From NCBI RefSeq assembly GCF_900105305.1, contig NZ_LT629765.1, forward strand, positions 2,542,001 through 2,606,000: 64,000 nucleotides of DNA, in the 5' to 3' direction. A program made the position numbers and the translations under genes. The stretch comes from Corynebacterium timonense (lineage in GTDB: Bacteria > Actinomycetota > Actinomycetes > Mycobacteriales > Mycobacteriaceae). Below are positions 1 through 64,000 of this stretch, one piece after another; the stretch's first letter is position 1; every line of letters starts with the position of its first letter. The notes beneath the pieces are model-generated. The model did not search any database. It saw nothing but the letters and a program-made list of their open reading frames with translations, and was not told the origin of the DNA.

Positions 1-1122
1 CTGCGGCAGCAGGCGCAGCGTCCACGCCGGGGCGACGGCGACGGCGAGGGCGAGCGTGGTGGCGACGGCGGCGGGTGGGCGCACACGGGAGCACAGCCAG
101 CCCAGCCCGATGGCGAGGGGCAGGCGCACCAGCGGGTCCAGTTTGTGCAGATTGCGGACGGGGGCGAGGGGGCCGTCGTAAAGCGGCGTGACAAAGTGCG
201 CGGTGCCGAGCACGAGGAAGCCGAGGCTGAGAAGGAGGACGAAGTAGCCGCGCCACGGCGAGCCGCGGCGCGCCACGCCGACGAGCCCGGCGGCGGCGAC
301 GAGCGTCGTGGCCAGGATGAACACGGGCTCGGTGACAAGCAGGTAGCCGGCGGTGCGCTCGGTGTCGACGAAGGGCGCCCAGCTGGTCGTGCCGCGCAGG
401 ATCTCGACGGGGTTGAGCCACTGCGTGGTCACGGCGGCGGACTCGATGAACTCGAGGAACGGCGGGGAGTAGCGGCCGAGCACGAGCAGCGGGCCGATCC
501 ACCACGCGCTGACGAGGGCGGTGCCCGCCGACCACAGCGCCAGCGGCGCCCACGCGCGGCGCCACGCCAGCAGCACGAAGGCGGGCAGGCACGCGAGGAC
601 GGTGGCGGTGGCGTTGACGGCGCCCATGAGCGCGACCGCGACGAGCGAGGCCGCCACGTTCGGCCGGCGGGAGAGGAGGGGAAGGAGCGTCCACGGGACG
701 AGCGCCACCGGCCAGGCCTCGGAGGAAATGGCGGTGAGCGTGGTCAGGATGCGGGGGCTGAGCGCGTAGGCGAAGGCCGCGGCGACGGCGGGCACGCCTG
801 GGGCGACGCCGACGCGGCGGGCCACGGCGAGCGTGCCGGAGAACGCGAGGCCGAGCAGCAGCGCCCACCACAGGCGCTGCAGCACCCATTCGGGCAGCGG
901 GAGCAGGAAGAACGCGCCCTGCGGGAAGAGGTAGCCGTAGGCCTGGTTCTGGATCTGGCCGAGGGTGAACTGGTCGGTGTAGGCGTGGGTGGCCTGGCTC
1001 AGAAAACCCGCCGGGTCCTGCGTGAGGTCGAACTTCGTGTCCGCGGCCACCCGGCCGGGAGGTTGGAGGAAGCTGAGCAGGGTGAGCACTGCCCAGCCGA
1101 CAACGTGGCCGCGCACGTTCAC
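1..1122 (-). CDS. aftD: Arabinofuranosyltransferase AftD-like, N-terminal part (runs off window)
   Basis: The reading frame is open from a GTG at 1122 to the window edge (374 codons, C-terminal part missing). The translation is a chain of hydrophobic segments and contains the stretch QNQAYGYLFPQGAFFLLPL followed by QRLWWALLLGLAFSG, which I recognise as the luminal loop and next membrane helix of the DUF3367 / AftD family. AftD adds alpha-(1->3)-arabinofuranosyl branches to arabinogalactan and lipoarabinomannan at the outer face of the membrane, using decaprenyl-phosphoarabinose. The next genes (DUF2613, then an LpqI-like lipoprotein) repeat the M. tuberculosis order Rv0236c-Rv0236A-Rv0237, which supports the call. 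The start lies 9 bp after the DUF2613 stop, so the two genes are probably one transcript. Confidence 0.82.
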   Translation of the reverse strand, partial: MNVRGHVVGWAVLTLLSFLQPPGRVAADTKFDLTQDPAGFLSQATHAYTDQFTLGQIQNQAYGYLFPQGAFFLLPLPEWVLQRLWWALLLGLAFSGTLAVARRVGVAPGVPAVAAAFAYALSPRILTTLTAISSEAWPVALVPWTLLPLLSRRPNVAASLVAVALMGAVNATATVLACLPAFVLLAWRRAWAPLALWSAGTALVSAWWIGPLLVLGRYSPPFLEFIESAAVTTQWLNPVEILRGTTSWAPFVDTERTAGYLLVTEPVFILATTLVAAAGLVGVARRGSPWRGYFVLLLSLGFLVLGTAHFVTPLYDGPLAPVRNLHKLDPLVRLPLAIGLGWLCSRVRPPAAVATTLALAVAVAPAWTLRLLPQ

Positions 1123-1131
1123 GCGGCGTGC

Positions 1132-1329
1132 TTACTGGCGCGAGCCGTACTCCGGGCCGCCGAGCACGGCCTGGTCTGCGGGGACGGCGTTGCCGGCGGG
1201 GATGGTGCTCTGGCCGGAGAAGGAGGCGATGCCGATCACGCCGACGGCGCCGAGCATGACGCCGACCACGATGCTGGCCACGAGGGGCGAGACGGTGCGG
1301 CGAAGCAAAGACGGGTTCTCCTGAGACAT
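1132..1329 (-). CDS. DUF2613 small membrane protein
   Basis: This is a 65-residue protein starting MSQENPSLLRRTVSP with one membrane segment around residues 15-35 and a short polar tail ending GGPEYGSRQ. It matches the DUF2613 family (Rv0236A in M. tuberculosis), whose members lie directly upstream of aftD. The function is unknown; the conserved pairing suggests a role with AftD in the envelope. The start ATG is preceded by TAGACT at 1337-1342 with a 7-nt gap, the spacing of a leaderless promoter. It diverges from the LpqI-like gene. Confidence 0.8.
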   Translation of the reverse strand: MSQENPSLLRRTVSPLVASIVVGVMLGAVGVIGIASFSGQSTIPAGNAVPADQAVLGGPEYGSRQ

Positions 1330-1404
1330 GCTGGCGAGTCTAGCAGCGCTAGAGTAGGTATGTTCAGCGCACGCACGGGGCAGGTGACGTGGGAGGTGAG
1401 GCCT

Positions 1405-2547
1405 GTGCGCTACCCGAGGGGGAAGGTTGCTGTCGCGCTCGCCGCGGCCGGCATCGTGGCGGGGTGCGCGGCGGGGGAGGAGCCCGAGCCCATGGTCGAG
1501 CCTGCGGCCCCGTCTCCGTTTGTCGTGGAGCCGCCGCCGAGCGAGGCCGAGGCGCGCGTGCCCGAGGACCTGCGCGCGAAGGTCGCCTCGCTCATGGTGG
1601 TCGGCGTGTCGGACTACGGGCAGGCCCGCGCCGCGCTCGACCAGGGGGTCGGCGGCCTGTTCATCCCGAGTTGGGCGGACCCGGCGCTGTTGACGGAGCC
1701 GGGCCGCGACATCGCCGCCCTGCGCGCCGAGTACCACCACCCCTTCTCCGTCGCGGTGGATTTCGAGGGCGGGCGCGTGCAGCGCCACAGCGAGGTTTTT
1801 GGCACGTGGATGGCGCCGCGCGATCTCGCCGCGCAGCCCCCTCAGGTGATCCGGGGGACCGGCTACGACATCGGCCGCGCGCTGCGCGCCCGCGGCGTGA
1901 ACGTGGATTACGCCCCGGTGCTCGACGTTGACGTCTCCGACATGGAGATCGTGGGCGACCGCGCGTTCAGCGGCGACCCCCAGGAGGTGGCCCGGGTGGC
2001 CGAGCTGTTCTCGCAGGGGCTTATCGACGCCGGGGTGACGCCCACCTTCAAGCACTTTCCCGGCCACGGCCGCGCCTCGGGCGATACCCACCTGGCGTTG
2101 TCCGTCACCCCGCCGCTGGGGGAGCTGCACGGGCTGGACCTCGTGCCCTACGGCCCGGCGCTGGAGAGCTTCCCCGCGGCGAGCGTGATGGTGGGGCACA
2201 TGATCGTGCCAGGCCTGGGCGCCGAGGGCGTGCCCAGTTCTCTCAACCCCGAGGCGTACCGCATCCTGCGCGAGGGCGACTACCCCGGCGGGGTGCCCTT
2301 CGACGGCGTCGCCATCACGGACGACCTGTCGGGGATGCGGGGGCTGCTCGATTACGCTCCGACGGCGGAGGCCGTGGAACGAGCCATCGCCGCTGGTGCG
2401 GACCAGGCGCTGTGGTCCTCGGGGGCGGACGTGGCGGGCATCATCGACAGGGTGACCGCCGCGACGGCGCAGGGCGCGATCCCGGCGGAGCGCATCGACG
2501 AGGCGGCGGTGCGGTGCCAGGAGCAGCTCCTCGAGGTCGGCTTGTAG
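1405..2547 (+). CDS. lpqI: Glycoside hydrolase family 3 lipoprotein, LpqI/NagZ-like
   Basis: A GH3 beta-N-acetylglucosaminidase-type lipoprotein of 380 residues. The N-terminus is a lipoprotein signal with lipobox IVAGC, so the mature protein would be lipid-anchored outside the membrane. The NagZ signature KHFPGHGRASGDTH (acid/base His region) is at 2051-2092 and AITDDLSG, carrying the nucleophile Asp, near 2311-2334; RGVNVDYAPVLDVD is also typical. It probably releases GlcNAc from peptidoglycan fragments during wall recycling, as reported for LpqI. I chose GTG 1405 because GGGAGG (1391-1396) lies 8 nt upstream; GTG 1396 and ATG 1360 are alternatives. The frame is open far upstream, but that part is antisense to aftD/DUF2613 and is not coding. 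Synteny with Rv0237 supports the call. Confidence 0.85.
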   Translation: MRYPRGKVAVALAAAGIVAGCAAGEEPEPMVEPAAPSPFVVEPPPSEAEARVPEDLRAKVASLMVVGVSDYGQARAALDQGVGGLFIPSWADPALLTEPGRDIAALRAEYHHPFSVAVDFEGGRVQRHSEVFGTWMAPRDLAAQPPQVIRGTGYDIGRALRARGVNVDYAPVLDVDVSDMEIVGDRAFSGDPQEVARVAELFSQGLIDAGVTPTFKHFPGHGRASGDTHLALSVTPPLGELHGLDLVPYGPALESFPAASVMVGHMIVPGLGAEGVPSSLNPEAYRILREGDYPGGVPFDGVAITDDLSGMRGLLDYAPTAEAVERAIAAGADQALWSSGADVAGIIDRVTAATAQGAIPAERIDEAAVRCQEQLLEVGL

Positions 2548-2594
2548 GGGCACCGGGTATGCCCCGCGGGGGTAGCCCAATTACCCTAGGCAAG

Positions 2595-4301
2595 GTGAGT
2601 AGCGTAAACGATTCTTCGGGTCAGAGGCCGGGTCAGGGGCAGGGCGGCGGCCGCGCGGGGCGGATCGCCCTCGGCGTCGTCGTGGGCGTGTTCGCAGTAG
2701 CGCTCACCGTCTACCTCGCGGACCTTGCGATGAACCGCGGCACCGTGCCCCGCGGCACGACGGTGGGGGGCGTGTCCATCGGGGGCATGACTCAGGACGA
2801 GGCGGTGGCGGAGCTCGAGAGCGAGCTCGGCTCGTCCGCGCAGGAACCCGTCACGGTGCGGGCGGCGGAGCTGACCGCCGAGGTCGTCCCGGCGACGGCG
2901 GGTCTGGGCATCGACTGGCGCGCCACGGTCGAGGCCGCCGGCGTGGAGTCGGCCAACCCCTTCAGCAGGCTGGCGAACCTGTTTCGCACCCGCGAGATCG
3001 ACGTGGTGCCCACCGTCGACGACTCCCAGCTGAGTCCCGAGCTGGACCGCGTACGCGGCGAGCTGCACGCCGACCCGGTCGACGGCTCCATCGCGATCGA
3101 GGGGGGCGAGGCGAAGGTCACGGACCCGGTTCTTGGCCAGGAGGTCGAGCGCGCCGAGCTGAAGGAGCGCCTGACCACCGGTTGGCTCGACCCGGAGGGC
3201 GTCGAGGTGGAGCCGGAGGTGCTGCAGCCGGCGATCAACGAGGACGTGATCTCCGCCGCGATGGACGGCCCCGTCAAGGAGGCGCTGTCCGGCCCGCTGA
3301 CGCTGCGCGGGCGCGACGACGTTGACGCCGTGGTGGCCACGGAACAGATCGGCGAGGTGGTGCAGTTCCCGAACGTCGAGGGGCGCATCGAGCCCGAGGT
3401 CAACCGGGAGCGCGCCGCCGAGATCTTCGGCGAGCAGCTCGCTCCGACCGTGACCGAGATGAAAAACGCCCGCGTGCTCCCCGGCGGCGGCGTCGAGCCG
3501 AGCCAGGACGGCATCGTGGTGGACTGGGAAGTGACTCTCGACGGCGTCGAGGAACGCCTCCTCGGCCCGGCCGAGCGCACGTGGGACGCGGAGTACAAGG
3601 AGGTGGCGGCCGACTTCACCACCGAGGAGGCCGAGAATGCCACCTTCGACGAGGTCGCCGGCAGCTTCACCACGAGCGGCTTCAACGCGGCTTCGGGCAC
3701 GAACATCCGGCTCGTGGCCAGCACGGTCAACGGCGCGATTGTGAACCCGGGCGAGACGTTCTCGCTGAACGGCTACACGGGCCCGCGCGGCACGGCGCAG
3801 GGCTACGTCGAGTCGGGCATCATCCTCGACGGGCGCGCGGACACGGCCGTGGGCGGCGGCATCTCTCAGTTTGCTACGACGCTGTTCAACGCCGCCTACT
3901 TCGCAGGCATGACCGATGTGGCCAGCACGCCGCACTCCTATTACATCTCCCGCTACCCGGCGGGCCGCGAGGCGACGGTGTACGAGGGCGCGATTGACCT
4001 GCAGTTCCGCAACGATTCGCCCTACCCGGTGAAGATCACCGCCAGCGTCGGCGCCAACGACCTCACGGTGAGCCTGATGGGCGTGAAGACGTACAACGTG
4101 GAGTCCATCAACGGCGGCCGGTGGGCCTACACCCAGCCGCGGCAGCAGACGGTGACCGGCCCCGGCTGTGCGCCGTCGTCAGGCGCGCCGGGCTTTACGA
4201 CGTCCGACACCCGCATCGTCTCCGACCTCGCAGGCAAGGAGCTCTCCCGCGAGACCACGACGACGGTCTACGACCCGCAGCCGATTATCACCTGCGGGTA
4301 G
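2595..4301 (+). CDS. VanW family protein with YoaR-like peptidoglycan-binding domain
   Basis: The protein has 568 residues. It has a short basic N-terminus, one transmembrane segment around residues 20-40 and a long extracellular part. The middle resembles the YoaR-like putative peptidoglycan-binding domain (PG_binding_4). The C-terminal third is a VanW domain, recognisable by NPGETFSLNGYTGPR and the GGGISQFATTLFNAAYFAG stretch near 3850-3912. The exact role of VanW proteins is unknown; they occur at the surface of Gram-positive bacteria. GTG 2595 is chosen because TACCCT (2582-2587) sits 7 nt upstream as a leaderless -10 element, and upstream codons run into the end of the LpqI-like gene. 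Confidence 0.85.
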   Translation: MSSVNDSSGQRPGQGQGGGRAGRIALGVVVGVFAVALTVYLADLAMNRGTVPRGTTVGGVSIGGMTQDEAVAELESELGSSAQEPVTVRAAELTAEVVPATAGLGIDWRATVEAAGVESANPFSRLANLFRTREIDVVPTVDDSQLSPELDRVRGELHADPVDGSIAIEGGEAKVTDPVLGQEVERAELKERLTTGWLDPEGVEVEPEVLQPAINEDVISAAMDGPVKEALSGPLTLRGRDDVDAVVATEQIGEVVQFPNVEGRIEPEVNRERAAEIFGEQLAPTVTEMKNARVLPGGGVEPSQDGIVVDWEVTLDGVEERLLGPAERTWDAEYKEVAADFTTEEAENATFDEVAGSFTTSGFNAASGTNIRLVASTVNGAIVNPGETFSLNGYTGPRGTAQGYVESGIILDGRADTAVGGGISQFATTLFNAAYFAGMTDVASTPHSYYISRYPAGREATVYEGAIDLQFRNDSPYPVKITASVGANDLTVSLMGVKTYNVESINGGRWAYTQPRQQTVTGPGCAPSSGAPGFTTSDTRIVSDLAGKELSRETTTTVYDPQPIITCG

Positions 4302-4425
4302 CACCGCCCCGGCCCAAAGTCTCGCATCCGAGACACCCGGTGTGTTCTGCCTCATGTAATTGTGGAAATTGTTGGCTAAGTTACATCACAACCTGGCCAA
4401 CGATCATATGACGGAGGTACGCGCC

Positions 4426-5760
4426 ATGGCCATCGCGACCGGCACGACCACCACGAACCGCCCCGGCCCCACCGGGACCGGTGCCTGGCGCATGTTTGTC
4501 TACAGCGCCATCGGCGCGTTCGTGTTCTTTTTCCCGGTGACCTACAAGGACAAGAAGTCCATCCCCCTAGACCACATGGTCACCTTCATCCGCGACAACT
4601 TCGGCGTCGTGGTGCCCTGGTTCATCCTCGCCCTCGCCGGCTACGGCGTGTGGCGCTCCTTCGCCGGCCGCGCGTGGCAGGAGGGGCCGCTGAAGGCGAC
4701 CTTCGCCGTCCTCAACGTCGTGGGCCTCATCGTCGCCGCGCTCACCGTGGTGAACGCGCTGCCGTGGGTGCTGGGCGAGGAGGACCTCGTGCCGTTCCTC
4801 TGGAACAAGATCGCGGTGCCGGTGGGCCTCATCGTCCCTATCGGCGGGGCGTTCCTTGCCTTCCTCATCGGCTTCGGTCTTCTCGAGTTCGTCGGCGTGC
4901 TCATGCAGCCGGTCATGCGCCCGCTGTGGCGCACCCCGGGCCGCTCGGCGATTGACGCGGTCGCCTCCTTCGTCGGCTCCTACTCGCTGGGCATCCTCGT
5001 CACCGACCGCGTCTACCAGCAGGGTGGCTACACCGCGCGCGAGGCGGCCGTCATCGCCACAGGCTTTTCGACGGTTTCCGCGGCCTTCATGGTCATCGTG
5101 GCCAAGCAGCTCGACCTCATGGAGCACTGGGGCACCTACTTCTGGGTCACCCTTGCGGTCACCTTCGCCGTCACGGCGATCACGGTGCACCTGCCCCCGC
5201 TGCGCCTCATCCCCGACACCTACCACCCCGAGGCCACCCCTGACCCGGAGCAGCCCGTCACCGGCAGCCGGCTGAAGGCGGCCTGGAACGCGGCGCTGCA
5301 GACCCTCGAAAAGGTCCCCTCCCTGCCGGTGCTGGTGTGGCAGAACCTGCGCGACGGCGTGCGCCTCGCCGCGGCGATCGTCCCCTCGATCCTGTCCGTC
5401 GGCCTGATCGGCCTCCTGCTCGCGCGCTTCACCCCGGTCTTTGAGTGGATCGGCTACCTGTTCTACCCGTTCGCCGCGCTGGTGCAGCTGCCCGAGCCGC
5501 TCTTGGCGGGCAAGGCCGCCGCGATGGGCATCGCCGAGATGTTCCTCCCCGCCACCGCCGTCGCCGGCTCGGAGTCGATGGTGCTGAAGTTCGTCATCGG
5601 CGTCGTCGCGGTCTCCGCGATCATCTTCTTCTCCGCGATGGTGCCGTGCATCATGGCCACGAAGATCCCGCTCAAGCTCTGGCAGCTGGTGGCCATCTGG
5701 TTCGAGCGCGTCGCGCTCACCATCCTCATCGCGACCCCGATCGCGCACCTGCTGTTCTGA
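4426..5760 (+). CDS. YjiH-type nucleoside-recognition (Gate) domain membrane protein
   Basis: A polytopic membrane protein of 444 residues. Two blocks of hydrophobic helices, roughly residues 20-250 and 310-440, are separated by a hydrophilic loop containing the HPEATPDPEQPVTGSR stretch. The arrangement and the segment GSYSLGILVTDRVYQQGGY with FPFAALVQLPEPLLAGKAAA fit the Gate-domain family that includes E. coli YjiH, whose substrate is not established. ATG 4426 is preferred over ATG 4408 because ACGGAGGT (4411-4418) lies 7-8 nt before it. It stands alone between the VanW gene and a terminator at 5779. Confidence 0.75.
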   Translation: MAIATGTTTTNRPGPTGTGAWRMFVYSAIGAFVFFFPVTYKDKKSIPLDHMVTFIRDNFGVVVPWFILALAGYGVWRSFAGRAWQEGPLKATFAVLNVVGLIVAALTVVNALPWVLGEEDLVPFLWNKIAVPVGLIVPIGGAFLAFLIGFGLLEFVGVLMQPVMRPLWRTPGRSAIDAVASFVGSYSLGILVTDRVYQQGGYTAREAAVIATGFSTVSAAFMVIVAKQLDLMEHWGTYFWVTLAVTFAVTAITVHLPPLRLIPDTYHPEATPDPEQPVTGSRLKAAWNAALQTLEKVPSLPVLVWQNLRDGVRLAAAIVPSILSVGLIGLLLARFTPVFEWIGYLFYPFAALVQLPEPLLAGKAAAMGIAEMFLPATAVAGSESMVLKFVIGVVAVSAIIFFSAMVPCIMATKIPLKLWQLVAIWFERVALTILIATPIAHLLF

Positions 5761-5778
5761 CGCCCCCGCGCTCCGCCG

Positions 5779-5805
5779 CCGCACCCCCGTGGGGTGCGGT
5801 TTTTG
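5779..5805 (+). terminator. Rho-independent terminator after the YjiH-type gene
   Basis: CCGCACCCC (5779-5787) and GGGGTGCGG (5791-5799) form a 9-bp stem with a 3-nt loop, followed by a T-rich run (GTTTTTGTT would start directly after the stem). Confidence 0.9.
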
Positions 5806-5823
5806 TTGTGCCCCAGCGCGGTG

Positions 5824-5852
5824 TTGCAATAGACAAAGCGGTCTAATAGGAT
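5824..5852 (+). promoter_or_regulatory. Sigma-A-type promoter with an McbR box filling the spacer
   Basis: TTGCAA (5824-5829) and TAGGAT (5847-5852) have a 17-nt spacer. The spacer contains TAGACAAAGCGGTCTA (5830-5845), an exact match to the corynebacterial McbR operator TAGAC-N6-GTCTA. McbR is the TetR-family repressor of methionine and cysteine genes in C. glutamicum and is released by S-adenosylhomocysteine. A repressor bound here would cover both promoter elements. The predicted transcript start is near 5859, exactly at the beginning of the riboswitch-like leader. Confidence 0.82.
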
Positions 5853-5860
5853 CGGGGGCG

Positions 5861-5971
5861 CGATCACGAAGCCCGACGTTCACAGCCTCCCGGCTCGTCG
5901 GCTGGCAACCGCGCTCATCGCGCACGGTGCCCCCGGGAGAAGATCGGCCGGCGTCGGCAACCGCGCGCCGG
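5861..5971 (+). promoter_or_regulatory. SAM-IV-like riboswitch in the leader of an unknown gene
   Basis: The leader holds a P1 stem CGATC (5861-5865) / GATCG (5942-5946), the SAM-I/SAM-IV core box CTGGCAACC (5902-5910), the partner GGTGC (5926-5930) and CCCCGGGAGAAGATC just before the closing of P1. The ACGAAG sequence after the first P1 strand and the downstream hairpin CCGGCG (5948-5953) / CGCCGG (5966-5971) also fit the SAM-IV architecture common in actinobacteria. The Shine-Dalgarno of the next gene is only 14 nt further on, which would suit translational control. Class assignment is by eye; a SAM-I/IV variant is possible. Confidence 0.68.
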
Positions 5972-5996
5972 AAGTGCGATTCACCAAGGAGCAGCC

Positions 5997-6566
5997 ATGT
6001 CCCTCGACATGTCGACTTTTCTGTCCTCTGACCACCCCAACGACTGGACTCCCGCCACGTTCAACAATCTGAACGTGGTGACCCTGACTTTCTCCGCCGG
6101 CGGAGAAAGCATCGTGCGGGAGTTCGCTTCCCCGCTGGCCGCGCTCTCGCTCATGCGCGAAATGGGATTCGACTTCGAGTTCTCGCCGTCGCGCAACGCG
6201 GTGCGCACAAGGGCCGGTGACGTCATCCTCCTGCCCACGCTTGACAAACCCCGTGTCCGTGTGGAGCCGAGCAAGTGCACCCTCGTGGCGAAGGGGCACA
6301 AGCCGCACTGGGGCCCAGCGTTGCGGGCGGCGAACGGCCCAGCCGACGCCTGGGCGCCCGTGGTCGTGCTCAGCGTCGAGGGGACCAAGGTGACTCTCGC
6401 CACCCCTGACGGGGAGATGGTCATCTACGACCACGGGGGGCAGTGGATGGAGGAGCGGCTCGAATACAACGCTGAGTGGGGCATGCTGCGCGGGCCGAGG
6501 GACGACTCGGGTCGACGTACCGCCTTCTGGATCTCCCGCACCCCCATTACGCCGTGCACCGCCTAA
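5997..6566 (+). CDS. Unknown protein under predicted McbR and SAM-riboswitch control
   Basis: A soluble protein of 189 residues that I do not recognise. No signal peptide or membrane segment is visible. The first part (NLNVVTLTFSAGGESIVREF) looks like beta strands; later come several charged turns, a VVVLSVEGTKVTLATPDG stretch and few cysteines (one near residue 98, one near the C-terminus). The start has AAGGAG (5986-5991) five nt before ATG. The promoter with an McbR box and the SAM-IV-like leader predict expression when SAM and SAH are low, so a role in methionine, SAM or sulfur metabolism is likely by inference only. It converges with, and overlaps by 4 bp, the CPBP protease gene. Confidence 0.8.
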   Translation: MSLDMSTFLSSDHPNDWTPATFNNLNVVTLTFSAGGESIVREFASPLAALSLMREMGFDFEFSPSRNAVRTRAGDVILLPTLDKPRVRVEPSKCTLVAKGHKPHWGPALRAANGPADAWAPVVVLSVEGTKVTLATPDGEMVIYDHGGQWMEERLEYNAEWGMLRGPRDDSGRRTAFWISRTPITPCTA

Positions 6567-7270
6567 CCGGGTAGGACGACGATCAGGCTGGCCAGGGCGT
6601 TGTTCACGGCATGGATGATCACCGGTGCGGTGAGCGTCCCAAACCACAGGCGCGCCATGATCAGGGAAGCGCTGGTGAAGATGAGGTAGACCATGGCCGC
6701 GGGGCTCACGTGGGCCACCGTGAACGCCAGAATGACAATGCCCGCCGCCAGCCACATGGGAAGGTGCCGCCCCAGCCAGTCCAGAAGGACGCGGCGGAAC
6801 ACAACTTCCTCCAGCAGCGGCACCGCAACCGTCACGCACGCGACCAACGTCACGACTAGTGGCAGCGGAAGGATGAGACCGTCTGCAGTGGCGGATGACG
6901 GGTCGGCGCTGAGCCCGAGCAGATGCCCCAGGGAGCTCGCGCCGACCGCACCCACGACCACTGTCAGCGGAATCCACCACAGCAGATGCCACAGAGAATG
7001 CGCCGGCGCGACGAAACCGAGTTCGCGGCGGCCCCACCCGCAGCTGCGCCGGAAACCGATGTAGCCTATCCCGAATCCGGTGAGTGTGGCCCCGAGCATT
7101 ACCCCCAGGGCTATGAGTGCACCCCGGTCGAGGTTGAAGGGCTCCGCAAGGTAACTCAAACCGAGGCCGAGCATGAACGCTCCGGCGACGGTGCCGAGCG
7201 CGAGAGCGGCGGCCCACGCGACGTGGCGCAGCGTGGGAAGCGGGTGCAGGGGACCTCGGAGACGAGGCAC
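6563..7270 (-). CDS. CPBP family intramembrane metalloprotease (CAAX protease-like)
   Basis: A 235-residue membrane protein with about seven or eight hydrophobic segments. It carries the three CPBP/Abi motifs in order: EEVVFRR (about residues 154-160), FTVAHV and HAVNNALA near the C-terminus. These residues bind zinc and catalyse cleavage within the membrane in type II CAAX prenyl proteases; bacterial members cut other substrates or act in bacteriocin immunity. GTG 7270 is chosen because AGGAGG (7277-7282) lies 6 nt upstream; GTG 7285 lies upstream of that ribosome site and is unlikely. The substrate cannot be told from the sequence. Confidence 0.88.
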   Translation of the reverse strand: MPRLRGPLHPLPTLRHVAWAAALALGTVAGAFMLGLGLSYLAEPFNLDRGALIALGVMLGATLTGFGIGYIGFRRSCGWGRRELGFVAPAHSLWHLLWWIPLTVVVGAVGASSLGHLLGLSADPSSATADGLILPLPLVVTLVACVTVAVPLLEEVVFRRVLLDWLGRHLPMWLAAGIVILAFTVAHVSPAAMVYLIFTSASLIMARLWFGTLTAPVIIHAVNNALASLIVVLPG

Positions 7271-7364
7271 TGATTTCCTCCTCACTGGGAATCGACGACG
7301 TCGTCTATATCCCGGACGCTACGTGCGTGAAGAGAGAAGCGGGCATTCCCCCTGGGGGAAGAAG

Positions 7365-7438
7365 TGGAGCCGGCGACGAGAATCGAACTCGCACTCTCAG
7401 CTTGGGAAGCTGATGTTCTACCACTAAACTACGCCGGC
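7365..7438 (-). tRNA. tRNA-Gly (anticodon CCC)
   Basis: On the minus strand GCCGGCG starts the acceptor stem at 7438 and pairs with CGCCGGC near the 3' end, followed by discriminator T and an encoded CCA (7365-7367). The anticodon arm reads TCAGC-TTCCCAA-GCTGA, giving anticodon CCC. The T arm contains the standard GTTCGATTC. U73 and the G1-C72 pair suit a glycine tRNA. Confidence 0.93.
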
Positions 7439-7503
7439 AATGCAGGCAATGCTAGCACCTGGCGGCTCGTGAACGAAAACGGCCTCCCGCTACACTGAAC
7501 GAC

Positions 7504-8067
7504 GTGCTTCTTTCAGATCATGACATCCGCGATGCCCTCGCGGCCGGGCGCCTCGGCATCGACCCGTACGATGCGGGATTGGTTCAGCCGTCGTCAGTCG
7601 ACGTGCGCATGGACAGGTTCTTCCGGGTGTTCAACAACTCGAAGTACACCCACATCGACCCGAAGCTGGAGATGGAGGACCTGACCACGCTTGTCGAGGT
7701 GCCGGAGGGGGAGGCGTTTGTGCTCCACCCGGGCGAGTTCATCCTGGGCTCCACCCTGGAGAAGTTCACCCTCCCCAACGACCTGGCGGGGCGCTTGGAG
7801 GGCAAGAGCTCGCTGGGCCGGCTTGGTCTGCTGACGCACTCCACCGCGGGGTTTATTGATCCAGGCTTCTCCGGCTACATCACCCTGGAGTTGTCGAACG
7901 TGGCTAACCTGCCCATCACCCTGTGGCCGGGCATGAAGGTGGGCCAGCTCGCGCTGTTCCGGTTGACCTCGCCCGCCGAGGTGCCCTACGGCACGGGGGC
8001 GCTGGGCTCGAAGTACCAGGGCCAGCGCGGGCCGACGCCGTCGAAGGCGTACTTGAACTTCCGCTGA
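7504..8067 (+). CDS. dcd: dCTP deaminase (probably bifunctional dCTP deaminase/dUTPase)
   Basis: The protein has 187 residues, close to the usual Dcd length. It converts dCTP to dUTP; the actinobacterial form (Rv0321) also hydrolyses dUTP to dUMP for thymidylate synthesis. Conserved blocks [26 protein letters not shown] and [17 protein letters not shown] are present, and the C-terminus [16 protein letters not shown] is the typical lid. The next gene encodes UDP-glucose dehydrogenase, as in M. tuberculosis (dcd-udgA). TACACT (7491-7496) is 7 nt before the GTG start, so the transcript is probably leaderless. Confidence 0.95.
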
Positions 8068-8111
8068 TTCTCCCCCGGCGAAGTGCCCGCCCGCGTGCGA
8101 TGATGGGGCGC

Positions 8112-9428
8112 ATGCGTATGACGGTTATTGGCACCGGGTATCTCGGTGCGACCCACGCTGCCTGCATGGCGGAGCTCGGTCACGAGGTGCTGGGCGTGGA
8201 CGTGGACGAAAGCAAGATCGAGCGGCTGCGAAACAGCGAGGTCCCCTTCTACGAGCCGGGCCTGCCGGAGGTGCTCGAGCGCAACATCGCGGCCGGTCGG
8301 TTGGGCTTTACTACCGACTACGCCCGCGCCGCGGGGTTCGCTAACGTGCATTTCATCGGGGTGGGCACGCCGCAGCAGCGCGGCTCGTACGCGGCGGATA
8401 CCCGCTACGTGGAGGCGGTCATCGACGATTTGGTGCCGCTGCTCGAGGGCGAGCACGTCATTCTGGGCAAGTCGACGGTGCCGGTGGGGACGGCGGCGGC
8501 GCTGCAGAAGCGCGCCGACGCGGTGGCGGGGCCGGGCACGCGCGTGGAGATCGCGTGGAACCCGGAGTTTCTGCGGGAGGGCTTCGCGGTCAAAGACACC
8601 ATTGAGCCCGACCGCATCGTGCTGGGCACCCGCCCGGAGAACTCGCGCGCGGAGGAGGTCGCCCGCGAGGTGTACGCGCAGCCGCTGGCGAAAGGGACCC
8701 CGTTTATCCTCACGGATCTGCAAACGGCGGAGTTGGTGAAGGTGTCGGCGAACGCGTTTTTGGCGACGAAGATCTCGTTTATCAACGCGGTCAGCGAGGT
8801 GTGCGAGATCGTCGGGGCGGATGTGACGCAGCTTGCCGACGCCATCGGCCACGACGACCGCATCGGCCGCAAGTTCCTCGGCGCGGGTTTGGGTTTTGGC
8901 GGCGGCTGTTTGCCGAAGGACATCCGCGCGTTCATGGCGCGCGCCGGCGAGGTGGGCGCGGATCAGGCGTTGACGTTTTTGCGTGAGGTGGATGCGATCA
9001 ATATGCGCCGCCGCCAGCGCGTGGTGGACATCGCGCGGGAGGAGCTCGGCTCGCTGATCGGGAGGCGGGTGACGGTGCTGGGTGCGGCGTTTAAGCCGAA
9101 CTCGGACGACGTGCGCGATTCTCCGGCGCTTGCGGTGGCGGGGCAGCTCTCGTTGGCCGGGGCGGCGGTGCGCGTCTACGACCCGCAGGCGATGGACAAC
9201 GCGCGGCGGGTTTTTCCCACGCTTGACTACGCCGCATCGCTTGACGACGCCCTCTCCGGCGCCGAGCTCGTCATCCTGGCGACGGAGTGGCAGGAGTTCC
9301 GGGAGATGGATCCTGAGGCGGTGGGGGAGGGCGTCGATAAGCGAGTGCTCATCGACGGCCGCAACGTCCTCGACGCCGACGCCTGGCGCGCGGCCGGGTG
9401 GACCGTCCGCGCGCTCGGGCGGGGCTAA
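8112..9428 (+). CDS. udgA: UDP-glucose 6-dehydrogenase
   Basis: An NAD-dependent enzyme of 438 residues that oxidises UDP-glucose to UDP-glucuronate. It starts with a Rossmann motif (TVIGTGYLGATHA) and includes the active-site region GFGGGCLPKDIRAF (near 8893-8934) with the catalytic Cys, plus NPEFLREGFAV and the C-terminal LGAAFKPNSDDVRDSP block. In corynebacteria and mycobacteria it can feed glucuronic-acid-containing glycolipids. ATG 8112 is chosen; GATGAT (8099-8104) lies 7 nt upstream and may be a leaderless -10. ATG 8103 and 8118 are in frame too. Confidence 0.93.
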   Translation: MRMTVIGTGYLGATHAACMAELGHEVLGVDVDESKIERLRNSEVPFYEPGLPEVLERNIAAGRLGFTTDYARAAGFANVHFIGVGTPQQRGSYAADTRYVEAVIDDLVPLLEGEHVILGKSTVPVGTAAALQKRADAVAGPGTRVEIAWNPEFLREGFAVKDTIEPDRIVLGTRPENSRAEEVAREVYAQPLAKGTPFILTDLQTAELVKVSANAFLATKISFINAVSEVCEIVGADVTQLADAIGHDDRIGRKFLGAGLGFGGGCLPKDIRAFMARAGEVGADQALTFLREVDAINMRRRQRVVDIAREELGSLIGRRVTVLGAAFKPNSDDVRDSPALAVAGQLSLAGAAVRVYDPQAMDNARRVFPTLDYAASLDDALSGAELVILATEWQEFREMDPEAVGEGVDKRVLIDGRNVLDADAWRAAGWTVRALGRG

Positions 9429-9440
9429 GACCCCCAGGAC

Positions 9441-9505
9441 AAGAACGAAACGGCAAGAATCCGCCCCCGGAGGCCGGAACGGTGGATTCTTACCCTTTCG
9501 TTCTT
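9441..9505. repeat. Copy 1 of a 22-bp-arm inverted repeat (hairpin)
   Basis: Arms 9441-9462 (AAGAACGAAACGGCAAGAAT plus CC) and 9484-9505 (GGATTCTTACCCTTTCGTTC plus TT) pair at 20 of 22 positions around a 21-bp loop. It lies between the convergent ends of udgA and the DUF559-type gene, so it could terminate both. The arms are nearly the same as in the hairpin at 10483-10547, while the loops differ. Confidence 0.88.
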
Positions 9506-9509
9506 GCGT

Positions 9510-10409
9510 TTAAGCGCGTGAGGAGCGCACTGCCTCGACCATCCGCAGCACGGCGTCCATGTCGCGGAGCATGTCCTCAAAATAGACGCGCCGGACGGTG
9601 AAGCCGCGGTTGAGCAGTGCCCGCTCCCGATCGCGCTCCCGCATGAGGATGTCGTGCGGCGCCTGGGCGTACTTTGAACGGCCATCGATCTCGAGGACGA
9701 AGAAGTCGTCAAAGAGGAAGTCGGCGCGATAACCTGCGATGGGGGCCTGGAAAGTCCATCCCGTGACGCCGCGCTCGATGAGCACGCCGCGGAACCAGCT
9801 TTCCAGGGGCGAATCCGCGTTCAGGCAGGCGTGCTCCAACACGCGGAGCACCTCGCGTTTGCCCCTGCACCGCCCCATTCGTTCGAGGTGCCAGCGCATG
9901 TCCGCCGCCGTGAGCGCGAAGTCGCGCAGCGCCGCGTCCGTGGCAATGAGCCCCTCGACAAAGCCGTGGTAGCGCGCGATGTCGATGCAGGTCCTCGCCG
10001 GCGTGGTGGCCCGAACCCCATGTACCTGAAGAATCTCGTCGCTGCCGAGGCCCGCCTTCCGGTAGCGGATGCCCGGGATGCGCCCCTTGGCCGAGGGGAC
10101 ACCGCCCGAGGGCACAGCGGCTTCGGGCACCTCGTCGCTCAGCGCGATGACCGGGATCCCTGTCACGCGCGCGGCGGAACGCCCGACGAGCACCCCCTTC
10201 GTCATGCTGCGGCCCGTCGCGATCGCCTTCAGGTTCTGCTTCTGCCAGTGCGGCAGGCCATCCCAGATGTCGCGCGGCACAGCTTGGGTTGGCGCCGCGA
10301 AGTGGTATTCGTGCTGCGCCAGGCGCAGCCGCATGCTCTGGTCGTGTCTGGTCAGCCGACGTGTGTCCGTGAGCAGCGCCGCCAAGTCCCCCACATTGTC
10401 AAACCTCAT
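9510..10409 (-). CDS. DUF559 / Vsr-fold endonuclease-like protein with AbiEi-like N-terminal part
   Basis: A soluble protein of 299 residues (311 from the upstream start at 10445). The C-terminal part has the layout of a PD-(D/E)XK / Vsr-like DUF559 domain: SPLESWFRGVLIERG, then YRADFLFDDFFVLEIDGRSK, then RERDRERALLNRGFTVRRV. The acidic residues in RADFLFDD and LEIDG would be metal ligands. The N-terminal two thirds resemble actinobacterial proteins often annotated AbiEi-antitoxin-like. The true function is unknown; it may be part of a genome-defence or DNA-processing activity. ATG 10409 has AATGAT (10416-10421) six nt before it. It is flanked on both sides by copies of the same inverted repeat. 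Confidence 0.75.
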   Translation of the reverse strand: MRFDNVGDLAALLTDTRRLTRHDQSMRLRLAQHEYHFAAPTQAVPRDIWDGLPHWQKQNLKAIATGRSMTKGVLVGRSAARVTGIPVIALSDEVPEAAVPSGGVPSAKGRIPGIRYRKAGLGSDEILQVHGVRATTPARTCIDIARYHGFVEGLIATDAALRDFALTAADMRWHLERMGRCRGKREVLRVLEHACLNADSPLESWFRGVLIERGVTGWTFQAPIAGYRADFLFDDFFVLEIDGRSKYAQAPHDILMRERDRERALLNRGFTVRRVYFEDMLRDMDAVLRMVEAVRSSRA

Positions 10410-10482
10410 GCCGACATCATTGCCGCTGGGGGCCTGGCGGGCCACACGCCGGGCGCGGGGCTGTGGATAACCCCTTCACGTG

Positions 10483-10547
10483 AAGAACAAAAGGGCAAGA
10501 ATCCCACAATTTCTCCACCGAAAGCGGATTCTTGCCGTTTAGTTCTT
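10483..10547. repeat. Copy 2 of the 22-bp-arm inverted repeat
   Basis: Arms 10483-10504 (AAGAACAAAAGGGCAAGAAT plus CC) and 10526-10547 (GGATTCTTGCCGTTTAGTTC plus TT) pair at 20 of 22 positions with a 21-bp loop. It is downstream of alaT and upstream of the DUF559-type gene. Same size and almost the same arms as 9441-9505. Confidence 0.88.
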
Positions 10548-10557
10548 ACCGAGAGTG

Positions 10558-11859
10558 CTAGTGCTGGTGGTAGTCGCTGAGGAAGTTGCCGAGGCGCTCG
10601 ATGGCGTTTTCCAGCTGCGAGGCCCACGGGAGGGTGACCACGCGGAAGTGGTCCGGGGTGGGGTAGTTGAAGCCGGTGCCCTGGACCATGAGGATCTTCT
10701 CGGACTTGAGCAGGTCCAGCATGAAGCGCTCGTCGTCGTGGATGTTGTACATCTCGGTGTCGATCTTGGGGAAGGCGTAGAGCGCCCCCTTCGGCTCGAC
10801 GACGGAGACGCCGGGGATCTCGCGCAGCTTCTGCACCGTGATGTCGCGCTGCTCCTTGAGTCGGCCCCCCTGCCCGGTGAGCTGGTAGATCGACTGGCGC
10901 CCGCCGAGCGCCACCTGGATCGCGTGCTGGCCCGGCACGTTCGAGCACAGGCGGGTGCCAGAGAGCAGGTCAAGGCCTTCGATGAAGCCCTTGGCGCGGC
11001 GGCGCGGGCCGGTAATGATCATCCAGCCGGCGCGGTAGCCGCAGACGCGGTAGGCCTTGGACAGGCCGTTGAAGGTGACGGTGACCAGGTCGGGGCCCAC
11101 CTCCGCCATGGAGATGTGCTCGGCGTCGTCGTAGAGGACGCGGTCGTAGATCTCGTCGGCGAAGACAACGAGCTCGTGCTCGCGGGCGATCTCGGCGATC
11201 CCCTCGAGGATGTCGCGGGAGTAGACCGCGCCGGTGGGGTTGTTCGGGTTGATCACCACGATGGCCTTCGTCTTCGGCGTGACCTTGGACCGGATGTCCT
11301 CGAGCGAGGGGTTCCAGTTGTCCTCCTCGTCGCACAGGTAGTGCACGGCCTTGCCGCCCGCGAGCGTGGAGGCGGCCGTCCACAGCGGGTAGTCGGGGGC
11401 GGGGATGAGGATCTCGTCGTCGTTGTTGAGCAGCGCCTGCGTGCACATCGTGATGAGCTCGGAGACGCCGTTGCCCAGGTAGACGTCGTCGATGTCGAAG
11501 TGGGGGAAGTCCTCGATCACCTCGTAGCGGGTGACAATCGCGCGCCGCGCCGGGATGATGCCTTTCGACGTCGAATAGCCTTGCGACGTCGGAAGAGCGG
11601 CGATCATGTCGCGCATGATGACGTCGGGGGCGTCGAAGCCGAAGATGGCCGGGTTGCCGGTGTTGAGCTTGAGGATGGTGTGGCCGTCGCGTTCCATCTC
11701 CTCAGCGGTGGCGCTCACGGGGCCGCGGATGTCGTAAAAGACGTTCTTCAGCTTGTCCGCCTGGTCGAAGTGGCGGTGCTTGCGCAGCGGCTTTTTCGCC
11801 TGAGTCTTCTTTTTCGGGGATTCTGTCGATCCGGTGGGCTCGTCCTTCTGAGTGCTCAT
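10558..11859 (-). CDS. alaT: Alanine aminotransferase-type PLP enzyme (AlaT)
   Basis: A class I/II aminotransferase of 433 residues. A charged N-terminal tail of about 30 residues precedes the fold. Visible motifs: KLNTGNPAIFGF, SQGYSTSKGIIPARRA, INPNNPTGAVYS, FADEIYDRVLYDD and the PLP-lysine block FNGLSKAYRVCGYRAGWM. Length and motifs match C. glutamicum AlaT, which makes alanine from pyruvate with glutamate as donor; an aspartate-aminotransferase-like name is also used for the family. TAGTAT (11868-11873) is 8 nt before the ATG, so translation is probably leaderless. Confidence 0.88.
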   Translation of the reverse strand: MSTQKDEPTGSTESPKKKTQAKKPLRKHRHFDQADKLKNVFYDIRGPVSATAEEMERDGHTILKLNTGNPAIFGFDAPDVIMRDMIAALPTSQGYSTSKGIIPARRAIVTRYEVIEDFPHFDIDDVYLGNGVSELITMCTQALLNNDDEILIPAPDYPLWTAASTLAGGKAVHYLCDEEDNWNPSLEDIRSKVTPKTKAIVVINPNNPTGAVYSRDILEGIAEIAREHELVVFADEIYDRVLYDDAEHISMAEVGPDLVTVTFNGLSKAYRVCGYRAGWMIITGPRRRAKGFIEGLDLLSGTRLCSNVPGQHAIQVALGGRQSIYQLTGQGGRLKEQRDITVQKLREIPGVSVVEPKGALYAFPKIDTEMYNIHDDERFMLDLLKSEKILMVQGTGFNYPTPDHFRVVTLPWASQLENAIERLGNFLSDYHQH

Positions 11860-11907
11860 ACGGCACAATACTAGCCACGGCGCGCCCACCCGAAGCCCGG
11901 AATACGG

Positions 11908-12522
11908 CTACTGCTTCTTGAAACGGTTGACCGTCTGCTGGGCGACGTCGAGCGCGTCGGAGGTGAGCTTGTTCACCTGCTGCCGGCGCTGCGCGCGCTG
12001 CGCCGCGATCTCGTCGGCCTGGGCGGCCTCGAGCTCGATCTGCCGGGAGCGCACCAGCTCGCGGCGCTGGCGCTCCAGTTGGCGCAGGCTGGGGGTGTAC
12101 CACGAATCGGGGCCCACCTTCATGACGTAGAACAGAACAAACAAGGTGGGGATGATGAGCAGCGGGACGGCCGATGCGGCCGATGCGGACGCGGCAGCCA
12201 GTGTCATCGTCCCGCCGAGGGAGGCGAACGTGCCTAGCCAAAACACGCCCGCGCGGGTGCGCTGGCCCTGACGACGGGCACTGCGGATCTCGTCCGCGGT
12301 GTAGACGCCGGGCTGCATGGGAGTCGGGGATGTGCTGCGCGCCGGGAGGTCCCGGAAAAGGGGGTCGAGCTCCTCTTTGAATTGGGCGTGGGCCACGGCC
12401 TCGCAGCGGGTGTCGAACTCCTCCATGCTGAGGCGGCCCTCGCCGAGCGCTTGGCCGAGGGCGTCGATGGCCGTGGAGCGCTCTGCGTCGCTGATCCTGA
12501 AATTGCCGGAAGGGGTGGTCAC
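11908..12522 (-). CDS. DUF1707 domain membrane protein
   Basis: A 204-residue protein. The N-terminus (NFRISDAERSTAIDALGQAL then GRLSMEEFDTRCEAV) is a clear DUF1707 domain, a short helical module common in actinobacterial membrane proteins. Two hydrophobic segments follow at about residues 100-145. The C-terminal 60 residues are basic and rich in Q, R and E, likely a coiled coil (ERQRRELVRSRQIELEAAQ). Function unknown. GTG 12522 is chosen over ATG 12531 because TACTAT (12530-12535), a -10 element 7 nt upstream, overlaps the ATG. Confidence 0.8.
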   Translation of the reverse strand: MTTPSGNFRISDAERSTAIDALGQALGEGRLSMEEFDTRCEAVAHAQFKEELDPLFRDLPARSTSPTPMQPGVYTADEIRSARRQGQRTRAGVFWLGTFASLGGTMTLAAASASAASAVPLLIIPTLFVLFYVMKVGPDSWYTPSLRQLERQRRELVRSRQIELEAAQADEIAAQRAQRRQQVNKLTSDALDVAQQTVNRFKKQ

Positions 12523-12863
12523 CTGCCCCATAGTAGCCAGTCGCATGCGTCATCACGGTCACGATGGGAACCGGCACGCATATCGGCGACGGAAAAACTC
12601 AAAATTCACCTTTGATTCAGCGGATTTTTCGGTCCGAGCTATCCGTGAGCCGGACGTTGCGGGCTGGCGCCGTTGTGCCAGCTCATGCGGGATGGGTGTC
12701 CACGCTACTCGGCGATGGAAAGTGAAGAGAGCGTAAACCTTTCCGCGTGGCGCCGTGCTACTGCGCACCGAGCCGTCCTGTCTTCTTTTCTTGGCAGGCA
12801 CTGTGTGCAGCCTTAGGTTATTCTGCATTGTGGTCGTCGTATCGAGGAGCTAAAGGAGTCCCC
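12523..12863. other. Divergent intergenic region upstream of a surface protein gene
   Basis: No gene is supported here. A promoter for the plus-strand surface protein is visible: TTGGCA (12791-12796), 17-nt spacer, TAGGTT (12814-12819). A ribosome site AAAGGAG (12852-12858) precedes GTG 12864. The 89-codon minus-strand frame at 12559-12828 has no ribosome site or recognisable content. Confidence 0.7.
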
Positions 12864-15215
12864 GTGTCCAAGAGAGTCACCTCTACCCTGTCCGCGGGCG
12901 TTGCCGCCGCCCTGGCGGCTGGCGTAGTGGCAGTCCCCCACGCACACGCAGAAACAAAAACGAACCTACAGCAGCCGTTGGCGTGTAACTTGCAGCTGAA
13001 GAACCCGGGCGGCATTCCTCTCGGCTTCGCTAGCGCCGTTGAGGGTGTCTACAACTCGGCGAACAAGAGCTACAGCAACTTTAAGGTCACTCTGGATAAG
13101 ACTGAAGCGCCGGACACGGTGCCTCAGGGGGAGACTTTTGACTACATCATCGATGCCGGCACACTGAGCGTTCCAGCAAGTATCAACGCGGCAGTGACCG
13201 CGAATGTGACGCGGGTGAGCCAGCTGAATATCTGGTACCAGCTTCCCCAAAACGCCGAGCTTGTGAGCTTTAAGGCAGAGGGAGGGGCGCAAGGGTTGAA
13301 GGTCGAACGTGAGGGGGCTAGGCTGCGCGTGTGGGTCCCGGCACCCACGAAACAAAGCCAGGATGTGACGAAATGGTCCAAGAACACGCGCAACGCGTTT
13401 GCCCATGGTGGCGCAGAGGCCACGAAAGCCGGGGATAGCTTCACCATTGCGATGCCGAAGATCACACTCAAGTTGAAGGCAACTGGCCAGCCCGGCACGA
13501 AAATCCAGGCCGGCCTACCGAAGGCTGACGCAAACACCTTCAGCCCAGAGCTGCCGATCCAGTTCTACGCGGACGCGTCTGCGCGTTTTGTGTTAAAAAT
13601 CAATGCAAACGGCTTCATCCGCTGCGGGCTGTCCGAGGACGACACGTACTGGCCAGGGGAAAACGGTACGAATCTCCCCGCCGACAAATTCTCGACCGTT
13701 ACAATCACTGAAGCCCGTGCCACTGGGATGGCCGATGCACACGATCCTCGGGCGGCAGGTCCGGTCACAATCGCACGTGGCGGCGCGCTCCCGAATGCGG
13801 AAAACGTTATTGCGAACTTCGCTGACCTTCCGAGCGGAACGCGTGCTCAGTGGGAGTCGACGCACACTACGGTCGGGGATAACCAGAGCGGCCGAATCAC
13901 CGTGACCTACCCTGATGGCACCACTGACGTGGTCGACGTGACGGTCCATGTCAAAGACGCATGGGTGCCGCGCGCACAGACTAACCCGGTCGTCGTTGAG
14001 CAGGGCAGCACCATCGCCGATGACTCTGCGAGCGCGTACATCGCTAACGCGGACGGTGCTCCGGCTGGAACGACGTTCGAGTGGGCGACTAAGCCGGACA
14101 CGACGCAGCCTGGTGAAACCACGGGGACGGTGAAAGTGACTACCCCAGACAGCCAAGCCCACACGATCACCGTCCGTTTCTTCGTTCAGGGGACGGGTGC
14201 GCCCAATGTTTATATCCCCCAGGTGACCGAAGAGCCCCAGAAGGTCAACGTCGGCGAATCCGTACCCGATGACCCCAGATACCTGATCACTAACGCGGAT
14301 GCCGCGCCGGCTGGAACTACGTTCGAATGGGCGATGAAGCCCGACACGGCCACGGCAGGGTCCGCCACGGGGACGATCCGGGTTGTGGTGCCGGGGCAGC
14401 CGCCAGCAGAGCGTACCGTCAACTTCAGCGTGGCAGCGGTTTTCACCCCCACAGCCAAGCAAGAAGCGACAGCTGTTGACTTCGAGGCAGACATCGCGGA
14501 CGCGGACGCGAAGGCCCAGATTGCCAACGCGGATGCCGCACCAGCGGACACCACGTTCCGCTGGGCAGAGAAGCCGGACACCACCAAGCCGGGCTACACC
14601 ACCGGCAAGGTGGAAGTGAAGGTGCCCGGCCAGGACGTCATTGAAGTCACGGTCAGCTACTTCGTCCGCCTGCCGGAGTCCAAGCTCCTGATCAGCGGCG
14701 AAAACGGTCCTATTTTTGCCCCGGGTACCGTCCTTGGGTTGAAGGACAAGAATGGGCACACCGTGAACGTCAAGGCCGACGAGAACGGTGCAATCACTAT
14801 TCGCCCGACTGACAATCTGATGCCCGAGCAGACCGTTACTGTCACTGCGGCCGATGGCATGGAAGTACGGTACACACTGAACCTGGAGCAGGGGACGTTC
14901 ACGAGGGTCGAGCATGCTCCAGACATTGGCGCCGCAATCGCCGGCGCCCTCTTGGGGGGTGTTGGTCTGCTTGGCGGACTGGCCCAGATACCAGGTGTGA
15001 AGGAAAACGTCACTCGCTTCCTCAACAACGCACTCGACCCCCAGACGGCCAAGGTGGCTGACATGGCGCTGCCCGTTATCAGCGCAATTCTGGGTCTGAC
15101 CGGGCTGGCGTTCCTTGTCACCGCAGTCCTGCCCAAGACCAACAACGACGGCGCGTCCGTCACGGTCGGCGACACCGCGTTCACGCCTGTTGGTAGCAGC
15201 GGCAGTTCTATCTAG
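12864..15215 (+). CDS. Large secreted surface protein with four Rib-like modules and C-terminal membrane helices
   Basis: A 783-residue protein with a Sec signal peptide ending near AVPHAHAE. The N-terminal 300 residues are unrecognised beta-rich sequence. Next come about four related modules (DNA about 13745-14668), each with the pattern ADxxPxGTxFxWxxKPDT, GxxTGxVxVxxP and a final VxVxFxV strand; the first ends in YPDGTTDVVDVTVHV, as in Rib/long-Rib domains of Gram-positive adhesins. The C-terminus has a glycine-rich hydrophobic stretch, the motif VTRFLNNALDP and a last helix (VISAILGLTGLAFLVTAVLP). There is no LPXTG motif, so anchoring would be by membrane helix. Probably an adhesin or envelope protein. 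A strong terminator follows. The convergent neighbour shares the module and the C-terminal design. Confidence 0.8.
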   Translation: MSKRVTSTLSAGVAAALAAGVVAVPHAHAETKTNLQQPLACNLQLKNPGGIPLGFASAVEGVYNSANKSYSNFKVTLDKTEAPDTVPQGETFDYIIDAGTLSVPASINAAVTANVTRVSQLNIWYQLPQNAELVSFKAEGGAQGLKVEREGARLRVWVPAPTKQSQDVTKWSKNTRNAFAHGGAEATKAGDSFTIAMPKITLKLKATGQPGTKIQAGLPKADANTFSPELPIQFYADASARFVLKINANGFIRCGLSEDDTYWPGENGTNLPADKFSTVTITEARATGMADAHDPRAAGPVTIARGGALPNAENVIANFADLPSGTRAQWESTHTTVGDNQSGRITVTYPDGTTDVVDVTVHVKDAWVPRAQTNPVVVEQGSTIADDSASAYIANADGAPAGTTFEWATKPDTTQPGETTGTVKVTTPDSQAHTITVRFFVQGTGAPNVYIPQVTEEPQKVNVGESVPDDPRYLITNADAAPAGTTFEWAMKPDTATAGSATGTIRVVVPGQPPAERTVNFSVAAVFTPTAKQEATAVDFEADIADADAKAQIANADAAPADTTFRWAEKPDTTKPGYTTGKVEVKVPGQDVIEVTVSYFVRLPESKLLISGENGPIFAPGTVLGLKDKNGHTVNVKADENGAITIRPTDNLMPEQTVTVTAADGMEVRYTLNLEQGTFTRVEHAPDIGAAIAGALLGGVGLLGGLAQIPGVKENVTRFLNNALDPQTAKVADMALPVISAILGLTGLAFLVTAVLPKTNNDGASVTVGDTAFTPVGSSGSSI

Positions 15216-15238
15216 GACATACAAGCTGCTCTGAGCAA

Positions 15239-15298
15239 AGACCTGTGTACGGGAGGGGGAGCACGTCCCCGAAACCTTTCGTACATAGGTCTCTTTTC
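15239..15298 (+). terminator. Terminator of the large surface protein gene
   Basis: AGACCTGTGTACG (15239-15251) pairs with CGTACATAGGTCT (15280-15292) at 12 of 13 positions and is followed by CTTTTC. The loop of 28 nt contains a nested GGGGGAGCACGTCCCC hairpin. Confidence 0.82.
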
Positions 15299-15616
15299 TG
15301 ATGTAACGCCACACCCGCGACCCCATCTCACCCCTCCGGGAGCGCCAGCCTCGAAGCACGTTTCTGCGAACAATCCACCTCAGAGCCGTTGGACTCGCAG
15401 TGCACAGGGGTGGTGGCTCAAACACCGGAAAGTACACGCGAGCGATCGGGTAGGGGGCTTGGGTCCTCTCAGTACCTTTCGCGGGTAGGCCGCCTGGAGA
15501 AGTGCCGTCACCACGACTGAGGCGCCACCCGCGCGAACTCCGGACATATGGCTGTCAGGCAACGCGCGGTGGCGCCTCAGAGGGAAATCGATGTGCGGGG
15601 TGCCACCGAGTACCGG
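15299..15616. other. Intergenic region between convergent surface genes with a long inverted repeat
   Basis: No gene is supported. An inverted repeat CTGAGGCGCCACC (15517-15529) / GGTGGCGCCTCAG (15568-15580), extended inward by GC-rich bases, sits just downstream of the minus-strand surface gene. It has no T run. The 60-codon minus frame at 15380-15562 crosses the repeat and shows no ribosome site, so I do not call it. Confidence 0.6.
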
Positions 15617-17353
15617 TTAGATCCGGATTCCGAAATGCTGGTTCAAAAATGCTGACACCTGCGGACTGGTGACAAACGCGAAGCCACCGAGGCCGAGGGC
15701 AAGCAGAACTCCAACGACGACGCCTCCTACGATCAACATTGTGTTGTCACTCGATCCTTCCGAGGAAGCGGAGCTCAAGTGAGTCCTGATCTCAAACCAC
15801 ACCTCGACAGTATCCGTCGACTGATCGGGGTACGTCACCGTGACCACACCGTTAGGATCGGCGGCGGTAGGAAGCTTTGTCCACTTCATTGAGGTGCCCT
15901 GTGGGAGCGACTCCACGTTACTGATGACCTCGCTCGGATCCGGCAAGCTACCCCCTTCGTAGGCCGAAAAGATCTGGCTCGTATCCCTAACGGGGTTGTA
16001 CTTGTCCGCATCCCGGTTCGCGGGGGTGGTTGTGGTCGGCTCCGCGGGGGTGGTTGTGGTCGGCTCAGCGGGGGTGGTTGTGGTCGGCTCCGCGGGGGTG
16101 GTTGTCGTCGGCTCCGCAGGGGCGGTTGTGGTCGGCTCCGCGGGTGCGGTTGTCGTCGGCTCCGCGGGTGCGGTTGTCGTCGGCTCCGCAGGGGCGGTTG
16201 TCGTCGGCTCCGCAGGGGCGGTTGTGGTCGGCTCCGCGGGTGCGGTTGTCGTCGGCTCCGCGGGGGCGGTTGTGGTCGGCTCCGCGGGGGCGGTTGTGGT
16301 CGGCTCCGCGGGGGCGGTTGTGGACGTCGTGGGGGTCGGGCTCTGTTCCTCTGTCGGGAGCTCGTTGCGTGCTGGCAGGTCCTTAGCGGCGATGCGGAAG
16401 ACTGCCTCTTTCATCGGCACGAGGACGTGGGTGGAATCCGTGTACTTGTACGCGGCGTATTGCGGCACGTGCAGCCCAGGAACATCCGGGGCGATGAAGT
16501 CGGCACCGATCTCGAAGGTGGTGCCATTGCCCGCGTTGTAGGTTCGAAGGTGTTGGAGGTCGACATAGCCCTCATTGACTGCGGGCCAGGGCTCCTTTCC
16601 CCAGTCAGAAGAATAAAAATCACCGGCGGTGTCAGTGGTGGTGACACCGTGGGCGTTGGCCCGTGTTTTAACGACCATGTTCGTCTCGGCTGCGCCGCTG
16701 TTCGGGTGGAAGCGAGACGCCGTGCCTTCCACATAGGTGGAGCCCGGCGAGGGGTTCAGGCCGGCCTCGTAAATCCGGGAATTAACAAAGGTGCGGACGG
16801 TCATGCGGCCCCGCAGGTGGTATTTCGCGCCCGGCTGGAGGTCCAGCGGGTTGGAGGCGGTGTGAACGTTGCCGTTGATGAGGAACGGGCCATAGTCGTC
16901 GGCGTCCGTATTGGTGTTCCCCTTGTCATTGCGGGAGTACTTTTCGGGAAAGGGGGTTGTGAACGTCGCGGTCCCGTCGGGGTTGACGTTGTAGGGGGTC
17001 TCGTTCTTTATGGTGACGTAGCGGGCGGTGAGGGTGTGCTCGCCGTAGGACAGCGGCGTGATGTTCGCGATTGCTTGACCTTCGGAGTTCACGTTGGCGG
17101 TGGCAACGGCAACGCCATCGAGGTAGAACTCAACCTTGCCGTTGGTAGCGCCGGGGATCGCGGCGGTGTAGGTGGCGGGGGTCTTGATGGCCACGGTCGT
17201 TGGGCCGGCAACCTTGACTGCTTCGCGGGTGTCGGCGGCGTGCGCGACGGATACATTGGGAACAGGGGCGTCAATCGGTGCGACGGCGGGGGCGATCAGC
17301 CCGACAGCGCACAACCCGGCGATGGCGGTGCGATAGGGAAAACGCTGGGACAT
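15617..17353 (-). CDS. Secreted surface protein with Ig-like domain, PAEPTTTA repeats and a Rib-like module
   Basis: A 578-residue protein with a Sec signal peptide cleaved near VAHAAD. Residues 45-115 look like a bacterial Ig-like domain (VEFYLDGVAVATANVNSEGQ, YGEHTLTARY). Residues 125-335 are an unrecognised beta-rich part. Then comes a Pro/Thr-rich stalk of thirteen octapeptides of the type PAEPTTTA or PAEPTTTT, a Rib-like module (SLPQGTSMKWTKLP, VTVTYPDQSTDTVEVWFEI) and one membrane helix with the tail VSAFLNQHFGIRI. No LPXTG motif. The start has GAGGTG about 9 nt upstream. It is likely an envelope-anchored stalked adhesin; its partner may be the convergent large protein. Confidence 0.8.
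   Translation of the reverse strand: MSQRFPYRTAIAGLCAVGLIAPAVAPIDAPVPNVSVAHAADTREAVKVAGPTTVAIKTPATYTAAIPGATNGKVEFYLDGVAVATANVNSEGQAIANITPLSYGEHTLTARYVTIKNETPYNVNPDGTATFTTPFPEKYSRNDKGNTNTDADDYGPFLINGNVHTASNPLDLQPGAKYHLRGRMTVRTFVNSRIYEAGLNPSPGSTYVEGTASRFHPNSGAAETNMVVKTRANAHGVTTTDTAGDFYSSDWGKEPWPAVNEGYVDLQHLRTYNAGNGTTFEIGADFIAPDVPGLHVPQYAAYKYTDSTHVLVPMKEAVFRIAAKDLPARNELPTEEQSPTPTTSTTAPAEPTTTAPAEPTTTAPAEPTTTAPAEPTTTAPAEPTTTAPAEPTTTAPAEPTTTAPAEPTTTAPAEPTTTTPAEPTTTTPAEPTTTTPAEPTTTTPANRDADKYNPVRDTSQIFSAYEGGSLPDPSEVISNVESLPQGTSMKWTKLPTAADPNGVVTVTYPDQSTDTVEVWFEIRTHLSSASSEGSSDNTMLIVGGVVVGVLLALGLGGFAFVTSPQVSAFLNQHFGIRI
16018..16329. repeat. Thirteen 24-bp coding tandem repeats
   Basis: The plus strand repeats a 24-bp unit of the type CGCGGGGGTGGTTGTGGTCG plus GCTC thirteen times, encoding the octapeptide stalk of the minus-strand surface protein. 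Units differ at only a few positions (GTG/GCG/GTC changes), so copy number could change by slippage while keeping frame. Confidence 0.92.
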
Positions 17354-17551
17354 GGAAAGTTACACCTCGGAGAGTTCAACCCGCGTGTGCAGCGGGAGGG
17401 GCAGGGCATGGCAGGGCTGATTCTATGAAATCTCACAGCTTGCGGCAATGCACGGTGTGGAATATGACCAGCAATGACGGAAAAATTCCGCATGAATTAA
17501 TCAGGGATTAACTGAATGTGGCGCATGCGGTGACCAGAACTCCCGTTCCGC

Positions 17552-19495
17552 TCAGTTCTCCCCGGCGAACTGGGACTGGTTCAGCTGGTAGTAGGTGCCC
17601 CGCCGTTCCAGGAGCTCGGCGTGCGTGCCCTGTTCCACGATGCGGCCGGATTGCATGACCAGGATGAGGTCCGCGTCGCGGATAGTGGAGAGGCGGTGCG
17701 CGATGACGAAGCTGGTGCGCTGGGAGCGCAGCGCGTTCATCGCCTTCTGTACGAGCACCTCGGTGCGCGTGTCCACGGAGGACGTCGCCTCGTCGAGGAT
17801 GAGCACGGCGGGGCGCGCGAGGAAGGCGCGGGCGATGGTGATTAGCTGGCGCTCGCCGGCGGAGATGGAGCCGCCGTCCTGGTCCACCACGGTGTCGTAG
17901 CCCTCCGGCAGGGAGCGCACGAAGCGGTCCACGTAGGTCGCCTTCGCGGCTTCGAGGACCTCCTCGTCGGTGGCGTCGAGGCGGCCGTAGCGGATGTTGT
18001 CCATGATTGTGCCCTCGAAGAGCACCGCGTCCTGGAGCACCATGCCGATGTTCGAGCGGAGGCCGGCGCGCGGCATGTCGCGGATGTCGGTGCCGTCGAT
18101 AAGGATCGAGCCGGAGTCGACGTCGTAGAAGCGCATGATCAGGTTGACCAGGGTGGTCTTGCCCGCCCCGGTGGGGCCGACGATGGCGGCGGTCTGGCCG
18201 GGGCGAACGTGCAAGGTGAGGTCTTGGATGAGCGGGTCGTCGGTGTACGAGAACGCGACGTCGCGGAACTGGACGTCGCCGCGCACCGCGGGGGGCGCGG
18301 CGGTGGCGGTGTCGGCGGGTTCCTCCTCTGCGTCGAGGAACTCGAAGATGCGCTCGGCGGAGGCCACGCCGGACTGGAGCATCTGCGCCATGCCGGCGAG
18401 CTCGCCGAGGGGCTGGTTGAACTGGCGCGAGTACTGGATAAACGCGGTGGCGTCGCCGAGGGTCAGGGCGCCGGAGGCGACGCGCAGTCCGCCGAAGACG
18501 GCGATGAGCACGTACGACAGGTACGAGATGAACTGCATGATGGGGAGCATGGAGTTCGCGAGGAATTGGGCTTTCGATGCGGCGTCGAAAAGCGAGGTGT
18601 TCTTCTCGTCGAAGTCCTCGCGCAGCGCCTCGGTGCGGCCGAAGATGAGGGCGACCTCGTGGCCGCTGAAGGACTCTTCGACGTGGCCGTTGAGGTCGCC
18701 GGTGGAGCGCCACTGCGCGGTGAACTGGCGCTGGCTGCGCGTGCCCACCACGGCAATGACGACGGCCGTGAGCGGGATAGACAGCAAGACGATGAGGGCG
18801 AGCTGCCACGAAATCCAGAACATCATGCCGATGATGCCCACGAGCATGAGCGCGGCATTGAACAGCTGGGAGAGCGTCTCCTGCAGTGCCTGCTGGACGT
18901 TGTCCACGTCGTTGGTCGTGCGCGACATGACGTCGCCGCGTTGGCGCGTGTCAAAGTAGTTCAGCGGCAGGTGGTTGAGCTTCCGCTCGACGTCCTGGCG
19001 CAGCCGGTAGACCGTGGCCATGGTGATGCGGTTGAGGATCGCCCCTTGGGCCCACATGAGCACGCTCGACGCCAGGTACAGCAGCAGCAGCGTGACCACG
19101 AGCGCGCGCAGCCGGTCGACGTCGATGCCCTCGCCGGGGCGCAGGTCCATCGCCTCCGCCATGTCCGCGAAGCGGTCCTGCCCGCTTTCGCGAAGGCCCG
19201 CGATGGCCTCCTCCTCGCTCACCCCCGCCGGGATCTGCTGGGAGACCACGCCGCTGAAGATGACGTCCATGGCAAACCCCAGAACGCGCGGCGCGTAGAC
19301 GGCCAGCACGACCGAGGCGGCGTTCATAAGAAAGACGAACGCGAGGCTCACCTTGTAGGGTTCCAGCAGCCGCAGCAGCCGCATCGCGGACGGCCAGAAG
19401 CGCTTGGCCTGGCGCGGCGCCTTGCCGCCCCACTCGTCGCCGGCCATGCGCTCCTCGTAGTCCGCGAGCTGCTCGTCGGTCATCGGCTCACTCAT
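17552..19495 (-). CDS. ABC exporter half-transporter, catalytic-site partner (MdlB-like)
   Basis: A 647-residue fused membrane-ATPase protein. A hydrophilic N-terminus of about 60 residues precedes six predicted membrane helices (to about residue 370) and a nucleotide-binding domain with GPTGAGKTT, signature ISAGERQ, Walker B VLILDEATSSVD with the catalytic Glu, and H-loop VIAHRLS. It starts within the stop of the upstream half-transporter (ATGA overlap, SD GGAGGTGAGC), so the two are translationally coupled and should form a heterodimer. The signature (ISAGE instead of LSGGQ) is modified. The substrate is unknown; relatives export lipids, drugs or peptides. Confidence 0.9.
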   Translation of the reverse strand: MSEPMTDEQLADYEERMAGDEWGGKAPRQAKRFWPSAMRLLRLLEPYKVSLAFVFLMNAASVVLAVYAPRVLGFAMDVIFSGVVSQQIPAGVSEEEAIAGLRESGQDRFADMAEAMDLRPGEGIDVDRLRALVVTLLLLYLASSVLMWAQGAILNRITMATVYRLRQDVERKLNHLPLNYFDTRQRGDVMSRTTNDVDNVQQALQETLSQLFNAALMLVGIIGMMFWISWQLALIVLLSIPLTAVVIAVVGTRSQRQFTAQWRSTGDLNGHVEESFSGHEVALIFGRTEALREDFDEKNTSLFDAASKAQFLANSMLPIMQFISYLSYVLIAVFGGLRVASGALTLGDATAFIQYSRQFNQPLGELAGMAQMLQSGVASAERIFEFLDAEEEPADTATAAPPAVRGDVQFRDVAFSYTDDPLIQDLTLHVRPGQTAAIVGPTGAGKTTLVNLIMRFYDVDSGSILIDGTDIRDMPRAGLRSNIGMVLQDAVLFEGTIMDNIRYGRLDATDEEVLEAAKATYVDRFVRSLPEGYDTVVDQDGGSISAGERQLITIARAFLARPAVLILDEATSSVDTRTEVLVQKAMNALRSQRTSFVIAHRLSTIRDADLILVMQSGRIVEQGTHAELLERRGTYYQLNQSQFAGEN

Positions 19496-21207
19496 GCGCT
19501 CACCTCCTGCTGCGACGCCACGATTTCCCGGTACGTGCTGCTGCTGTCCAGCAGCTCGTCGTGCGTGCCCCGCGCGACGATCCTGCCCGCCTCGAGCACG
19601 AGGATCTGGTCGGCATTGCTTATCGACGCCACACGCTGCGCCACCACCAGCACCGTCGCGTCCCGGGTGTAGGCCTGCATCGCCTCGCGCACCTTCGCGT
19701 CCGTGATGGCGTCGAGCGCCGAGAAGGAGTCGTCGAAGATGTACACCTTCGGCCGCGCCACCAGCATCCGCGCGATGCACAGGCGTTGGCGCTGGCCGCC
19801 TGAGACGTTCGTGCCGCCCTGGGAGATAGGCATGTCGAGGTTCTCGACGAAGTCGGCCTGCGCGGTGCCGAGCGCCTCCCACAGCTCGGCGTCCGTGGCG
19901 TCCGGGTTGCCCATGCGCAGGTTGGAGGCCACGGTGCCCGAGAACAGGTACGGCTTCTGGGGCACCATGGACACGCGCTGGACCAGGTCGCTGCGGTCGA
20001 GGGCGGTGACATCTGTGGCGTCGATAAGCACGTGCCCACTCGTGGCCTCCCGCAGCCGCGGAAGGAGGGAGACCAGCGTGGACTTGCCCGCGCCCGTCGA
20101 GCCGATCAGAGCGGTGGTGGTGCCGGGGCGGGCGGTGAACGAGATGTTGTGGAGCACCGGCTCCTCCGCGCCCGGGTAGCTGTAGGACACCCCACGGAAC
20201 TCCACCACGCCCTCGTTGGTGGCGGGGCGCGCGGTGCGCGGGCGCTGCTGGGCGACCGACTCGTAGAGCAGCACCTCCCGGACGCGGCGCGCGCACACGA
20301 GGGCGCGCGGGAGCATCATCACCATGAACGTGCCCATGACGAACGCGACCAGGATCTGCATGATGTACTGGATGAACGCCGTGAGCGCCCCGACCTCCAT
20401 CTCGCCCTGGCCCACGCGCTGCCCGCCGAACCACACGACCGCCGCGATGGCGGAATCGAGGATGAGCATGATCAGCGGGAAAAGCAGCACGAAGACGCGG
20501 CCGATGTTCAACGACACGCGCGTGATCGCCCTGTTGGCGTCGGTGAAGCGCTCGCTCTCGTGCTCCTCGCGCACGAAGGCGCGCACCACACGCACTCCCG
20601 CGATTTGCTCGCGGAGCACCCCGTTGATCGCGTCGAGGCGGGCCTGCATCGCCGTGAACATGGGCATCAGCACCGCGACGAGCACGCCGGCGACGGCGAA
20701 GAGCACCGCGATGGCGATGGCGATGATCCACGACAGCCCCGCGCCCTGGCGCAACGCCATGACCACGCCGCCCACCCCCATGATGGGCGCTGGCACCATG
20801 AGGGCCAGGAAGAGCAGAAACGTCATCTGGATCTGCTGCACGTCGTTCGTGCCGCGGGTGATCAGGGTGGGGGTGCCAAAGCGGGCGAGGTCCTCCGCGT
20901 TAAAGCCGTTGACGCGGCTATAGACGGCGCGGCGGATAGCGCGCCCGGTGCCCATGGCGGTGCGCGCGCTGAACCACACGGCGCCGATCGCCGCGAGGCC
21001 CTGAACGAGAGCGACGACGAGCATGACGCCACCGACGCGCCAGATATAAGGGATATCAGCCTGGGTGATGCCTTCGTCGATGATCTGCGCGTTGAGGTCC
21101 GGGAGATACAGCGTGGCCAGCACGGTCACAACCTGCAACGCCACCGCCGCCACGATGTGGCCGCTGTAGGGTGTGGCCGCCCAGGCCAGGGTCTTGACAA
21201 AGTCCAC
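19492..21207 (-). CDS. ABC exporter half-transporter, degenerate-site partner (MdlA-like)
   Basis: A 571-residue fused membrane-ATPase protein with six membrane helices and a nucleotide-binding domain: GSTGAGKST, signature VSGGQRQRLC, Walker B VYIFDDSFSALDA, and VVAQRVASI where an H-loop His is expected. The catalytic Glu after Walker B is Asp and the H-loop His is Gln, so this half contributes the non-hydrolysing site. Together with the downstream partner this is the asymmetric type of exporter. It is the first gene of the operon; the 83-bp repeat array begins about 95 bp upstream of its start. Confidence 0.9.
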   Translation of the reverse strand: MDFVKTLAWAATPYSGHIVAAVALQVVTVLATLYLPDLNAQIIDEGITQADIPYIWRVGGVMLVVALVQGLAAIGAVWFSARTAMGTGRAIRRAVYSRVNGFNAEDLARFGTPTLITRGTNDVQQIQMTFLLFLALMVPAPIMGVGGVVMALRQGAGLSWIIAIAIAVLFAVAGVLVAVLMPMFTAMQARLDAINGVLREQIAGVRVVRAFVREEHESERFTDANRAITRVSLNIGRVFVLLFPLIMLILDSAIAAVVWFGGQRVGQGEMEVGALTAFIQYIMQILVAFVMGTFMVMMLPRALVCARRVREVLLYESVAQQRPRTARPATNEGVVEFRGVSYSYPGAEEPVLHNISFTARPGTTTALIGSTGAGKSTLVSLLPRLREATSGHVLIDATDVTALDRSDLVQRVSMVPQKPYLFSGTVASNLRMGNPDATDAELWEALGTAQADFVENLDMPISQGGTNVSGGQRQRLCIARMLVARPKVYIFDDSFSALDAITDAKVREAMQAYTRDATVLVVAQRVASISNADQILVLEAGRIVARGTHDELLDSSSTYREIVASQQEVSA

Positions 21208-21302
21208 GGCGACCGCCTTTCCTACGACTGTTGAGATGACCCGTTCAGCGTAATCTATTCGGCCTCCGGGCGTTGCGTGCCCTTGGTGGGGTTTCGGGGA
21301 GT

Positions 21303-22122
21303 GTGGTCGACCTCAGGGTGTTTGGGGTCTTTGCGACCTGGGGTTTTGTGCGTTGGTTTTCGTTGAGGTCGACCGGGGGGCGTGCCTAGTCGACGTCAGC
21401 GTGTGTGGGCCCGTTGCGACCTGGGGTTTTGTGCCCCGGAAATCCTTGAGGTCGACCGGGGACCGTGCCTAGTCGACGTCAGCGTGTGTGGGCCCGTTGC
21501 GACCTGGGGTTTTGTGCCCGAGAAATCCTTGAGGTCGACCGGGGTGTGGGGCCTAGTCGACCTCAGCGTATTTGAGCCCTTCGCGACCTGGGGTTTTGCG
21601 CCCCGGGAATCCTTGAGGTCGACCGGGGACCGTGCCTGGTCGACGTCAGCGTGTTTGGGCGATGTGCGACCTGGGGTTTTGTGTCCCGGAAATCCTTGAG
21701 GTCGACCGGGGACCGTGCCTGGTCGACCTCAGCGTGTTTGGGGTTTTTGCGACCTGGAGTTTTGTGTCCCGGAAATCCTTGAGGTCGACCGGGGGCCGTG
21801 CCTAGTCGACCTCAGCCTGTATGAGCCCATCGTGACCTGGGGTTTTGTGCCCCGGAAATCCTTGAGGTCGACCAGAGACTGTGCCTGGTCGACCTCAGCG
21901 TGTGTGGGCCCGTTGCGACCTGGGGTTTTGTGCCCGAGAAATCCTTGAGGTCGACCAGAGACTGTGCCTGGTCGACCACAGCGTGTGTGAGCCCTTCGCG
22001 TCCCGAGAAATCCTTGAGGTCGACCAGAGACTGTGCCTAGTCGACCTCAGCGTATGTAAGCCCTTTGGTATCCCGGGAATCCTTGAAGTCGACCAGAGAC
22101 CGTGCCTAGTCGACCTCAGCCG
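21303..22122. repeat. Noncoding tandem-repeat array 1 (83-bp units)
   Basis: GAGGTCGACC recurs at 21365, 21448, 21531, 21615, 21698, 21781, 21864, 21947, 22016 and 22085 (last copy GAAGTCGACC), giving periods of 83, 83, 84, 83, 83, 83, 83, 69 and 69 bp. Each unit has an inverted repeat TTGAGGTCGAC / GTCGAC(C or G)TCAG around a 15-bp centre and, in most units, a second hairpin CCTGGGG / CCCCGG. The two 69-bp units lack the CCTGGGGTTTTGTG block. The array fills the gap between the ABC exporter promoter and the 3' end of fprA. A related array with 72-bp units lies at 50306-50830. Short frames inside the array only translate the repeat. Confidence 0.93.
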
Positions 22123-22139
22123 CCGCTGACCACGAGCAC

Positions 22140-23489
22140 TTAGGCGTGCGCGTGGCGCACCATCTCCTCCCACTCGACGATCTTCTTGCGCTCGCGCGGA
22201 TGGATGGAGCAGGACTCGCCGAGGGTGCGCTCCGCCTTGTCCAGCTCGTACCAGCCTTCCCACGTGGTGTACTCGATGCCACGCTCGGTGAGCAGGTCGA
22301 GGATGGCGTCAGGGTCGGAGTGGGTGGGGGTGTTCAGCGTGCCGGCCGCGGCGTCGGCGAAGAGCATGTCGGTGGTTTCCTTCGCGTCCGACTTGGTGTT
22401 GCCGATGAGGCCGACGGGGCCGCGCTTGATCCAGCCGGTGACGTAGAGGGAGTCGGCGAACGTGGAGCCTTCCATGACGTGGCCGCCGTCGTTGGGGATG
22501 ACGTTGCGCTCCAGGTCGAAGGGCACGCCCTCGACGGGCTCGGAGCGGTAGCCGATGGCGTGGTAGACCTGCTGGACCGGCCAGTCGGTGAACTGCCCGG
22601 TGCCGCGGATGCCTCCCTCGCCGTCGAGCTCCTGGCGTTCGGTGCGCAGGCCGACGATGGCGTCGCCGTCGCGCAGCACCTCGACGGGCTCTTCGAAGAA
22701 GTGGATGTGGATCTTGTGCGGGGCGTCGTCAGGCTCGCGGATGGCGTACTGCTCGAGTACCTGGCAGACAAGGTCGACGGACTTGTCGGCGCGGCGCACC
22801 TCCTCGGACTGCGCGTCGTAGTCGATGTCCTCCGGGTCGACGAGCACCTGGATCGTGTCGGACTCGTCGAGCTCGCGCAGCTCCTTCGGCGTGAACTTCG
22901 CCTGGGCGGGGCCGCGGCGGCCGAACATGTGGACGACCTCGGCCTTGTTGTTCTTCAGCGACTCGTAGACGTTGTCTGGGATCTCGGTGACCAGCAGCTC
23001 GTCGCCGGTCTTGGCCAGGACGCGGGAGATGTCGAGGGCGACGTTGCCCACGCCGATGACGGCGACCTCGCGGGCCTCGAGGTTCCAGGAGCGATCGAAG
23101 CGGGGGTTGCCGTCGTAGAAGCCGACGAACTCGCCGGCGCCGATGGAGGCGTCGCCGCCCGGCAGGAGCAGCTCGCGGTCGCGCACCGCGCCGGTGGAGA
23201 TCACGATGGCGTCGTAGTACTGGCGCAGCTCGTCGATGGTGATGTCCTTGCCCACCTCGATGTTGCCCAGGAGGCGCAGCTCGGGCTTGTCCAGGACGCG
23301 GTGCAGCGAGTTGACGATGCCCTTGATGCGCGGGTGGTCCGGCGCGACGCCGTAGCGGATCAGGCCGAAGGGGGCGGGCATCTGCTCGAACAGGTCGACG
23401 TGAACGTCGTAGTCCTCGTTGCGGATGAGCAGGTCGGAGGCGTAAATACCGGCGGGGCCGGCGCCGATGACTGCAACGCGCAGACTCAT
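22140..23489 (-). CDS. fprA: Ferredoxin/flavodoxin-NADP reductase (FprA/Fpr2)
   Basis: An adrenodoxin-reductase-type FAD enzyme of 449 residues. The FAD motif AVIGAGPAGIYASD is at the N-terminus, NADP is bound around AVIGVGNVALDISRVL (about residues 145-160), and YVTGWIKRGPVGLIGNTK near residue 370 is the family hallmark. It moves electrons between NADPH and ferredoxin. In C. glutamicum the homologue fpr2 lies divergent from cysI, as here, and is thought to feed electrons to sulfite reduction. The McbR-like box at 23543 lies in the shared upstream region and could control both directions. Confidence 0.93.
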   Translation of the reverse strand: MSLRVAVIGAGPAGIYASDLLIRNEDYDVHVDLFEQMPAPFGLIRYGVAPDHPRIKGIVNSLHRVLDKPELRLLGNIEVGKDITIDELRQYYDAIVISTGAVRDRELLLPGGDASIGAGEFVGFYDGNPRFDRSWNLEAREVAVIGVGNVALDISRVLAKTGDELLVTEIPDNVYESLKNNKAEVVHMFGRRGPAQAKFTPKELRELDESDTIQVLVDPEDIDYDAQSEEVRRADKSVDLVCQVLEQYAIREPDDAPHKIHIHFFEEPVEVLRDGDAIVGLRTERQELDGEGGIRGTGQFTDWPVQQVYHAIGYRSEPVEGVPFDLERNVIPNDGGHVMEGSTFADSLYVTGWIKRGPVGLIGNTKSDAKETTDMLFADAAAGTLNTPTHSDPDAILDLLTERGIEYTTWEGWYELDKAERTLGESCSIHPRERKKIVEWEEMVRHAHA

Positions 23490-23542
23490 GTGTGATGGTC
23501 CTTTCGCAGGGTGCTGGGGTCTAATTCGACCATAGTACCTCA

Positions 23543-23558
23543 TAGACAGAGCAGTCTG
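23543..23558. promoter_or_regulatory. McbR-type operator between fprA and cysI
   Basis: TAGACAGAGCAGTCTG matches TAGAC-N6-GTCTA at 9 of 10 defined positions. It lies 54 bp upstream of the fprA start and 228 bp upstream of cysI. McbR represses sulfur assimilation genes in C. glutamicum (known for the regulator); binding here is inferred. Confidence 0.75.
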
Positions 23559-23741
23559 AAAAATTACCCGGGGCCCGCGCGTTGTCACGACGGCGCGTTC
23601 CACTCTGTCTGTCACGCGCTGAAGGGGTTATTAAATTCACGCGCGAACAACCAGCTCAAACGCGGTATGGGCGGTGTGCCTGTTGTTACAGACCAAGCAG
23701 TATGGCATGCTGTGCCGATGTTGCCTCAGGGCGAGAAAAAC

Positions 23742-23757
23742 TAGACCTATCGGTTCA
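23742..23757. promoter_or_regulatory. Possible second, weaker McbR half-conserved site before cysI
   Basis: TAGACCTATCGGTTCA keeps the full left half-site and three of five bases of the right half. It ends 28 bp before the cysI ATG, a position suited to blocking cysI transcription. Confidence 0.4.
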
Positions 23758-23785
23758 TTCCTGAACCACAGGACAAGGAGCAGCT

Positions 23786-25456
23786 ATGTCGGCGGCACAG
23801 ACAGCACACACGCGGGCGCGGGCGAAGAAGCCCGAGGGCCAGTGGCTTATCGACGGCACAGACCCGCTCAACCACGACGAAGAGCTCAAGCAGGTCGAGC
23901 CGGTGATGCAGGTGAAGCAGCGCGTCATCGACATCTACTCCAAGCAGGGCTTCGATTCCATCCCCGCGGAGGACCTGGCGCCTCGCTTCAAGTGGCTGGG
24001 CATCTACACCCAGCGCAAGCAGAACCTCGGCGGCGAGTACACCGGGCAGGACAACTCGGTCCTGCAGGACACGTACTTCATGATGCGCATCCGCTTCGAC
24101 GGCGGGCAGTGCACCACCGAGCAGGCCCGCGCCGTCGGCGAGATCTCCCGCGACTGGGCGCGCTCCACCGTGGACCTCACCGACCGCCAGAACATCCAGC
24201 TGCACTGGGTCGCCATCGAGGACGTCCCGGCGATCTGGGACAAGCTGGAGTCCGTGGGCCTGAACACGTGGGACGCTTGCGGCGACGTGCCGCGCGTCGT
24301 GCTCGGCTCGCCGGTGGCGGGCATTGCCAAGGACGAGATCATCGACGCCACGCCGGCGATCCAGAAGATCCACGAGATTGTCACCCACGACGAGTTCCAG
24401 AACCTGCCGCGCAAGTTCAAGTCCGCCATCTCCGGCAACGCCCGCCAGGACGTCGTCCACGAGATCAACGACATCGCCTTCATCGGCGTCGAGCACCCCG
24501 AGCTCGGCCCCGGCTTCGAGTGCTACGTCGGCGGCGGGCTGTCCACCAACCCGATGCTCGCGCAGTCCCTCGGCGCCTTTGTCACCCTCGAGCAGGTGCC
24601 CGAGGTATGGGCCAACGTCGTGCGCGTCTTCCGCGATTACGGCTACCGCCGCCTGCGCAACCGCGCCCGCCTGAAGTTCCTCGTCGCCGAGTGGGGCGTC
24701 GCAAAGTTCCGCGAGATCCTGGAGCAGGACTACCTGGGCTACGCGCTTCCCGACGGCCCCCGGGCGCCCAGCAACCTCGTCGACCGCGACCACATCGGCG
24801 TCCACGAGCAAAAGGACGGCAACTTCTACATCGGCGTCAAGCCCACCCTCGGCCACATGTCGGGCGAGCAGCTGCTCGCCGTGGCGGACCTGGCCGAATC
24901 CTACGGGCTGACCCAGCTGCGCTTTACCCCCTTCAAGGAGCTGCTGTTCCTCGATGTCGCCGAAGAGGACGTCGATAAGCTGCGGGCGGACCTGGAAGAG
25001 ATGGGCCTGTACTCCGCGCCCTCCGAGTTTCGCCGTGGGCTGCTGTCGTGCACCGGGCTGGAGTACTGCAAGCTCGCGCACGTGACCACCAAGTCCCGCG
25101 CCATCGAGCTTGCCGACGAGCTCGAGGAGCGCTTCGGCGACCTCGACTCGCCGATCTCGATCTCGCTCAACGGCTGCCCCAACGCGTGCGCGCGCCACCA
25201 TGTCTCCGACATCGGGCTCAAGGGCCAGATGGTGCCCGGGCCCGACGGCGAGAAGGTCGAAGGCTTCCAGGTCCACCTCGGCGGCACCATCGGCGAGGGC
25301 GCGAACTTCGGGCGCAAGCTGCGCGGCCACAAGGTGCGCTCCGACGAGCTGACCGAGTACGTCACCCGCGTCGTCGGCAACTACCTCGACGACCGTAAGG
25401 ACGGCGAGATCTTCCGCGCCTGGCTGCAGCGCGCAGACGAGGAGAAGCTGAAGTGA
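23786..25456 (+). CDS. cysI: Ferredoxin-type sulfite reductase
   Basis: A 556-residue siroheme/[4Fe-4S] enzyme reducing sulfite to sulfide with six electrons. The cluster cysteines are visible as CTGLEYC (C422, C428) and CPNAC (C464, C468); the last also ligates siroheme. Siroheme-binding basic residues occur in the N-terminal DRQNIQLHWV and RRLRNRARLKFLV blocks. It opens the cysIXHDNYZ operon, with AAGGAG five nt upstream of ATG. The stop overlaps cysX (GTGA), showing coupling. Confidence 0.95.
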   Translation: MSAAQTAHTRARAKKPEGQWLIDGTDPLNHDEELKQVEPVMQVKQRVIDIYSKQGFDSIPAEDLAPRFKWLGIYTQRKQNLGGEYTGQDNSVLQDTYFMMRIRFDGGQCTTEQARAVGEISRDWARSTVDLTDRQNIQLHWVAIEDVPAIWDKLESVGLNTWDACGDVPRVVLGSPVAGIAKDEIIDATPAIQKIHEIVTHDEFQNLPRKFKSAISGNARQDVVHEINDIAFIGVEHPELGPGFECYVGGGLSTNPMLAQSLGAFVTLEQVPEVWANVVRVFRDYGYRRLRNRARLKFLVAEWGVAKFREILEQDYLGYALPDGPRAPSNLVDRDHIGVHEQKDGNFYIGVKPTLGHMSGEQLLAVADLAESYGLTQLRFTPFKELLFLDVAEEDVDKLRADLEEMGLYSAPSEFRRGLLSCTGLEYCKLAHVTTKSRAIELADELEERFGDLDSPISISLNGCPNACARHHVSDIGLKGQMVPGPDGEKVEGFQVHLGGTIGEGANFGRKLRGHKVRSDELTEYVTRVVGNYLDDRKDGEIFRAWLQRADEEKLK

Positions 25457-25749
25457 GCCTTCGCCGCGCGCCCAACCCGAACCGCAACTTCCCCACGTAC
25501 TGCCCCTACTGCGCGGGCGAGGAGCTCTACCCCAACGAGGAAACGGACTTCGCCTGGAAGTGCGGCGAGTGCCTGCGCGTGTTCGACGTGAAGTTCTACG
25601 GCCAGGACGACCCCACCTCCACCCACGCGGCGGCGCCGTCGACCGAGGAGGCGCTGCAAGCATCGCTCGCGCGCCACGGCCACGATGCGGCGCTCGCGGG
25701 TTTCAGCGACACTGGTGGGAGCCAAAGAAAGGTAGATCATCATGCTTAA
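25453..25749 (+). CDS. cysX: CysX, small two-CxxC electron-transfer or zinc-ribbon-like protein
   Basis: A 98-residue protein with two CxxC pairs, YCPYC (about residue 17-20) and KCGEC (about 37-40), spaced like a rubredoxin or zinc ribbon. The C-terminal half is low-complexity and acidic. In C. glutamicum the gene at this place is cysX, proposed to be a ferredoxin-like electron donor to CysI. Four cysteines in CxxC pairs fit a mononuclear metal site better than a classical [4Fe-4S] ferredoxin. The start GTG overlaps the cysI stop and the end overlaps the cysH start by 8 bp. Confidence 0.85.
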   Translation: MSLRRAPNPNRNFPTYCPYCAGEELYPNEETDFAWKCGECLRVFDVKFYGQDDPTSTHAAAPSTEEALQASLARHGHDAALAGFSDTGGSQRKVDHHA

Positions 25750-26518
25750 CATGCTGGGAGGGGCCGGGAACTTCCGTGACCCGGAGGTCTCCCCCGAGGG
25801 CCCCCGCACGACGCAGCCGCTGCCCGAGGACGTGGCGGAGAAGAACCGCGAGCTCGTGGACGCCTACGCCGACGAGCTCTACAACGCTCCCGCCGAGGAG
25901 ATCCTCGCGTGGGCTCACGAGCACGCCCCGGGCGACGTCGTTATCACCCTGTCGATGGAAAACACCGTGCTCGCGGAGCTGGCGGAGGCGCACCTGCCGC
26001 GCGCGGACTTCCTCTTCCTCGACACCGAGTACCACTTCCCGGAGACGATGGACGTGGCCGAAAAGGTGGAAAGGCGCTACCCGGCGCACCGCCTCGTGCG
26101 GGCGAAGGCCATCCTGTCGCGCACCGAGCAGGATAAGGTCTACGGCCCCGCGCTGTACCGCTCCAACCCGACCGCCTGCTGCCGCATGCGCAAGGTGGAG
26201 CCGCTGGCCGCGGCGCTGTCCCCCTACGTCGGCTGGGTCACCGGCCTGCGCCGCGCCGACGGCCCGACCCGCGCCGAGGCCCCCGCGCTGTCGCTGGACG
26301 CCACCGGCCGGCTGAAGATCTCCCCGCTGGTGACGTGGTCGCTCGAGGACACGGACACCTACGTCGCTGACCACGACCTCATCGTCCACCCGCTCACCCA
26401 GCAGGGCTACCCCTCCATCGGCTGCGCAACCTGCACGCTGCCGGTGGCGGAGGGGGAGGACCCGCGCGCCGGGCGCTGGGCCTTCTCCGACAAGACCGAG
26501 TGCGGCCTGCACGGGTAA
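25742..26518 (+). CDS. cysH: Adenylylsulfate (APS) reductase, [4Fe-4S] type
   Basis: A 258-residue enzyme that reduces APS to sulfite and AMP. The presence of both cysteine pairs, CC (146-147) and CATC (228, 231), identifies the cluster-containing APS type rather than the PAPS type. The catalytic cysteine is in ECGLHG at the C-terminus. LDTEYHFPETMDVAEKV is the typical substrate-binding block. No cysC-like kinase domain is seen in the cluster, which agrees with direct APS reduction. ATG 25742 overlaps cysX; ATG 25751 is an alternative. Confidence 0.95.
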   Translation: MLNMLGGAGNFRDPEVSPEGPRTTQPLPEDVAEKNRELVDAYADELYNAPAEEILAWAHEHAPGDVVITLSMENTVLAELAEAHLPRADFLFLDTEYHFPETMDVAEKVERRYPAHRLVRAKAILSRTEQDKVYGPALYRSNPTACCRMRKVEPLAAALSPYVGWVTGLRRADGPTRAEAPALSLDATGRLKISPLVTWSLEDTDTYVADHDLIVHPLTQQGYPSIGCATCTLPVAEGEDPRAGRWAFSDKTECGLHG

Positions 26519-26556
26519 AGGCTGTAGAGACGGACACCGAGAAAGAACTTAGGACA

Positions 26557-27471
26557 GTGACTATCACACAGACGAACGCGCTTTCGCCGCACTTGAAGGA
26601 ACTCGAAGACGAGTCCATCCACATCCTGCGCGAGGTGGCCGGGCAGTTTGACAAGATCGGGCTGCTGTTTTCCGGCGGCAAAGACTCGTGCGTGGTGCTG
26701 GAGCTGGCGCGGCGCGCCTTCTTCCCGGCCGCCATGCCGCTCGAGCTCCTCCACGTGGACACCGGGCACAACTTCCCGGAGGTGATCGAGTTCCGCGACC
26801 GCGTGGTCGAGGAGTACGGCGTGCGCCTGCGCGTCGCCAAGGTCCAGGATTGGATCGACCGCGGCGACCTGGTGGAGCGCCCCGACGGCACCCGCAACCC
26901 GCTGCAGACCGTGCCGCTGGTGGACACCATCGCCGAGGTCGGCTACGACGCCGTGCTCGGCGGCGCCCGCCGCGACGAGGAGCGGGCCCGCGCGAAGGAG
27001 CGCGTCTTCTCGGTGCGCGACTCCTTCGGCGGCTGGGACCCGCGCCGCCAGCGCCCCGAGCTGTGGGACCTCTACAACGGCGAGAAGCTGCCCGGCGAGA
27101 ACATCCGCGTCTTTCCCATCTCCAACTGGACGGAGGCCGACGTCTGGGAGTACATCGGCGCCCGCGCCATCACGCTGCCCGACATCTACTTCGCGCACGA
27201 CCGCGAGGTGTTCAACCGCGACGGCATGTGGCTGACGGCGGGCGCGTGGGGAGGCCCGCGCGAGGACGAGACCCTCGAGGTGCGCCGCGTGCGCTACCGC
27301 ACCGTGGGCGACATGTCCTGCACCGGCGCGGTCGACTCCGAGGCGACGACGATCGACGAGGTCCTCGCCGAGATCGCCAACTCCACCCTGACCGAGCGCG
27401 GCGCGACCCGCGCCGACGACCGGCTCAGCGAGTCTTCGATGGAGGACCGCAAGAAGGAGGGCTACTTCTGA
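26557..27471 (+). CDS. cysD: Sulfate adenylyltransferase subunit 2
   Basis: A 304-residue ATP-pyrophosphatase-fold subunit that makes APS from sulfate and ATP, driven by GTP hydrolysis in CysN. The PP-loop LFSGGKDS is at about residues 32-39, and HVDTGHNFPEVIEFRD, ARRDEERARAKERVFS and GDMSCTGAVDS are present. GTG 26557 is chosen because TTAGGA lies just upstream; the frame is open further back to 26500. Its last base overlaps the ATG of cysN (TGATG). Confidence 0.95.
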   Translation: MTITQTNALSPHLKELEDESIHILREVAGQFDKIGLLFSGGKDSCVVLELARRAFFPAAMPLELLHVDTGHNFPEVIEFRDRVVEEYGVRLRVAKVQDWIDRGDLVERPDGTRNPLQTVPLVDTIAEVGYDAVLGGARRDEERARAKERVFSVRDSFGGWDPRRQRPELWDLYNGEKLPGENIRVFPISNWTEADVWEYIGARAITLPDIYFAHDREVFNRDGMWLTAGAWGGPREDETLEVRRVRYRTVGDMSCTGAVDSEATTIDEVLAEIANSTLTERGATRADDRLSESSMEDRKKEGYF

Positions 27472-28739
27472 TGACCGTCTCCACTGTTTTGTCGCAGCGC
27501 CAGACCCTGCGCCTGTGCACCGCCGGCTCCGTCGACGACGGCAAGTCCACCTTCGTCGGCCGCCTGCTGCACGACACCAAGTCGGTCCTCGCCGACCAGC
27601 TCGCCAGCGTCGAACGCACCTCGGCCGACCGCGGCTTCGAGGGCCTCGACCTGAGCTTGCTTGTCGACGGCCTGCGCGCCGAGCGCGAACAAGGCATCAC
27701 GATCGACGTCGCCTACCGCTACTTCGCCACCGACAAGCGCACCTTCATCCTCGCCGACACCCCGGGCCACGTGCAGTACACCCGCAACACGGTCACCGGC
27801 ATGTCCACCTCCCAGGTCGTCGTGCTGCTTGTCGACGCCCGCCACGGCGTCGTCGAGCAAACCGTGCGCCACCTCAACGTCGCCGCCCTGCTCGGCGTGA
27901 AGACGGTCATCCTGGCCGTGAACAAGATCGACCTCGTCGACTACTCCCACGACGTCTTCGACACCATCCGCGCCGAGTTCGAGTCCAAAGCCGCCGAGCT
28001 GGGTATTTCCGACCCCCACGTGGTGCCCATCTCGGCGCTGCGCGGCGACAACGTCGCCGAGCGCTCCACGAACATGGACTGGTACGAGGGACCGACCGTG
28101 CTCGACCTTCTGGAGGAGATCCCCGTCCAGTCCGGCCGCGCCCTCGACCTCGACTTCCGTTTCCCGATCCAGTACGTGCTGCGCGAACACGCGAGCGACT
28201 ACCGCGGCTACGCCGGGCGCGTCACCGCCGGCCGCGTCGCGGTGGGCGAGACCGTGAGCGCCTCCGGCCGCACCACGACGGTGACGCACATCGACACCGC
28301 CGACGGCACCCAGGACTCCGCGGTGGCGGGGGAGTCGGTGGCGCTGCGCCTCGCCGACGACATCGACCTCGCCCGCGGCGACCTCATCGCCGGCGGCGAC
28401 ACCCCCGAGACGGTGCGCGAGTTCGCGGCCACCGTCGTCGGCCTCACGGAGAAGAACATCGCGGCCGGCGCGACCGTCAAGCTGCGCTACGGCGCCGCCC
28501 TCGTGCGCGCCCGCGTGACCAGCATCGACCGCCTCGTGGACATCGATTCCCCCGCGGGGGACGTGGACAACCCGGAGGCTGTCGGCCTCAACGACATCGC
28601 CCACGTGACCATCCAGACCGCCCGGGACGTCCCCGCCGAGAACTACGCCGCGCGCGGCGCGGTGGGCAACTTCCTGCTCATCGACAACGCCTCCGGCGCC
28701 ACCCTCGCCGCCGGCTTTGTGGGAACGCGCCTGCGGTAA
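27471..28739 (+). CDS. cysN: Sulfate adenylyltransferase subunit 1 (GTPase)
   Basis: A 422-residue elongation-factor-like GTPase partner of CysD. G-motifs are visible: GSVDDGKST (about residues 17-25), EQGITIDVAYRYF, DTPGHVQYTRN and NKIDLVD. Two beta-barrel domains follow. It lacks the C-terminal APS-kinase domain found in mycobacterial CysNC, which fits the APS-reductase route. It overlaps cysD by one base. Confidence 0.95.
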   Translation: MTVSTVLSQRQTLRLCTAGSVDDGKSTFVGRLLHDTKSVLADQLASVERTSADRGFEGLDLSLLVDGLRAEREQGITIDVAYRYFATDKRTFILADTPGHVQYTRNTVTGMSTSQVVVLLVDARHGVVEQTVRHLNVAALLGVKTVILAVNKIDLVDYSHDVFDTIRAEFESKAAELGISDPHVVPISALRGDNVAERSTNMDWYEGPTVLDLLEEIPVQSGRALDLDFRFPIQYVLREHASDYRGYAGRVTAGRVAVGETVSASGRTTTVTHIDTADGTQDSAVAGESVALRLADDIDLARGDLIAGGDTPETVREFAATVVGLTEKNIAAGATVKLRYGAALVRARVTSIDRLVDIDSPAGDVDNPEAVGLNDIAHVTIQTARDVPAENYAARGAVGNFLLIDNASGATLAAGFVGTRLR

Positions 28740-28749
28740 GGACCACGCC

Positions 28750-29445
28750 ATGGACGCGCTGATCACCCTTTCGCACGGCTCGCGGCACCCGCGGGCGAGT
28801 GCTGGCATCGACGAGCTCACCCGGGCCGCCGGGCGCGAGCTCGGCGTCACCGCCGTTGCCGCCCACCTTGAGTTCGACACCCCGGACCTCACCGGCGCGG
28901 CCCGCCAGCTCGCCGCCGCGGGCCACACCCGGGCCGTCGTCGTGCCGCTGCTGTTCACCCGCGCCTTCCACGCCACCGTCGACGTGCCCGCTGCACTCGA
29001 CGCGGCGCGCGAGGCGAGCGGCGTCGAGCTCGTCGCCGCCGAGGGCCTGGGGCAGGGGGAAGACATCGCCGAGTTGCTCGCCGCCCGCGTCCGCCGCGAC
29101 GCCCCGCACGCCTCTCGCATCGTGCTGTACCCGGTGGGGACGTCCAACGAGAAGGCCGCTCAGAAGACGGTGGCGCTCGGGGTGGGCGTCGAAAAGCAGG
29201 CTGGCACCCCCGTGACCACCGTCCCCGCGACTGGCTACGGCGAGCGCGTCGGCAGCTCCGGCGTGGCCGAGGTCGCCAGCGCTAGCGCCCACCTGCTGCC
29301 GCTCTTCGTCACCGAAGGGCTGCTGCTGGACCGGGTCTTCCGAATGTGGCCCGGCACCACCTCCGCACCGCTCGGCGCGGACCTTTCACCCATCGTCGCC
29401 GCCCGCTACCGCGCGGCGCATCCTTCCTCACACGCAAAGGTGTAA
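28750..29445 (+). CDS. cysY: Sirohydrochlorin ferrochelatase-type protein (CysY)
   Basis: A 231-residue CbiX/SirB-type chelatase predicted to insert iron into sirohydrochlorin to make siroheme for CysI. The first half opens LITLSHGSRHPRA with the metal-binding His, and PLLFTRAFHATVDVP carries a second conserved His. The position between cysN and cysZ is the same as in C. glutamicum. TAAGGA about 7 nt upstream serves as the ribosome site. Confidence 0.85.
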   Translation: MDALITLSHGSRHPRASAGIDELTRAAGRELGVTAVAAHLEFDTPDLTGAARQLAAAGHTRAVVVPLLFTRAFHATVDVPAALDAAREASGVELVAAEGLGQGEDIAELLAARVRRDAPHASRIVLYPVGTSNEKAAQKTVALGVGVEKQAGTPVTTVPATGYGERVGSSGVAEVASASAHLLPLFVTEGLLLDRVFRMWPGTTSAPLGADLSPIVAARYRAAHPSSHAKV

Positions 29446-29448
29446 ATC

Positions 29449-30411
29449 ATGAACGGTTGGGTCACTCTCCTCCTCATCGCGCTGGCCGGCCTGGCGGGCC
29501 AGCTTGTCGACGGCGGGCTCGGCATGGGCTTCGGCGTCACCTCCACCACCTTCCTCGTCTTCCTCGCTGGCCTCGGCCCCGCCCAGGCCTCCGCCGTGGT
29601 GCACACCGCCGAGCTGGGCACCACGTTCGTCTCCGGACTGAGCCACTGGCGCTTCGGCAACGTGAATTGGAAGCTCGTCGCACCCCTCGCCATCCCCGGC
29701 GCCATCGGCGCCTTCGCGGGCGCGACCGTGCTGTCCAACCTGTCCACCGAGGCCGCGCAGCCGATCATGTCCGCCATCCTCGCCGTACTCGGTGGTGTGC
29801 TGATCTGGCGCTTCTCCATCCGCCTCAACCAGCGCCGCCGTCCTGAGTACAAGCAGCACTCGAAGCCCTTCCTCGGCGGGCTTGGGCTCTTCGGCGGCTT
29901 CATCGACGCCACCGGTGGCGGCGGGTGGGGCCCGGTGACCACCACCACTCTTCTCACCGCGGGCCGCAACGAGCCGCGCCGCGTGGTGGGCACCGTCAAC
30001 ACCGCCGAGTTCTTTGTTACCGCGGCGGCCACCGCCGGCTTCGTCCTCGGGATGTGGCAGGACCTGGTGGACAACCTCGCGGCCGTCGTCGCGCTGCTCG
30101 TCGGCGGCGTCGTCGCCGCCCCGCTGGCTGCGTGGCTGGTCACCCGACTCAACCCGGTCCTGCTCGGCGGCCTCGTGGGCACGCTCATCCTCACGCTCAA
30201 CCTGCGCACCGTGCTCCGCTCGCTCGAGGTGGACGATACACTCCGCCTGATCGTGCAGGTTGTGGTGCTGGTCGGCGGCGTGGCCCTGGCCATCAACGCG
30301 TGGCTGAAGGTGCGGGAGAACTCGCGCGCGGCGGCCGAGAAGGAAGGTAACAGCAGCGGTAGCGGCAGCACGGCCCTCGACCTGTCCGAGAACGCCGACG
30401 CGCACCGCTAG
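29449..30411 (+). CDS. cysZ: TSUP-family sulfate permease (CysZ of C. glutamicum type)
   Basis: A 320-residue membrane protein with about eight hydrophobic segments and the TauE/SafE (TSUP) repeats (LGMGFGVTSTTFL, then GFIDATGGGGWGPVTTTTL in the second half). It is unrelated to E. coli CysZ despite the name. It closes the cys operon and is the likely sulfate importer. The C-terminal 30 residues are hydrophilic and Ser-rich. It starts 3 bp after cysY. Confidence 0.88.
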   Translation: MNGWVTLLLIALAGLAGQLVDGGLGMGFGVTSTTFLVFLAGLGPAQASAVVHTAELGTTFVSGLSHWRFGNVNWKLVAPLAIPGAIGAFAGATVLSNLSTEAAQPIMSAILAVLGGVLIWRFSIRLNQRRRPEYKQHSKPFLGGLGLFGGFIDATGGGGWGPVTTTTLLTAGRNEPRRVVGTVNTAEFFVTAAATAGFVLGMWQDLVDNLAAVVALLVGGVVAAPLAAWLVTRLNPVLLGGLVGTLILTLNLRTVLRSLEVDDTLRLIVQVVVLVGGVALAINAWLKVRENSRAAAEKEGNSSGSGSTALDLSENADAHR

Positions 30412-30421
30412 CCTGGGGCGC

Positions 30422-30979
30422 ATGAGCATTCTTATCGTCGCGGCCATGAACGAAGAGGCCGCTGTCATCGCCGCCCGCACCGACCACGAGGTGCTGGTCA
30501 CCGGCATCGGCACGATCCCCGCCGCCGTCCGGCTGAGCCGGCGGCTCGCGGCGGGGCCCGCGCCGGAGCGCGTGGTCAACGTCGGCACCGCCGGCGCGCT
30601 TAGCGACGTCGCGGCCGGCGTGTACGAGATTTCAAGCGTGGTCAAGCACGACCACAAGGCGCTCGAGGTTCCGGGGCTGACCGACTTTGTCTACCCGCGC
30701 CGGATTGCGCTCGAGCCCGTGAGCGACCTGCCGCAGGCGCGGTTGGCAACGGGCGATACTTTCGTCAACGACTCCGCCCTGCGCGCGGAGCTGGCGCGCG
30801 AGAGCGACCTCGTGGACATGGAAGGGTACGCGCTCGCCGCGGTGTGCGGCGAGTTCGGGGTGCCGCTGACCATGCTCAAGCAGGTCTCCGACAACGCGGA
30901 CGAGTCCTCGGACGTCTCGTGGCCCGAGGCGCTCGCCGCGGCCGCGGAGGACCTGCACGGCGCGCTCGCGCGGCTGTAG
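30422..30979 (+). CDS. Nucleosidase of the MTA/SAH (PNP-UDP) family
   Basis: A short 185-residue nucleoside phosphorylase-fold protein. It contains LIVAAMNEEAA, VNVGTAGAL, ATGDTFVND and the active-site VDMEGYALAAVC with the conserved Met-Glu and the later SDNADESS. These fit 5'-methylthioadenosine/S-adenosylhomocysteine nucleosidases, though members of this short group are usually annotated only as nucleosidase. Proximity to the cys operon supports a role in recycling sulfur from SAH or MTA. TAGCCT (30409-30414) lies 7 nt before ATG (leaderless). Confidence 0.8.
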   Translation: MSILIVAAMNEEAAVIAARTDHEVLVTGIGTIPAAVRLSRRLAAGPAPERVVNVGTAGALSDVAAGVYEISSVVKHDHKALEVPGLTDFVYPRRIALEPVSDLPQARLATGDTFVNDSALRAELARESDLVDMEGYALAAVCGEFGVPLTMLKQVSDNADESSDVSWPEALAAAAEDLHGALARL

Positions 30980-30985
30980 CCCGCC

Positions 30986-31510
30986 CTACTTGGCGAACTC
31001 CTCCACGAACGCCTTGTTAAACGCCGGGAGGTCGTCCGGCGTGCGGGAAGAGATGAAGCCCTGGTCGACCACGACCTCCTCGTCCACCCACGTGGCGCCC
31101 GCGTTGCTCAGGTCCGTCTTCAGGGAGGGGAAGGACGTGAGCGTGACGCCCTGAATCACGTCGGCGTCGGCGAGAATCCAGCCGCCGTGGCAGATGACGG
31201 CCACGGGGCGGTGGGCCTCGCGCAGCGCCTTCACCAGAGCGACCGCGTCGGAGTCAAGGCGGATCGCGTCGGCGTTGCCCGTGCCGCCGGGAAGGATGAG
31301 CCCGGCGTAGTCGTCGGCCTTGGCGTCGGCCGTGGTGACGTCGACACGCACGGCCGTGCCGTTCTTTCCTGTAATCTCCCCGGTCTCGGTGGAGATGACC
31401 TCGGTGGTTGCCCCCGCGGCCTCCGCTGCCTCCTTCGGGGAGGTCAGCTCGGAGTCTTCGAAGCCGTTGGTGGCGATGATGGCAATCTTCGTGCCGTTCA
31501 AGTCAGACAT
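30986..31510 (-). CDS. DJ-1/PfpI family protein (class I glutamine amidotransferase-like)
   Basis: A 174-residue protein with IAIIATNGFEDSELTSP (conserved Glu) and the nucleophile elbow AVICHGGW with the catalytic Cys, near residue 105. These proteins act as deglycases, chaperones or proteases under stress; the exact activity is unsettled. The tail ISSRTPDDLPAFNKAFVEEF is typical of the YhbO/PfpI branch. It is convergent with the nucleosidase gene; AAAGG precedes the ATG. Confidence 0.88.
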   Translation of the reverse strand: MSDLNGTKIAIIATNGFEDSELTSPKEAAEAAGATTEVISTETGEITGKNGTAVRVDVTTADAKADDYAGLILPGGTGNADAIRLDSDAVALVKALREAHRPVAVICHGGWILADADVIQGVTLTSFPSLKTDLSNAGATWVDEEVVVDQGFISSRTPDDLPAFNKAFVEEFAK

Positions 31511-31564
31511 GTGTGTACCTTTCTGTCGTTGCGATCAGTTCCGGTACCCACGTTAGGCAAAAGA

Positions 31565-33091
31565 TTAGTCGCCACGCATCCTTTCGTCGTCCTTCTCGGC
31601 CTCCGGGCGCTCCTCGACGGCCTGGTGGTTGCCAGGAATCTCCCTGTCGTACTGCTTCGACGGGTTCTCCTTCGAGTCGGGAACACGTGTCGATCCCACC
31701 CCGTCCGAGTTCGCGGAACTGGGGGCCAGGCCGCGGCTGCGGCCGATGGACCGCATGCGCTTGCGGATGGCCAGGAAGGCTTCCTTCGAGTCCATCGTCT
31801 GGCTTTGCTGGGTGACTATCTTGATGTCGTCCGGGGTGATATGGCCCGCGCGGAGCGAGACCATCTCGGACCAGTAGCCGAGGAAAACGGCGGCGACGGC
31901 GGCGACCGGGACGGCGAGGAAGGCGCCGACGATGCCGAAGAGCGTGCCGCCCAGAGCCACGGCGAGCAGCACCACCGCAGCGTGCAGGCCCATGGCGCGG
32001 GACTGCAGAACCGGCTGCAGCACGTTGCCCTCGATCTGTTGGACGGCGACGACGAGGATGAGCACCAGGATCGCGTTGGTAAAGCCGTTGGAGACGAGGG
32101 CGACGATCACGGACAGGGCGCCCGCGGTGAAGGCACCGATGATGGGGATGAAGCCGGCGAAGAAGGTGAGCACGGCGAGCACCGGCCACAGGGGCACGCC
32201 GAGGAAGATAAGCCCGACGCCGATGAAGAAGGCGTCGACCGCCGAGACGATCGCCTGGGTGCGGATGAAGCCCGACAGGGTGTTCCACGAGCGCATGAGT
32301 ACCTCAGTGAGGTGCCAGCCGGTGCGCACGCCCGCGTACTTGCGCAGGAAGGGCAGGAAGCGGTCGCCGTCTTTGAGGAAGAAGAAGGTGAGGATCAGCG
32401 TGAGCACGAGGGTGGTGCCGATGCTGGCCACCGCGCCGAGGCCACTAAAGACGCCGGAGGCGATCGTCGAGGCCTGGTTGCTGATGAAACTCCTGAGTTG
32501 ATTCAAGCCCTCCTGGATCTGGCCGCCCTCGACGAAGTCCACGTTCTTTTCGACGAAGCGGGCGATTTGGTTAATGCCCTGCTGGGCTTGAGCCACGAGC
32601 TCGCCGCCCTGGCGTTGCACGATCGGGGCCATGGCCGCGATGACGGCGGCGAGGATGCCGAAGGCCGCGAGGATGACGATGATCACGGCCAGAGCGGCGG
32701 GCAGCCCAACCTTGCGCAGCGCGCGGACTGGCGGCCACAGCACGGTGCACACGATGAGGCCGAGCAGCACCGGCAGCAGGCCGAACCACACGTAGCGCAG
32801 CAGGTAGAACAGCAGCGCGAGCGCGGCGATGATGACGATGAAGCGCAGCGCCCACGCGGCGGCGTTCCGCCCGTCGGCGGCGATGACGTCGCCGCGGTCG
32901 ATCTCCTGGCCGGACAGGCGCATCGCCGCGTCCGCCGGGGTGGGGAACATCTCCGTCTCTTCGACCTGCGTGTCGAGGGCGCCGACGAAGTCGTTAACGT
33001 CCTTCGGCTGGCTCTTTGCGTGCTGGTTCTTGGTTTTTGAGCCGTCACGCTCCTGTGGGGAGGGGGTGGCCTTCTCATCCTTCGTATTCAC
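31565..33091 (-). CDS. AI-2E family transporter-like membrane protein
   Basis: A 508-residue membrane protein. Residues 1-80 are hydrophilic, then about eight membrane helices follow with the family blocks FFFLKDGDRFLPFL and GFIPIIGAFTAGALSV and VQQIEGNVLQPVLQS. The C-terminal 70 residues are hydrophilic. The family is named for autoinducer-2 export, but many members have other roles, including Na+/H+ exchange; the substrate is unknown here. The start is GTG 33091. Confidence 0.85.
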   Translation of the reverse strand: MNTKDEKATPSPQERDGSKTKNQHAKSQPKDVNDFVGALDTQVEETEMFPTPADAAMRLSGQEIDRGDVIAADGRNAAAWALRFIVIIAALALLFYLLRYVWFGLLPVLLGLIVCTVLWPPVRALRKVGLPAALAVIIVILAAFGILAAVIAAMAPIVQRQGGELVAQAQQGINQIARFVEKNVDFVEGGQIQEGLNQLRSFISNQASTIASGVFSGLGAVASIGTTLVLTLILTFFFLKDGDRFLPFLRKYAGVRTGWHLTEVLMRSWNTLSGFIRTQAIVSAVDAFFIGVGLIFLGVPLWPVLAVLTFFAGFIPIIGAFTAGALSVIVALVSNGFTNAILVLILVVAVQQIEGNVLQPVLQSRAMGLHAAVVLLAVALGGTLFGIVGAFLAVPVAAVAAVFLGYWSEMVSLRAGHITPDDIKIVTQQSQTMDSKEAFLAIRKRMRSIGRSRGLAPSSANSDGVGSTRVPDSKENPSKQYDREIPGNHQAVEERPEAEKDDERMRGD

Positions 33092-33168
33092 GGTGCCTTA
33101 TCTTGCCAGAACCTGGAGGGCTGGGCACAGGGCGGGGCTCTGAGTGGTAGCGCCCGGCTGCATCCTAA

Positions 33169-33184
33169 TGTAACTTAGATCACT
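33169..33184. promoter_or_regulatory. GlxR/CRP-like operator upstream of ald
   Basis: TGTAACTTAGATCACT matches TGTGA-N6-TCACA at 8 of 10 positions, 33 bp before the ald start. GlxR is the corynebacterial CRP homologue and controls ald in C. glutamicum; binding here is inferred. Confidence 0.5.
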
Positions 33185-33217
33185 GTCATAGGTTTTGGTG
33201 AGGAAAGGAGAATTCCC

Positions 33218-34738
33218 ATGACTGTGTACGCTGCGCCCGGAACCGAGGGCTCGAAAGCGAACTTCAAGAAGCGCTACGACAACTTCATCGGCGGCGAGTG
33301 GGTCGCGCCGGTCGGAGGCGAGTACTTCGACAACGTCACTCCGGTCACGGGAGAGGTCTACTGCCAGGTCGCTCGCGGCACGGCGGAGGACATCGAGAAG
33401 GCTCTCGACGCCGCCCACGCGGCCGCCCCCGCCTTCGGGGCGACTCCGCCCGCGGAACGCGCGCTCATGCTCCTGCGCATCGCCGACCGCATCGAGGAGC
33501 ACCTCGAAGAGCTCGCCGTCGTCGAGACCTGGGAGAACGGCAAGCCCGTCCGGGAAACCCTCGCCGCGGACATCCCGCTGGCCGCCGACCACTTCCGCTA
33601 CTTCGCCGGGGCGATCCGCGCGCAGGAGGGCCGCCTCTCGCAGATCGACGAGGATACGGTCGCCTACCACTTCAACGAGCCGCTTGGCGTCGTCGGCCAG
33701 ATCATCCCCTGGAACTTCCCCATCCTCATGGCCGCCTGGAAGCTCGCCCCCGCGCTCGCGGCGGGCAACGCCATCGTGCTCAAGCCGGCGGAGCAGACCC
33801 CCGCCTCCATCCTCTACCTCGTCGAGCTCATCGCCGATCTCATCCCGCCGGGGGTGCTCAACATCGTCAACGGCTACGGCGACGAGGCCGGCGCCGCGCT
33901 CTCCGGTTCCGACCGAGTGGCCAAGGTGGCCTTCACGGGTTCGACCGAGGTGGGCAAGATCATCAACAAGGCCACCGCCGACAAGATCATCCCCGTCACC
34001 CTCGAGCTGGGCGGCAAGTCCCCCTCGATCTTCTTCGAGGACATCCTAGACAAGGACGACGACTTCCGCGCCAAGGCGATCGAGGGCTTCGCCATGTTCG
34101 CCCTCAACCAGGGCGAGGTGTGCACCTGCCCCTCGCGCGCGCTGGTCCACGAGTCCATCGCGGACGAGTTCCTCGCCCTCGGCGTCGAGCGTGTGAAGAA
34201 GATCAAGGTGGGCAACCCCCTCGACACCGAGGTCATGATGGGCGCCCAAGCCTCCCAGGAGCAGATGGACAAGATCACCAGCTACCTCGAGCTCGGCCCG
34301 CAGGAGGGCGCGCAGACCCTGACCGGAGGCGGCGTGAACACCATCGAAGGCCTCGACGGCGGCTACTTCATCGAGCCGACCGTGTTCAAGGGCACCAACG
34401 ACATGCGCATCTTCCAGGAGGAGATCTTCGGCCCCGTGCTCTCCGTGGCCACCTTCACGGACTTCGACGAGGCCATCCGCATCGCCAACGACACCATCTA
34501 CGGCCTCGGCGCGGGCGTGTGGTCGCGCAACGGCACCACCGCCTACCGCGCCGGGCGCGCCATCAAGGCCGGGCGCGTGTGGGTGAACCAGTACCACAGC
34601 TACCCCGCGCACGCCGCCTTCGGCGGGTACAAGCAGTCCGGCCTGGGCCGCGAGAACCACCTCATGATGCTCAGCCACTACCAGGAGACGAAGAACCTGC
34701 TCGTCTCCTACGCGGAGAAAGAGACGGGACTTTTCTAA
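33218..34738 (+). CDS. ald: NAD-dependent (acet)aldehyde dehydrogenase
   Basis: A 506-residue aldehyde dehydrogenase of the ExaC/AldB type. The NAD site [19 protein letters not shown], the general base region [12 protein letters not shown] and the nucleophile block [11 protein letters not shown] (Cys at about residue 304) are present. In C. glutamicum ald is next to the hspR-dnaJ-grpE-dnaK genes and oxidises acetaldehyde to acetate during ethanol use, acting after AdhA; an adhA homologue lies at 53679. AAAGGAG precedes the ATG. Confidence 0.92.
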
Positions 34739-34807
34739 AAACGGGGACGAAGGCCTCGGCGGCGGGTTACAGTTCAGTCACATGTTTCTGCTAGGAAAGG
34801 ACATAGC

Positions 34808-35629
34808 GTGACGCTGACCCGCCTCGCCGCACCCGTTGTCGCGGCTTCCCTCGTTTTCTCCGGTCTCGCGGCGCCCCAGGCGCAGGCGCACGAGACGGTG
34901 TACAACAAAGACACGGATACCTGCACCATCACCTTCACCGACAAGGACCAGGAGCGCGTCAACGGCGCGTACAAGGCGTTGTTTGTGCGCCTCGCGGAGC
35001 AGACCCGCGACAGCTTCACCGGGACGTACGCCGGCCAGGAGGCCAAGGGCGACGCCCAGATCGTGTGGGAGTACGGCACACGCGACGACGTGAAGAGCGC
35101 CGCCGACCTCCCGATCCCGGCCGACCTGCGCATCTCCAACGCGCAAACCAGGCTCGCCCTCGGCGACGAGAAGGACAAGTACTGGCAGATGGTCGGCTTC
35201 CTCAACGCCTCGAAGAAGCCTGTGGTGACCGAGCGGACCATCACGATGACGCCCGAGGTCGCGGCCGAGAAGGGCGGCGTGACGTACGGCGTGGACCTCG
35301 GCAGCGCCATCGGCGGCGTGGCCGGCGGCCTCCTGCTCGGCGGCGACACCCGCGAGCTGCGCGACCGCATCCTGGCCGCGGCGACAGCCCACGCGCCCGA
35401 GTTCGGCGCCCCGATCCTGAGCTACGGCAAGCTTTTCGAGGCCTGCGCGAACCGCCAGAACTCCTCCGGCACCATCCTGCCGGGCAGCGCGCTGACCTCG
35501 AGCCAGGCGGCGGGCATCGGTATCGCCGGATTGGTGGCGGGGTTGCTCGCGCTCGTGGGCATCGGCTTCGCGCTGCGGCCCTTGGTTGATCAGCTCTCGG
35601 CGCAGCCGCCGATCAGGCTCTCGAGTTAG
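34808..35629 (+). CDS. Secreted, membrane-anchored protein of unknown function
   Basis: A 273-residue protein with a Sec signal peptide cleaved near AQAHET. The mature part starts VYNKDTDTCTITFTDKDQER and has two cysteines (about residues 38 and 216) that may form a disulfide. A C-terminal hydrophobic segment (AAGIGIAGLVAGLLALVGIG) is followed by a short tail, giving an outside-facing protein anchored at its C-terminus. The family is not recognised; the design is similar to other corynebacterial surface proteins. GTG 34808 is used with AAAGGA about 9 nt upstream. A terminator follows at 35642. Confidence 0.75.
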   Translation: MTLTRLAAPVVAASLVFSGLAAPQAQAHETVYNKDTDTCTITFTDKDQERVNGAYKALFVRLAEQTRDSFTGTYAGQEAKGDAQIVWEYGTRDDVKSAADLPIPADLRISNAQTRLALGDEKDKYWQMVGFLNASKKPVVTERTITMTPEVAAEKGGVTYGVDLGSAIGGVAGGLLLGGDTRELRDRILAAATAHAPEFGAPILSYGKLFEACANRQNSSGTILPGSALTSSQAAGIGIAGLVAGLLALVGIGFALRPLVDQLSAQPPIRLSS

Positions 35630-35641
35630 TGCGAGCCGTGG

Positions 35642-35677
35642 CCGCCTTCACCCCGTTGTGGGGTGGGGCGGTTTTTT
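35642..35677 (+). terminator. Terminator before the dnaK promoter region
   Basis: CCGCC-TT-CACCCC pairs with GGGGTG-G-GGCGG (35642-35671), followed by TTTTTT (35672-35677). Confidence 0.93.
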
Positions 35678-35759
35678 GCGCGTAAGGGCAGGTCAGGGCG
35701 TTTCGCGGAAAAAAGTTGAGCCGGGTGGGAACAACTTTTGTCGGCGTGCCGTTGTAGGC

Positions 35760-35780
35760 ATTGAGTGCGACGGACTCAAG
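35760..35780. promoter_or_regulatory. HspR operator (HAIR element) upstream of dnaK
   Basis: ATTGAGT-GCGACGG-ACTCAAG matches the HAIR consensus CTTGAGT-N7-ACTCAAG at 13 of 14 positions. It lies 114 bp before dnaK. HspR, encoded at 39753, represses dnaK and clpB in actinobacteria. Confidence 0.88.
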
Positions 35781-35894
35781 GTCTTCGGCACCGGGTGTAC
35801 ACTGGTCGCCGGAAGTTGAGCCACGGGCAATCAACGTCAATAAAGAAGGGCGGCCGGCAGGCCGTCGACAAACCGTCAACAGGAGGAATCACAC

Positions 35895-37736
<1,842 letters not shown>

Positions 37737-37748
37737 GGAGGCCCGCCG

Positions 37749-38399
37749 ATGTCGAACCCGAACCCGCAGATGCCCACCGATCCGGGGGCGCCGGAGAACA
37801 ACGACGAGCAGTACGTCTCGCCCGACCAGGCGGAATCCCTGGCGGACGAGGCCGCCGAGACCGAAGCCCTCGAGGCCGACGAGGATCCCCTCTCGGTCGC
37901 GGCTGAGGAGGACCTCGGCGACGTGGTCTCCGAGGAGACTGACGCCGACGCCGACGGCGACGGCATGGTCAGCGACGCCGAGATGCAGCTCGCCGAGCGC
38001 ACTGAGGACCTGCAGCGCCTGAGCGCCGAGTACACCAACTACCGGCGCCGCACCGAGCGCGAACGCGCCCAGGTGGCCGACCAGGCGAAGGCCTCCGTGC
38101 TCACGCAGCTGCTCCCGCTTCTCGACGACCTCGAGCTCGCCGAGCAGCACGGCGACCTCGCCGAGGGGCCGCTCAAGGCGTTCGCGGACAAGTTCCGCGC
38201 CCTCGTTGAGGGCCAAAGCCTGACCGCCTTCGGCGCGGAGGGCGACCCCTTCGACCCCGAAGTGCACGAGGCCGTGCAGGACCTGTCCACAGGCGACACC
38301 AAGGTGGTGGGCACCGTCCTGCGCAAGGGCTACCGGGTGGGCGATCGCCTGGTGCGCAACGCGATGGTGATCATCGCCGACCCTGACACCGACAGCTAG
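37749..38399 (+). CDS. grpE: Nucleotide exchange factor GrpE
   Basis: A 216-residue partner of DnaK. The N-terminal 85 residues are acidic and disordered, followed by a coiled coil ([20 protein letters not shown]) and the beta domain ending [20 protein letters not shown]. It releases ADP from DnaK. AAGGAGG precedes the ATG. A strong terminator follows, separating it from dnaJ. Confidence 0.97.
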
Positions 38400-38420
38400 C
38401 CCGCGCTCCGCGAGGCTGCT

Positions 38421-38481
38421 GCGCCGGGGAGAGACCGCGCCACGTCCCACCGCCGGGGCCGGTCTTTCCCCGGCGCTTTTT
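38421..38481 (+). terminator. Terminator between grpE and dnaJ
   Basis: GCGCCGGGGAGAGACC (38421-38436) pairs with GGTCTTTCCCCGGCGC (38461-38476) with one mismatch and is followed by TTTTT. It splits the heat-shock genes into dnaK-grpE and dnaJ-hspR units; a possible -10 TAGGAT lies near 38505 for the second unit. Confidence 0.92.
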
Positions 38482-38554
38482 AGTGATACGACCAGCGAAC
38501 GGAAATTAGGATGCAGATAACAACACGCCCGACGCGGAAGGAGGGGTGAAGCAG

Positions 38555-39742
38555 ATGGCCATGCAGCAGGAATGGGCAAACAAGGACTATTACGGCGACC
38601 TTGGTGTCTCCTCCACGGCGAGCGCCGCGGACATCAAGAAGGCCTACCGCAAGCTCGCGCGCGAAAACCATCCGGACTCCAACCCCGGCAATAAAGCTGC
38701 CGAGGAAAAGTTCAAGCGCGTTGCCGAGGCCTACGACGTGCTCGGCGACGAGAGCAAGCGCAAGGAGTACGACGAGCTCAAATCCATGATGAACTCCGGG
38801 GGCTTCGGCCGCTTCGGAGGGGGAGGGGGCCCGGGCTTTACCGGCGGGTTTCGCTCGCCGCAGAGCGACTTCGACTTCTCCGACATCTTCGGGGGCGCCT
38901 CTGGCGGACAAAATTCAGACGGCGGCTTTGGTGATTTCCTCGGTGGCTTCTTTAACCGCGGCGGCGGTTCTGGCCGGAACGCTCGGCCGTCGCGGGGGGC
39001 GGACGTCGAAACGGACATAACCCTCGACTTCCGCGAGGCCGCGAAGGGCACGACGATCCCGCTCGAACTCACCGGCGACGCGCCCTGCACCGTGTGCCAC
39101 GGCTCGGGCTCGAAGTCGGGCCGCACCACCACGTGCGACCTGTGCAACGGCTCCGGATTCATCCGCGAGAACAACGGCACCTTCGGTATGGCGCGCCCCT
39201 GCTCGCAGTGCGACGGGACGGGCACCTTCGTGGAGGACCCCTGCGCCACCTGCGGCGGCACCGGAACGGTGCGGCGCACCCGCTCGATCACGGTGCGCAT
39301 CCCGGCGGGGGTCGTCGACGGCCAGAAGGTCCGCCTCGCGGGCCAGGGCGAGGCGGGCCCGAACGGGACGCCGGCCGGCGACCTCTTCGTCAGCGTCCAC
39401 GTGCGCCCCGACCCGGTGTTCACCCGCTCGGGCGACGACCTCGAAGTCACCGTCCCCGTCAGCTTCGGCGAGCTCGCGCTCGGCGGCACGGTGACGGTGC
39501 CCACCCTGGACAGCAAGGTGCGGGTGAAAGTGCCCGCGGGCACCCCGAACGGGCGGACGCTGCGGGTCAAGGGCCGCGGCGTGCCCACGCGCTCCGGCGC
39601 CGCGGGCGACCTGCTGGTCACCGTCGAGGTGGCGGTGCCCACGACCCTAGACGCGTCCGCGACGAGCGCGTTGCGCGCCTACGCCCAGGCCGAGAAGGAC
39701 TCCGGCTTCGACCCGCGCGCCGGGTGGGCCGGAGCACAGTAG
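38555..39742 (+). CDS. dnaJ: Chaperone DnaJ (type I)
   Basis: A 395-residue co-chaperone. The J domain ([20 protein letters not shown]) has the HPD tripeptide in [10 protein letters not shown] Gly/Phe-rich linker with long Gly runs follows, then the zinc domain with four repeats [24 protein letters not shown] and CATCGGTG, and C-terminal substrate domains. It stimulates DnaK ATP hydrolysis. ATG 38555 is 8 nt after GGAAGGAGGGG; GTG 38546 overlaps that site. hspR follows closely. Confidence 0.96.
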
Positions 39743-39752
39743 GTGGTGAGCG

Positions 39753-40151
39753 ATGGCTGAGGAGTACTACGTCATCTCCGTCGCCGCCGAGCTGACGGGC
39801 ATGCACGCTCAGACGCTGCGCACCTACGATCGGCTGGGCTTGGTCACCCCGGCCCGCACCTCCGGTGGCGGCAGGCGCTATTCGCGGCGCGACATCACGA
39901 TGCTGCGCCGCATCCAGCACCTGTCCCAGGAGGAGGGGGTCAACCTCGCCGGGATCAAGACGATCATCGAGCTGAGCACCCAGATTGAGCAGCTGCAGAC
40001 CGAACTGGACGAGCAGCGGGCCCAAAACGACGAGCTGCGCGACCGCCTCAGCGCCGGGGCGCGCCGGGGCGGGGAGCTCGTCCACGTCCCGCGCTCGACC
40101 GCGCTTGTCGCGTGGGAGCCGGCGTACCAGAGGCGTCGCAAAGCCCGCTAG
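39753..40151 (+). CDS. hspR: Heat-shock repressor HspR (MerR family)
   Basis: A 132-residue regulator with the MerR DNA-binding domain (VISVAAELTGMHAQTLRTYD and GGGRRYSRRDI) and a coiled-coil helix (ELSTQIEQLQTELDEQRAQ). HspR binds HAIR sites such as those before dnaK (35760) and clpB (50902) and needs DnaK as co-repressor in Streptomyces. It follows dnaJ by 10 bp. Its stop overlaps the stop of the convergent LacI gene by three bases. Confidence 0.95.
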   Translation: MAEEYYVISVAAELTGMHAQTLRTYDRLGLVTPARTSGGGRRYSRRDITMLRRIQHLSQEEGVNLAGIKTIIELSTQIEQLQTELDEQRAQNDELRDRLSAGARRGGELVHVPRSTALVAWEPAYQRRRKAR

Positions 40152-41155
40152 GCGGGCAGCGTTGCGACGGTCCGCCCGGGCAGGATCCAGCCCGGAAGGA
40201 GCAGGCGCAGCGGCTCCTCCGGCTCGCCCTCGCGGATGAAGCGCATCATCGCGTTGACGGTGAGCTCCGAGACCTTCTCCACGGGCTGGCGCAGAGTGGA
40301 CAGGCCGATGAAGCTCAGCCCGTCCATCACCCCGTCCGAGCCAATGAGGGAGATGTCCTCCGGGATGCGCAGGCCGTTCGCCTCGAACTGCGCCCAGAGC
40401 TTCAGCGCGAGCCGGTCGTAGAGGCAGCACACGGCTGTGGCGTTACCGGCACGGATGACGCGGTTGATGAGGTCGTCGTAATCCACCCCGCCCGTGACGT
40501 CGACCTCGGTGACGTTCATGCCCAGCTCGCGGGCGCGCTCGACGGCCGCCGTTGCGCGGACCGCGCTGCCGAGAGAGGCCTCCGCCGACACTGTCTGGAC
40601 GATGATCGAGCGGTGGCCGCGCTCATACAGGTGGTCAATGCTCAGTCGACCATTCGTGTGCTGGTCGTAGGCGATGTTGTGCAGGCTCGGGTCCGTCTCG
40701 GGGCGCCCGACCACGATGAGAGGGACCTGCGAAGCGTGCGACACCAGCGCCTCCGAAGGGATGGTGCCAGAGGCCACGACAATCCCGCTGACGCGCAGCC
40801 CGCGGATATGGGCGAGCTGGTCGGCTTCGTCGCTGACGGGATGCTTTCCGACGGTCGTCTCCTGCACCACGGCATAGCCATGGGACCGGAAGTATTTGTG
40901 CAGGTGGTAGTTCAGCCGCGAATAAATCGGAGTATCAATGTTGCGCAGTAACAGGCCGATGCTCTTCGTATCGGTCATGCGGAGATCTTGGGCCGCGGCT
41001 ACGGGGACGTAGTTGAGCTCGCGCATCGCCGCCCGTACGGCGTTCTGCGCGTGGTCCGAGACCCGCGGGTCCTTCTGAATGACCCGCGAGACCGTGGACT
41101 TGGAAACGCCGGCGGCGCGGGCGACGTCAAGAATGGTGGGGCGTTTATGGGTCAT
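40148..41155 (-). CDS. LacI family transcriptional regulator
   Basis: A 335-residue repressor. The N-terminal helix-turn-helix (TILDVARAAGVSKSTVSRVI) and the hinge region are standard, and the rest is a periplasmic-binding-protein-like sensor (SIGLLLRNIDTPIYS, LIVVGRPETDPSLHNIAYD). The effector is unknown, likely a sugar or derivative. It is divergent from the esterase gene; a perfect LacI-type palindrome lies at 42287 before the sugar-binding lipoprotein gene, a likely target. AAGGA precedes the ATG. Confidence 0.9.
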   Translation of the reverse strand: MTHKRPTILDVARAAGVSKSTVSRVIQKDPRVSDHAQNAVRAAMRELNYVPVAAAQDLRMTDTKSIGLLLRNIDTPIYSRLNYHLHKYFRSHGYAVVQETTVGKHPVSDEADQLAHIRGLRVSGIVVASGTIPSEALVSHASQVPLIVVGRPETDPSLHNIAYDQHTNGRLSIDHLYERGHRSIIVQTVSAEASLGSAVRATAAVERARELGMNVTEVDVTGGVDYDDLINRVIRAGNATAVCCLYDRLALKLWAQFEANGLRIPEDISLIGSDGVMDGLSFIGLSTLRQPVEKVSELTVNAMMRFIREGEPEEPLRLLLPGWILPGRTVATLPA

Positions 41156-41231
41156 GAATAGTTCCTTGAACGGAAGGGGTCCACGAAGAGAGTATATGTG
41201 TGGAAAGCTCAGTTTTGGCCCAGGCTGGATC

Positions 41232-41245
41232 TGGGAACGATACCG
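41232..41245. promoter_or_regulatory. Possible weak LacI-type operator between the regulator and esterase genes
   Basis: TGGGAACGATACCG matches the centre of the palindrome at 42288-42301 (TGGGACCGGTCCCA) at 10 of 14 positions. It sits between the divergent genes, where autoregulation would be expected. Confidence 0.35.
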
Positions 41246-41273
41246 GCAGCGAAGGGGAAGCGTGAGGAAAACG

Positions 41274-42242
41274 ATGGGTAAGGCATGGGTAGTTGCCGGG
41301 GTCGCAGCAGCAGTGGTCGTGCACAGGATCGAGCAGTACAGGGCGGTAGACGCGGACGCGCGGTCGGCCGGTCTGCTGGTTCCCCGGGTGCGGAGGAACG
41401 CGCAGGTTCTCACCGAGGCGCTTCGCCCAACGCCCACGGGGCCGAGGCCAGGCTGGGCGGGCGACGGTGTGCGCACGGAGAACATCGAGCAGCACACACA
41501 GGCGCGCTACCACACCCCCGAGCGCGAGCCTGGGGACACCGCGGTGTTGTGGTTCCACGGCGGCGGGCTCGTGATGGGCACGCCCGACTCGAACGACAAC
41601 GTCTGCCGCCAGCTCGCCCGCGACCTGGGGGTGCCGGTGCTCGCCGCGGGCTACCGACTCGCAGGCCAGGCCCCGTTTCCGGCGGCGCTCGACGACGCCG
41701 TGGGCTGGCACGACTATCTGGTTACTCAAGGGTTTCGCCGCATCATTGTCGGGGGCACCAGCGCGGGCGGCGGCATTGCTGCGGCCCTCGCGCAACTCCT
41801 CGTCGACGCGGGACGCCCGCCCGCCTTTCAGATCCTCATTCACCCCATGCTCGACGACCGCACCCAGCTGCGCCCGACGCCGGGCCGCGGAGTGTTTGCG
41901 TGGAACAAGCTGAATAACCACGTGGGATGGTCCGCGTACCTCCGGTCGCGGCCAGGGCGCGGCGCGAAGCCGCGCTACGCGGTGCCCGCCCGCCGCGACA
42001 ACTACGAGGGGCTACCGCCGGCGTTCATCTCCGTCGGCTCGCAGGATCTCTTCTTCGACGAGGACGTGCGCTACGCCAACTCGCTGATCGACGCCGGAGT
42101 GTGGGCGCGTCTGCACGTCGTCGTCGGCGGCATCCATGGCGACATCATGGAGCACTGGGCGTCTGCGCCCTACCAGCAGCTGTGGCGCTCGCTGTTGGGG
42201 GCGCTGGCAGAGCACGGCGTGGTTCAGGAAAAGTTGCGCTGA
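41274..42242 (+). CDS. Alpha/beta hydrolase of the hormone-sensitive-lipase type
   Basis: A 322-residue esterase-like protein with an N-terminal hydrophobic segment (WVVAGVAAAVVVHRI). The oxyanion motif WFHGGGLVMG, nucleophile elbow GGTSAGGGIAAA, Asp in GSQDLFFDED and His in GGIHGDIMEH give a full catalytic triad. It may hydrolyse short esters; the substrate is unknown. ATG 41274 with GAGGA five nt upstream is preferred; GTG 41262 is possible. It lies between a LacI regulator and a sugar-binding lipoprotein, so it may act on acylated sugars (inference). Confidence 0.85.
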   Translation: MGKAWVVAGVAAAVVVHRIEQYRAVDADARSAGLLVPRVRRNAQVLTEALRPTPTGPRPGWAGDGVRTENIEQHTQARYHTPEREPGDTAVLWFHGGGLVMGTPDSNDNVCRQLARDLGVPVLAAGYRLAGQAPFPAALDDAVGWHDYLVTQGFRRIIVGGTSAGGGIAAALAQLLVDAGRPPAFQILIHPMLDDRTQLRPTPGRGVFAWNKLNNHVGWSAYLRSRPGRGAKPRYAVPARRDNYEGLPPAFISVGSQDLFFDEDVRYANSLIDAGVWARLHVVVGGIHGDIMEHWASAPYQQLWRSLLGALAEHGVVQEKLR

Positions 42243-42286
42243 TTTTCTCTGTCTATTAGCCCAAAGGTAACCCCGCCAACTTAGCG

Positions 42287-42302
42287 TTGGGACCGGTCCC
42301 AA
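42287..42302. promoter_or_regulatory. Perfect 16-bp LacI/GalR-type operator
   Basis: TTGGGACCGGTCCCAA is its own reverse complement with the central CG typical of LacI-family sites. It lies 56 bp before the lipoprotein gene at 42358 and about 1.1 kb from the LacI regulator start. Confidence 0.8.
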
Positions 42303-42357
42303 ACGGGCGGCTCAAAGCGTTGTCCGAGGAGTTTCACGACGATAAAAGGGGTTTCAT

Positions 42358-43686
42358 ATGGCGAAGACGATGGGAGCGCTGTGCTCGGTAGCGGCACTCG
42401 GGCTCGTGCTTGCGGCCTGTGCGAACGAGGAGGACTCACAGGCAAACGGGCAGGCGGACGCGCAGGAAGAAATCCAGATCGAGTTCTGGCATTCGACCGC
42501 GGGTAACGCAGGCGAGACGTTGCAAGCACTCGTTGACGAATTTAACGACGAGCACGACGGCGCCATTGAGATTCTTCCGCTTTACCAGGGCAACTACGCC
42601 GACTCCATTGCGAAGTTCATTTCCTCCGTGCAGACGGGTGACCTGCCTGCCCTTTACCAGGCGAACGAAGCGCAGGTGTCCTACCTCATTGACTCAGGAC
42701 TGGCGGTGCCCGCAGAGGAGCTATCAGAGCGTTCTGGTGCCTACGACTTTGACAACCTTTTGCCGGCCGTGCGCAGCTACTACACGGTTGACGGGACAAT
42801 CCACTCGATGCCGGCGATGGTGTCCCAGCCGACCGTGTTTGTGAACAAAGACCTGCTCGACGAGGCGGGTGTTGAGCTTGAGCAGCTGCAGACAGTCTCC
42901 GGCTTGTTGGACGCTACGGAGGCGATCCACGCCGCCACCGGTATTCCGGGGACGACGTTCCACCACAACGCGTGGTACGTGGAGATTTTCAACTCGGCCC
43001 TCGGCAACGAGACCTGCAGCCCGGACAATGGAGTCGGTGCTGAACCGGCCACGGAATTCAACATTGCGAACGACGAGCTGGTGGCCATGCTCGACCGCTT
43101 CGGCGAGTTCTATGCAACTGGGGCGCTGCACAACCCAGGTGCCGACGGCCAAGCAGCCACCGGCGCATTCCAAACCGGGAACGTCGCCACACAACTGGTG
43201 ACCTCCTCAGCGTTGAGCGGTGTCGAAGAGGCCGCAAAAGACTTCGAGTTCGTGCTGTCCCCATGGCCGCAGGAGACCGAGGACGCAGGTGCTGTCATTG
43301 GCGGCAACTCCTTGTGGGCTATCCAGGAGGGGCACTCCGAAGAGGTGCAGAACGCTGCGTGGGAGTTCATGAAATTCATGGGCTCCGATGATGTTCAGGA
43401 GCGCCTTTTCTTGGAGACGGGCTACCTGCCCACCACGCAGCGCTCGATCGAGAGTCTCGATGGTCTCAATCCGCGGCAGGAGACGTTGCTTGCGCAGTTG
43501 CGTGACACGCCCGAGACCGTCGTCACGGCCGGGTGCCACACGGGGGCGTTGAACACCGCCCGCGCCGAATACCAGCTCGCCCTAGCGAACATCGCGGGCG
43601 GTGCGGACGCGGCCCAGGAGCTCGCCACCGCTGAGGAAGCAGCTACCAGGGCGATCGCCGACTACGAGTCGCGCTCTGGCCGCTAG
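42358..43686 (+). CDS. ABC transporter substrate-binding lipoprotein (UgpB/MalE type), orphan
   Basis: A 442-residue extracellular binding protein. The lipobox LVLAAC places the lipidated Cys at residue 21. The mature part shows IEFWHSTAGNAGETLQALVD, then GTIHSMPAMVSQPTVFVNKD and GGNSLWAIQEGHSEEVQNAA, as in family 1 sugar or glycerol-3-phosphate binding proteins. No permease or ATPase gene is adjacent, since the next gene is convergent poxB; it must use components encoded elsewhere. AAAGGGG lies 7 nt before ATG. The LacI-type operator upstream predicts sugar-dependent control. Confidence 0.88.
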   Translation: MAKTMGALCSVAALGLVLAACANEEDSQANGQADAQEEIQIEFWHSTAGNAGETLQALVDEFNDEHDGAIEILPLYQGNYADSIAKFISSVQTGDLPALYQANEAQVSYLIDSGLAVPAEELSERSGAYDFDNLLPAVRSYYTVDGTIHSMPAMVSQPTVFVNKDLLDEAGVELEQLQTVSGLLDATEAIHAATGIPGTTFHHNAWYVEIFNSALGNETCSPDNGVGAEPATEFNIANDELVAMLDRFGEFYATGALHNPGADGQAATGAFQTGNVATQLVTSSALSGVEEAAKDFEFVLSPWPQETEDAGAVIGGNSLWAIQEGHSEEVQNAAWEFMKFMGSDDVQERLFLETGYLPTTQRSIESLDGLNPRQETLLAQLRDTPETVVTAGCHTGALNTARAEYQLALANIAGGADAAQELATAEEAATRAIADYESRSGR

Positions 43687-45461
43687 CTGCCGTCCTCCTT
43701 CTTGAAGGTGATCGAGGCCGCCGCGTCCAGGTGCCGGATGTTGGCGCGCGCCAAGTTGACCATCCGGCCGATGCCACCGTCGAGAACTTCCTTGACGCCG
43801 GCGGTGGTAAAGCCCGTCATCATGTCCCACGTGATGTTGGGAGGAAGCGACAGGGCGTCCGGGTCGGTGACGATGTCCACGAGGACGGGGCCGTCGTGGG
43901 CGAGCGCCTTCTCCAGCGTGGGGCGCAGGTCCTCGGGCTTTTCGATGCGGAAGGCCGTGATGCCCGCGCCTTCGGCGATGGCGGCGAAGTTGACCTGCTC
44001 GTGGTCGGTTTCGTGGTCGGGCAACCCGGCGACGAGCATCTCCAGCTTCACCATGCCGAGGGAGGAGTTGTTGAACACCACCGTCTTGATGGGCAGGTTG
44101 TGCAGCTTCACGGTGAGCAGCTCGCCGAGGAGCATGCCCAGCCCGCCGTCGCCGGACCAGGAGATCACCTGGCGCTCGGGGAAGGCGGCCTGCACGCCGA
44201 TTGCCTGCGGCAGCGCGTTGGCCATCGTGCCGTGGCGGAAGGAGGCGGATTCGCCGCGCTTGCCGTTCGGCGTGAGGTAGCGCGAGGACCACACGTTGCA
44301 CATGCCGGTGTCGACGGTGAAGAAGGCGTCGTCGTCCGCGAGCTCGTCGAGCACCGAGGCGGCGAGCTCGGGGTGGATCGGTGTGCTGGATTCGCCGGCC
44401 TTCGAGGTGTATTTGTCCACGACGTCCTCGAGAAGCTCGGCGTGCCGTCGGAGCATGGAGTCGAGGAAGGTGCGGTCTGTCTTTTCCTCCACGTGCGGCA
44501 GAATGTTGTCGATCACGCTGGCGACATCACCCACGACCGGGTAGGCCACAGGCGTGCGGCGGCCGATGTGGGCGCCGTTGATGTCGATCTGCCCGACGTT
44601 GTTTGTGGGCAGCCAGTCCGTGTACGGGAAGTCGGTGCCCACCATGAGGAAGAGGTCCGCCTTCATCGACGCCTCGTAGCAGGCGCCGTAGCCAAGCAAG
44701 CCGGACATGCCAACGTCGAAGGGGTTGTCGTACTCGATGAACATCTTGCCGCGGAAGGAGTGACCCACGGGGGCCTTGACCTTGTCGGCGAGGGCGAAGA
44801 GCTCGTCGCGGGCATTGCGCGCGCCGTAACCGGCGAAGATACAGACGGTGTCGGCCTCGTTGATGGCCTCCACGAGGCGGGCGGCCTCACTGGGGTCGGG
44901 GTAAAGGCGCGCGTCCGCGCCCGTGGCGTACGTGGAATCGGCGGTGCGGGGCCCCGTCGAAACCTCTTCTTCGAGGATGTCGCCGGGGACGACCAGGACG
45001 GAGACCCCGTTACCCGCCAGCGTGTTCTGCAGCGCGCTGTGGAGCACGCGCATGCCTTGGTCGGCGGAGTTAACCACCTCGAGGTACGAGGAGCACTCTT
45101 GGAAGAGGTATTGGGGGTGTGTCTCCTGGAAGAAGGAGGAACCGATCTCGGGGGAGGGGATGTGGGAGGCGATGGCCAGCAGCTTGGCGCCGCTGCGGTG
45201 CGCCTCGAACAAGCCCTGAATGAAGTGGGTGTTGCCGGGGCCGCAGGAGCCGGCGCACACGGCGAGTTCGTCCGCGGCGAGGGAGTCGGCGCCGGCGGCG
45301 AAGGCGGCGGCCTCCTCGTTGCGCACGTGGACCCACTCGATGTCGTGGGTGCGCACAGCGTCAGACAGCGGGTTAAGGGAGTCGCCCACGAGGCCGTAAA
45401 TGCGCTTGACCCCGAGCCGCTCTAACGTGTCGACGATCTGGTGGGCAAGGTCCTGTGACAT
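43683..45461 (-). CDS. poxB: Pyruvate dehydrogenase (quinone) / pyruvate:quinone oxidoreductase
   Basis: A 592-residue ThDP/FAD enzyme that decarboxylates pyruvate to acetate and passes electrons to menaquinone at the membrane. The ThDP motif GDGGLGMLLGELLTVKLHNL ends in the NNSSLGMVKLE block; the activating Glu is in VRNEEAAAFAAG. The FAD region GGYGAR-like sequence (FAGYGARNARDEL) and a C-terminal membrane-binding tail are present. C. glutamicum Pqo is the likely orthologue. The start has CAAGGAG about 7 nt upstream and is 34 bp after the DUF1023 gene on the same strand. Confidence 0.92.
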   Translation of the reverse strand: MSQDLAHQIVDTLERLGVKRIYGLVGDSLNPLSDAVRTHDIEWVHVRNEEAAAFAAGADSLAADELAVCAGSCGPGNTHFIQGLFEAHRSGAKLLAIASHIPSPEIGSSFFQETHPQYLFQECSSYLEVVNSADQGMRVLHSALQNTLAGNGVSVLVVPGDILEEEVSTGPRTADSTYATGADARLYPDPSEAARLVEAINEADTVCIFAGYGARNARDELFALADKVKAPVGHSFRGKMFIEYDNPFDVGMSGLLGYGACYEASMKADLFLMVGTDFPYTDWLPTNNVGQIDINGAHIGRRTPVAYPVVGDVASVIDNILPHVEEKTDRTFLDSMLRRHAELLEDVVDKYTSKAGESSTPIHPELAASVLDELADDDAFFTVDTGMCNVWSSRYLTPNGKRGESASFRHGTMANALPQAIGVQAAFPERQVISWSGDGGLGMLLGELLTVKLHNLPIKTVVFNNSSLGMVKLEMLVAGLPDHETDHEQVNFAAIAEGAGITAFRIEKPEDLRPTLEKALAHDGPVLVDIVTDPDALSLPPNITWDMMTGFTTAGVKEVLDGGIGRMVNLARANIRHLDAAASITFKKEDGS

Positions 45462-45495
45462 GGTTCTCCTTGAGTCGCTGGGCTGGACATATTGC

Positions 45496-46668
45496 TTACC
45501 CACCATGTGTACACTTTTCGCCCCCGCACGGCAGGAGCGTCAGGGCACGGAGGAAGTCGGGGTCGTCGAAGTACGCGGAGTGCCCTCCCTCGACGCCGCC
45601 GACAACGCGGGCGCCGAAGGATGGGTGGGAGGGCGACGCGCCGTGGACGGCTCGGTCCCCGAAGCGCAGCGCCCCGATGGGGTCCGAGTCGGCGTCGACG
45701 ACGAAGACCTCGGGAGCGTCGCCAAGCAGCGTCATCTCCGCGGTCGAGGCGACGGGGACCCCGGGGGAGCCGAGGAGCCACAGGTCGTCGGCGTAGAGCC
45801 CGGGTCCGCCAGCGGCCCGCGCGGCGACGACGGTGCCGTAGCTGTGGGCGACGACGCTCTTGCGGGCGGCGGGGAAGCGCTCCTCGACGGCGAGCTGGAA
45901 GGCGGCCAGCGCGTCGCCGCCACGGCGGGCGGCGCTGGGGTCCAGCCCGCGAGGCACGTCCGGCGGCGGGACGTAGCCCTGCCAGACCACCACCGCGCCG
46001 CCGGTGGCTTCGGCGATGCGGCGCGCCTTCGCCAGCTCGCCGGCCAGCTGATGCGGCTGACCCGTGGACACGCCGGCGACGAGCGTGGTCACGCGGGCTG
46101 GGTCGACGTGGTCGCCGACGAGCACGCTCGTGCGCCCGGGGCCGGCCTCGAGGATCAGCCCGCCGGCGTCGGTGATCGTGCTCGCCGTGGACGCGGGCAA
46201 CGTGGCGAGGTGGCCCGCGTGGATGTCCTCGAGGGAGTCGAAGGGGCGGTGGACCAGCTCGTCGAACTGCGCTTCTGTCTCGTCGAGCGCGAGCACGTCG
46301 ACCGCGACGGCCGTCGCCGTGTCCAGCAGCCACGCCATCATGTTGAGCCACTCGATCACCTGGGCGCGTTGGGCGTAGATGGCGAGCTCCGCGAAGGCGT
46401 CGAGCTTTTCTTGGGCGGAGCTGGCCTCGCTGAGAATCCGGGCAGCGTGGTGGTAAAGAGCGGCGCGGGCGAGGAACGCCTCTCCGAAGGAGGTCAGTCT
46501 GGACAGCCCCGCAGCGGCGGCGGGCCCGGCGAAGCCCGTGCGCGCGACGAGGTCCGCCGCGCGGGAGGTGTCGGCGGCCCGTGTCGTCAGCGCCGCGGCG
46601 GCGGCGCGCAGGGTGCCGGCTGCGGAGGTGAGCTCGGCGGCCTTCAGTGGGGGAGCGTAGGCGGTCAT
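45496..46668 (-). CDS. DUF1023 alpha/beta hydrolase with ESX-like helical N-terminus
   Basis: A 390-residue protein. Residues 1-165 are Ala-rich helical sequence resembling WXG100-like or PPE-like N-terminal parts, and the rest is a DUF1023 hydrolase with nucleophile elbow VVAHSYGT, an Asp in VFVVDADSDPIG and a His in GGVEGGHSAYF. Such proteins are common in actinobacteria, sometimes near type VII secretion genes; the substrate is unknown. Its ATG overlaps the stop of the small upstream gene (ATGA), so the two are coupled. Frame sequence upstream of 46668 belongs to the other gene. Confidence 0.8.
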   Translation of the reverse strand: MTAYAPPLKAAELTSAAGTLRAAAAALTTRAADTSRAADLVARTGFAGPAAAAGLSRLTSFGEAFLARAALYHHAARILSEASSAQEKLDAFAELAIYAQRAQVIEWLNMMAWLLDTATAVAVDVLALDETEAQFDELVHRPFDSLEDIHAGHLATLPASTASTITDAGGLILEAGPGRTSVLVGDHVDPARVTTLVAGVSTGQPHQLAGELAKARRIAEATGGAVVVWQGYVPPPDVPRGLDPSAARRGGDALAAFQLAVEERFPAARKSVVAHSYGTVVAARAAGGPGLYADDLWLLGSPGVPVASTAEMTLLGDAPEVFVVDADSDPIGALRFGDRAVHGASPSHPSFGARVVGGVEGGHSAYFDDPDFLRALTLLPCGGEKCTHGG

Positions 46669-46922
46669 GGGTGGCCCCCGAGACGCGCCGCGAGCAGGGA
46701 ATCCAGGCGGTGGGCCTCCTCGGCGAAGGCGGCGAGGGACGCGGTGTGGGTGTGGGTGGCGGCCGCTGTGGCGTCGATAAGCAGGGCCCACCTCTCTTGC
46801 GCAGCGGTCAAAGCGGAGGAGAGCGCGCCGGGCGAGAGCTGGGCCCGCGGCGGAGAAGACCAGTCGGGCAGGCACGAGCGGGCGGTGGCGGCGGTGGCGG
46901 TGGATAGCTGCAGGAAACCCAT
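46665..46922 (-). CDS. Small helical protein paired with the DUF1023 hydrolase
   Basis: An 85-residue Ala-rich protein (MGFLQLSTATAATARSCLP at the start). The size, the helix-break-helix look and the central LTAAQERWALLIDATAAA segment recall WXG100/ESX-type partners, although no exact WXG motif is seen (a W is followed by ALL). The gene ends inside the start codon of the DUF1023 gene, so coupled expression is likely. No clear ribosome site is seen before the ATG. Function unknown. Confidence 0.6.
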   Translation of the reverse strand: MGFLQLSTATAATARSCLPDWSSPPRAQLSPGALSSALTAAQERWALLIDATAAATHTHTASLAAFAEEAHRLDSLLAARLGGHP

Positions 46923-47022
46923 GAGCACAGCGTGCTCGCGCGCCGGGCGGACGGCAACGACAGGCCTGCGCGCCTGTGGACAACTCGTGGTGGGTGAAAA
47001 GTTTTCCACATATTGTGGCCCT

Positions 47023-47814
47023 ATGAAGATCGCGTTGTTGCAGTTGACAAGCACAGGTGATAAGTCGGAGAACCTCGCGCTGGTAGAGCCGAAGATCCGC
47101 CAGGCGGCGGGGCAGGGGGCGAGCCTCGTCGTGCTGCCGGAGGCGACCATGCAGGCCTTCGATAACGGCAGGTTAGACACCCAGGCGGAGGAGCTCGACG
47201 GGGACTTCGCCACGGCGCTGCGGGAGCTCGCGGCCGAGCTCGGCGTCACCATCGTCGTCGGGATGTTCCGCCCCGCCGACACCCATAAGGAGCGCAACCG
47301 CGTGTACAACACCGCCCTGATCACCGGAAACGGGATGCACAGGGGCTACGACAAGATCCACACCTTCGACGCCTTTGACTACCGCGAGTCCGACACCGTC
47401 AAGCCGGGCGAGGCGCTGGTCACGTTCGAGCACGAGGGCGCTGTCGTGGGCGTGGCCACCTGCTACGACATCCGCTTCCCGGAGCAGTTCAAGGAGCTCG
47501 CGCGCCGCGGCGCCGACATCGTGGTCGTGCCCACGAGCTGGGCCGATGGCGAGGGCAAGCGGCACCAATGGCGCACGCTGACCGTCGCGCGGGCCCTCGA
47601 CGCCGGCGTGTTCATCGCGGCCGCCTGCCAGGCCCGGCCCGGCGGGGAGGCCAAGGCGGGGCAGGCGAGCGGGCCGACCGGCATCGGGCACTCGGTCGTG
47701 GTGTCGCCGACCGGCGAGCGCCTCGCGGAGTCCGGCTACGGCGAGGACCTGCTCGTCGTGGACATCGACCCGGCGGACGCGGCACGGGCGCGCCGCGCGC
47801 TGCCCCTGCTTTAA
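47023..47814 (+). CDS. Carbon-nitrogen hydrolase (nitrilase superfamily)
   Basis: A 263-residue amidase-fold enzyme. The catalytic triad is E40 (VVLPEATM), K111 (YDKIHTFDAF) and C147 (VATCYDIRFPE). The family cleaves C-N bonds in amides such as omega-amides of dicarboxylic acids or deaminated glutathione; the exact substrate is not evident. TATTGT (47011-47016) is 6 nt before the ATG, so the message is likely leaderless. The long open frame upstream from 45400 is antisense to DUF1023 and not coding. Confidence 0.9.
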   Translation: MKIALLQLTSTGDKSENLALVEPKIRQAAGQGASLVVLPEATMQAFDNGRLDTQAEELDGDFATALRELAAELGVTIVVGMFRPADTHKERNRVYNTALITGNGMHRGYDKIHTFDAFDYRESDTVKPGEALVTFEHEGAVVGVATCYDIRFPEQFKELARRGADIVVVPTSWADGEGKRHQWRTLTVARALDAGVFIAAACQARPGGEAKAGQASGPTGIGHSVVVSPTGERLAESGYGEDLLVVDIDPADAARARRALPLL

Positions 47815-48797
47815 TCCCAGCTCACCGGCGCGTCCGGCGCGATCCGCACGGCGGGCACCCCCAGGCCGTCGGCGATCTCGCCAACGCGTGTCGACGCCCC
47901 ACAGACCACCACCCTGCGCCCCCGCGCGAGCTCCTCGCTCAGCGGCGCGCGGGAGACCCTGAACCAGTCGTGCAGCTCGGCGAGCGCCGAAAAGACCTGG
48001 TCGTCGTAGCTGTCCCCGCGCAGGACCAGGTGGGTGTCTGGGCGGTGGCTGCGCTGCGCAAGCGCGAAGACGATGGCCTTCGCGGCCGCCGCGCCCGTGC
48101 CCTCGGCGACGATGAGCAGGCCCGCGTCATCGTCGAGGTCGAGCTCCGGCCCGCGCGCCGCCCCGAGCGTGACGTACCCACCGACCTGCGGGGAGAACTC
48201 GTCGGTGACGTGGAACTCCAGCTGGCCGAAGGGGTTGGCGGGCAACGCCGGCGCCAGGTTGTGCCACTCGCCTTGGTGCCCGGCCGCCATCGCGGGCACG
48301 TACTGGCCGGGCTGGTAGCCCAGGCCCATCCCGGCCTCTAAGCGCACCACCGTCACCGGCCCGCGCGGATCCACCGAGGTCACGAGCGCGGCCGTCGCCG
48401 CCGGGATGCCCGCCACGTCGGCGGCCTCAGCTTCACGACGCATCACCTCCGCCGCGCTGTCCAGCAGCGTCTCGGCCGCGGATCCGCCCAGCGGGGCGAG
48501 CGTGCGTGCCGCCGCTGCGGCGAAATCCTCGTAGGCCGCGGCGGGGAAGCCGAAGCGGCGGAAGTCGAGTGCGAAGGCCCGCAGCCGCTGGGTGGTGTCC
48601 GGGCGGAGCACCCCCTCGGGGGAGGTCCGGAGCAGCCAGAGGAGGGCGTCGATAAGCGAAGCTGGGACCTCGGACGCGCCGGGGGAGAAAATGCCTCGTG
48701 CCTGCGGGACCTGCTCGGCGAGCGCGGCGAAGAAGTCGCGGCGCAGGGCCGTGCGATCGCGGCTGACCGCGTCGCGCAATTCCGTGAACGAACCCAT
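47811..48797 (-). CDS. Flavohemoprotein-like oxidoreductase with degenerate globin part
   Basis: A 328-residue protein with the layout of a flavohemoglobin: a helical N-terminal part (1-135), an FAD-barrel (VTVVRLEAGMGLGYQPGQYV) and an NAD-binding part (LLIVAEGTGAAAAKAIVFAL). It is shorter than typical flavohemoglobins. The proximal heme His region is replaced by FRRFGFPAAAYEDF and the FAD motif RxYS by WHNLAP. It may therefore lack heme and act as a plain reductase (inference). TACGCT (48805-48810) is 7 nt before ATG. The 3' end overlaps the convergent nitrilase gene by 4 bp. Confidence 0.72.
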   Translation of the reverse strand: MGSFTELRDAVSRDRTALRRDFFAALAEQVPQARGIFSPGASEVPASLIDALLWLLRTSPEGVLRPDTTQRLRAFALDFRRFGFPAAAYEDFAAAAARTLAPLGGSAAETLLDSAAEVMRREAEAADVAGIPAATAALVTSVDPRGPVTVVRLEAGMGLGYQPGQYVPAMAAGHQGEWHNLAPALPANPFGQLEFHVTDEFSPQVGGYVTLGAARGPELDLDDDAGLLIVAEGTGAAAAKAIVFALAQRSHRPDTHLVLRGDSYDDQVFSALAELHDWFRVSRAPLSEELARGRRVVVCGASTRVGEIADGLGVPAVRIAPDAPVSWD

Positions 48798-48904
48798 GCG
48801 TGCAAGCGTACTGATTGAGGAAAACCAACGGACAACGGTTAATGTTGCGTAGGTAACAATAAACGAGGGAGCCCGCGCTCCCAGGAAACAGGGAGGTCGC
48901 GCCG

Positions 48905-50269
48905 ATGGATTACACCCCGTACACGCTGCTTCTCGACGTCGGCTGGATCTCCATCCTCCTCATCGTCGGCAACGCACTGCGCAACCGCTTGCGCGTCCTG
49001 CAAAACCTACTGCTGCCCGCGCCCATCACCGCGGGCTTCATCGGCCTGCTCCTTGGCCCGGAAGTGCTCGGGCTAATCAACTGGTCGGACAAGATCAGCG
49101 ACTACACCACGCTGCTCATCGCCGTCGTCTTCGCCTCCATGGCCTACTCCATGAGCCTCGGCGGCTCCGTCGCCTCGGGTGCACGCAACATGTGGGGCTA
49201 CTCCACCGCCATGTTCATGGGCCAGTGGGGCATCTTCACACTGCTCGGCGTGTACCTGTTCACCAGGGTCTTCGACACAGAGCCGTGGTTCGGGCTGATG
49301 CTGCCCGTCGGCTTCGTCGGCGGCTTCGGCACCGCCGCCGCCGTGGGCTCCTCGCTCGAAGAAATCGGCGTGGCGGAGGCCTCCTCCCTCGGCTTCACAT
49401 CCGCCACCGTCGGATCCATCGTGGCCATCATCGGCGGCGTCATCATGGCCAACTGGGGCATCCGCAAAGGCAAAGCCACCGAGCTCAAGGGCGACCTGCC
49501 CGACGACCTGCGCACCGGCTACATCGACAACCCGGAGGAACGCCCCTCCATCGGCAAAGCCACGACCAACCCCTCCTCGATCGAGCCCCTGGCGCTGCAC
49601 GGCGGGTTCCTCGTGTTCACCGTGCTCATCGCCTACCTCATCAACGACGCGATTAAGAGCCAGTGGCCCAGCGTTTCCATCCCGCTGTTCGCCATGTCGT
49701 TCGTGGTCGGGCTGCTTGGGCGCCTCGTGCTGCGATTGGTGGGCCGCAAAGACTTCCTCGACGGTGGCACCATCACGACCATTTCCGGCGCGGCGACCGA
49801 TTACATGATCGCCTTCGGCATCGCCTCCATCGTTCCCGCCGCTCTCGCCGGATACTGGCAAGCACTGCTCCTGCTCTTCGTCCTCGGCGTCATCTTCTGT
49901 GTCGTGTGGGCGTTCTGGGCCGGGCCGCTGTTCTTCGGCAACAACTGGCTCGAGCGCGGAATCTTCGGCTGGGGCTGGGCCACCGCGGCCACCGCCACCG
50001 GTATCGCCCTGCTCAAGATGGTCGACCCGAAGCTCAAATCCGGCACGCTCAACGAATACGGCGTGGCCTACGTTGGCTTCGCCCCCTTCGAAATCGGCAT
50101 GACCATCCTCGCGCCCATCGCCGTCACCGCGGGCATCACCGCTGGCTTCGGGTGGGCGGCGTTCCTCGTGGCCGCGGGCGTCATTGCCGCAGCCTTCGCG
50201 CTGAAATGGATCCCCGCGGAGAAACACGGCACTGCGCCCAAGCCCCGACGGCGGCGCGCGCAGGAGTAG
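48905..50269 (+). CDS. gltS: Sodium:glutamate symporter (GltS-like)
   Basis: A 454-residue membrane protein with about 10-12 hydrophobic segments. Blocks typical of GltS are LLPAPITAGFIGLLLGPE near the start, GFVGGFGTAAAVGSSLEEIG, and ISGAATDYMIAFGIASI in the second half, reflecting the two inverted repeats. The C-terminal tail is basic (PKPRRRRAQE). It probably imports glutamate or a related anion with sodium. GGGAGG precedes the ATG. The 72-bp repeat array begins 37 bp after its stop. Confidence 0.82.
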   Translation: MDYTPYTLLLDVGWISILLIVGNALRNRLRVLQNLLLPAPITAGFIGLLLGPEVLGLINWSDKISDYTTLLIAVVFASMAYSMSLGGSVASGARNMWGYSTAMFMGQWGIFTLLGVYLFTRVFDTEPWFGLMLPVGFVGGFGTAAAVGSSLEEIGVAEASSLGFTSATVGSIVAIIGGVIMANWGIRKGKATELKGDLPDDLRTGYIDNPEERPSIGKATTNPSSIEPLALHGGFLVFTVLIAYLINDAIKSQWPSVSIPLFAMSFVVGLLGRLVLRLVGRKDFLDGGTITTISGAATDYMIAFGIASIVPAALAGYWQALLLLFVLGVIFCVVWAFWAGPLFFGNNWLERGIFGWGWATAATATGIALLKMVDPKLKSGTLNEYGVAYVGFAPFEIGMTILAPIAVTAGITAGFGWAAFLVAAGVIAAAFALKWIPAEKHGTAPKPRRRRAQE

Positions 50270-50305
50270 CGCGCTAGCGGGGGGTTTCGTTCTCGGGTGT
50301 GCGCT

Positions 50306-50830
50306 GAGGTCGACGTCAGCGTTTTGGGGGTTTGGCGACCTGGGGTTGTGTGCCGGGGTGTTGCTTGAGGTCGACTGTGGTCGACGTCAGCGTTTTTGGG
50401 GGTTTGGCGACCTGGGGTTTTGCGCCGGGAAATTCCTTGAGGTCGACTGTGGTCGACGTCAGCGTGAAACAGGGTTACGCCACCTGGGGTTGTGCGCCGG
50501 GATATTGCTTGAGGTGGACTGTGGTCGACGTCAGCGTGAAACAGGGTTTGGCCACCTGGGGTTGTGTGCCGGGAAATTGCTTGAGGTCGACCGTGGTCGA
50601 CGTCAGCGTGTTGAGCCCCTCAGCGACCTGGGGTTGTGTGCCGGGAAATTGCTTGAGGTCGACCGTGGTCGACGTCAGCGCAAAACAGGGTTAGGCGACC
50701 TGGGGTTGTGTGCCGGGATGTTCCTTGAGGTCGACCGTGGTCGACGTCAGCGCAAAACAGGGTTTGGCCACCTGGGGTTGTGCTCCGGGAAATTCCTTGA
50801 CGTCGACCACAACGCACACGACCCCAACGC
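50306..50830. repeat. Noncoding tandem-repeat array 2 (72-bp units)
   Basis: GAGGTCGAC or a one-base variant recurs at 50306, 50367, 50439, 50511, 50583, 50655, 50727 and 50799; the period is 72 bp apart from a shorter first unit of 61 bp. Units read TTGAGGTCGACCGTGGTCG followed by ACGTCAGCG, a variable 20-bp part, CACCTGGGGTTGTGTGCCGG and GAAATTGC. The consensus is the same as in the array at 21303-22122 except that the centre of the inverted repeat is 11 bp shorter. It fills the gap between gltS and clpB, same plus-strand orientation. Confidence 0.93.
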
Positions 50831-50901
50831 GACCTGGTGTTTCACGGGAAAACCCCTGACGCCATCCCGAACCTGAGCGCCATCCGCTCAACCTGAAAAG
50901 C

Positions 50902-50922
50902 GTTGAGTGGAACAGACTCAAC
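50902..50922. promoter_or_regulatory. HspR operator (HAIR element) upstream of clpB
   Basis: GTTGAGT-GGAACAG-ACTCAAC matches CTTGAGT-N7-ACTCAAG at 12 of 14 positions and is itself perfectly symmetric. It ends 67 bp before the clpB start. Confidence 0.88.
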
Positions 50923-50989
50923 TTGCCGGGCGTTACAGAAGGTGTAGCGAACGTTGAGCAAGACAAGACAAGAAAGGACGGGTGCGGTC

Positions 50990-53539
50990 ATGGCATCTTT
51001 CAACCCCACAACGAAGACGCAGGAGGCGTTGCAGCAGGCGCTGCAGCGTGCTTCGGCGGCGGGTAACCCGGATATTCGTCCGGCCCACCTGCTTGAGGCG
51101 ATTCTGCAGCAGGAGGAGGGCATTGCGGCCCCGGTGCTGCGGGCGACGGGCGTGGACCCGTCGACGGTGGCGCGCGAGGCGGGCCAGATCGTCGATGGTC
51201 TCCCGAGCGCCGAGGGCCAGAACATGGCCAACCCGAACTTCAACCGCGATGCTCTCAACGCGTTGAACGCGGCGCAGGAACTTGCGGGCGAGCTTGGCGA
51301 CGAATACGTGTCCACCGAGGTCCTCCTCGCCGGCATTGCGCGCGGCGGGGACGAGGCCGCAGAGCTGCTGAAAAAGCGCGGCGCCACCTACGACGTGCTC
51401 AAGGGGGCGTTCCCCTCAGTGCGTGGCAACAAGAAGGTCACCTCGCAGGACCCGGAGGGGCAGTTCCAGGCGCTGGAGAAGTACTCGACGGATCTGACGG
51501 CGCGGGCCCGGGAGGGCAAGATTGACCCGGTGATTGGCCGCGATTCGGAGATCCGCCGCGTGGTCCAGGTGCTCAGCCGCAGGACGAAGAATAACCCTGT
51601 CCTGATTGGTGAGCCGGGCGTCGGCAAGACTGCGATCGTCGAGGGCCTGGCGCGCCGTATCGTGGCCGGGGACGTGCCCGAGTCGCTGAAGGGCAAGACC
51701 CTGATTGCTCTGGATCTGGGCTCGATGGTGGCGGGCGCGAAGTTCCGCGGCGAGTTCGAAGAGCGGCTCAAGGCGGTGCTGGATGAGATTAAGTCCTCGG
51801 AGGGTGAGATCATCACCTTCATCGACGAGCTGCACACGATCGTCGGCGCGGGCGCGTCCGGCGAGGGCGCGATGGACGCCGGCAACATGATCAAGCCGAT
51901 GTTGGCGCGCGGCGAGCTGCGCCTGGTCGGGGCGACGACGCTGGACGAGTACCGCCAGTACATCGAGAAGGATGCCGCGCTGGAGCGCCGCTTCCAGCAG
52001 GTGTACGTGGGCGAGCCGACGGTGGAGGACACCATCGGTATCCTGCGCGGGCTGAAGGAGCGCTACGAGGTGCACCACGGCGTGCGCATCCAGGACTCGG
52101 CGCTGGTGTCGGCGGCGGAGCTGTCGAACCGCTACATCACCAACCGCTTCCTGCCGGATAAGGCGATTGACCTTGTCGACGAGGCCGGCTCGCGCCTACG
52201 CATGGAGATCGATTCCTCCCCGCAGGAGATCGACGAGCTCGAACGCGTCGTGCGTCGCCTGGAGATCGAGGAGATCGCGCTGCAGAAGGAGCCCGACGCC
52301 GCCGCGAAGGAGCGCCTCGGCGCCCTGCGCCAGGAGCTCGCCGACCAGCGCGAGCGCCTCGGCGAGATGAAGGCGCGCTGGGCGAACGAGAAGGCGGAGA
52401 TTGACAAGGTCCAGAACGCCAAGGAGGAGCTCGAGCGGCTGCGCAACGAGTCGGAGATCGCCGAGCGCGAGGGCGACTACGCGAAGGTGTCCGAGCTGCG
52501 CTACGGCCGCATCCCGGAGCTGGAGCAGCAGGTCGCCGAGGCGGAGGCCGAGGAGTCCCCGCGCACGATGCTCACCGAGGAAGTCACGCCCGACGTGATC
52601 GCCGAGGTGGTCTCCAGCTGGACGGGCATCCCGGCCGGCAAGATGATGGAGGGCGAGACCGAAAAGCTGCTCACCATGGAGTCGGTGCTCGGCGAGCGCG
52701 TCGTGGGCCAGACCGAGGCGGTCACCGCGGTCTCGGACGCGGTGCGGCGCTCCCGCGCGGGCGTGTCCGACCCGAACCGCCCGATCGGTTCCTTCCTCTT
52801 CCTCGGCCCCACCGGCGTGGGCAAGACGGAGCTGGCGAAGGCGCTGAGCGAGTTCCTCTTCGACGACGAGGCGGCCATGGTCCGCATCGACATGTCCGAG
52901 TATGGCGAGAAGCACTCCGTCGCGCGCCTCGTCGGTGCCCCTCCCGGATACGTCGGCTACGACGCCGGCGGCCAGCTCACCGAGGCGGTGCGCCGCCGCC
53001 CGTACTCGCTCGTGCTTTTCGACGAGGTGGAGAAAGCGCACCAGGACGTCTTCGACGTGCTGCTTCAGGTGCTCGACGAGGGGAGGCTGACCGACGGCCA
53101 GGGCCGCACGGTGGACTTCCGCAACACGGTGGTGATCCTCACGTCCAACCTGGGCGCGGGCGGCACCCGTGAGCAGATCATGGGCGCGGTGAAGGCGCAT
53201 TTCAAGCCGGAGTTCATCAACCGCCTCGACGACGTCGTGGTCTTCGAGCCGCTGTCGAACGAACAGCTCGTGGGCATCGTCGACATCCAGCTCGCGGGCC
53301 TGGCCGAGCGCCTCGCCGGGCGCCGGCTCACGCTCCACGTCTCGGACGCGGCGAAGTCCTGGCTGGCGGAGCGCGGCTACGACCCGGCCTATGGCGCGCG
53401 CCCGCTGCGCCGCCTGATCCAGCAGGCGATCGGCGACCGGCTGGCCAAGGAGCTGCTAGCCGGTTATGTCCGGGACGGCGACACCGTCAACGTCGACGTG
53501 GCTGACGGCGGCGACGCGCTGACGGTCGACGCCGCGTAG
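50990..53539 (+). CDS. clpB: ATP-dependent disaggregase ClpB
   Basis: An 849-residue Hsp100. An N-domain (1-145) precedes the first AAA+ module with GEPGVGKT (about residue 207) and Walker B FIDELHT (about 277), then the coiled-coil middle domain (about 400-520) and the second module with GPTGVGKTE (about 606), [10 protein letters not shown] and the sensor region. It extracts proteins from aggregates with DnaK. ATG 50990 follows AAAGGA; the GTG-rich frame further upstream has no support. HspR control is indicated by the HAIR element. Confidence 0.98.
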
Positions 53540-53548
53540 CGCGCTGCG

Positions 53549-53584
53549 AGAATACCCGCCGGGGGTATAACTGGCGGGTGTTCT
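53549..53584. terminator. Likely terminator hairpin after clpB
   Basis: AGAATACCCGCC (53549-53560) pairs with GGCGGGTGTTCT (53573-53584) with one G-T pair. It has no T run, so termination is inferred. An AT-rich stretch with TATAAAAAACATAAG follows at about 53597 and may carry the adhA promoter. Confidence 0.55.
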
Positions 53585-53678
53585 AGTCCAAAAGCGTATA
53601 AAAAACATAAGTAAAACAAAACTATATGCCGATAACGTGTGGTCCAAGGGATAGCGGCGAGTATCTAAGGAGGAAGTC

Positions 53679-54710
53679 ATGTCCGTCCCGACCACCATGC
53701 GTGCGGCTGTTGTTGAAGAGTTCGGCCCCCGCGTTACTGTCAAAGAAATCGATCTGCCTCAGCCCGGTCCGTTCCAGGCGCTGGTCAAGTTGAAGGCCTC
53801 TGGCATCTGCCACACGGACCTTCATGCGGCGCACGGTGACTGGCCGGTAAAACCCGCCCCGCCGTTTGTGCCGGGGCATGAGGGGGTCGGGGAGATCGTG
53901 GAGCTCGGCCCGGGCGAGCACCCGGTGAAAGTCGGCGACATCGTCGGCAACGCCTGGCTGTGGTCTGCCTGCGGGGCATGCGAGTTCTGCCGCACCGGTC
54001 GAGAGACGTATTGCGACGAGGCTGAGTATGGCGGCTACACAGTGAATGGGTCTTTTGGGGAGTACATGCTGGTAGATACCCGCTACGCGCCGCTGATTCC
54101 TGAGGGTGCTGATCCCGTCGAGGTTGCCCCGATCCTGTGTGCTGGCGTCACCGTTTACAAGGCGCTGAAGGTAACGGAGACGAAGCCGAGCCAGTTCGTT
54201 GTCATCTCGGGCGTCGGAGGGCTCGGCCACTTGGCGGTGCAGTACGCCCGCGCGATGGGGATGCGCGTGATTGCCGTCGACATCGCTGATGAGAAGCTTG
54301 ACCTGGCGCAGCGCGTCGGTGCGGAATACACCGTTAATGCGCGGGAGAAAGACCCAGCAGCCGCGGTCCAGGAGTACACCGAGGGCGGGTCGCATGGCGT
54401 GTTGATCACGGCGGTGCACCCCCAGGCCTTTGGGCAAGCGCTCGAGATGGTACGCAAAAACGGCACGGTTGTGTTTGTGGGGCTGCCTCCCGGAGAGTTC
54501 TCAGTGCCGATCTTCGAGTCGGTACTGCGTGGTGTGACGCTTCGAGGCTCAATGGTGGGCACCCGCCAAGACATGGCGGAGGCGCTGGGCTTTTACGCTC
54601 GAGGCGAGGTCACACCGCACGTGACAGCGTGTGGGCTTGATGAGGTCAACGACGTGTTCGCTCGGATGGAAGAGAACAAGATCGAAGGGCGGATGTCCAT
54701 CAAGTACTAA
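53679..54710 (+). CDS. adhA: Zinc-dependent alcohol dehydrogenase (AdhA/AdhP)
   Basis: A 343-residue medium-chain dehydrogenase that oxidises ethanol to acetaldehyde with NAD. Catalytic zinc ligands are in SGICHTDLHAAHGDW and PGHEGVGEIVE; structural zinc cysteines in CGACEFCRTGRETYC. The cofactor motif is GVGGLGHLAVQYA. With Ald (33218) it would form the ethanol oxidation route known in C. glutamicum. AGGAGG is present before the ATG. Codons are somewhat less GC-rich than in neighbours. Confidence 0.94.
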   Translation: MSVPTTMRAAVVEEFGPRVTVKEIDLPQPGPFQALVKLKASGICHTDLHAAHGDWPVKPAPPFVPGHEGVGEIVELGPGEHPVKVGDIVGNAWLWSACGACEFCRTGRETYCDEAEYGGYTVNGSFGEYMLVDTRYAPLIPEGADPVEVAPILCAGVTVYKALKVTETKPSQFVVISGVGGLGHLAVQYARAMGMRVIAVDIADEKLDLAQRVGAEYTVNAREKDPAAAVQEYTEGGSHGVLITAVHPQAFGQALEMVRKNGTVVFVGLPPGEFSVPIFESVLRGVTLRGSMVGTRQDMAEALGFYARGEVTPHVTACGLDEVNDVFARMEENKIEGRMSIKY

Positions 54711-54790
54711 CCAACTGCTCACACCGTGGGCTGCAGGCGGGCTCCCGCGTCTGCAGCCCCGCGCGGCCGCAACAGGCTAAGGTACGAGGC

Positions 54791-55204
54791 ATGCAGCCAA
54801 CGACGACGATTATCACCCGCGTGGCCGTGCCTGGCGTCGAGAACGAGCAGCTCGCGGCGCATCAGCTGGGTGAGAACAAGTTTGTGGTGGCCAGCGTGCC
54901 GTTCGTGGACACGACGCTCGCGCTGGGGGACATCGTGGAGTGCGTCATGGTGGGTGGCCGCTTCCACGTCGACCGCGTGGTCGTGCGCGGCGGGGCGTCG
55001 ACGGTGCGCATCCTGCCGAACGAGGAGCACCCGCAGGACATCGCGGAGACGCTGCTTGCCTTCGGCTGCCGGGTCGAGCTTGGCCCGGCCGGGATGCTCG
55101 CGGCGAGCATCGGCGCCGACTGTCCGCGCGAGGGGATCACCGAGTGGCTCGACGGCCTGGCGGACGAGGGCGTCATCGATCTCGCTCCCGGATACACGGC
55201 GTAG
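54791..55204 (+). CDS. DUF4265-like small protein
   Basis: A 137-residue soluble protein. The block GENKFVVASVPFVDTTLALG followed by DIVECV resembles the DUF4265 core, in which a protein of unknown function folds as a beta-rich domain. The C-terminal part has the pattern GITEWLDGLADEGVIDLAPG. TAAGGT (54778-54783) lies 7 nt before ATG, indicating a leaderless transcript. It stands just before the rhodanese-like gene. Confidence 0.65.
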   Translation: MQPTTTIITRVAVPGVENEQLAAHQLGENKFVVASVPFVDTTLALGDIVECVMVGGRFHVDRVVVRGGASTVRILPNEEHPQDIAETLLAFGCRVELGPAGMLAASIGADCPREGITEWLDGLADEGVIDLAPGYTA

Positions 55205-55232
55205 GAGCTGCGCAGACCCTACACTGGGCCGC

Positions 55233-56075
55233 ATGAGCGTATTTGTCCCGGCAGAGCAGCTGCGCGAGCGAATCCACACCGGCAAAAATCAGACGATCAT
55301 TGCGGCCCTGTGGGAGCCCGAGGAGGGCAAGGCGTGGTCGAAGTTCCAGTCCGAGCACATTCCCACCGCGAAGTTTTGTGACCCGTCGGCGGTGCTGTCG
55401 GGCCTGCCGGGGCGCCGCGTCGGGCGTAACCCGTTGCCTCACCTGGACGTGGTGGTGAAGGCGGTGCGGAGCTGGGGCGTCGATAAGAGCCGCCCCACCT
55501 TTATTTATGACACGGGTTCGGGCCTGTTCGCGGCGCGCGCGTGGTGGCTTCTGCGGTGGCTCGGCATCGACGACGTCTTCATCGTCGATGGCGGCTTCCG
55601 CGCGTGGGACGCGGCGGGCCTGGAGACGATCGCGGGGCCGGGCAACCTATCCGTCGCGGCGCACGTCGAGCCCAGCCCGGGGGCCCTCCCGGTGGCCACG
55701 CTCGAGGATGTCAAGGAGTTCACAGGCTTGCTTATCGACGCCCGCGGGGCGCGCCGCTACAGCGGTCGGCGCGAAATCTTCGACCTGAAGGCGGGGCACA
55801 TCCCGGGCGCGCTCAACCTGCCCGCCACCGACCTGTTTTCCGCAGAAACCGGTGAGGTCGTCTCCGCGGCCGAGATCCGCGAGCGCGCCGCCACGGTCGG
55901 TCTGACCGTGGATTCCGACCCGGCCGGTGCCATCGCGTACTCCGGTTCGGGCAACCACTCGGCGCTGCTGTTGGCGGCGCTGGCGCACGCCGGATTGCCA
56001 GTAGTCACGCATTTCGTCGGTGGCTGGTCCCAGTGGGCGGGCGATGCGGCCAACCCGGTGGCTACAGACCTGTGA
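55233..56075 (+). CDS. Tandem-rhodanese sulfurtransferase-like protein lacking the catalytic Cys
   Basis: A 280-residue protein with two rhodanese folds. The first contains HIPTAKFCDPSAVLSG and VDGGFRAWDAAG; the second RYSGRREIFDLKAGHIPGAL. In the active-site loop of the second domain, where CxGxG is expected (for example CGSGVTA), the sequence is YSGSGNHSA, so Ser replaces the sulfur-carrying Cys. Either the enzyme has lost sulfurtransferase activity or works differently. TACACT (55220-55225) is 7 nt before the ATG, so the message is probably leaderless. Confidence 0.85.
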   Translation: MSVFVPAEQLRERIHTGKNQTIIAALWEPEEGKAWSKFQSEHIPTAKFCDPSAVLSGLPGRRVGRNPLPHLDVVVKAVRSWGVDKSRPTFIYDTGSGLFAARAWWLLRWLGIDDVFIVDGGFRAWDAAGLETIAGPGNLSVAAHVEPSPGALPVATLEDVKEFTGLLIDARGARRYSGRREIFDLKAGHIPGALNLPATDLFSAETGEVVSAAEIRERAATVGLTVDSDPAGAIAYSGSGNHSALLLAALAHAGLPVVTHFVGGWSQWAGDAANPVATDL

Positions 56076-56105
56076 CGTCGGGGGTGGGCGCTAGAGTGAT
56101 CTCTA

Positions 56106-57038
56106 ATGGCCTACGTACTGATCTTTCTTGGCGTCGCCGCCCTCGTGGCGGCGCTCGCGCTGCTGCTCGGGGACGCGAAGCGGCGTTCCACGCAGACGCG
56201 CGCCGGGCTGCAGCTGCCCGGCACGTCGCGGCGCGAGCGGCGCAGCTGGGCGCGAAAGCGCCACTTCGACTTTTCCCCGCGGGATGACTACCTCAACGGT
56301 GAGTGGACGCGCGGCGCGGCCGCCGGCGGCGCGACCCCGAAAGACATCGCCTCGGGCACGGCCTACGGCCACGACACCTTTGTGATGGACATGGGCGGGG
56401 TCACCGTCATGGCCATGCGCACCGGGGAGGTCAGCGACGTCGTGGTGGACCTGCGCCGCGAGGGGTTTTCCGCGGATTCCTCAGACGACCTCGTCGAGGT
56501 GGGTAAGGCGGAGGGCTTCCGCGTCTTTGCCACGGAGCCCGGGCCGGCGCAGCGGTTCGTGGACGTGCGGGTGACCACGGCGCTGGAGCAGCTGCCCGAA
56601 ACGGTGAACGCGGTGTGGCTCGAGTCGGAGTGGGTGCTCGCGCAGACGCAGCCTGAGTCGGCGCCGGAGCAGTGGGACGCGATGCTCGCCCCGTTGGCCT
56701 TGCTCGCCGACGCCGCCCGTGTGCTCCCCCCGCGCGAGTGGCACGAGGTGTCCGCGCCCTACCCAACGCGCGCGATGGCCGAGGCAAGCGACGTGCCGGG
56801 CGAGGCCGACGTCGAGGGGGTGCACGCGCCGGTCGTGCAGCGCCCGGAGGAGCCGCTGGCGCTTCCCACCCGCACCACCGGCGCGGTGCGCGGGGTGATC
56901 GACCACCGCGCCGTCGGCGGCGACGAGGTAGAGGCCATCGCGGACGGCGTCGCGCGCGGCGACGCGGGCCCGGACCTGACGCGGGTAAAGCGGGACCAGG
57001 CGCCTCCATCGATTTTCGGGGATGACGGCGGGGACTAA
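56106..57038 (+). CDS. Membrane-anchored hypothetical protein, corynebacterial
   Basis: A 310-residue protein with one N-terminal membrane helix (YVLIFLGVAALVAALALLLG) followed by a basic linker and a soluble domain of about 200 residues (TFVMDMGGVTVMAMRTGEV, VWLESEWVLAQTQPESAPE). The C-terminal 80 residues are low-complexity and acidic. The family is not recognised. TAGAGT (56092-56097) is 8 nt before ATG. It is followed by pyrE on the same strand with an 11-bp gap. Confidence 0.75.
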   Translation: MAYVLIFLGVAALVAALALLLGDAKRRSTQTRAGLQLPGTSRRERRSWARKRHFDFSPRDDYLNGEWTRGAAAGGATPKDIASGTAYGHDTFVMDMGGVTVMAMRTGEVSDVVVDLRREGFSADSSDDLVEVGKAEGFRVFATEPGPAQRFVDVRVTTALEQLPETVNAVWLESEWVLAQTQPESAPEQWDAMLAPLALLADAARVLPPREWHEVSAPYPTRAMAEASDVPGEADVEGVHAPVVQRPEEPLALPTRTTGAVRGVIDHRAVGGDEVEAIADGVARGDAGPDLTRVKRDQAPPSIFGDDGGD

Positions 57039-57049
57039 GGTGAGTGGGC

Positions 57050-57616
57050 ATGGGTACTGTGAATGAGGCCAATGCCGGCGCTGGGGCCAGCAGGGATGAA
57101 CTGGCGGAGCTTGTCAAGGAGCTCGCCGTGGTGCATGGTCGGGTGACGCTGTCCTCCGGCAAGGAGGCGGACTACTACGTGGATCTGCGCCGCGCCACGC
57201 TGCACCACCGGGCGTCGCGCCTGATCGGTGAGCTGCTGCGCGAGCTCACGGCCGACCTCGACTTCGACGCCGTGGGTGGCCTCACGCTGGGCGCGGACCC
57301 GGTGGCCACGGCGGTGATGCACGCGCAGGGGCGCCCCATCGACGCGTTCGTGGTGCGCAAGGAGGCCAAGAAGCACGGGATGCAGCGCCGCATCGAGGGC
57401 CCGAGCATCGCCGGCCGGCGCGTGTTGGTGGTGGAGGACACCACGACCACCGGAAACTCGCCGCTGACCGCCGTCGAGGCGTGCCGCGCGGAGGGCGCGG
57501 AGGTCGTGGCGGTCGCCACCGTCGTCGACCGCTCCACCGGGGCGCAGAAGGTCATCGAAGAGGAGGGGCTTGAGTACCGCTACCTGCTTGGCCTCGGCGA
57601 CCTTGGGCTGCGGTAG
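57050..57616 (+). CDS. pyrE: Orotate phosphoribosyltransferase
   Basis: A 188-residue enzyme that makes OMP from orotate and PRPP in pyrimidine synthesis. The PRPP-binding signature VLVVEDTTTTGNSPLTAVEA is at 57427-57486, and FVVRKEAKKHG is the catalytic loop with Lys. GGLTLGADPVA precedes it. ATG 57050 has TAAGGT (57036-57041) 8 nt upstream; GTG 57044 is in frame. Confidence 0.95.
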   Translation: MGTVNEANAGAGASRDELAELVKELAVVHGRVTLSSGKEADYYVDLRRATLHHRASRLIGELLRELTADLDFDAVGGLTLGADPVATAVMHAQGRPIDAFVVRKEAKKHGMQRRIEGPSIAGRRVLVVEDTTTTGNSPLTAVEACRAEGAEVVAVATVVDRSTGAQKVIEEEGLEYRYLLGLGDLGLR

Positions 57617-58259
57617 CGGCGCGAAGGGGCCCACCGAGTGGGCCGAGGGGCGCCACGGCGTCGGGCCGTGGGAGGGGCCGTGGCCGGAGGACCCGCGCTA
57701 CGACCCGGAGCTGTTGGAGCGAGGGGACCGGCGCAACGTCGTCGACGCGTACCGCTACTGGTCGCTCGAGGCGATTAACGCCGACCTGGATGCGAAGCGC
57801 CACCCCTTCCACGTGGCCATCGAGAACTTCGAAAACGACATGAACATCGGCACCGTGGTGCGCACCGCCAATGCCTTCCTGGCGCGAGCGGTGCACATCG
57901 TGGGACGGCGCCGCTGGAACCGGCGCGGGGCGATGGTGACGGACCGCTACCAGCACATCCACCACCACGACACGGTGGGGGACCTGATGCGCTGGGCCAA
58001 GGAGGAGGGCCTGGCCGTGGTGGGCATCGACAACACCCCAGGAGCGGTGCCGCTGGAAACGGCGGTGCTGCCGGAGCGCTGCGTCCTCGTCTTCGGCCAG
58101 GAGGGGCCGGGCATCACAGGCGAGACGCGGTCGGCAGCGGCGATGACCTGCTCGATCGCGCAGTTCGGGTCGACGCGCTCGATCAACGCGGGCGTGGCGG
58201 CGGGCATCGCCATGCACGCGTGGGTGCGACAACACGCGGACCTGAAACAATCCTGGTAG
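57570..58259 (+). CDS. SpoU/TrmH family RNA 2'-O-methyltransferase
   Basis: A protein of up to 229 residues with the SPOUT fold. Motif 1 ENFENDMNIGTVVRTANAFL, motif 2 LVFGQEGPGI and motif 3 TRSINAGVAAGIAMHAW are clear. It methylates a ribose in tRNA or rRNA using SAM; the site is not evident. The start is uncertain: TTG 57570 follows AGGAGG but overlaps pyrE by 47 bp, and TTG 57603 is another choice. The first 25 residues from 57570 include three Cys and do not look conserved, so the real protein may be shorter. Confidence 0.88.
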   Translation: MSTATCLASATLGCGSGAKGPTEWAEGRHGVGPWEGPWPEDPRYDPELLERGDRRNVVDAYRYWSLEAINADLDAKRHPFHVAIENFENDMNIGTVVRTANAFLARAVHIVGRRRWNRRGAMVTDRYQHIHHHDTVGDLMRWAKEEGLAVVGIDNTPGAVPLETAVLPERCVLVFGQEGPGITGETRSAAAMTCSIAQFGSTRSINAGVAAGIAMHAWVRQHADLKQSW

Positions 58260-58312
58260 TTCTGGCACTATAGGAATGATGAGGAGTTCGACGACCACCG
58301 AGGAGGAAGCCC

Positions 58313-59506
58313 GTGCCGGAAACCTGGGCGCACCGCGCTGACCTGGCGGAATCCGCCATCCAGGACCGTCACGCAACCCGCCTGTGGGGGCTGCCTCGGA
58401 CGAACCTCGCCGCGGTGGCGTGGCCGCCGGGCTGGCGCGAAACCACGTTCTTGCACTGGCATTTCTGGTGGCAGGCGCACTACATCGACTGCCTGATCGA
58501 CGCCGCCGAGCGCCGCTCCACCAAGCGGCGGCGCAAGCGCATCCACCACACTTTGCGCGGCGTGGTCCTCCGCAGCAACGGGCGGCCCACGTCGAACCGT
58601 TACTACGACGACAAGGCGTGGCTGGCGCTGGCCTGGAACCGCGCGCTCGGCCTGGAGGGCTTCCAGCGGACGAAGCGGCTGACGGCGCTGGAGTTCGACA
58701 TCCTCGCCGGCATCGACCCGACGACGGGGGTGCTGCCGTGGCGGAGCAACGAGACCTTCTATAACGTGCCCTCGAACGGGCCCGCCGCCATCTTGTTCGC
58801 CCGCACCGGCCGGCTGGACAAGGCGCGCGAGGTGACGGACTGGATCTTCGACAACCTGATGGCCGACAACGGCCTGGTCCAGGACGGCCTCCGCATGCGT
58901 ATGAACGGCCCGGAGGTGGTGGACAAGATCTACACCTACAACCAGGGCACGGTGCTCGGCGCGAGTCTGGAGATCGCGCTGGCGCTGCGTCACGACGTCG
59001 GGCTGGCCGACGACGAGCCGATCGACTCCTTCGACCACTCCGAGCGCGCGGACGCCTCGGTGTTTTACATCACCCACATCCGCGCGCTGGTGAGGGCGAT
59101 CGCCCGGCACATGGCCACCCCGCGCGGGGTGATCACGCGCCCGGAACACGAGACGCGCGACGGCGACGGCGGGCTGTTCCACGGCATCCTGGCGCGCTAC
59201 CTCGCGGACGTGGCCCTGCGGATGCCGGAGGACAGCCCGGAGAGCGTGGCCACGAAGAAGCTCGCGGCGCGGCTGGTGATGGCCTCGGCGGAGTCGCTGT
59301 GGGAGCACCGCCTCGAGGTGGACGGCCTGCCTGTGTTCCCTTCGGACTGGACGGAGGATGCGCGGTTGCCGCACAACTACGGTTTGGGTCCGTCGTCGAT
59401 TAGCGAGGCCGTGGGCCTCGTCCGCATCGACGAGCGCGACTTGTCCGTGCAGCTGTCCGGCTGGATGCTGCTGGAGGCGGCGGCGCGGGTGGCGGCTGCG
59501 ACGTAG
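58313..59506 (+). CDS. Glycoside hydrolase family 76 protein, no signal peptide
   Basis: A 397-residue protein that fits GH76 (alpha-1,6-mannanase) by the YYDDKAWLALAWNRAL block with the paired Asp, plus GVLPWRSNETFYNVPSNG, YTYNQGTVLGA and HIRALVRAI. GH76 enzymes cut alpha-1,6-mannan, which in corynebacteria occurs in lipomannan backbones. No signal peptide is visible (start MPETWAHRADLAESA), so it would act in the cytosol unless exported otherwise. AGGAGG lies 6 nt before GTG 58313. Confidence 0.85.
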   Translation: MPETWAHRADLAESAIQDRHATRLWGLPRTNLAAVAWPPGWRETTFLHWHFWWQAHYIDCLIDAAERRSTKRRRKRIHHTLRGVVLRSNGRPTSNRYYDDKAWLALAWNRALGLEGFQRTKRLTALEFDILAGIDPTTGVLPWRSNETFYNVPSNGPAAILFARTGRLDKAREVTDWIFDNLMADNGLVQDGLRMRMNGPEVVDKIYTYNQGTVLGASLEIALALRHDVGLADDEPIDSFDHSERADASVFYITHIRALVRAIARHMATPRGVITRPEHETRDGDGGLFHGILARYLADVALRMPEDSPESVATKKLAARLVMASAESLWEHRLEVDGLPVFPSDWTEDARLPHNYGLGPSSISEAVGLVRIDERDLSVQLSGWMLLEAAARVAAAT

Positions 59507-59545
59507 GCTGGCCTGCTGTTTTCGCTTTTGTGCTAGTGTGACCTC

Positions 59546-60931
59546 ATGATTACGCGATTTGAAGTGGACGGGTTCAAAAACCTGCGAAACTTCAGCTGCG
59601 ATTTCGGGCCGTACACGTGTATCGCCGGGCCGAACTCAGTGGGTAAGTCCAATGTTTTTGACGCGTTGGGCTTTTTGTCTGCTACCGCGACCACATCCTT
59701 TCACACCGCCGCGGCGGCGATTCGGGGGGAGGGCGGTGACCTCGACGATCTTTTCGCTCCAGGCTGCGACCGGATCCGCATGGCGGCCGAGTTGGTTGTT
59801 CCCGCGGAATTCTACGACGACTTCAAGCGCCTCGTAGAGGTCAACCACACGTATCTGCGCTACGAACTGACCCTTGCCAAGCAGGATCTGTCTGTTGCCA
59901 CTGGCGGGGCAGTGACTGCTATTTCGCTGGTGGAGGAAAGGCTGGTTCCGCTGTCGCGCCAGTACGCGGAGGAGCGCCTGGGATGGGTGGATTTCAATGG
60001 CGAGTTTAAAAAAACTGCGCTGCGGTTTTCCAGAAAAAGTAAACCGCTCATTGAGACGATCACTGAACCCCCAGCAAAGGTGATTGTGTACGCGGGGACC
60101 AGCACAGGCCGTCCCCCCGAGGTTCCGCTTCCGGAGGGTCAGACCGTGGGAACGTCGGCGCTGTCTGGATTCGGCGGTGCTGAGTACCCGTTCCAAGCCG
60201 CGATGAAATATGAGATGCGCCGCTGGCTCACCCTCTCGCTAGAACCCTCGGCCATGAGGGCACCGAGCGATGCCACAGCACCTGACCAGGTCAGCGCGGA
60301 AGGGGGGAACCTACCGAAGACGCTTTCGCGGCTGATGAGGACGGTACCCCGATCCGACGTCCTTGGGGCTTTGACCGAAAGCGTGCGCGACCTCGTCGAC
60401 ATTCGCAAGATCGACGTCGATTTCGATAACTCGAGACAGTTGTTCACGTTGCGCGCGCAAGTCGGCAGCGCCCCAATGCTCGCCGCGCGTTCGCTTTCCG
60501 ACGGCACACTGCGCTTTTTGGCCCTTTCGATCTTGTATATGGACCCCGAGTTCAGCGGGTTGATTTGTTTCGAGGAACCGGAAAATGGGATTCATCCGAG
60601 GAAAATGGAGCAAATGTACCGCCTGATGCGTGATTTGGCGGCGGACCCAAAGGAGGCGATAGGCCCGCAGAACCCCCTGCGTCAGGTCATAGTGAATACT
60701 CATTCGCCAGCGTATATCTACCAACACGCGGACGCGCCGGACAACCTCATGATTGCTTCGCATCGACCGGGTACCCATGAGCTGGCGTTGTCGCCCGTGC
60801 GCACAGCGGCCTCGTGGCGGAAGCACGAGGACGGTCAAGTACCGCCTGATATGGTCACCGAGCTTATGGAGGAAAGCTTCCCCGGGACCGACTTCGACTG
60901 GTGGAACGAGACTGCCGAGGAGACCGCATGA
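59546..60931 (+). CDS. AAA ATPase of the OLD/AAA_21 type, first gene of a candidate defence pair
   Basis: A 461-residue SMC/ABC-like ATPase. Walker A is GPNSVGKSN (residues 28-36). The middle part is unrecognised. An ABC-like signature ARSLSDGTLRF lies around 314-325, Walker B/D-loop ICFEEPENGIHP around 340, and a His-switch VNTHSPAYI around 384. This is the ATPase half of OLD-like two-gene systems that act with a TOPRIM nuclease in phage defence. Its TGA overlaps the ATG of the TOPRIM-like gene. Base use is poorer in G+C than that of neighbours (runs such as AAAAAAC, codons AGA and ATA), a sign of transfer. TAGTGT (59534-59539) is 6 nt before ATG. Confidence 0.87.
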   Translation: MITRFEVDGFKNLRNFSCDFGPYTCIAGPNSVGKSNVFDALGFLSATATTSFHTAAAAIRGEGGDLDDLFAPGCDRIRMAAELVVPAEFYDDFKRLVEVNHTYLRYELTLAKQDLSVATGGAVTAISLVEERLVPLSRQYAEERLGWVDFNGEFKKTALRFSRKSKPLIETITEPPAKVIVYAGTSTGRPPEVPLPEGQTVGTSALSGFGGAEYPFQAAMKYEMRRWLTLSLEPSAMRAPSDATAPDQVSAEGGNLPKTLSRLMRTVPRSDVLGALTESVRDLVDIRKIDVDFDNSRQLFTLRAQVGSAPMLAARSLSDGTLRFLALSILYMDPEFSGLICFEEPENGIHPRKMEQMYRLMRDLAADPKEAIGPQNPLRQVIVNTHSPAYIYQHADAPDNLMIASHRPGTHELALSPVRTAASWRKHEDGQVPPDMVTELMEESFPGTDFDWWNETAEETA

Positions 60932-61590
60932 CGGCGGCGGCGCGCGCGGCAAGCGTGCTTTTTGTCCGGGAAGGCAGTAGTGACGATTACCTCCTCAACG
61001 TGATTGTTTCTGTGTTTCGTGGGTTCGGGATACAAGCAGCGATTGATTCCTTTCCGTTTAACAAGCGCCGGAAGAACCTCGCGAAAGCACTTGAGGATGT
61101 AGCCGCCCATTACCCGCACAAAACGGTGATCCTTGTACACCGAGACGCCGACAATGCGGGGTGGAATAAGCGCATCGCGGAAATCCGAAGTGCGGGGGCG
61201 AGCCTCAACGAAGGCCAGCAGGTAATACCCGTGATCCCCGTGAAAGAGACTGAGGCGTGGATTCTTCACGCGATGCACGATGACCGGTACCTGGAATGTG
61301 TGGGTGTGGACAGGCGGAAGATAAGCGAGGTGCTGCCTAAAAAGAGCGAGTGTTCCGAAGTCAACGCGAAAGACCGACTGCAGAAGATCCACGATAAGGT
61401 GCACTCCCATAACACGAGGGGCCGGGCGGCGAGGCGGCGGACCCCGACCTTCGAATCCTCGCGGCAATCATGGCTGACGCAGCTCGATGATTCGGCTTAC
61501 CTCGCCGGAAACAAGTCCTTTGAGGAGTTCACGGCCGCTTTAGCGGCGGTGTTCCCCGGTGCGGAAACCGGAGCCGCACCGAAGCGTTAA
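60928..61590 (+). CDS. DUF4276/TOPRIM-like protein, second gene of the candidate defence pair
   Basis: A 220-residue protein with TOPRIM-like residues: E15 in LFVREGSSDDYLL, then D73 and D75 in VILVHRDADNAGW, and IPVKETEAWIL (E107, E109), the pattern of DUF4276 proteins. In OLD-like systems this domain is the metal-dependent nuclease or nickase. The C-terminal part is basic (SHNTRGRAARRRTP) and could bind nucleic acid. GAGGAG lies 6 nt before the ATG, which overlaps the ATPase stop (ATGA), so the two proteins should be made in fixed ratio. Its biochemical role is inferred from residues and context. Confidence 0.83.
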   Translation: MTAAARAASVLFVREGSSDDYLLNVIVSVFRGFGIQAAIDSFPFNKRRKNLAKALEDVAAHYPHKTVILVHRDADNAGWNKRIAEIRSAGASLNEGQQVIPVIPVKETEAWILHAMHDDRYLECVGVDRRKISEVLPKKSECSEVNAKDRLQKIHDKVHSHNTRGRAARRRTPTFESSRQSWLTQLDDSAYLAGNKSFEEFTAALAAVFPGAETGAAPKR

Positions 61591-61641
61591 AAAGGGCATA
61601 CTGGGGGCGTACGTCAACCCGCACATCGGAGGTTCATCAGC

Positions 61642-62676
61642 ATGCCTATTGCCACCCCTGAGGTCTACAACGCGATGTTTGACCGCGCGAAGGAGCAAGG
61701 CTTCGCGTTCCCGGCCATCAACTGCACCTCGTCGGAGACGATCAACGCGGCGATCAAAGGTTTCGCGGAGGCGGAGTCCGACGGCATCATCCAGTTCTCC
61801 CTTGGCGGCGCCGAGTTCGGCTCGGGCCTGGCGCTGAAGAACAAGGTCGCTGGCGCGCAGGCGCTGGCGGCCTTCGCGCACGAGGTGGCCAAGCACTACG
61901 ACGTCAACATTGCCCTGCACACCGACCACTGCCAGAAGGAGATGCTGGACGAGTACGTGCGGCCGCTGCTGGCGATTTCACAGGAGCGCGTGGATCGCGG
62001 CGAGAACCCGCTGTTCCAGTCGCACATGTGGGACGGTTCGGCCATCCCGATCGACGAGAACCTCGAGATCGCGCAGGAGCTTCTGGAAAAGGCGCGAAAG
62101 GCGAACATCATCCTCGAGGTCGAGATCGGCGTCGTCGGCGGTGAGGAGGATGGCGTCGAAGCGAAGGCCGGGGCCAACCTGTACACCACGCCGGAGGACT
62201 TCGAAAAGACCATCGACGCCATCGGCACCGGCGAGAACGGCCGCTACTTGCTGGCCGCGACCTTCGGCAACGTCCACGGCGTGTACAAGCCGGGCAACGT
62301 GAAGCTGCGCCCCGAGGTCCTCGGGGAGGGCCAGCGGGTGGCCGTGCAGAAGCTGGGCCTGAACGAGGGCGACAAGCCCTTCGACTTCGTCTTCCACGGC
62401 GGCTCGGGCTCCGAGAAGGAGAAGATCGAGGAGGCGCTTACCCACGGCGTGATCAAGATGAACGTGGACACCGACACCCAGTACGCGTTCACCCGTCCGT
62501 TGGCGGCGCACATGTTTGCCAACTACGACGGCGTGCTCAAGGTCGACGGCGAGGTGGGCAACAAGAAGGCCTACGACCCGCGCTCGTACCTGAAGAAGGC
62601 GGAGCAGTCCATGTCCGAGCGCGTCATCGAGGCGTGCCAGGACCTGCACTCCGTGGGCACCACGCTGAGCAAGTAG
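61642..62676 (+). CDS. fba: Class II fructose-bisphosphate aldolase
   Basis: A full-length 344-residue zinc enzyme of glycolysis and gluconeogenesis, cleaving fructose 1,6-bisphosphate to DHAP and glyceraldehyde 3-phosphate. Metal-ligand motifs HTDHCQKE and EVEIGVVGGEEDGVEA are clear, and VFHGGSGSEKEKI and KMNVDTDTQYAFTRP bind the phosphate. GGAGG precedes ATG by about 9 nt. A terminator follows. Confidence 0.97.
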   Translation: MPIATPEVYNAMFDRAKEQGFAFPAINCTSSETINAAIKGFAEAESDGIIQFSLGGAEFGSGLALKNKVAGAQALAAFAHEVAKHYDVNIALHTDHCQKEMLDEYVRPLLAISQERVDRGENPLFQSHMWDGSAIPIDENLEIAQELLEKARKANIILEVEIGVVGGEEDGVEAKAGANLYTTPEDFEKTIDAIGTGENGRYLLAATFGNVHGVYKPGNVKLRPEVLGEGQRVAVQKLGLNEGDKPFDFVFHGGSGSEKEKIEEALTHGVIKMNVDTDTQYAFTRPLAAHMFANYDGVLKVDGEVGNKKAYDPRSYLKKAEQSMSERVIEACQDLHSVGTTLSK

Positions 62677-62692
62677 GCACGCGCTTATCGAC

Positions 62693-62717
62693 GCCCCACC
62701 ACCCCGGTGGGGCTTTT
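62693..62717 (+). terminator. Terminator after fba
   Basis: GCCCCACC (62693-62700) pairs with GGTGGGGC (62706-62713) and is followed by TTTT. Confidence 0.92.
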
Positions 62718-62760
62718 CGCTGTGTGGGGGTTGTGTGCGCCTGCGGCTAGTGTTAGGTGC

Positions 62761-63927
62761 ATGGCCAAGCAACGGATGAGCACGCGCGAACGCCTGCACC
62801 AGATCGACAGTTCGCTCCACGCCCGGTTCAAGCGGGTGGTCAACCGCTTGCTGCCCATCACCCAGATCGCGTTGGCGGCGGGCGTTGCCTACTGGATCTC
62901 CACGAGCATCTTCGGCCACGGGCAGGCGTTTTTCGCGCCGATTTCGGTCATCATCGTCATCGGCATGACGGGGGGCGACCGCATCACCAAGGCGGTCGAC
63001 GTCTCCATGGGCTGCATCATCAGTGTCCTCGTCGGCGACCTGCTGTTTGCCAACCTCGGCCAGGGCGGGTGGCAGATCGCGGTGATCGTCGGCGGCGCGC
63101 TGCTCATCGCGTCGTTCTTTTCCAAGTCGCAGCTGGTGAACAACCAGGTGGCGATCGGCTCGATCCTCATTGCCACGATCATGCCGCCGGGCGGAGAGGT
63201 CACCGGCATTGACCGCACCATCGACGCCCTCGTGGGCTGCACTGTGGCGATGCTGGTGCTGGCGCTCATCCCGCAGTGGCCGATGTCGCGCGCGCGGACG
63301 GAGATCGCGCACGTGTTGAAGTTCATGTCCTCCATCCTCGACGACGTGAAGAAGGGCCTGAAGGAGCGTGACGAGGAGGTCATCGCCGAGGCGCTGGAAG
63401 CCATCCGGTCCAGCCAGTCCGACGTGGACAGCATGGCCACGGCGATCCGCTCGGGACAGGAATCGGCGCGGCTGTCGCCGTTTTTGTGGGGGGCGCGGCG
63501 CTACGTGATGGCGCTGAGCCGCGTGATTACCCCGACGGACCAGGCGGTGCGCACGACCCGCGTGCTGGCGCGCCGGGCGCACGTGCTGTGCGAGGACAAC
63601 GACACTGTCTCGGACGCGCAGGTTGAGATTATTGATTGCCTGGCGCGGATCTGCCTCGAGATTTCGGAGGTGTACGAGGTGAACTCGCGCCAGCTGCAGG
63701 CGCGGGTGATCCCGGAGGTTGTCAACGAGCTGCGCGGGCTTGGTGCGGACGCCGGGATGGACGTGCTGGACAAGGACGCCGTCCTGTCCGCGCACGTGAT
63801 TTTGGCGCAGTCGCGCTCGCTGATCGTCGACCTGCTGCAGGTGTGCGGGATGTCGCGGGAATCGGCGGTGGCGGTGCTGGCGCCGACCTCGCCGACGCCG
63901 AAGTACCCGCCGGAGCTGTATAAATAG
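62761..63927 (+). CDS. FUSC-family membrane protein
   Basis: A 388-residue protein with a basic N-terminal helix, six membrane segments between residues 30 and 180, and a long soluble helical C-terminus. The pattern AAGVAYWISTSIFGHGQAFF with GDRITKAVDVSMGCIISVLV fits the FUSC (aromatic acid exporter-like) family. Substrate unknown. TAGTGT (62748-62753) is 7 nt before ATG, a leaderless arrangement. Confidence 0.83.
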   Translation: MAKQRMSTRERLHQIDSSLHARFKRVVNRLLPITQIALAAGVAYWISTSIFGHGQAFFAPISVIIVIGMTGGDRITKAVDVSMGCIISVLVGDLLFANLGQGGWQIAVIVGGALLIASFFSKSQLVNNQVAIGSILIATIMPPGGEVTGIDRTIDALVGCTVAMLVLALIPQWPMSRARTEIAHVLKFMSSILDDVKKGLKERDEEVIAEALEAIRSSQSDVDSMATAIRSGQESARLSPFLWGARRYVMALSRVITPTDQAVRTTRVLARRAHVLCEDNDTVSDAQVEIIDCLARICLEISEVYEVNSRQLQARVIPEVVNELRGLGADAGMDVLDKDAVLSAHVILAQSRSLIVDLLQVCGMSRESAVAVLAPTSPTPKYPPELYK

Positions 63928-63940
63928 ACTGCGCACGAGA

Positions 63941-63970
63941 ACGTGCCCCCGGCCGAGGCCGGGGGCACGT
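63941..63970. terminator. Bidirectional terminator-like perfect hairpin
   Basis: ACGTGCCCCCGGCC (63941-63954) and GGCCGGGGGCACGT (63957-63970) are exact inverted repeats of 14 bp with a 2-nt centre. It lies after the FUSC gene and before a possible convergent gene end. No T run is seen on either side. Confidence 0.7.
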
Positions 63971-63974
63971 GCGC

Positions 63975-64000
63975 TTAGGGGGAGGGTTTATCGCTGCTCG
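63975..64000 (-). CDS. Possible 3' end of a convergent gene (partial)
   Basis: On the minus strand the frame SSDKPSP followed by TAA (63975-63977) is open to the window edge. The hairpin at 63941-63970 in the middle of the gap fits two convergent genes. Only eight codons are visible, so this is tentative. Confidence 0.35.

What the first reader, a model, noticed from the sequence alone, without database searches (positions are those of the whole stretch)
5824..6566. Unknown gene with two stacked SAM-pathway controls: McbR box inside the promoter and a SAM-IV-like riboswitch
Seen: TTGCAA-N17-TAGGAT in which the 17-bp spacer contains an exact TAGAC-N6-GTCTA palindrome, followed at the predicted start of transcription by a leader with P1 (CGATC/GATCG), CTGGCAACC, GGTGC and a 3' hairpin. 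Known: McbR answers to SAH, and SAM-IV riboswitches answer to SAM. Inference: the gene is off unless both metabolites are low, so its 189-residue product probably belongs to methionine/SAM metabolism. Corynebacterial methionine genes are usually described as controlled by McbR; having a SAM riboswitch on top is unusual and points to a new family member of the pathway.
Basis: partly seen in the sequence, partly recalled or inferred. Interest (0 to 1): 0.82.

Follow-up and report, generated by a model that had tools for sequence, protein, structure and literature searches.

The report
Gene gated by SAM and SAH
A small gene of unknown function in a Corynebacterium sits behind two stacked switches, a repressor site linked to SAH and a SAM-sensing RNA, so it probably turns on when the cell's SAM-to-SAH ratio falls; the same pairing recurs in related genomes.

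Summary
An exact McbR box (5830-5845) fills the 17-bp promoter spacer and is followed by a SAM-IV riboswitch (67.4 bits, gathering score 38) whose 3' pseudoknot strand ends 5 nt before the Shine-Dalgarno sequence. The pairing is conserved: 60 of 70 SAM-IV sites, in 67 of 242 held genomes of the genus, have an McbR box within 80 nt upstream, against 0 of 16 sites outside the genus. The product belongs to a family without a convincing match in Pfam, NCBIfam or PHROGs; 57 of 69 genus leaders precede a member, and 7 of 12 homologues outside the genus also sit behind SAM-IV. The C. glutamicum member is cg1478, whose SAM-IV leader is in print; I found no print of its McbR box, but the main McbR papers were not available.

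SAH inactivates McbR (PMC2580772, passages), so the gene should be on when SAH is high and SAM low, not when both are low. The biochemical role is unknown; the context fits methionine-cycle stress (a strong MetE match in 59 of 59 carrier genomes, 110 of 142 others). New variant of a known kind.

The parts
5824..5829 (+). -35 hexamer TTGCAA (inferred)
   Evidence: sequence; similar layout at metK in this genome (L113) and at the 35 genus sites with the box 31-32 nt before the aptamer; not called by the generic scan
5830..5845 (+). McbR-type operator TAGACAAAGCGGTCTA filling the promoter spacer
   Evidence: exact TAGAC-N6-GTCTA; box with at most 1 mismatch at 60 of 70 genus SAM-IV sites
5847..5852 (+). 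-10 hexamer TAGGAT (inferred)
5860..5860 (+). approximate start of transcription (transferred, not measured here)
   Evidence: C. glutamicum RNAseq 5' end lies 2 nt before the aptamer match (PMC3890552 Table 2)
5862..5982 (+). SAM-IV riboswitch aptamer; P1 5862-5865 with 5942-5945; core GGCAACC 5904-5910 and GGTGCC 5926-5931
   Evidence: RF00634, 67.4 bits, gathering 38; coordinates
5887..5893 (+). pseudoknot PK-1, 5' strand (CTCCCGG), pairs with 5933-5939 (CCGGGAG)
   Evidence: element named as in PMC6890682 (passages)
5917..5923 (+). pseudoknot PK-2, 5' strand (ATCGCGC), pairs with 5974-5980 (GTGCGAT)
   Evidence: loop and tail of the same leader pair better than swapped ones (0 of 1000 shuffles)
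5986..5991 (+). Shine-Dalgarno AAGGAG, 5 nt after the PK-2 strand
   Evidence: aptamer-to-start distance 8-18 nt at 58 of 69 sites
5997..6566 (+). ORF P0001, 189 aa, cg1478-type family; two halves of similar strand order predicted
6252..6563 (+). C-terminal core domain with C94, G100, H101, H146, C187
   Evidence: invariant in alignments A1, A2, A3, A4

Best explanation
This is the local member of the cg1478 family, a small protein made only when two checks are passed. Check 1, transcription: McbR bound between -35 and -10 blocks the promoter until SAH accumulates and pulls McbR off (McbR behaviour reported for C. glutamicum by others; the site here shown by sequence; binding here inferred). 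Check 2, translation: SAM bound to the SAM-IV leader holds the fold closed; its 3' pseudoknot strand ends 5 nt before the Shine-Dalgarno and keeps ribosomes off (structure shown by sequence and covariation; blocking inferred). The output is therefore an AND gate for high SAH and low SAM, that is a falling SAM/SAH ratio. The product is most likely a methionine-cycle stress protein with a C-H-H-C metal or thiol site on a small beta-rich domain; whether it is an enzyme, a metal carrier or a regulator of the pathway is not known.
For: SAM-IV match far above its cut-off. Exact McbR box in the promoter spacer; the same arrangement with an exact box before metK in this genome, and boxes near cysK, metQ, fpr2/cysI (window 23543) and a cg2810-like symporter, so the regulon looks in place (gene names from reading protein starts). 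Box plus riboswitch at 60 of 70 genus sites against 0.16% of random 80-mers and 0 of 16 SAM-IV sites outside the genus. No terminator-like site between aptamer and ORF; start codon 8-18 nt after the aptamer at 58 of 69 sites; PK-2 covariation, own mean 13.75, shuffled mean 12.69, sd 0.33, largest 13.73 of 1000. SAH inactivates McbR (PMC2580772). Family linked to SAM-IV: all 22 genomes found with P0001 alone are among the 58 SAM-IV genomes of the 201; 45 of 59 profile-positive genomes, Fisher p 7e-21 without correction for relatedness; 7 of 12 homologue loci outside the genus. C. glutamicum cg1478 mRNA rose by log2 4.89 at pH 6, where SAH and the McbR regulon also rose (PMC2807442). All 59 family genomes have a strong MetE match, vs 110 of 142 others.
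Against: No binding or expression data for this genome, and the McbR protein itself was not looked for. 10 of 70 sites have no box with at most 1 mismatch (8 of 57 family leaders, 2 of 12 others), so the gate is not universal. 12 of 69 leaders precede other proteins. The list quoted in PMC2807442 names LexA, not McbR, for cg1478. The pH 6 data are mRNA and cannot show the riboswitch step; SAM was not measured there. Metal binding is inferred from conservation alone, in rows that I chose; the model is weak around C94-H104 (block means 46 and 56). The MetE association may reflect ancestry.
Confidence: 0.62

Rival explanations
1. Simple redundant shut-off: both controls report plenty of methionine, and the gene is on when SAM and SAH are both low.
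For: Both elements are present; SAM and SAH often move together (general knowledge).
Against: The McbR behaviour stated in print is the opposite: SAH inactivates the repressor.
Confidence: 0.12
2. The riboswitch acts by transcription attenuation (terminator or Rho) rather than at the ribosome binding site.
For: Attenuation is common among SAM riboswitches (general knowledge); Rho-dependent control cannot be seen in sequence.
Against: No terminator-like site between the aptamer and the ORF and little room for one at 58 of 69 sites.
Confidence: 0.12
3. The McbR box is a relic or is read by another regulator; the riboswitch alone controls the gene.
For: 10 of 70 genus sites lack the box; four genomes with closely similar products (G041, G062, G119, G159) have strong riboswitches and no box; the McbR protein was not identified here.
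Against: Box kept exactly or with one mismatch at 60 of 70 sites; one genome (G029) keeps an exact box before the gene although no aptamer was found there.
Confidence: 0.12
4. The product is not a methionine-cycle protein but a stress or defence-type small protein that uses low SAM/SAH as an alarm.
For: No conserved metabolic neighbour seen; fast divergence; patchy presence, 59 of 201 genomes; other unknown proteins behind the same leader; broken or short copies in G020, G021 and G498.
Against: All 59 carrier genomes have a strong MetE match; linkage to SAM-IV also outside the genus, where other SAM-IV leaders precede MetY-like genes (read from protein starts).
Confidence: 0.3

Closest known systems
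cg1478 of Corynebacterium glutamicum ATCC 13032 with its SAM-IV leader (PMC3890552 Table 2; PMC4046766; passages)
   Same: Same riboswitch class directly upstream of a homologous gene. The held sequence G505/L192 has a SAM-IV of 117 nt and a TPP riboswitch of 111 nt, 794 nt apart, as in the paper, so I take it as that locus; its promoter spacer holds TAGACCAAGCTGTCTG, one mismatch from the McbR box.
   Different: The cg1478 product in L192 (153 aa) has the core domain and a C-terminal tail; the window protein (189 aa) has an extra N-terminal half instead. In the passages I read no paper lists cg1478 as an McbR target.
SAM-IV riboswitches of other Mycobacteriales, and the solved aptamer (PMC6890682, passages)
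   Same: P1, P2, P3, P5 and both pseudoknots; PMC4239095 (passage) names SAM-IV as a regulator of metXY in Actinomycetales, and MetY-like genes follow it here in L108 and L110.
   Different: 0 of 16 sites outside the genus that I checked had an McbR box within 80 nt. In Corynebacterium 64 of 67 positive genomes have a single SAM-IV.
McbR regulon promoters, e.g. metK in this genome
   Same: Box between -35 and -10, as described for ssuR and cg3372 (PMC2580772 passage).

Membership tests
SAM-IV riboswitch (RF00634) | Covariance-model score above the gathering cut-off, full-length match | tested here: met
   67.4 bits vs 38, positions 1-116 of 116
SAM-IV riboswitch (RF00634) | Two pseudoknots, PK-1 and PK-2, the latter with the 3' tail | tested here: met
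   7-bp pairings at 5887-5893/5933-5939 and 5917-5923/5974-5980; PK-2 covariation over 42 distinct leaders
SAM-IV riboswitch (RF00634) | Binds SAM and changes gene expression | not testable with these tools
   needs in-line probing and reporter assays
McbR operator | TAGAC-N6-GTCTA palindrome overlapping the promoter (consensus taken from the finding and from memory) | tested here: met
   exact at 5830-5845, between the inferred -35 and -10
McbR operator | Same box at known sulphur-regulon genes of the same genome | tested here: met
   metK and cysK exact, metQ, fpr2/cysI and others with one mismatch (genes named from protein starts)
McbR operator | McbR protein encoded and binding | not tested
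   repressor gene not searched for; binding needs a gel shift
cg1478 protein family | Sequence relationship to the single-domain members behind SAM-IV, among them the C. glutamicum type | tested here: met
   profile-profile link of the two sub-groups, probability 98.7; a near-identical relative of the C. glutamicum protein (G156) is a row of A3
cg1478 protein family | C, GH, H, C | tested here: met
   C94, G100, H101, H146, C187 in P0001; 20 of 20 rows of A3, rows picked by me from 59 leader genes
OB-fold / small barrel proteins | Significant structural match | tested here: inconclusive

The most novel reading that the evidence does not exclude
A genuine methylation-ratio sensor: one gene whose DNA operator reads SAH and whose mRNA leader reads SAM, so that output follows the SAM/SAH ratio; the product is the first member of a new metal-site family that protects or restarts the methionine cycle (for example by serving the zinc enzyme MetE).
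Probability: 0.3. Interest if true: 0.78.

Novelty: new variant of a known kind. Interest (0 to 1): 0.58.

Why it matters
SAM riboswitches and SAH-responsive repressors are each well known. A conserved pairing of the two on one gene, with opposite signs for the substrate and the product of methylation, would be a natural AND gate for methylation potential, and it can be tested in a common laboratory organism. It also gives an orphan family (cg1478) a strong functional context. The box was absent at the 16 sites checked outside the genus, which suggests that McbR control was laid over an older SAM-IV switch in Corynebacterium, where most positive genomes keep that switch at one gene only (64 of 67).

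Tried and rejected

Neighbours: no conserved operon partner was seen by reading 12 loci outside the genus. In the window the gene lies between a Gate-domain membrane protein and a CPBP-family gene, near tRNA-Gly and a dcd-like gene; a dcd-like frame also follows in L085 and L089. CysI presence did not discriminate (58 of 59 carriers vs 128 of 142 others).

MetE count: 172 of 201 genomes match at E up to 0.001; I dropped three weak ones (G083, G111, G193) and counted the rest, all below 1e-150; only 102 pass the curated cut-off. Nine genomes without a match were not listed; they were found by subtraction and none is a carrier.

Circularity: 20 of the 57 'family' leader genes are rows (cut to the core) of A3, the profile that counts them; the P0001-only search and the 12 loci outside the genus do not share that fault. 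Five of those 12 loci had no SAM-IV. Of the 14 genus genomes with the protein but no SAM-IV, 8 show one directly upstream at 28.7-39.1 bits (one above 38), 3 show the core by eye only (G028, G127, G160), and 3 have none, a 3' remnant by eye, or a box only (G008, G116, G029). One of the 70 counted sites (G115, 36.4 bits) is under the cut-off. L085-L089 come from contigs of the same lengths as those of G177, G158, G038, G002 and G129, so they are not additional species.

Print: 'cg1478' with 'glutamicum' gave 3 papers, 'SAM-IV' with 'McbR' 2, 'SAM-IV' with Corynebacterium and methionine 6. I read passages of PMC3890552, PMC4046766, PMC2580772, PMC2807442, PMC4239095 and PMC6890682; none of these passages joins McbR and SAM-IV on one gene. 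Other papers of the listings were not opened. Rey et al. 2003 and 2005, Brune et al. 2011 and Weinberg et al. 2008 were not read, so a prior report there is not excluded.

Full report
What was checked. The promoter-like pair TTGCAA-N17-TAGGAT (5824-5829, 5847-5852) has an exact TAGAC-N6-GTCTA palindrome in its spacer (5830-5845). Nine bases after TAGGAT begins a full-length SAM-IV match, 5862-5982, 67.4 bits against a gathering score of 38. It is the only SAM-IV found in the 2.63-Mb genome. The start codon of a 189-codon frame (P0001) follows 14 nt after the aptamer, with AAGGAG at 5986-5991.

Is the pairing more than chance? In a sample of 201 genomes of the genus, 58 have SAM-IV; in all 242 held, 67 have it at E up to 0.001, 66 above the cut-off, with 70 sites. 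I took all 70 sites. 60 have an McbR box with at most one mismatch within 80 nt upstream, 26 of them exact. Among 2,569 random 80-mers of the first 59 loci the rate was 0.16%. Two placements dominate: 31-32 nt before the aptamer, between -35 and -10 as in the window (35 sites), and 37-39 nt before it, where the box takes the -35 region (22 sites). Family leaders without a box: 8 of 57 (G041, G062, G119, G159, G045, G088, G103, G195); leaders of other genes without one: 2 of 12. Outside the genus none of 16 SAM-IV sites that I checked has a box (best 2 mismatches). The pairing thus looks like a feature of Corynebacterium laid over an older riboswitch.

McbR in this genome. A pattern search found 36 places with at most one mismatch, fewer than the 61 for the reversed control pattern, so one-mismatch hits alone prove little. 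Four are exact: the window site, one before metK with the same -35/box/-10 layout, one beside cysK, and one (2149556) inside a long open frame that is probably chance. Of the one-mismatch places I examined those near metQ, a cg2810-like symporter, an ABC lipoprotein, a glutamine-amidotransferase-like gene and a ROK-type regulator, and the one at window 23543 between fpr2-like and cysI-like genes. These were picked because they looked promising, and the genes were named by reading protein starts; a sub-cut-off CysI match lies at G000:C1:2566401. The repressor gene was not searched for.

The logic. PMC2580772 (passages) states that absence of SAH leads to repression by active McbR and presence of SAH to its inactivation; PMC2807442 (passages) says so for acid-grown cells. 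Together with the usual off-switch behaviour of SAM riboswitches (general knowledge), the gene should open when SAH is high and SAM is low. That is a falling SAM/SAH ratio.

How the RNA step may work. No terminator-like site lies between aptamer and ORF; the two found are at 5778-5800, before the promoter. Over the genus the start codon lies 8-18 nt after the aptamer at 58 of 69 sites, which leaves room for little but a ribosome binding site. The tail strand of PK-2 (5974-5980) ends 5 nt before AAGGAG. In 50 leaders with a clear core (42 distinct loop and tail pairs; 9 of 59 dropped because the core pattern was not matched), loop and tail of the same leader pair better than swapped ones: mean score 13.75 vs 12.69, sd 0.33, largest of 1000 shuffles 13.73. 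The shuffle does not correct for relatedness. Blocking of translation by SAM is thus the most likely platform; it is inferred. PMC6890682 reports no large change of the aptamer fold on SAM binding (passages), so the switch may be one of stability rather than shape. Pseudoknot names follow that paper.

The product. P0001 alone finds homologues in 22 of 201 genomes, all 22 among the SAM-IV genomes. A wider profile, A3 (20 rows that I picked from the leader genes, with five invariant columns C, G, H, H, C), finds 59 of 201; 45 of these are among the 58 SAM-IV genomes (Fisher p 7e-21, not corrected for ancestry). Of the other 14, 8 have a weak SAM-IV directly upstream, 3 have a core visible by eye, and 12 have an McbR-type box within 330 nt upstream of the match. 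In the order, 12 of 297 genomes other than the window's have a match, and in 7 of these 12 loci SAM-IV lies just upstream on the same strand. Other SAM-IV sites there stand before MetY-like and aminotransferase-like genes (read from protein starts). So this is a SAM-IV-linked family of the order. 12 of 69 genus leaders precede other proteins, among them seven similar 117- to 156-aa proteins; the one tested has no Pfam match.

C. glutamicum. G505 carries a SAM-IV of 117 nt with a TPP riboswitch of 111 nt on the other strand, 794 nt away: the same lengths and spacing as published for cg1478 and thiC (PMC3890552 Table 2), so L192 is taken as that locus, although its bit score differs (82.1 here, 70.47 in the paper, which used an older Rfam). 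Its box is TAGACCAAGCTGTCTG, one mismatch, 32 nt before the aptamer. Its 153-aa product has the C..GH..H..C set. In PMC2807442 Table 2 the cg1478 mRNA rises by log2 4.89 at pH 6, the largest value among the rows shown to me, next to many McbR genes; the regulator named there is LexA. Peptide values were near nothing, which would fit a second, translational check, but is weak evidence.

Structure and role. AlphaFold gives two halves of similar strand order, beta-beta-beta-alpha-beta-beta-beta, with the C/H set in the second half and low confidence around C94-H104. A model of the second half alone (pLDDT 76.7, pTM 0.66) and the full model both give only noise-level structural matches, many of them OB-type barrels. 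P0001 has only two cysteines, and both are invariant in A1 to A4. All 59 family genomes have a strong MetE match, vs 110 of 142 others (p 8e-6, ancestry not corrected); CysI does not separate them. I commit to a methionine-cycle stress protein with a metal or thiol site, and say plainly that the chemistry is unknown.

Novelty. The parts are known; SAM-IV at cg1478 is in print. The conserved McbR-box/SAM-IV pair, its reading as a SAM/SAH-ratio gate, and the family with its invariant residues were not found in the listings and passages that I saw, with the main McbR papers unread.

Noticed in passing
window 23543-23558: A one-mismatch McbR box between a ferredoxin-NADP reductase-like gene and a cysI-like gene: the sulphate-reduction cluster is in the same window.
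   Followed up: partly
L007 (G009), between aptamer and ORF: Downstream of the SAM-IV leader lies a second promoter-like stretch with another McbR-type box (CAGACAAAGCGGTCTA), so one transcript may skip the riboswitch.
   Followed up: no
G020, G021, G498 (L012, L011, L194): Family genes with an in-frame stop or cut short, behind intact-looking leaders: the gene seems to be lost in some lineages.
   Followed up: partly
L074, L075, L076, L078, L080 (117 aa), L079, L081 (156 aa): A different small unknown protein stands behind the same kind of McbR box plus SAM-IV leader in seven genomes.
   Followed up: partly
L068 (G162), L077 (G010): Longer unknown proteins (336 and 375 aa) behind box plus SAM-IV; G010 has another SAM-IV before a usual family member.
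   Followed up: partly
L174 (G029) and L175 (G116): Natural single-control states: a box without an aptamer, and (by eye) only the 3' part of the aptamer left before the gene.
   Followed up: no
L155 (G473) 2959-3071 -: A second SAM-IV about 1 kb upstream of the family gene, before an unrelated 208-aa frame, in a genome of another genus.
   Followed up: no
L086 5534-6136, L087 5579-6181: Diverged tandem paralogues directly after the main gene; they keep C, GH, H and C.
   Followed up: partly
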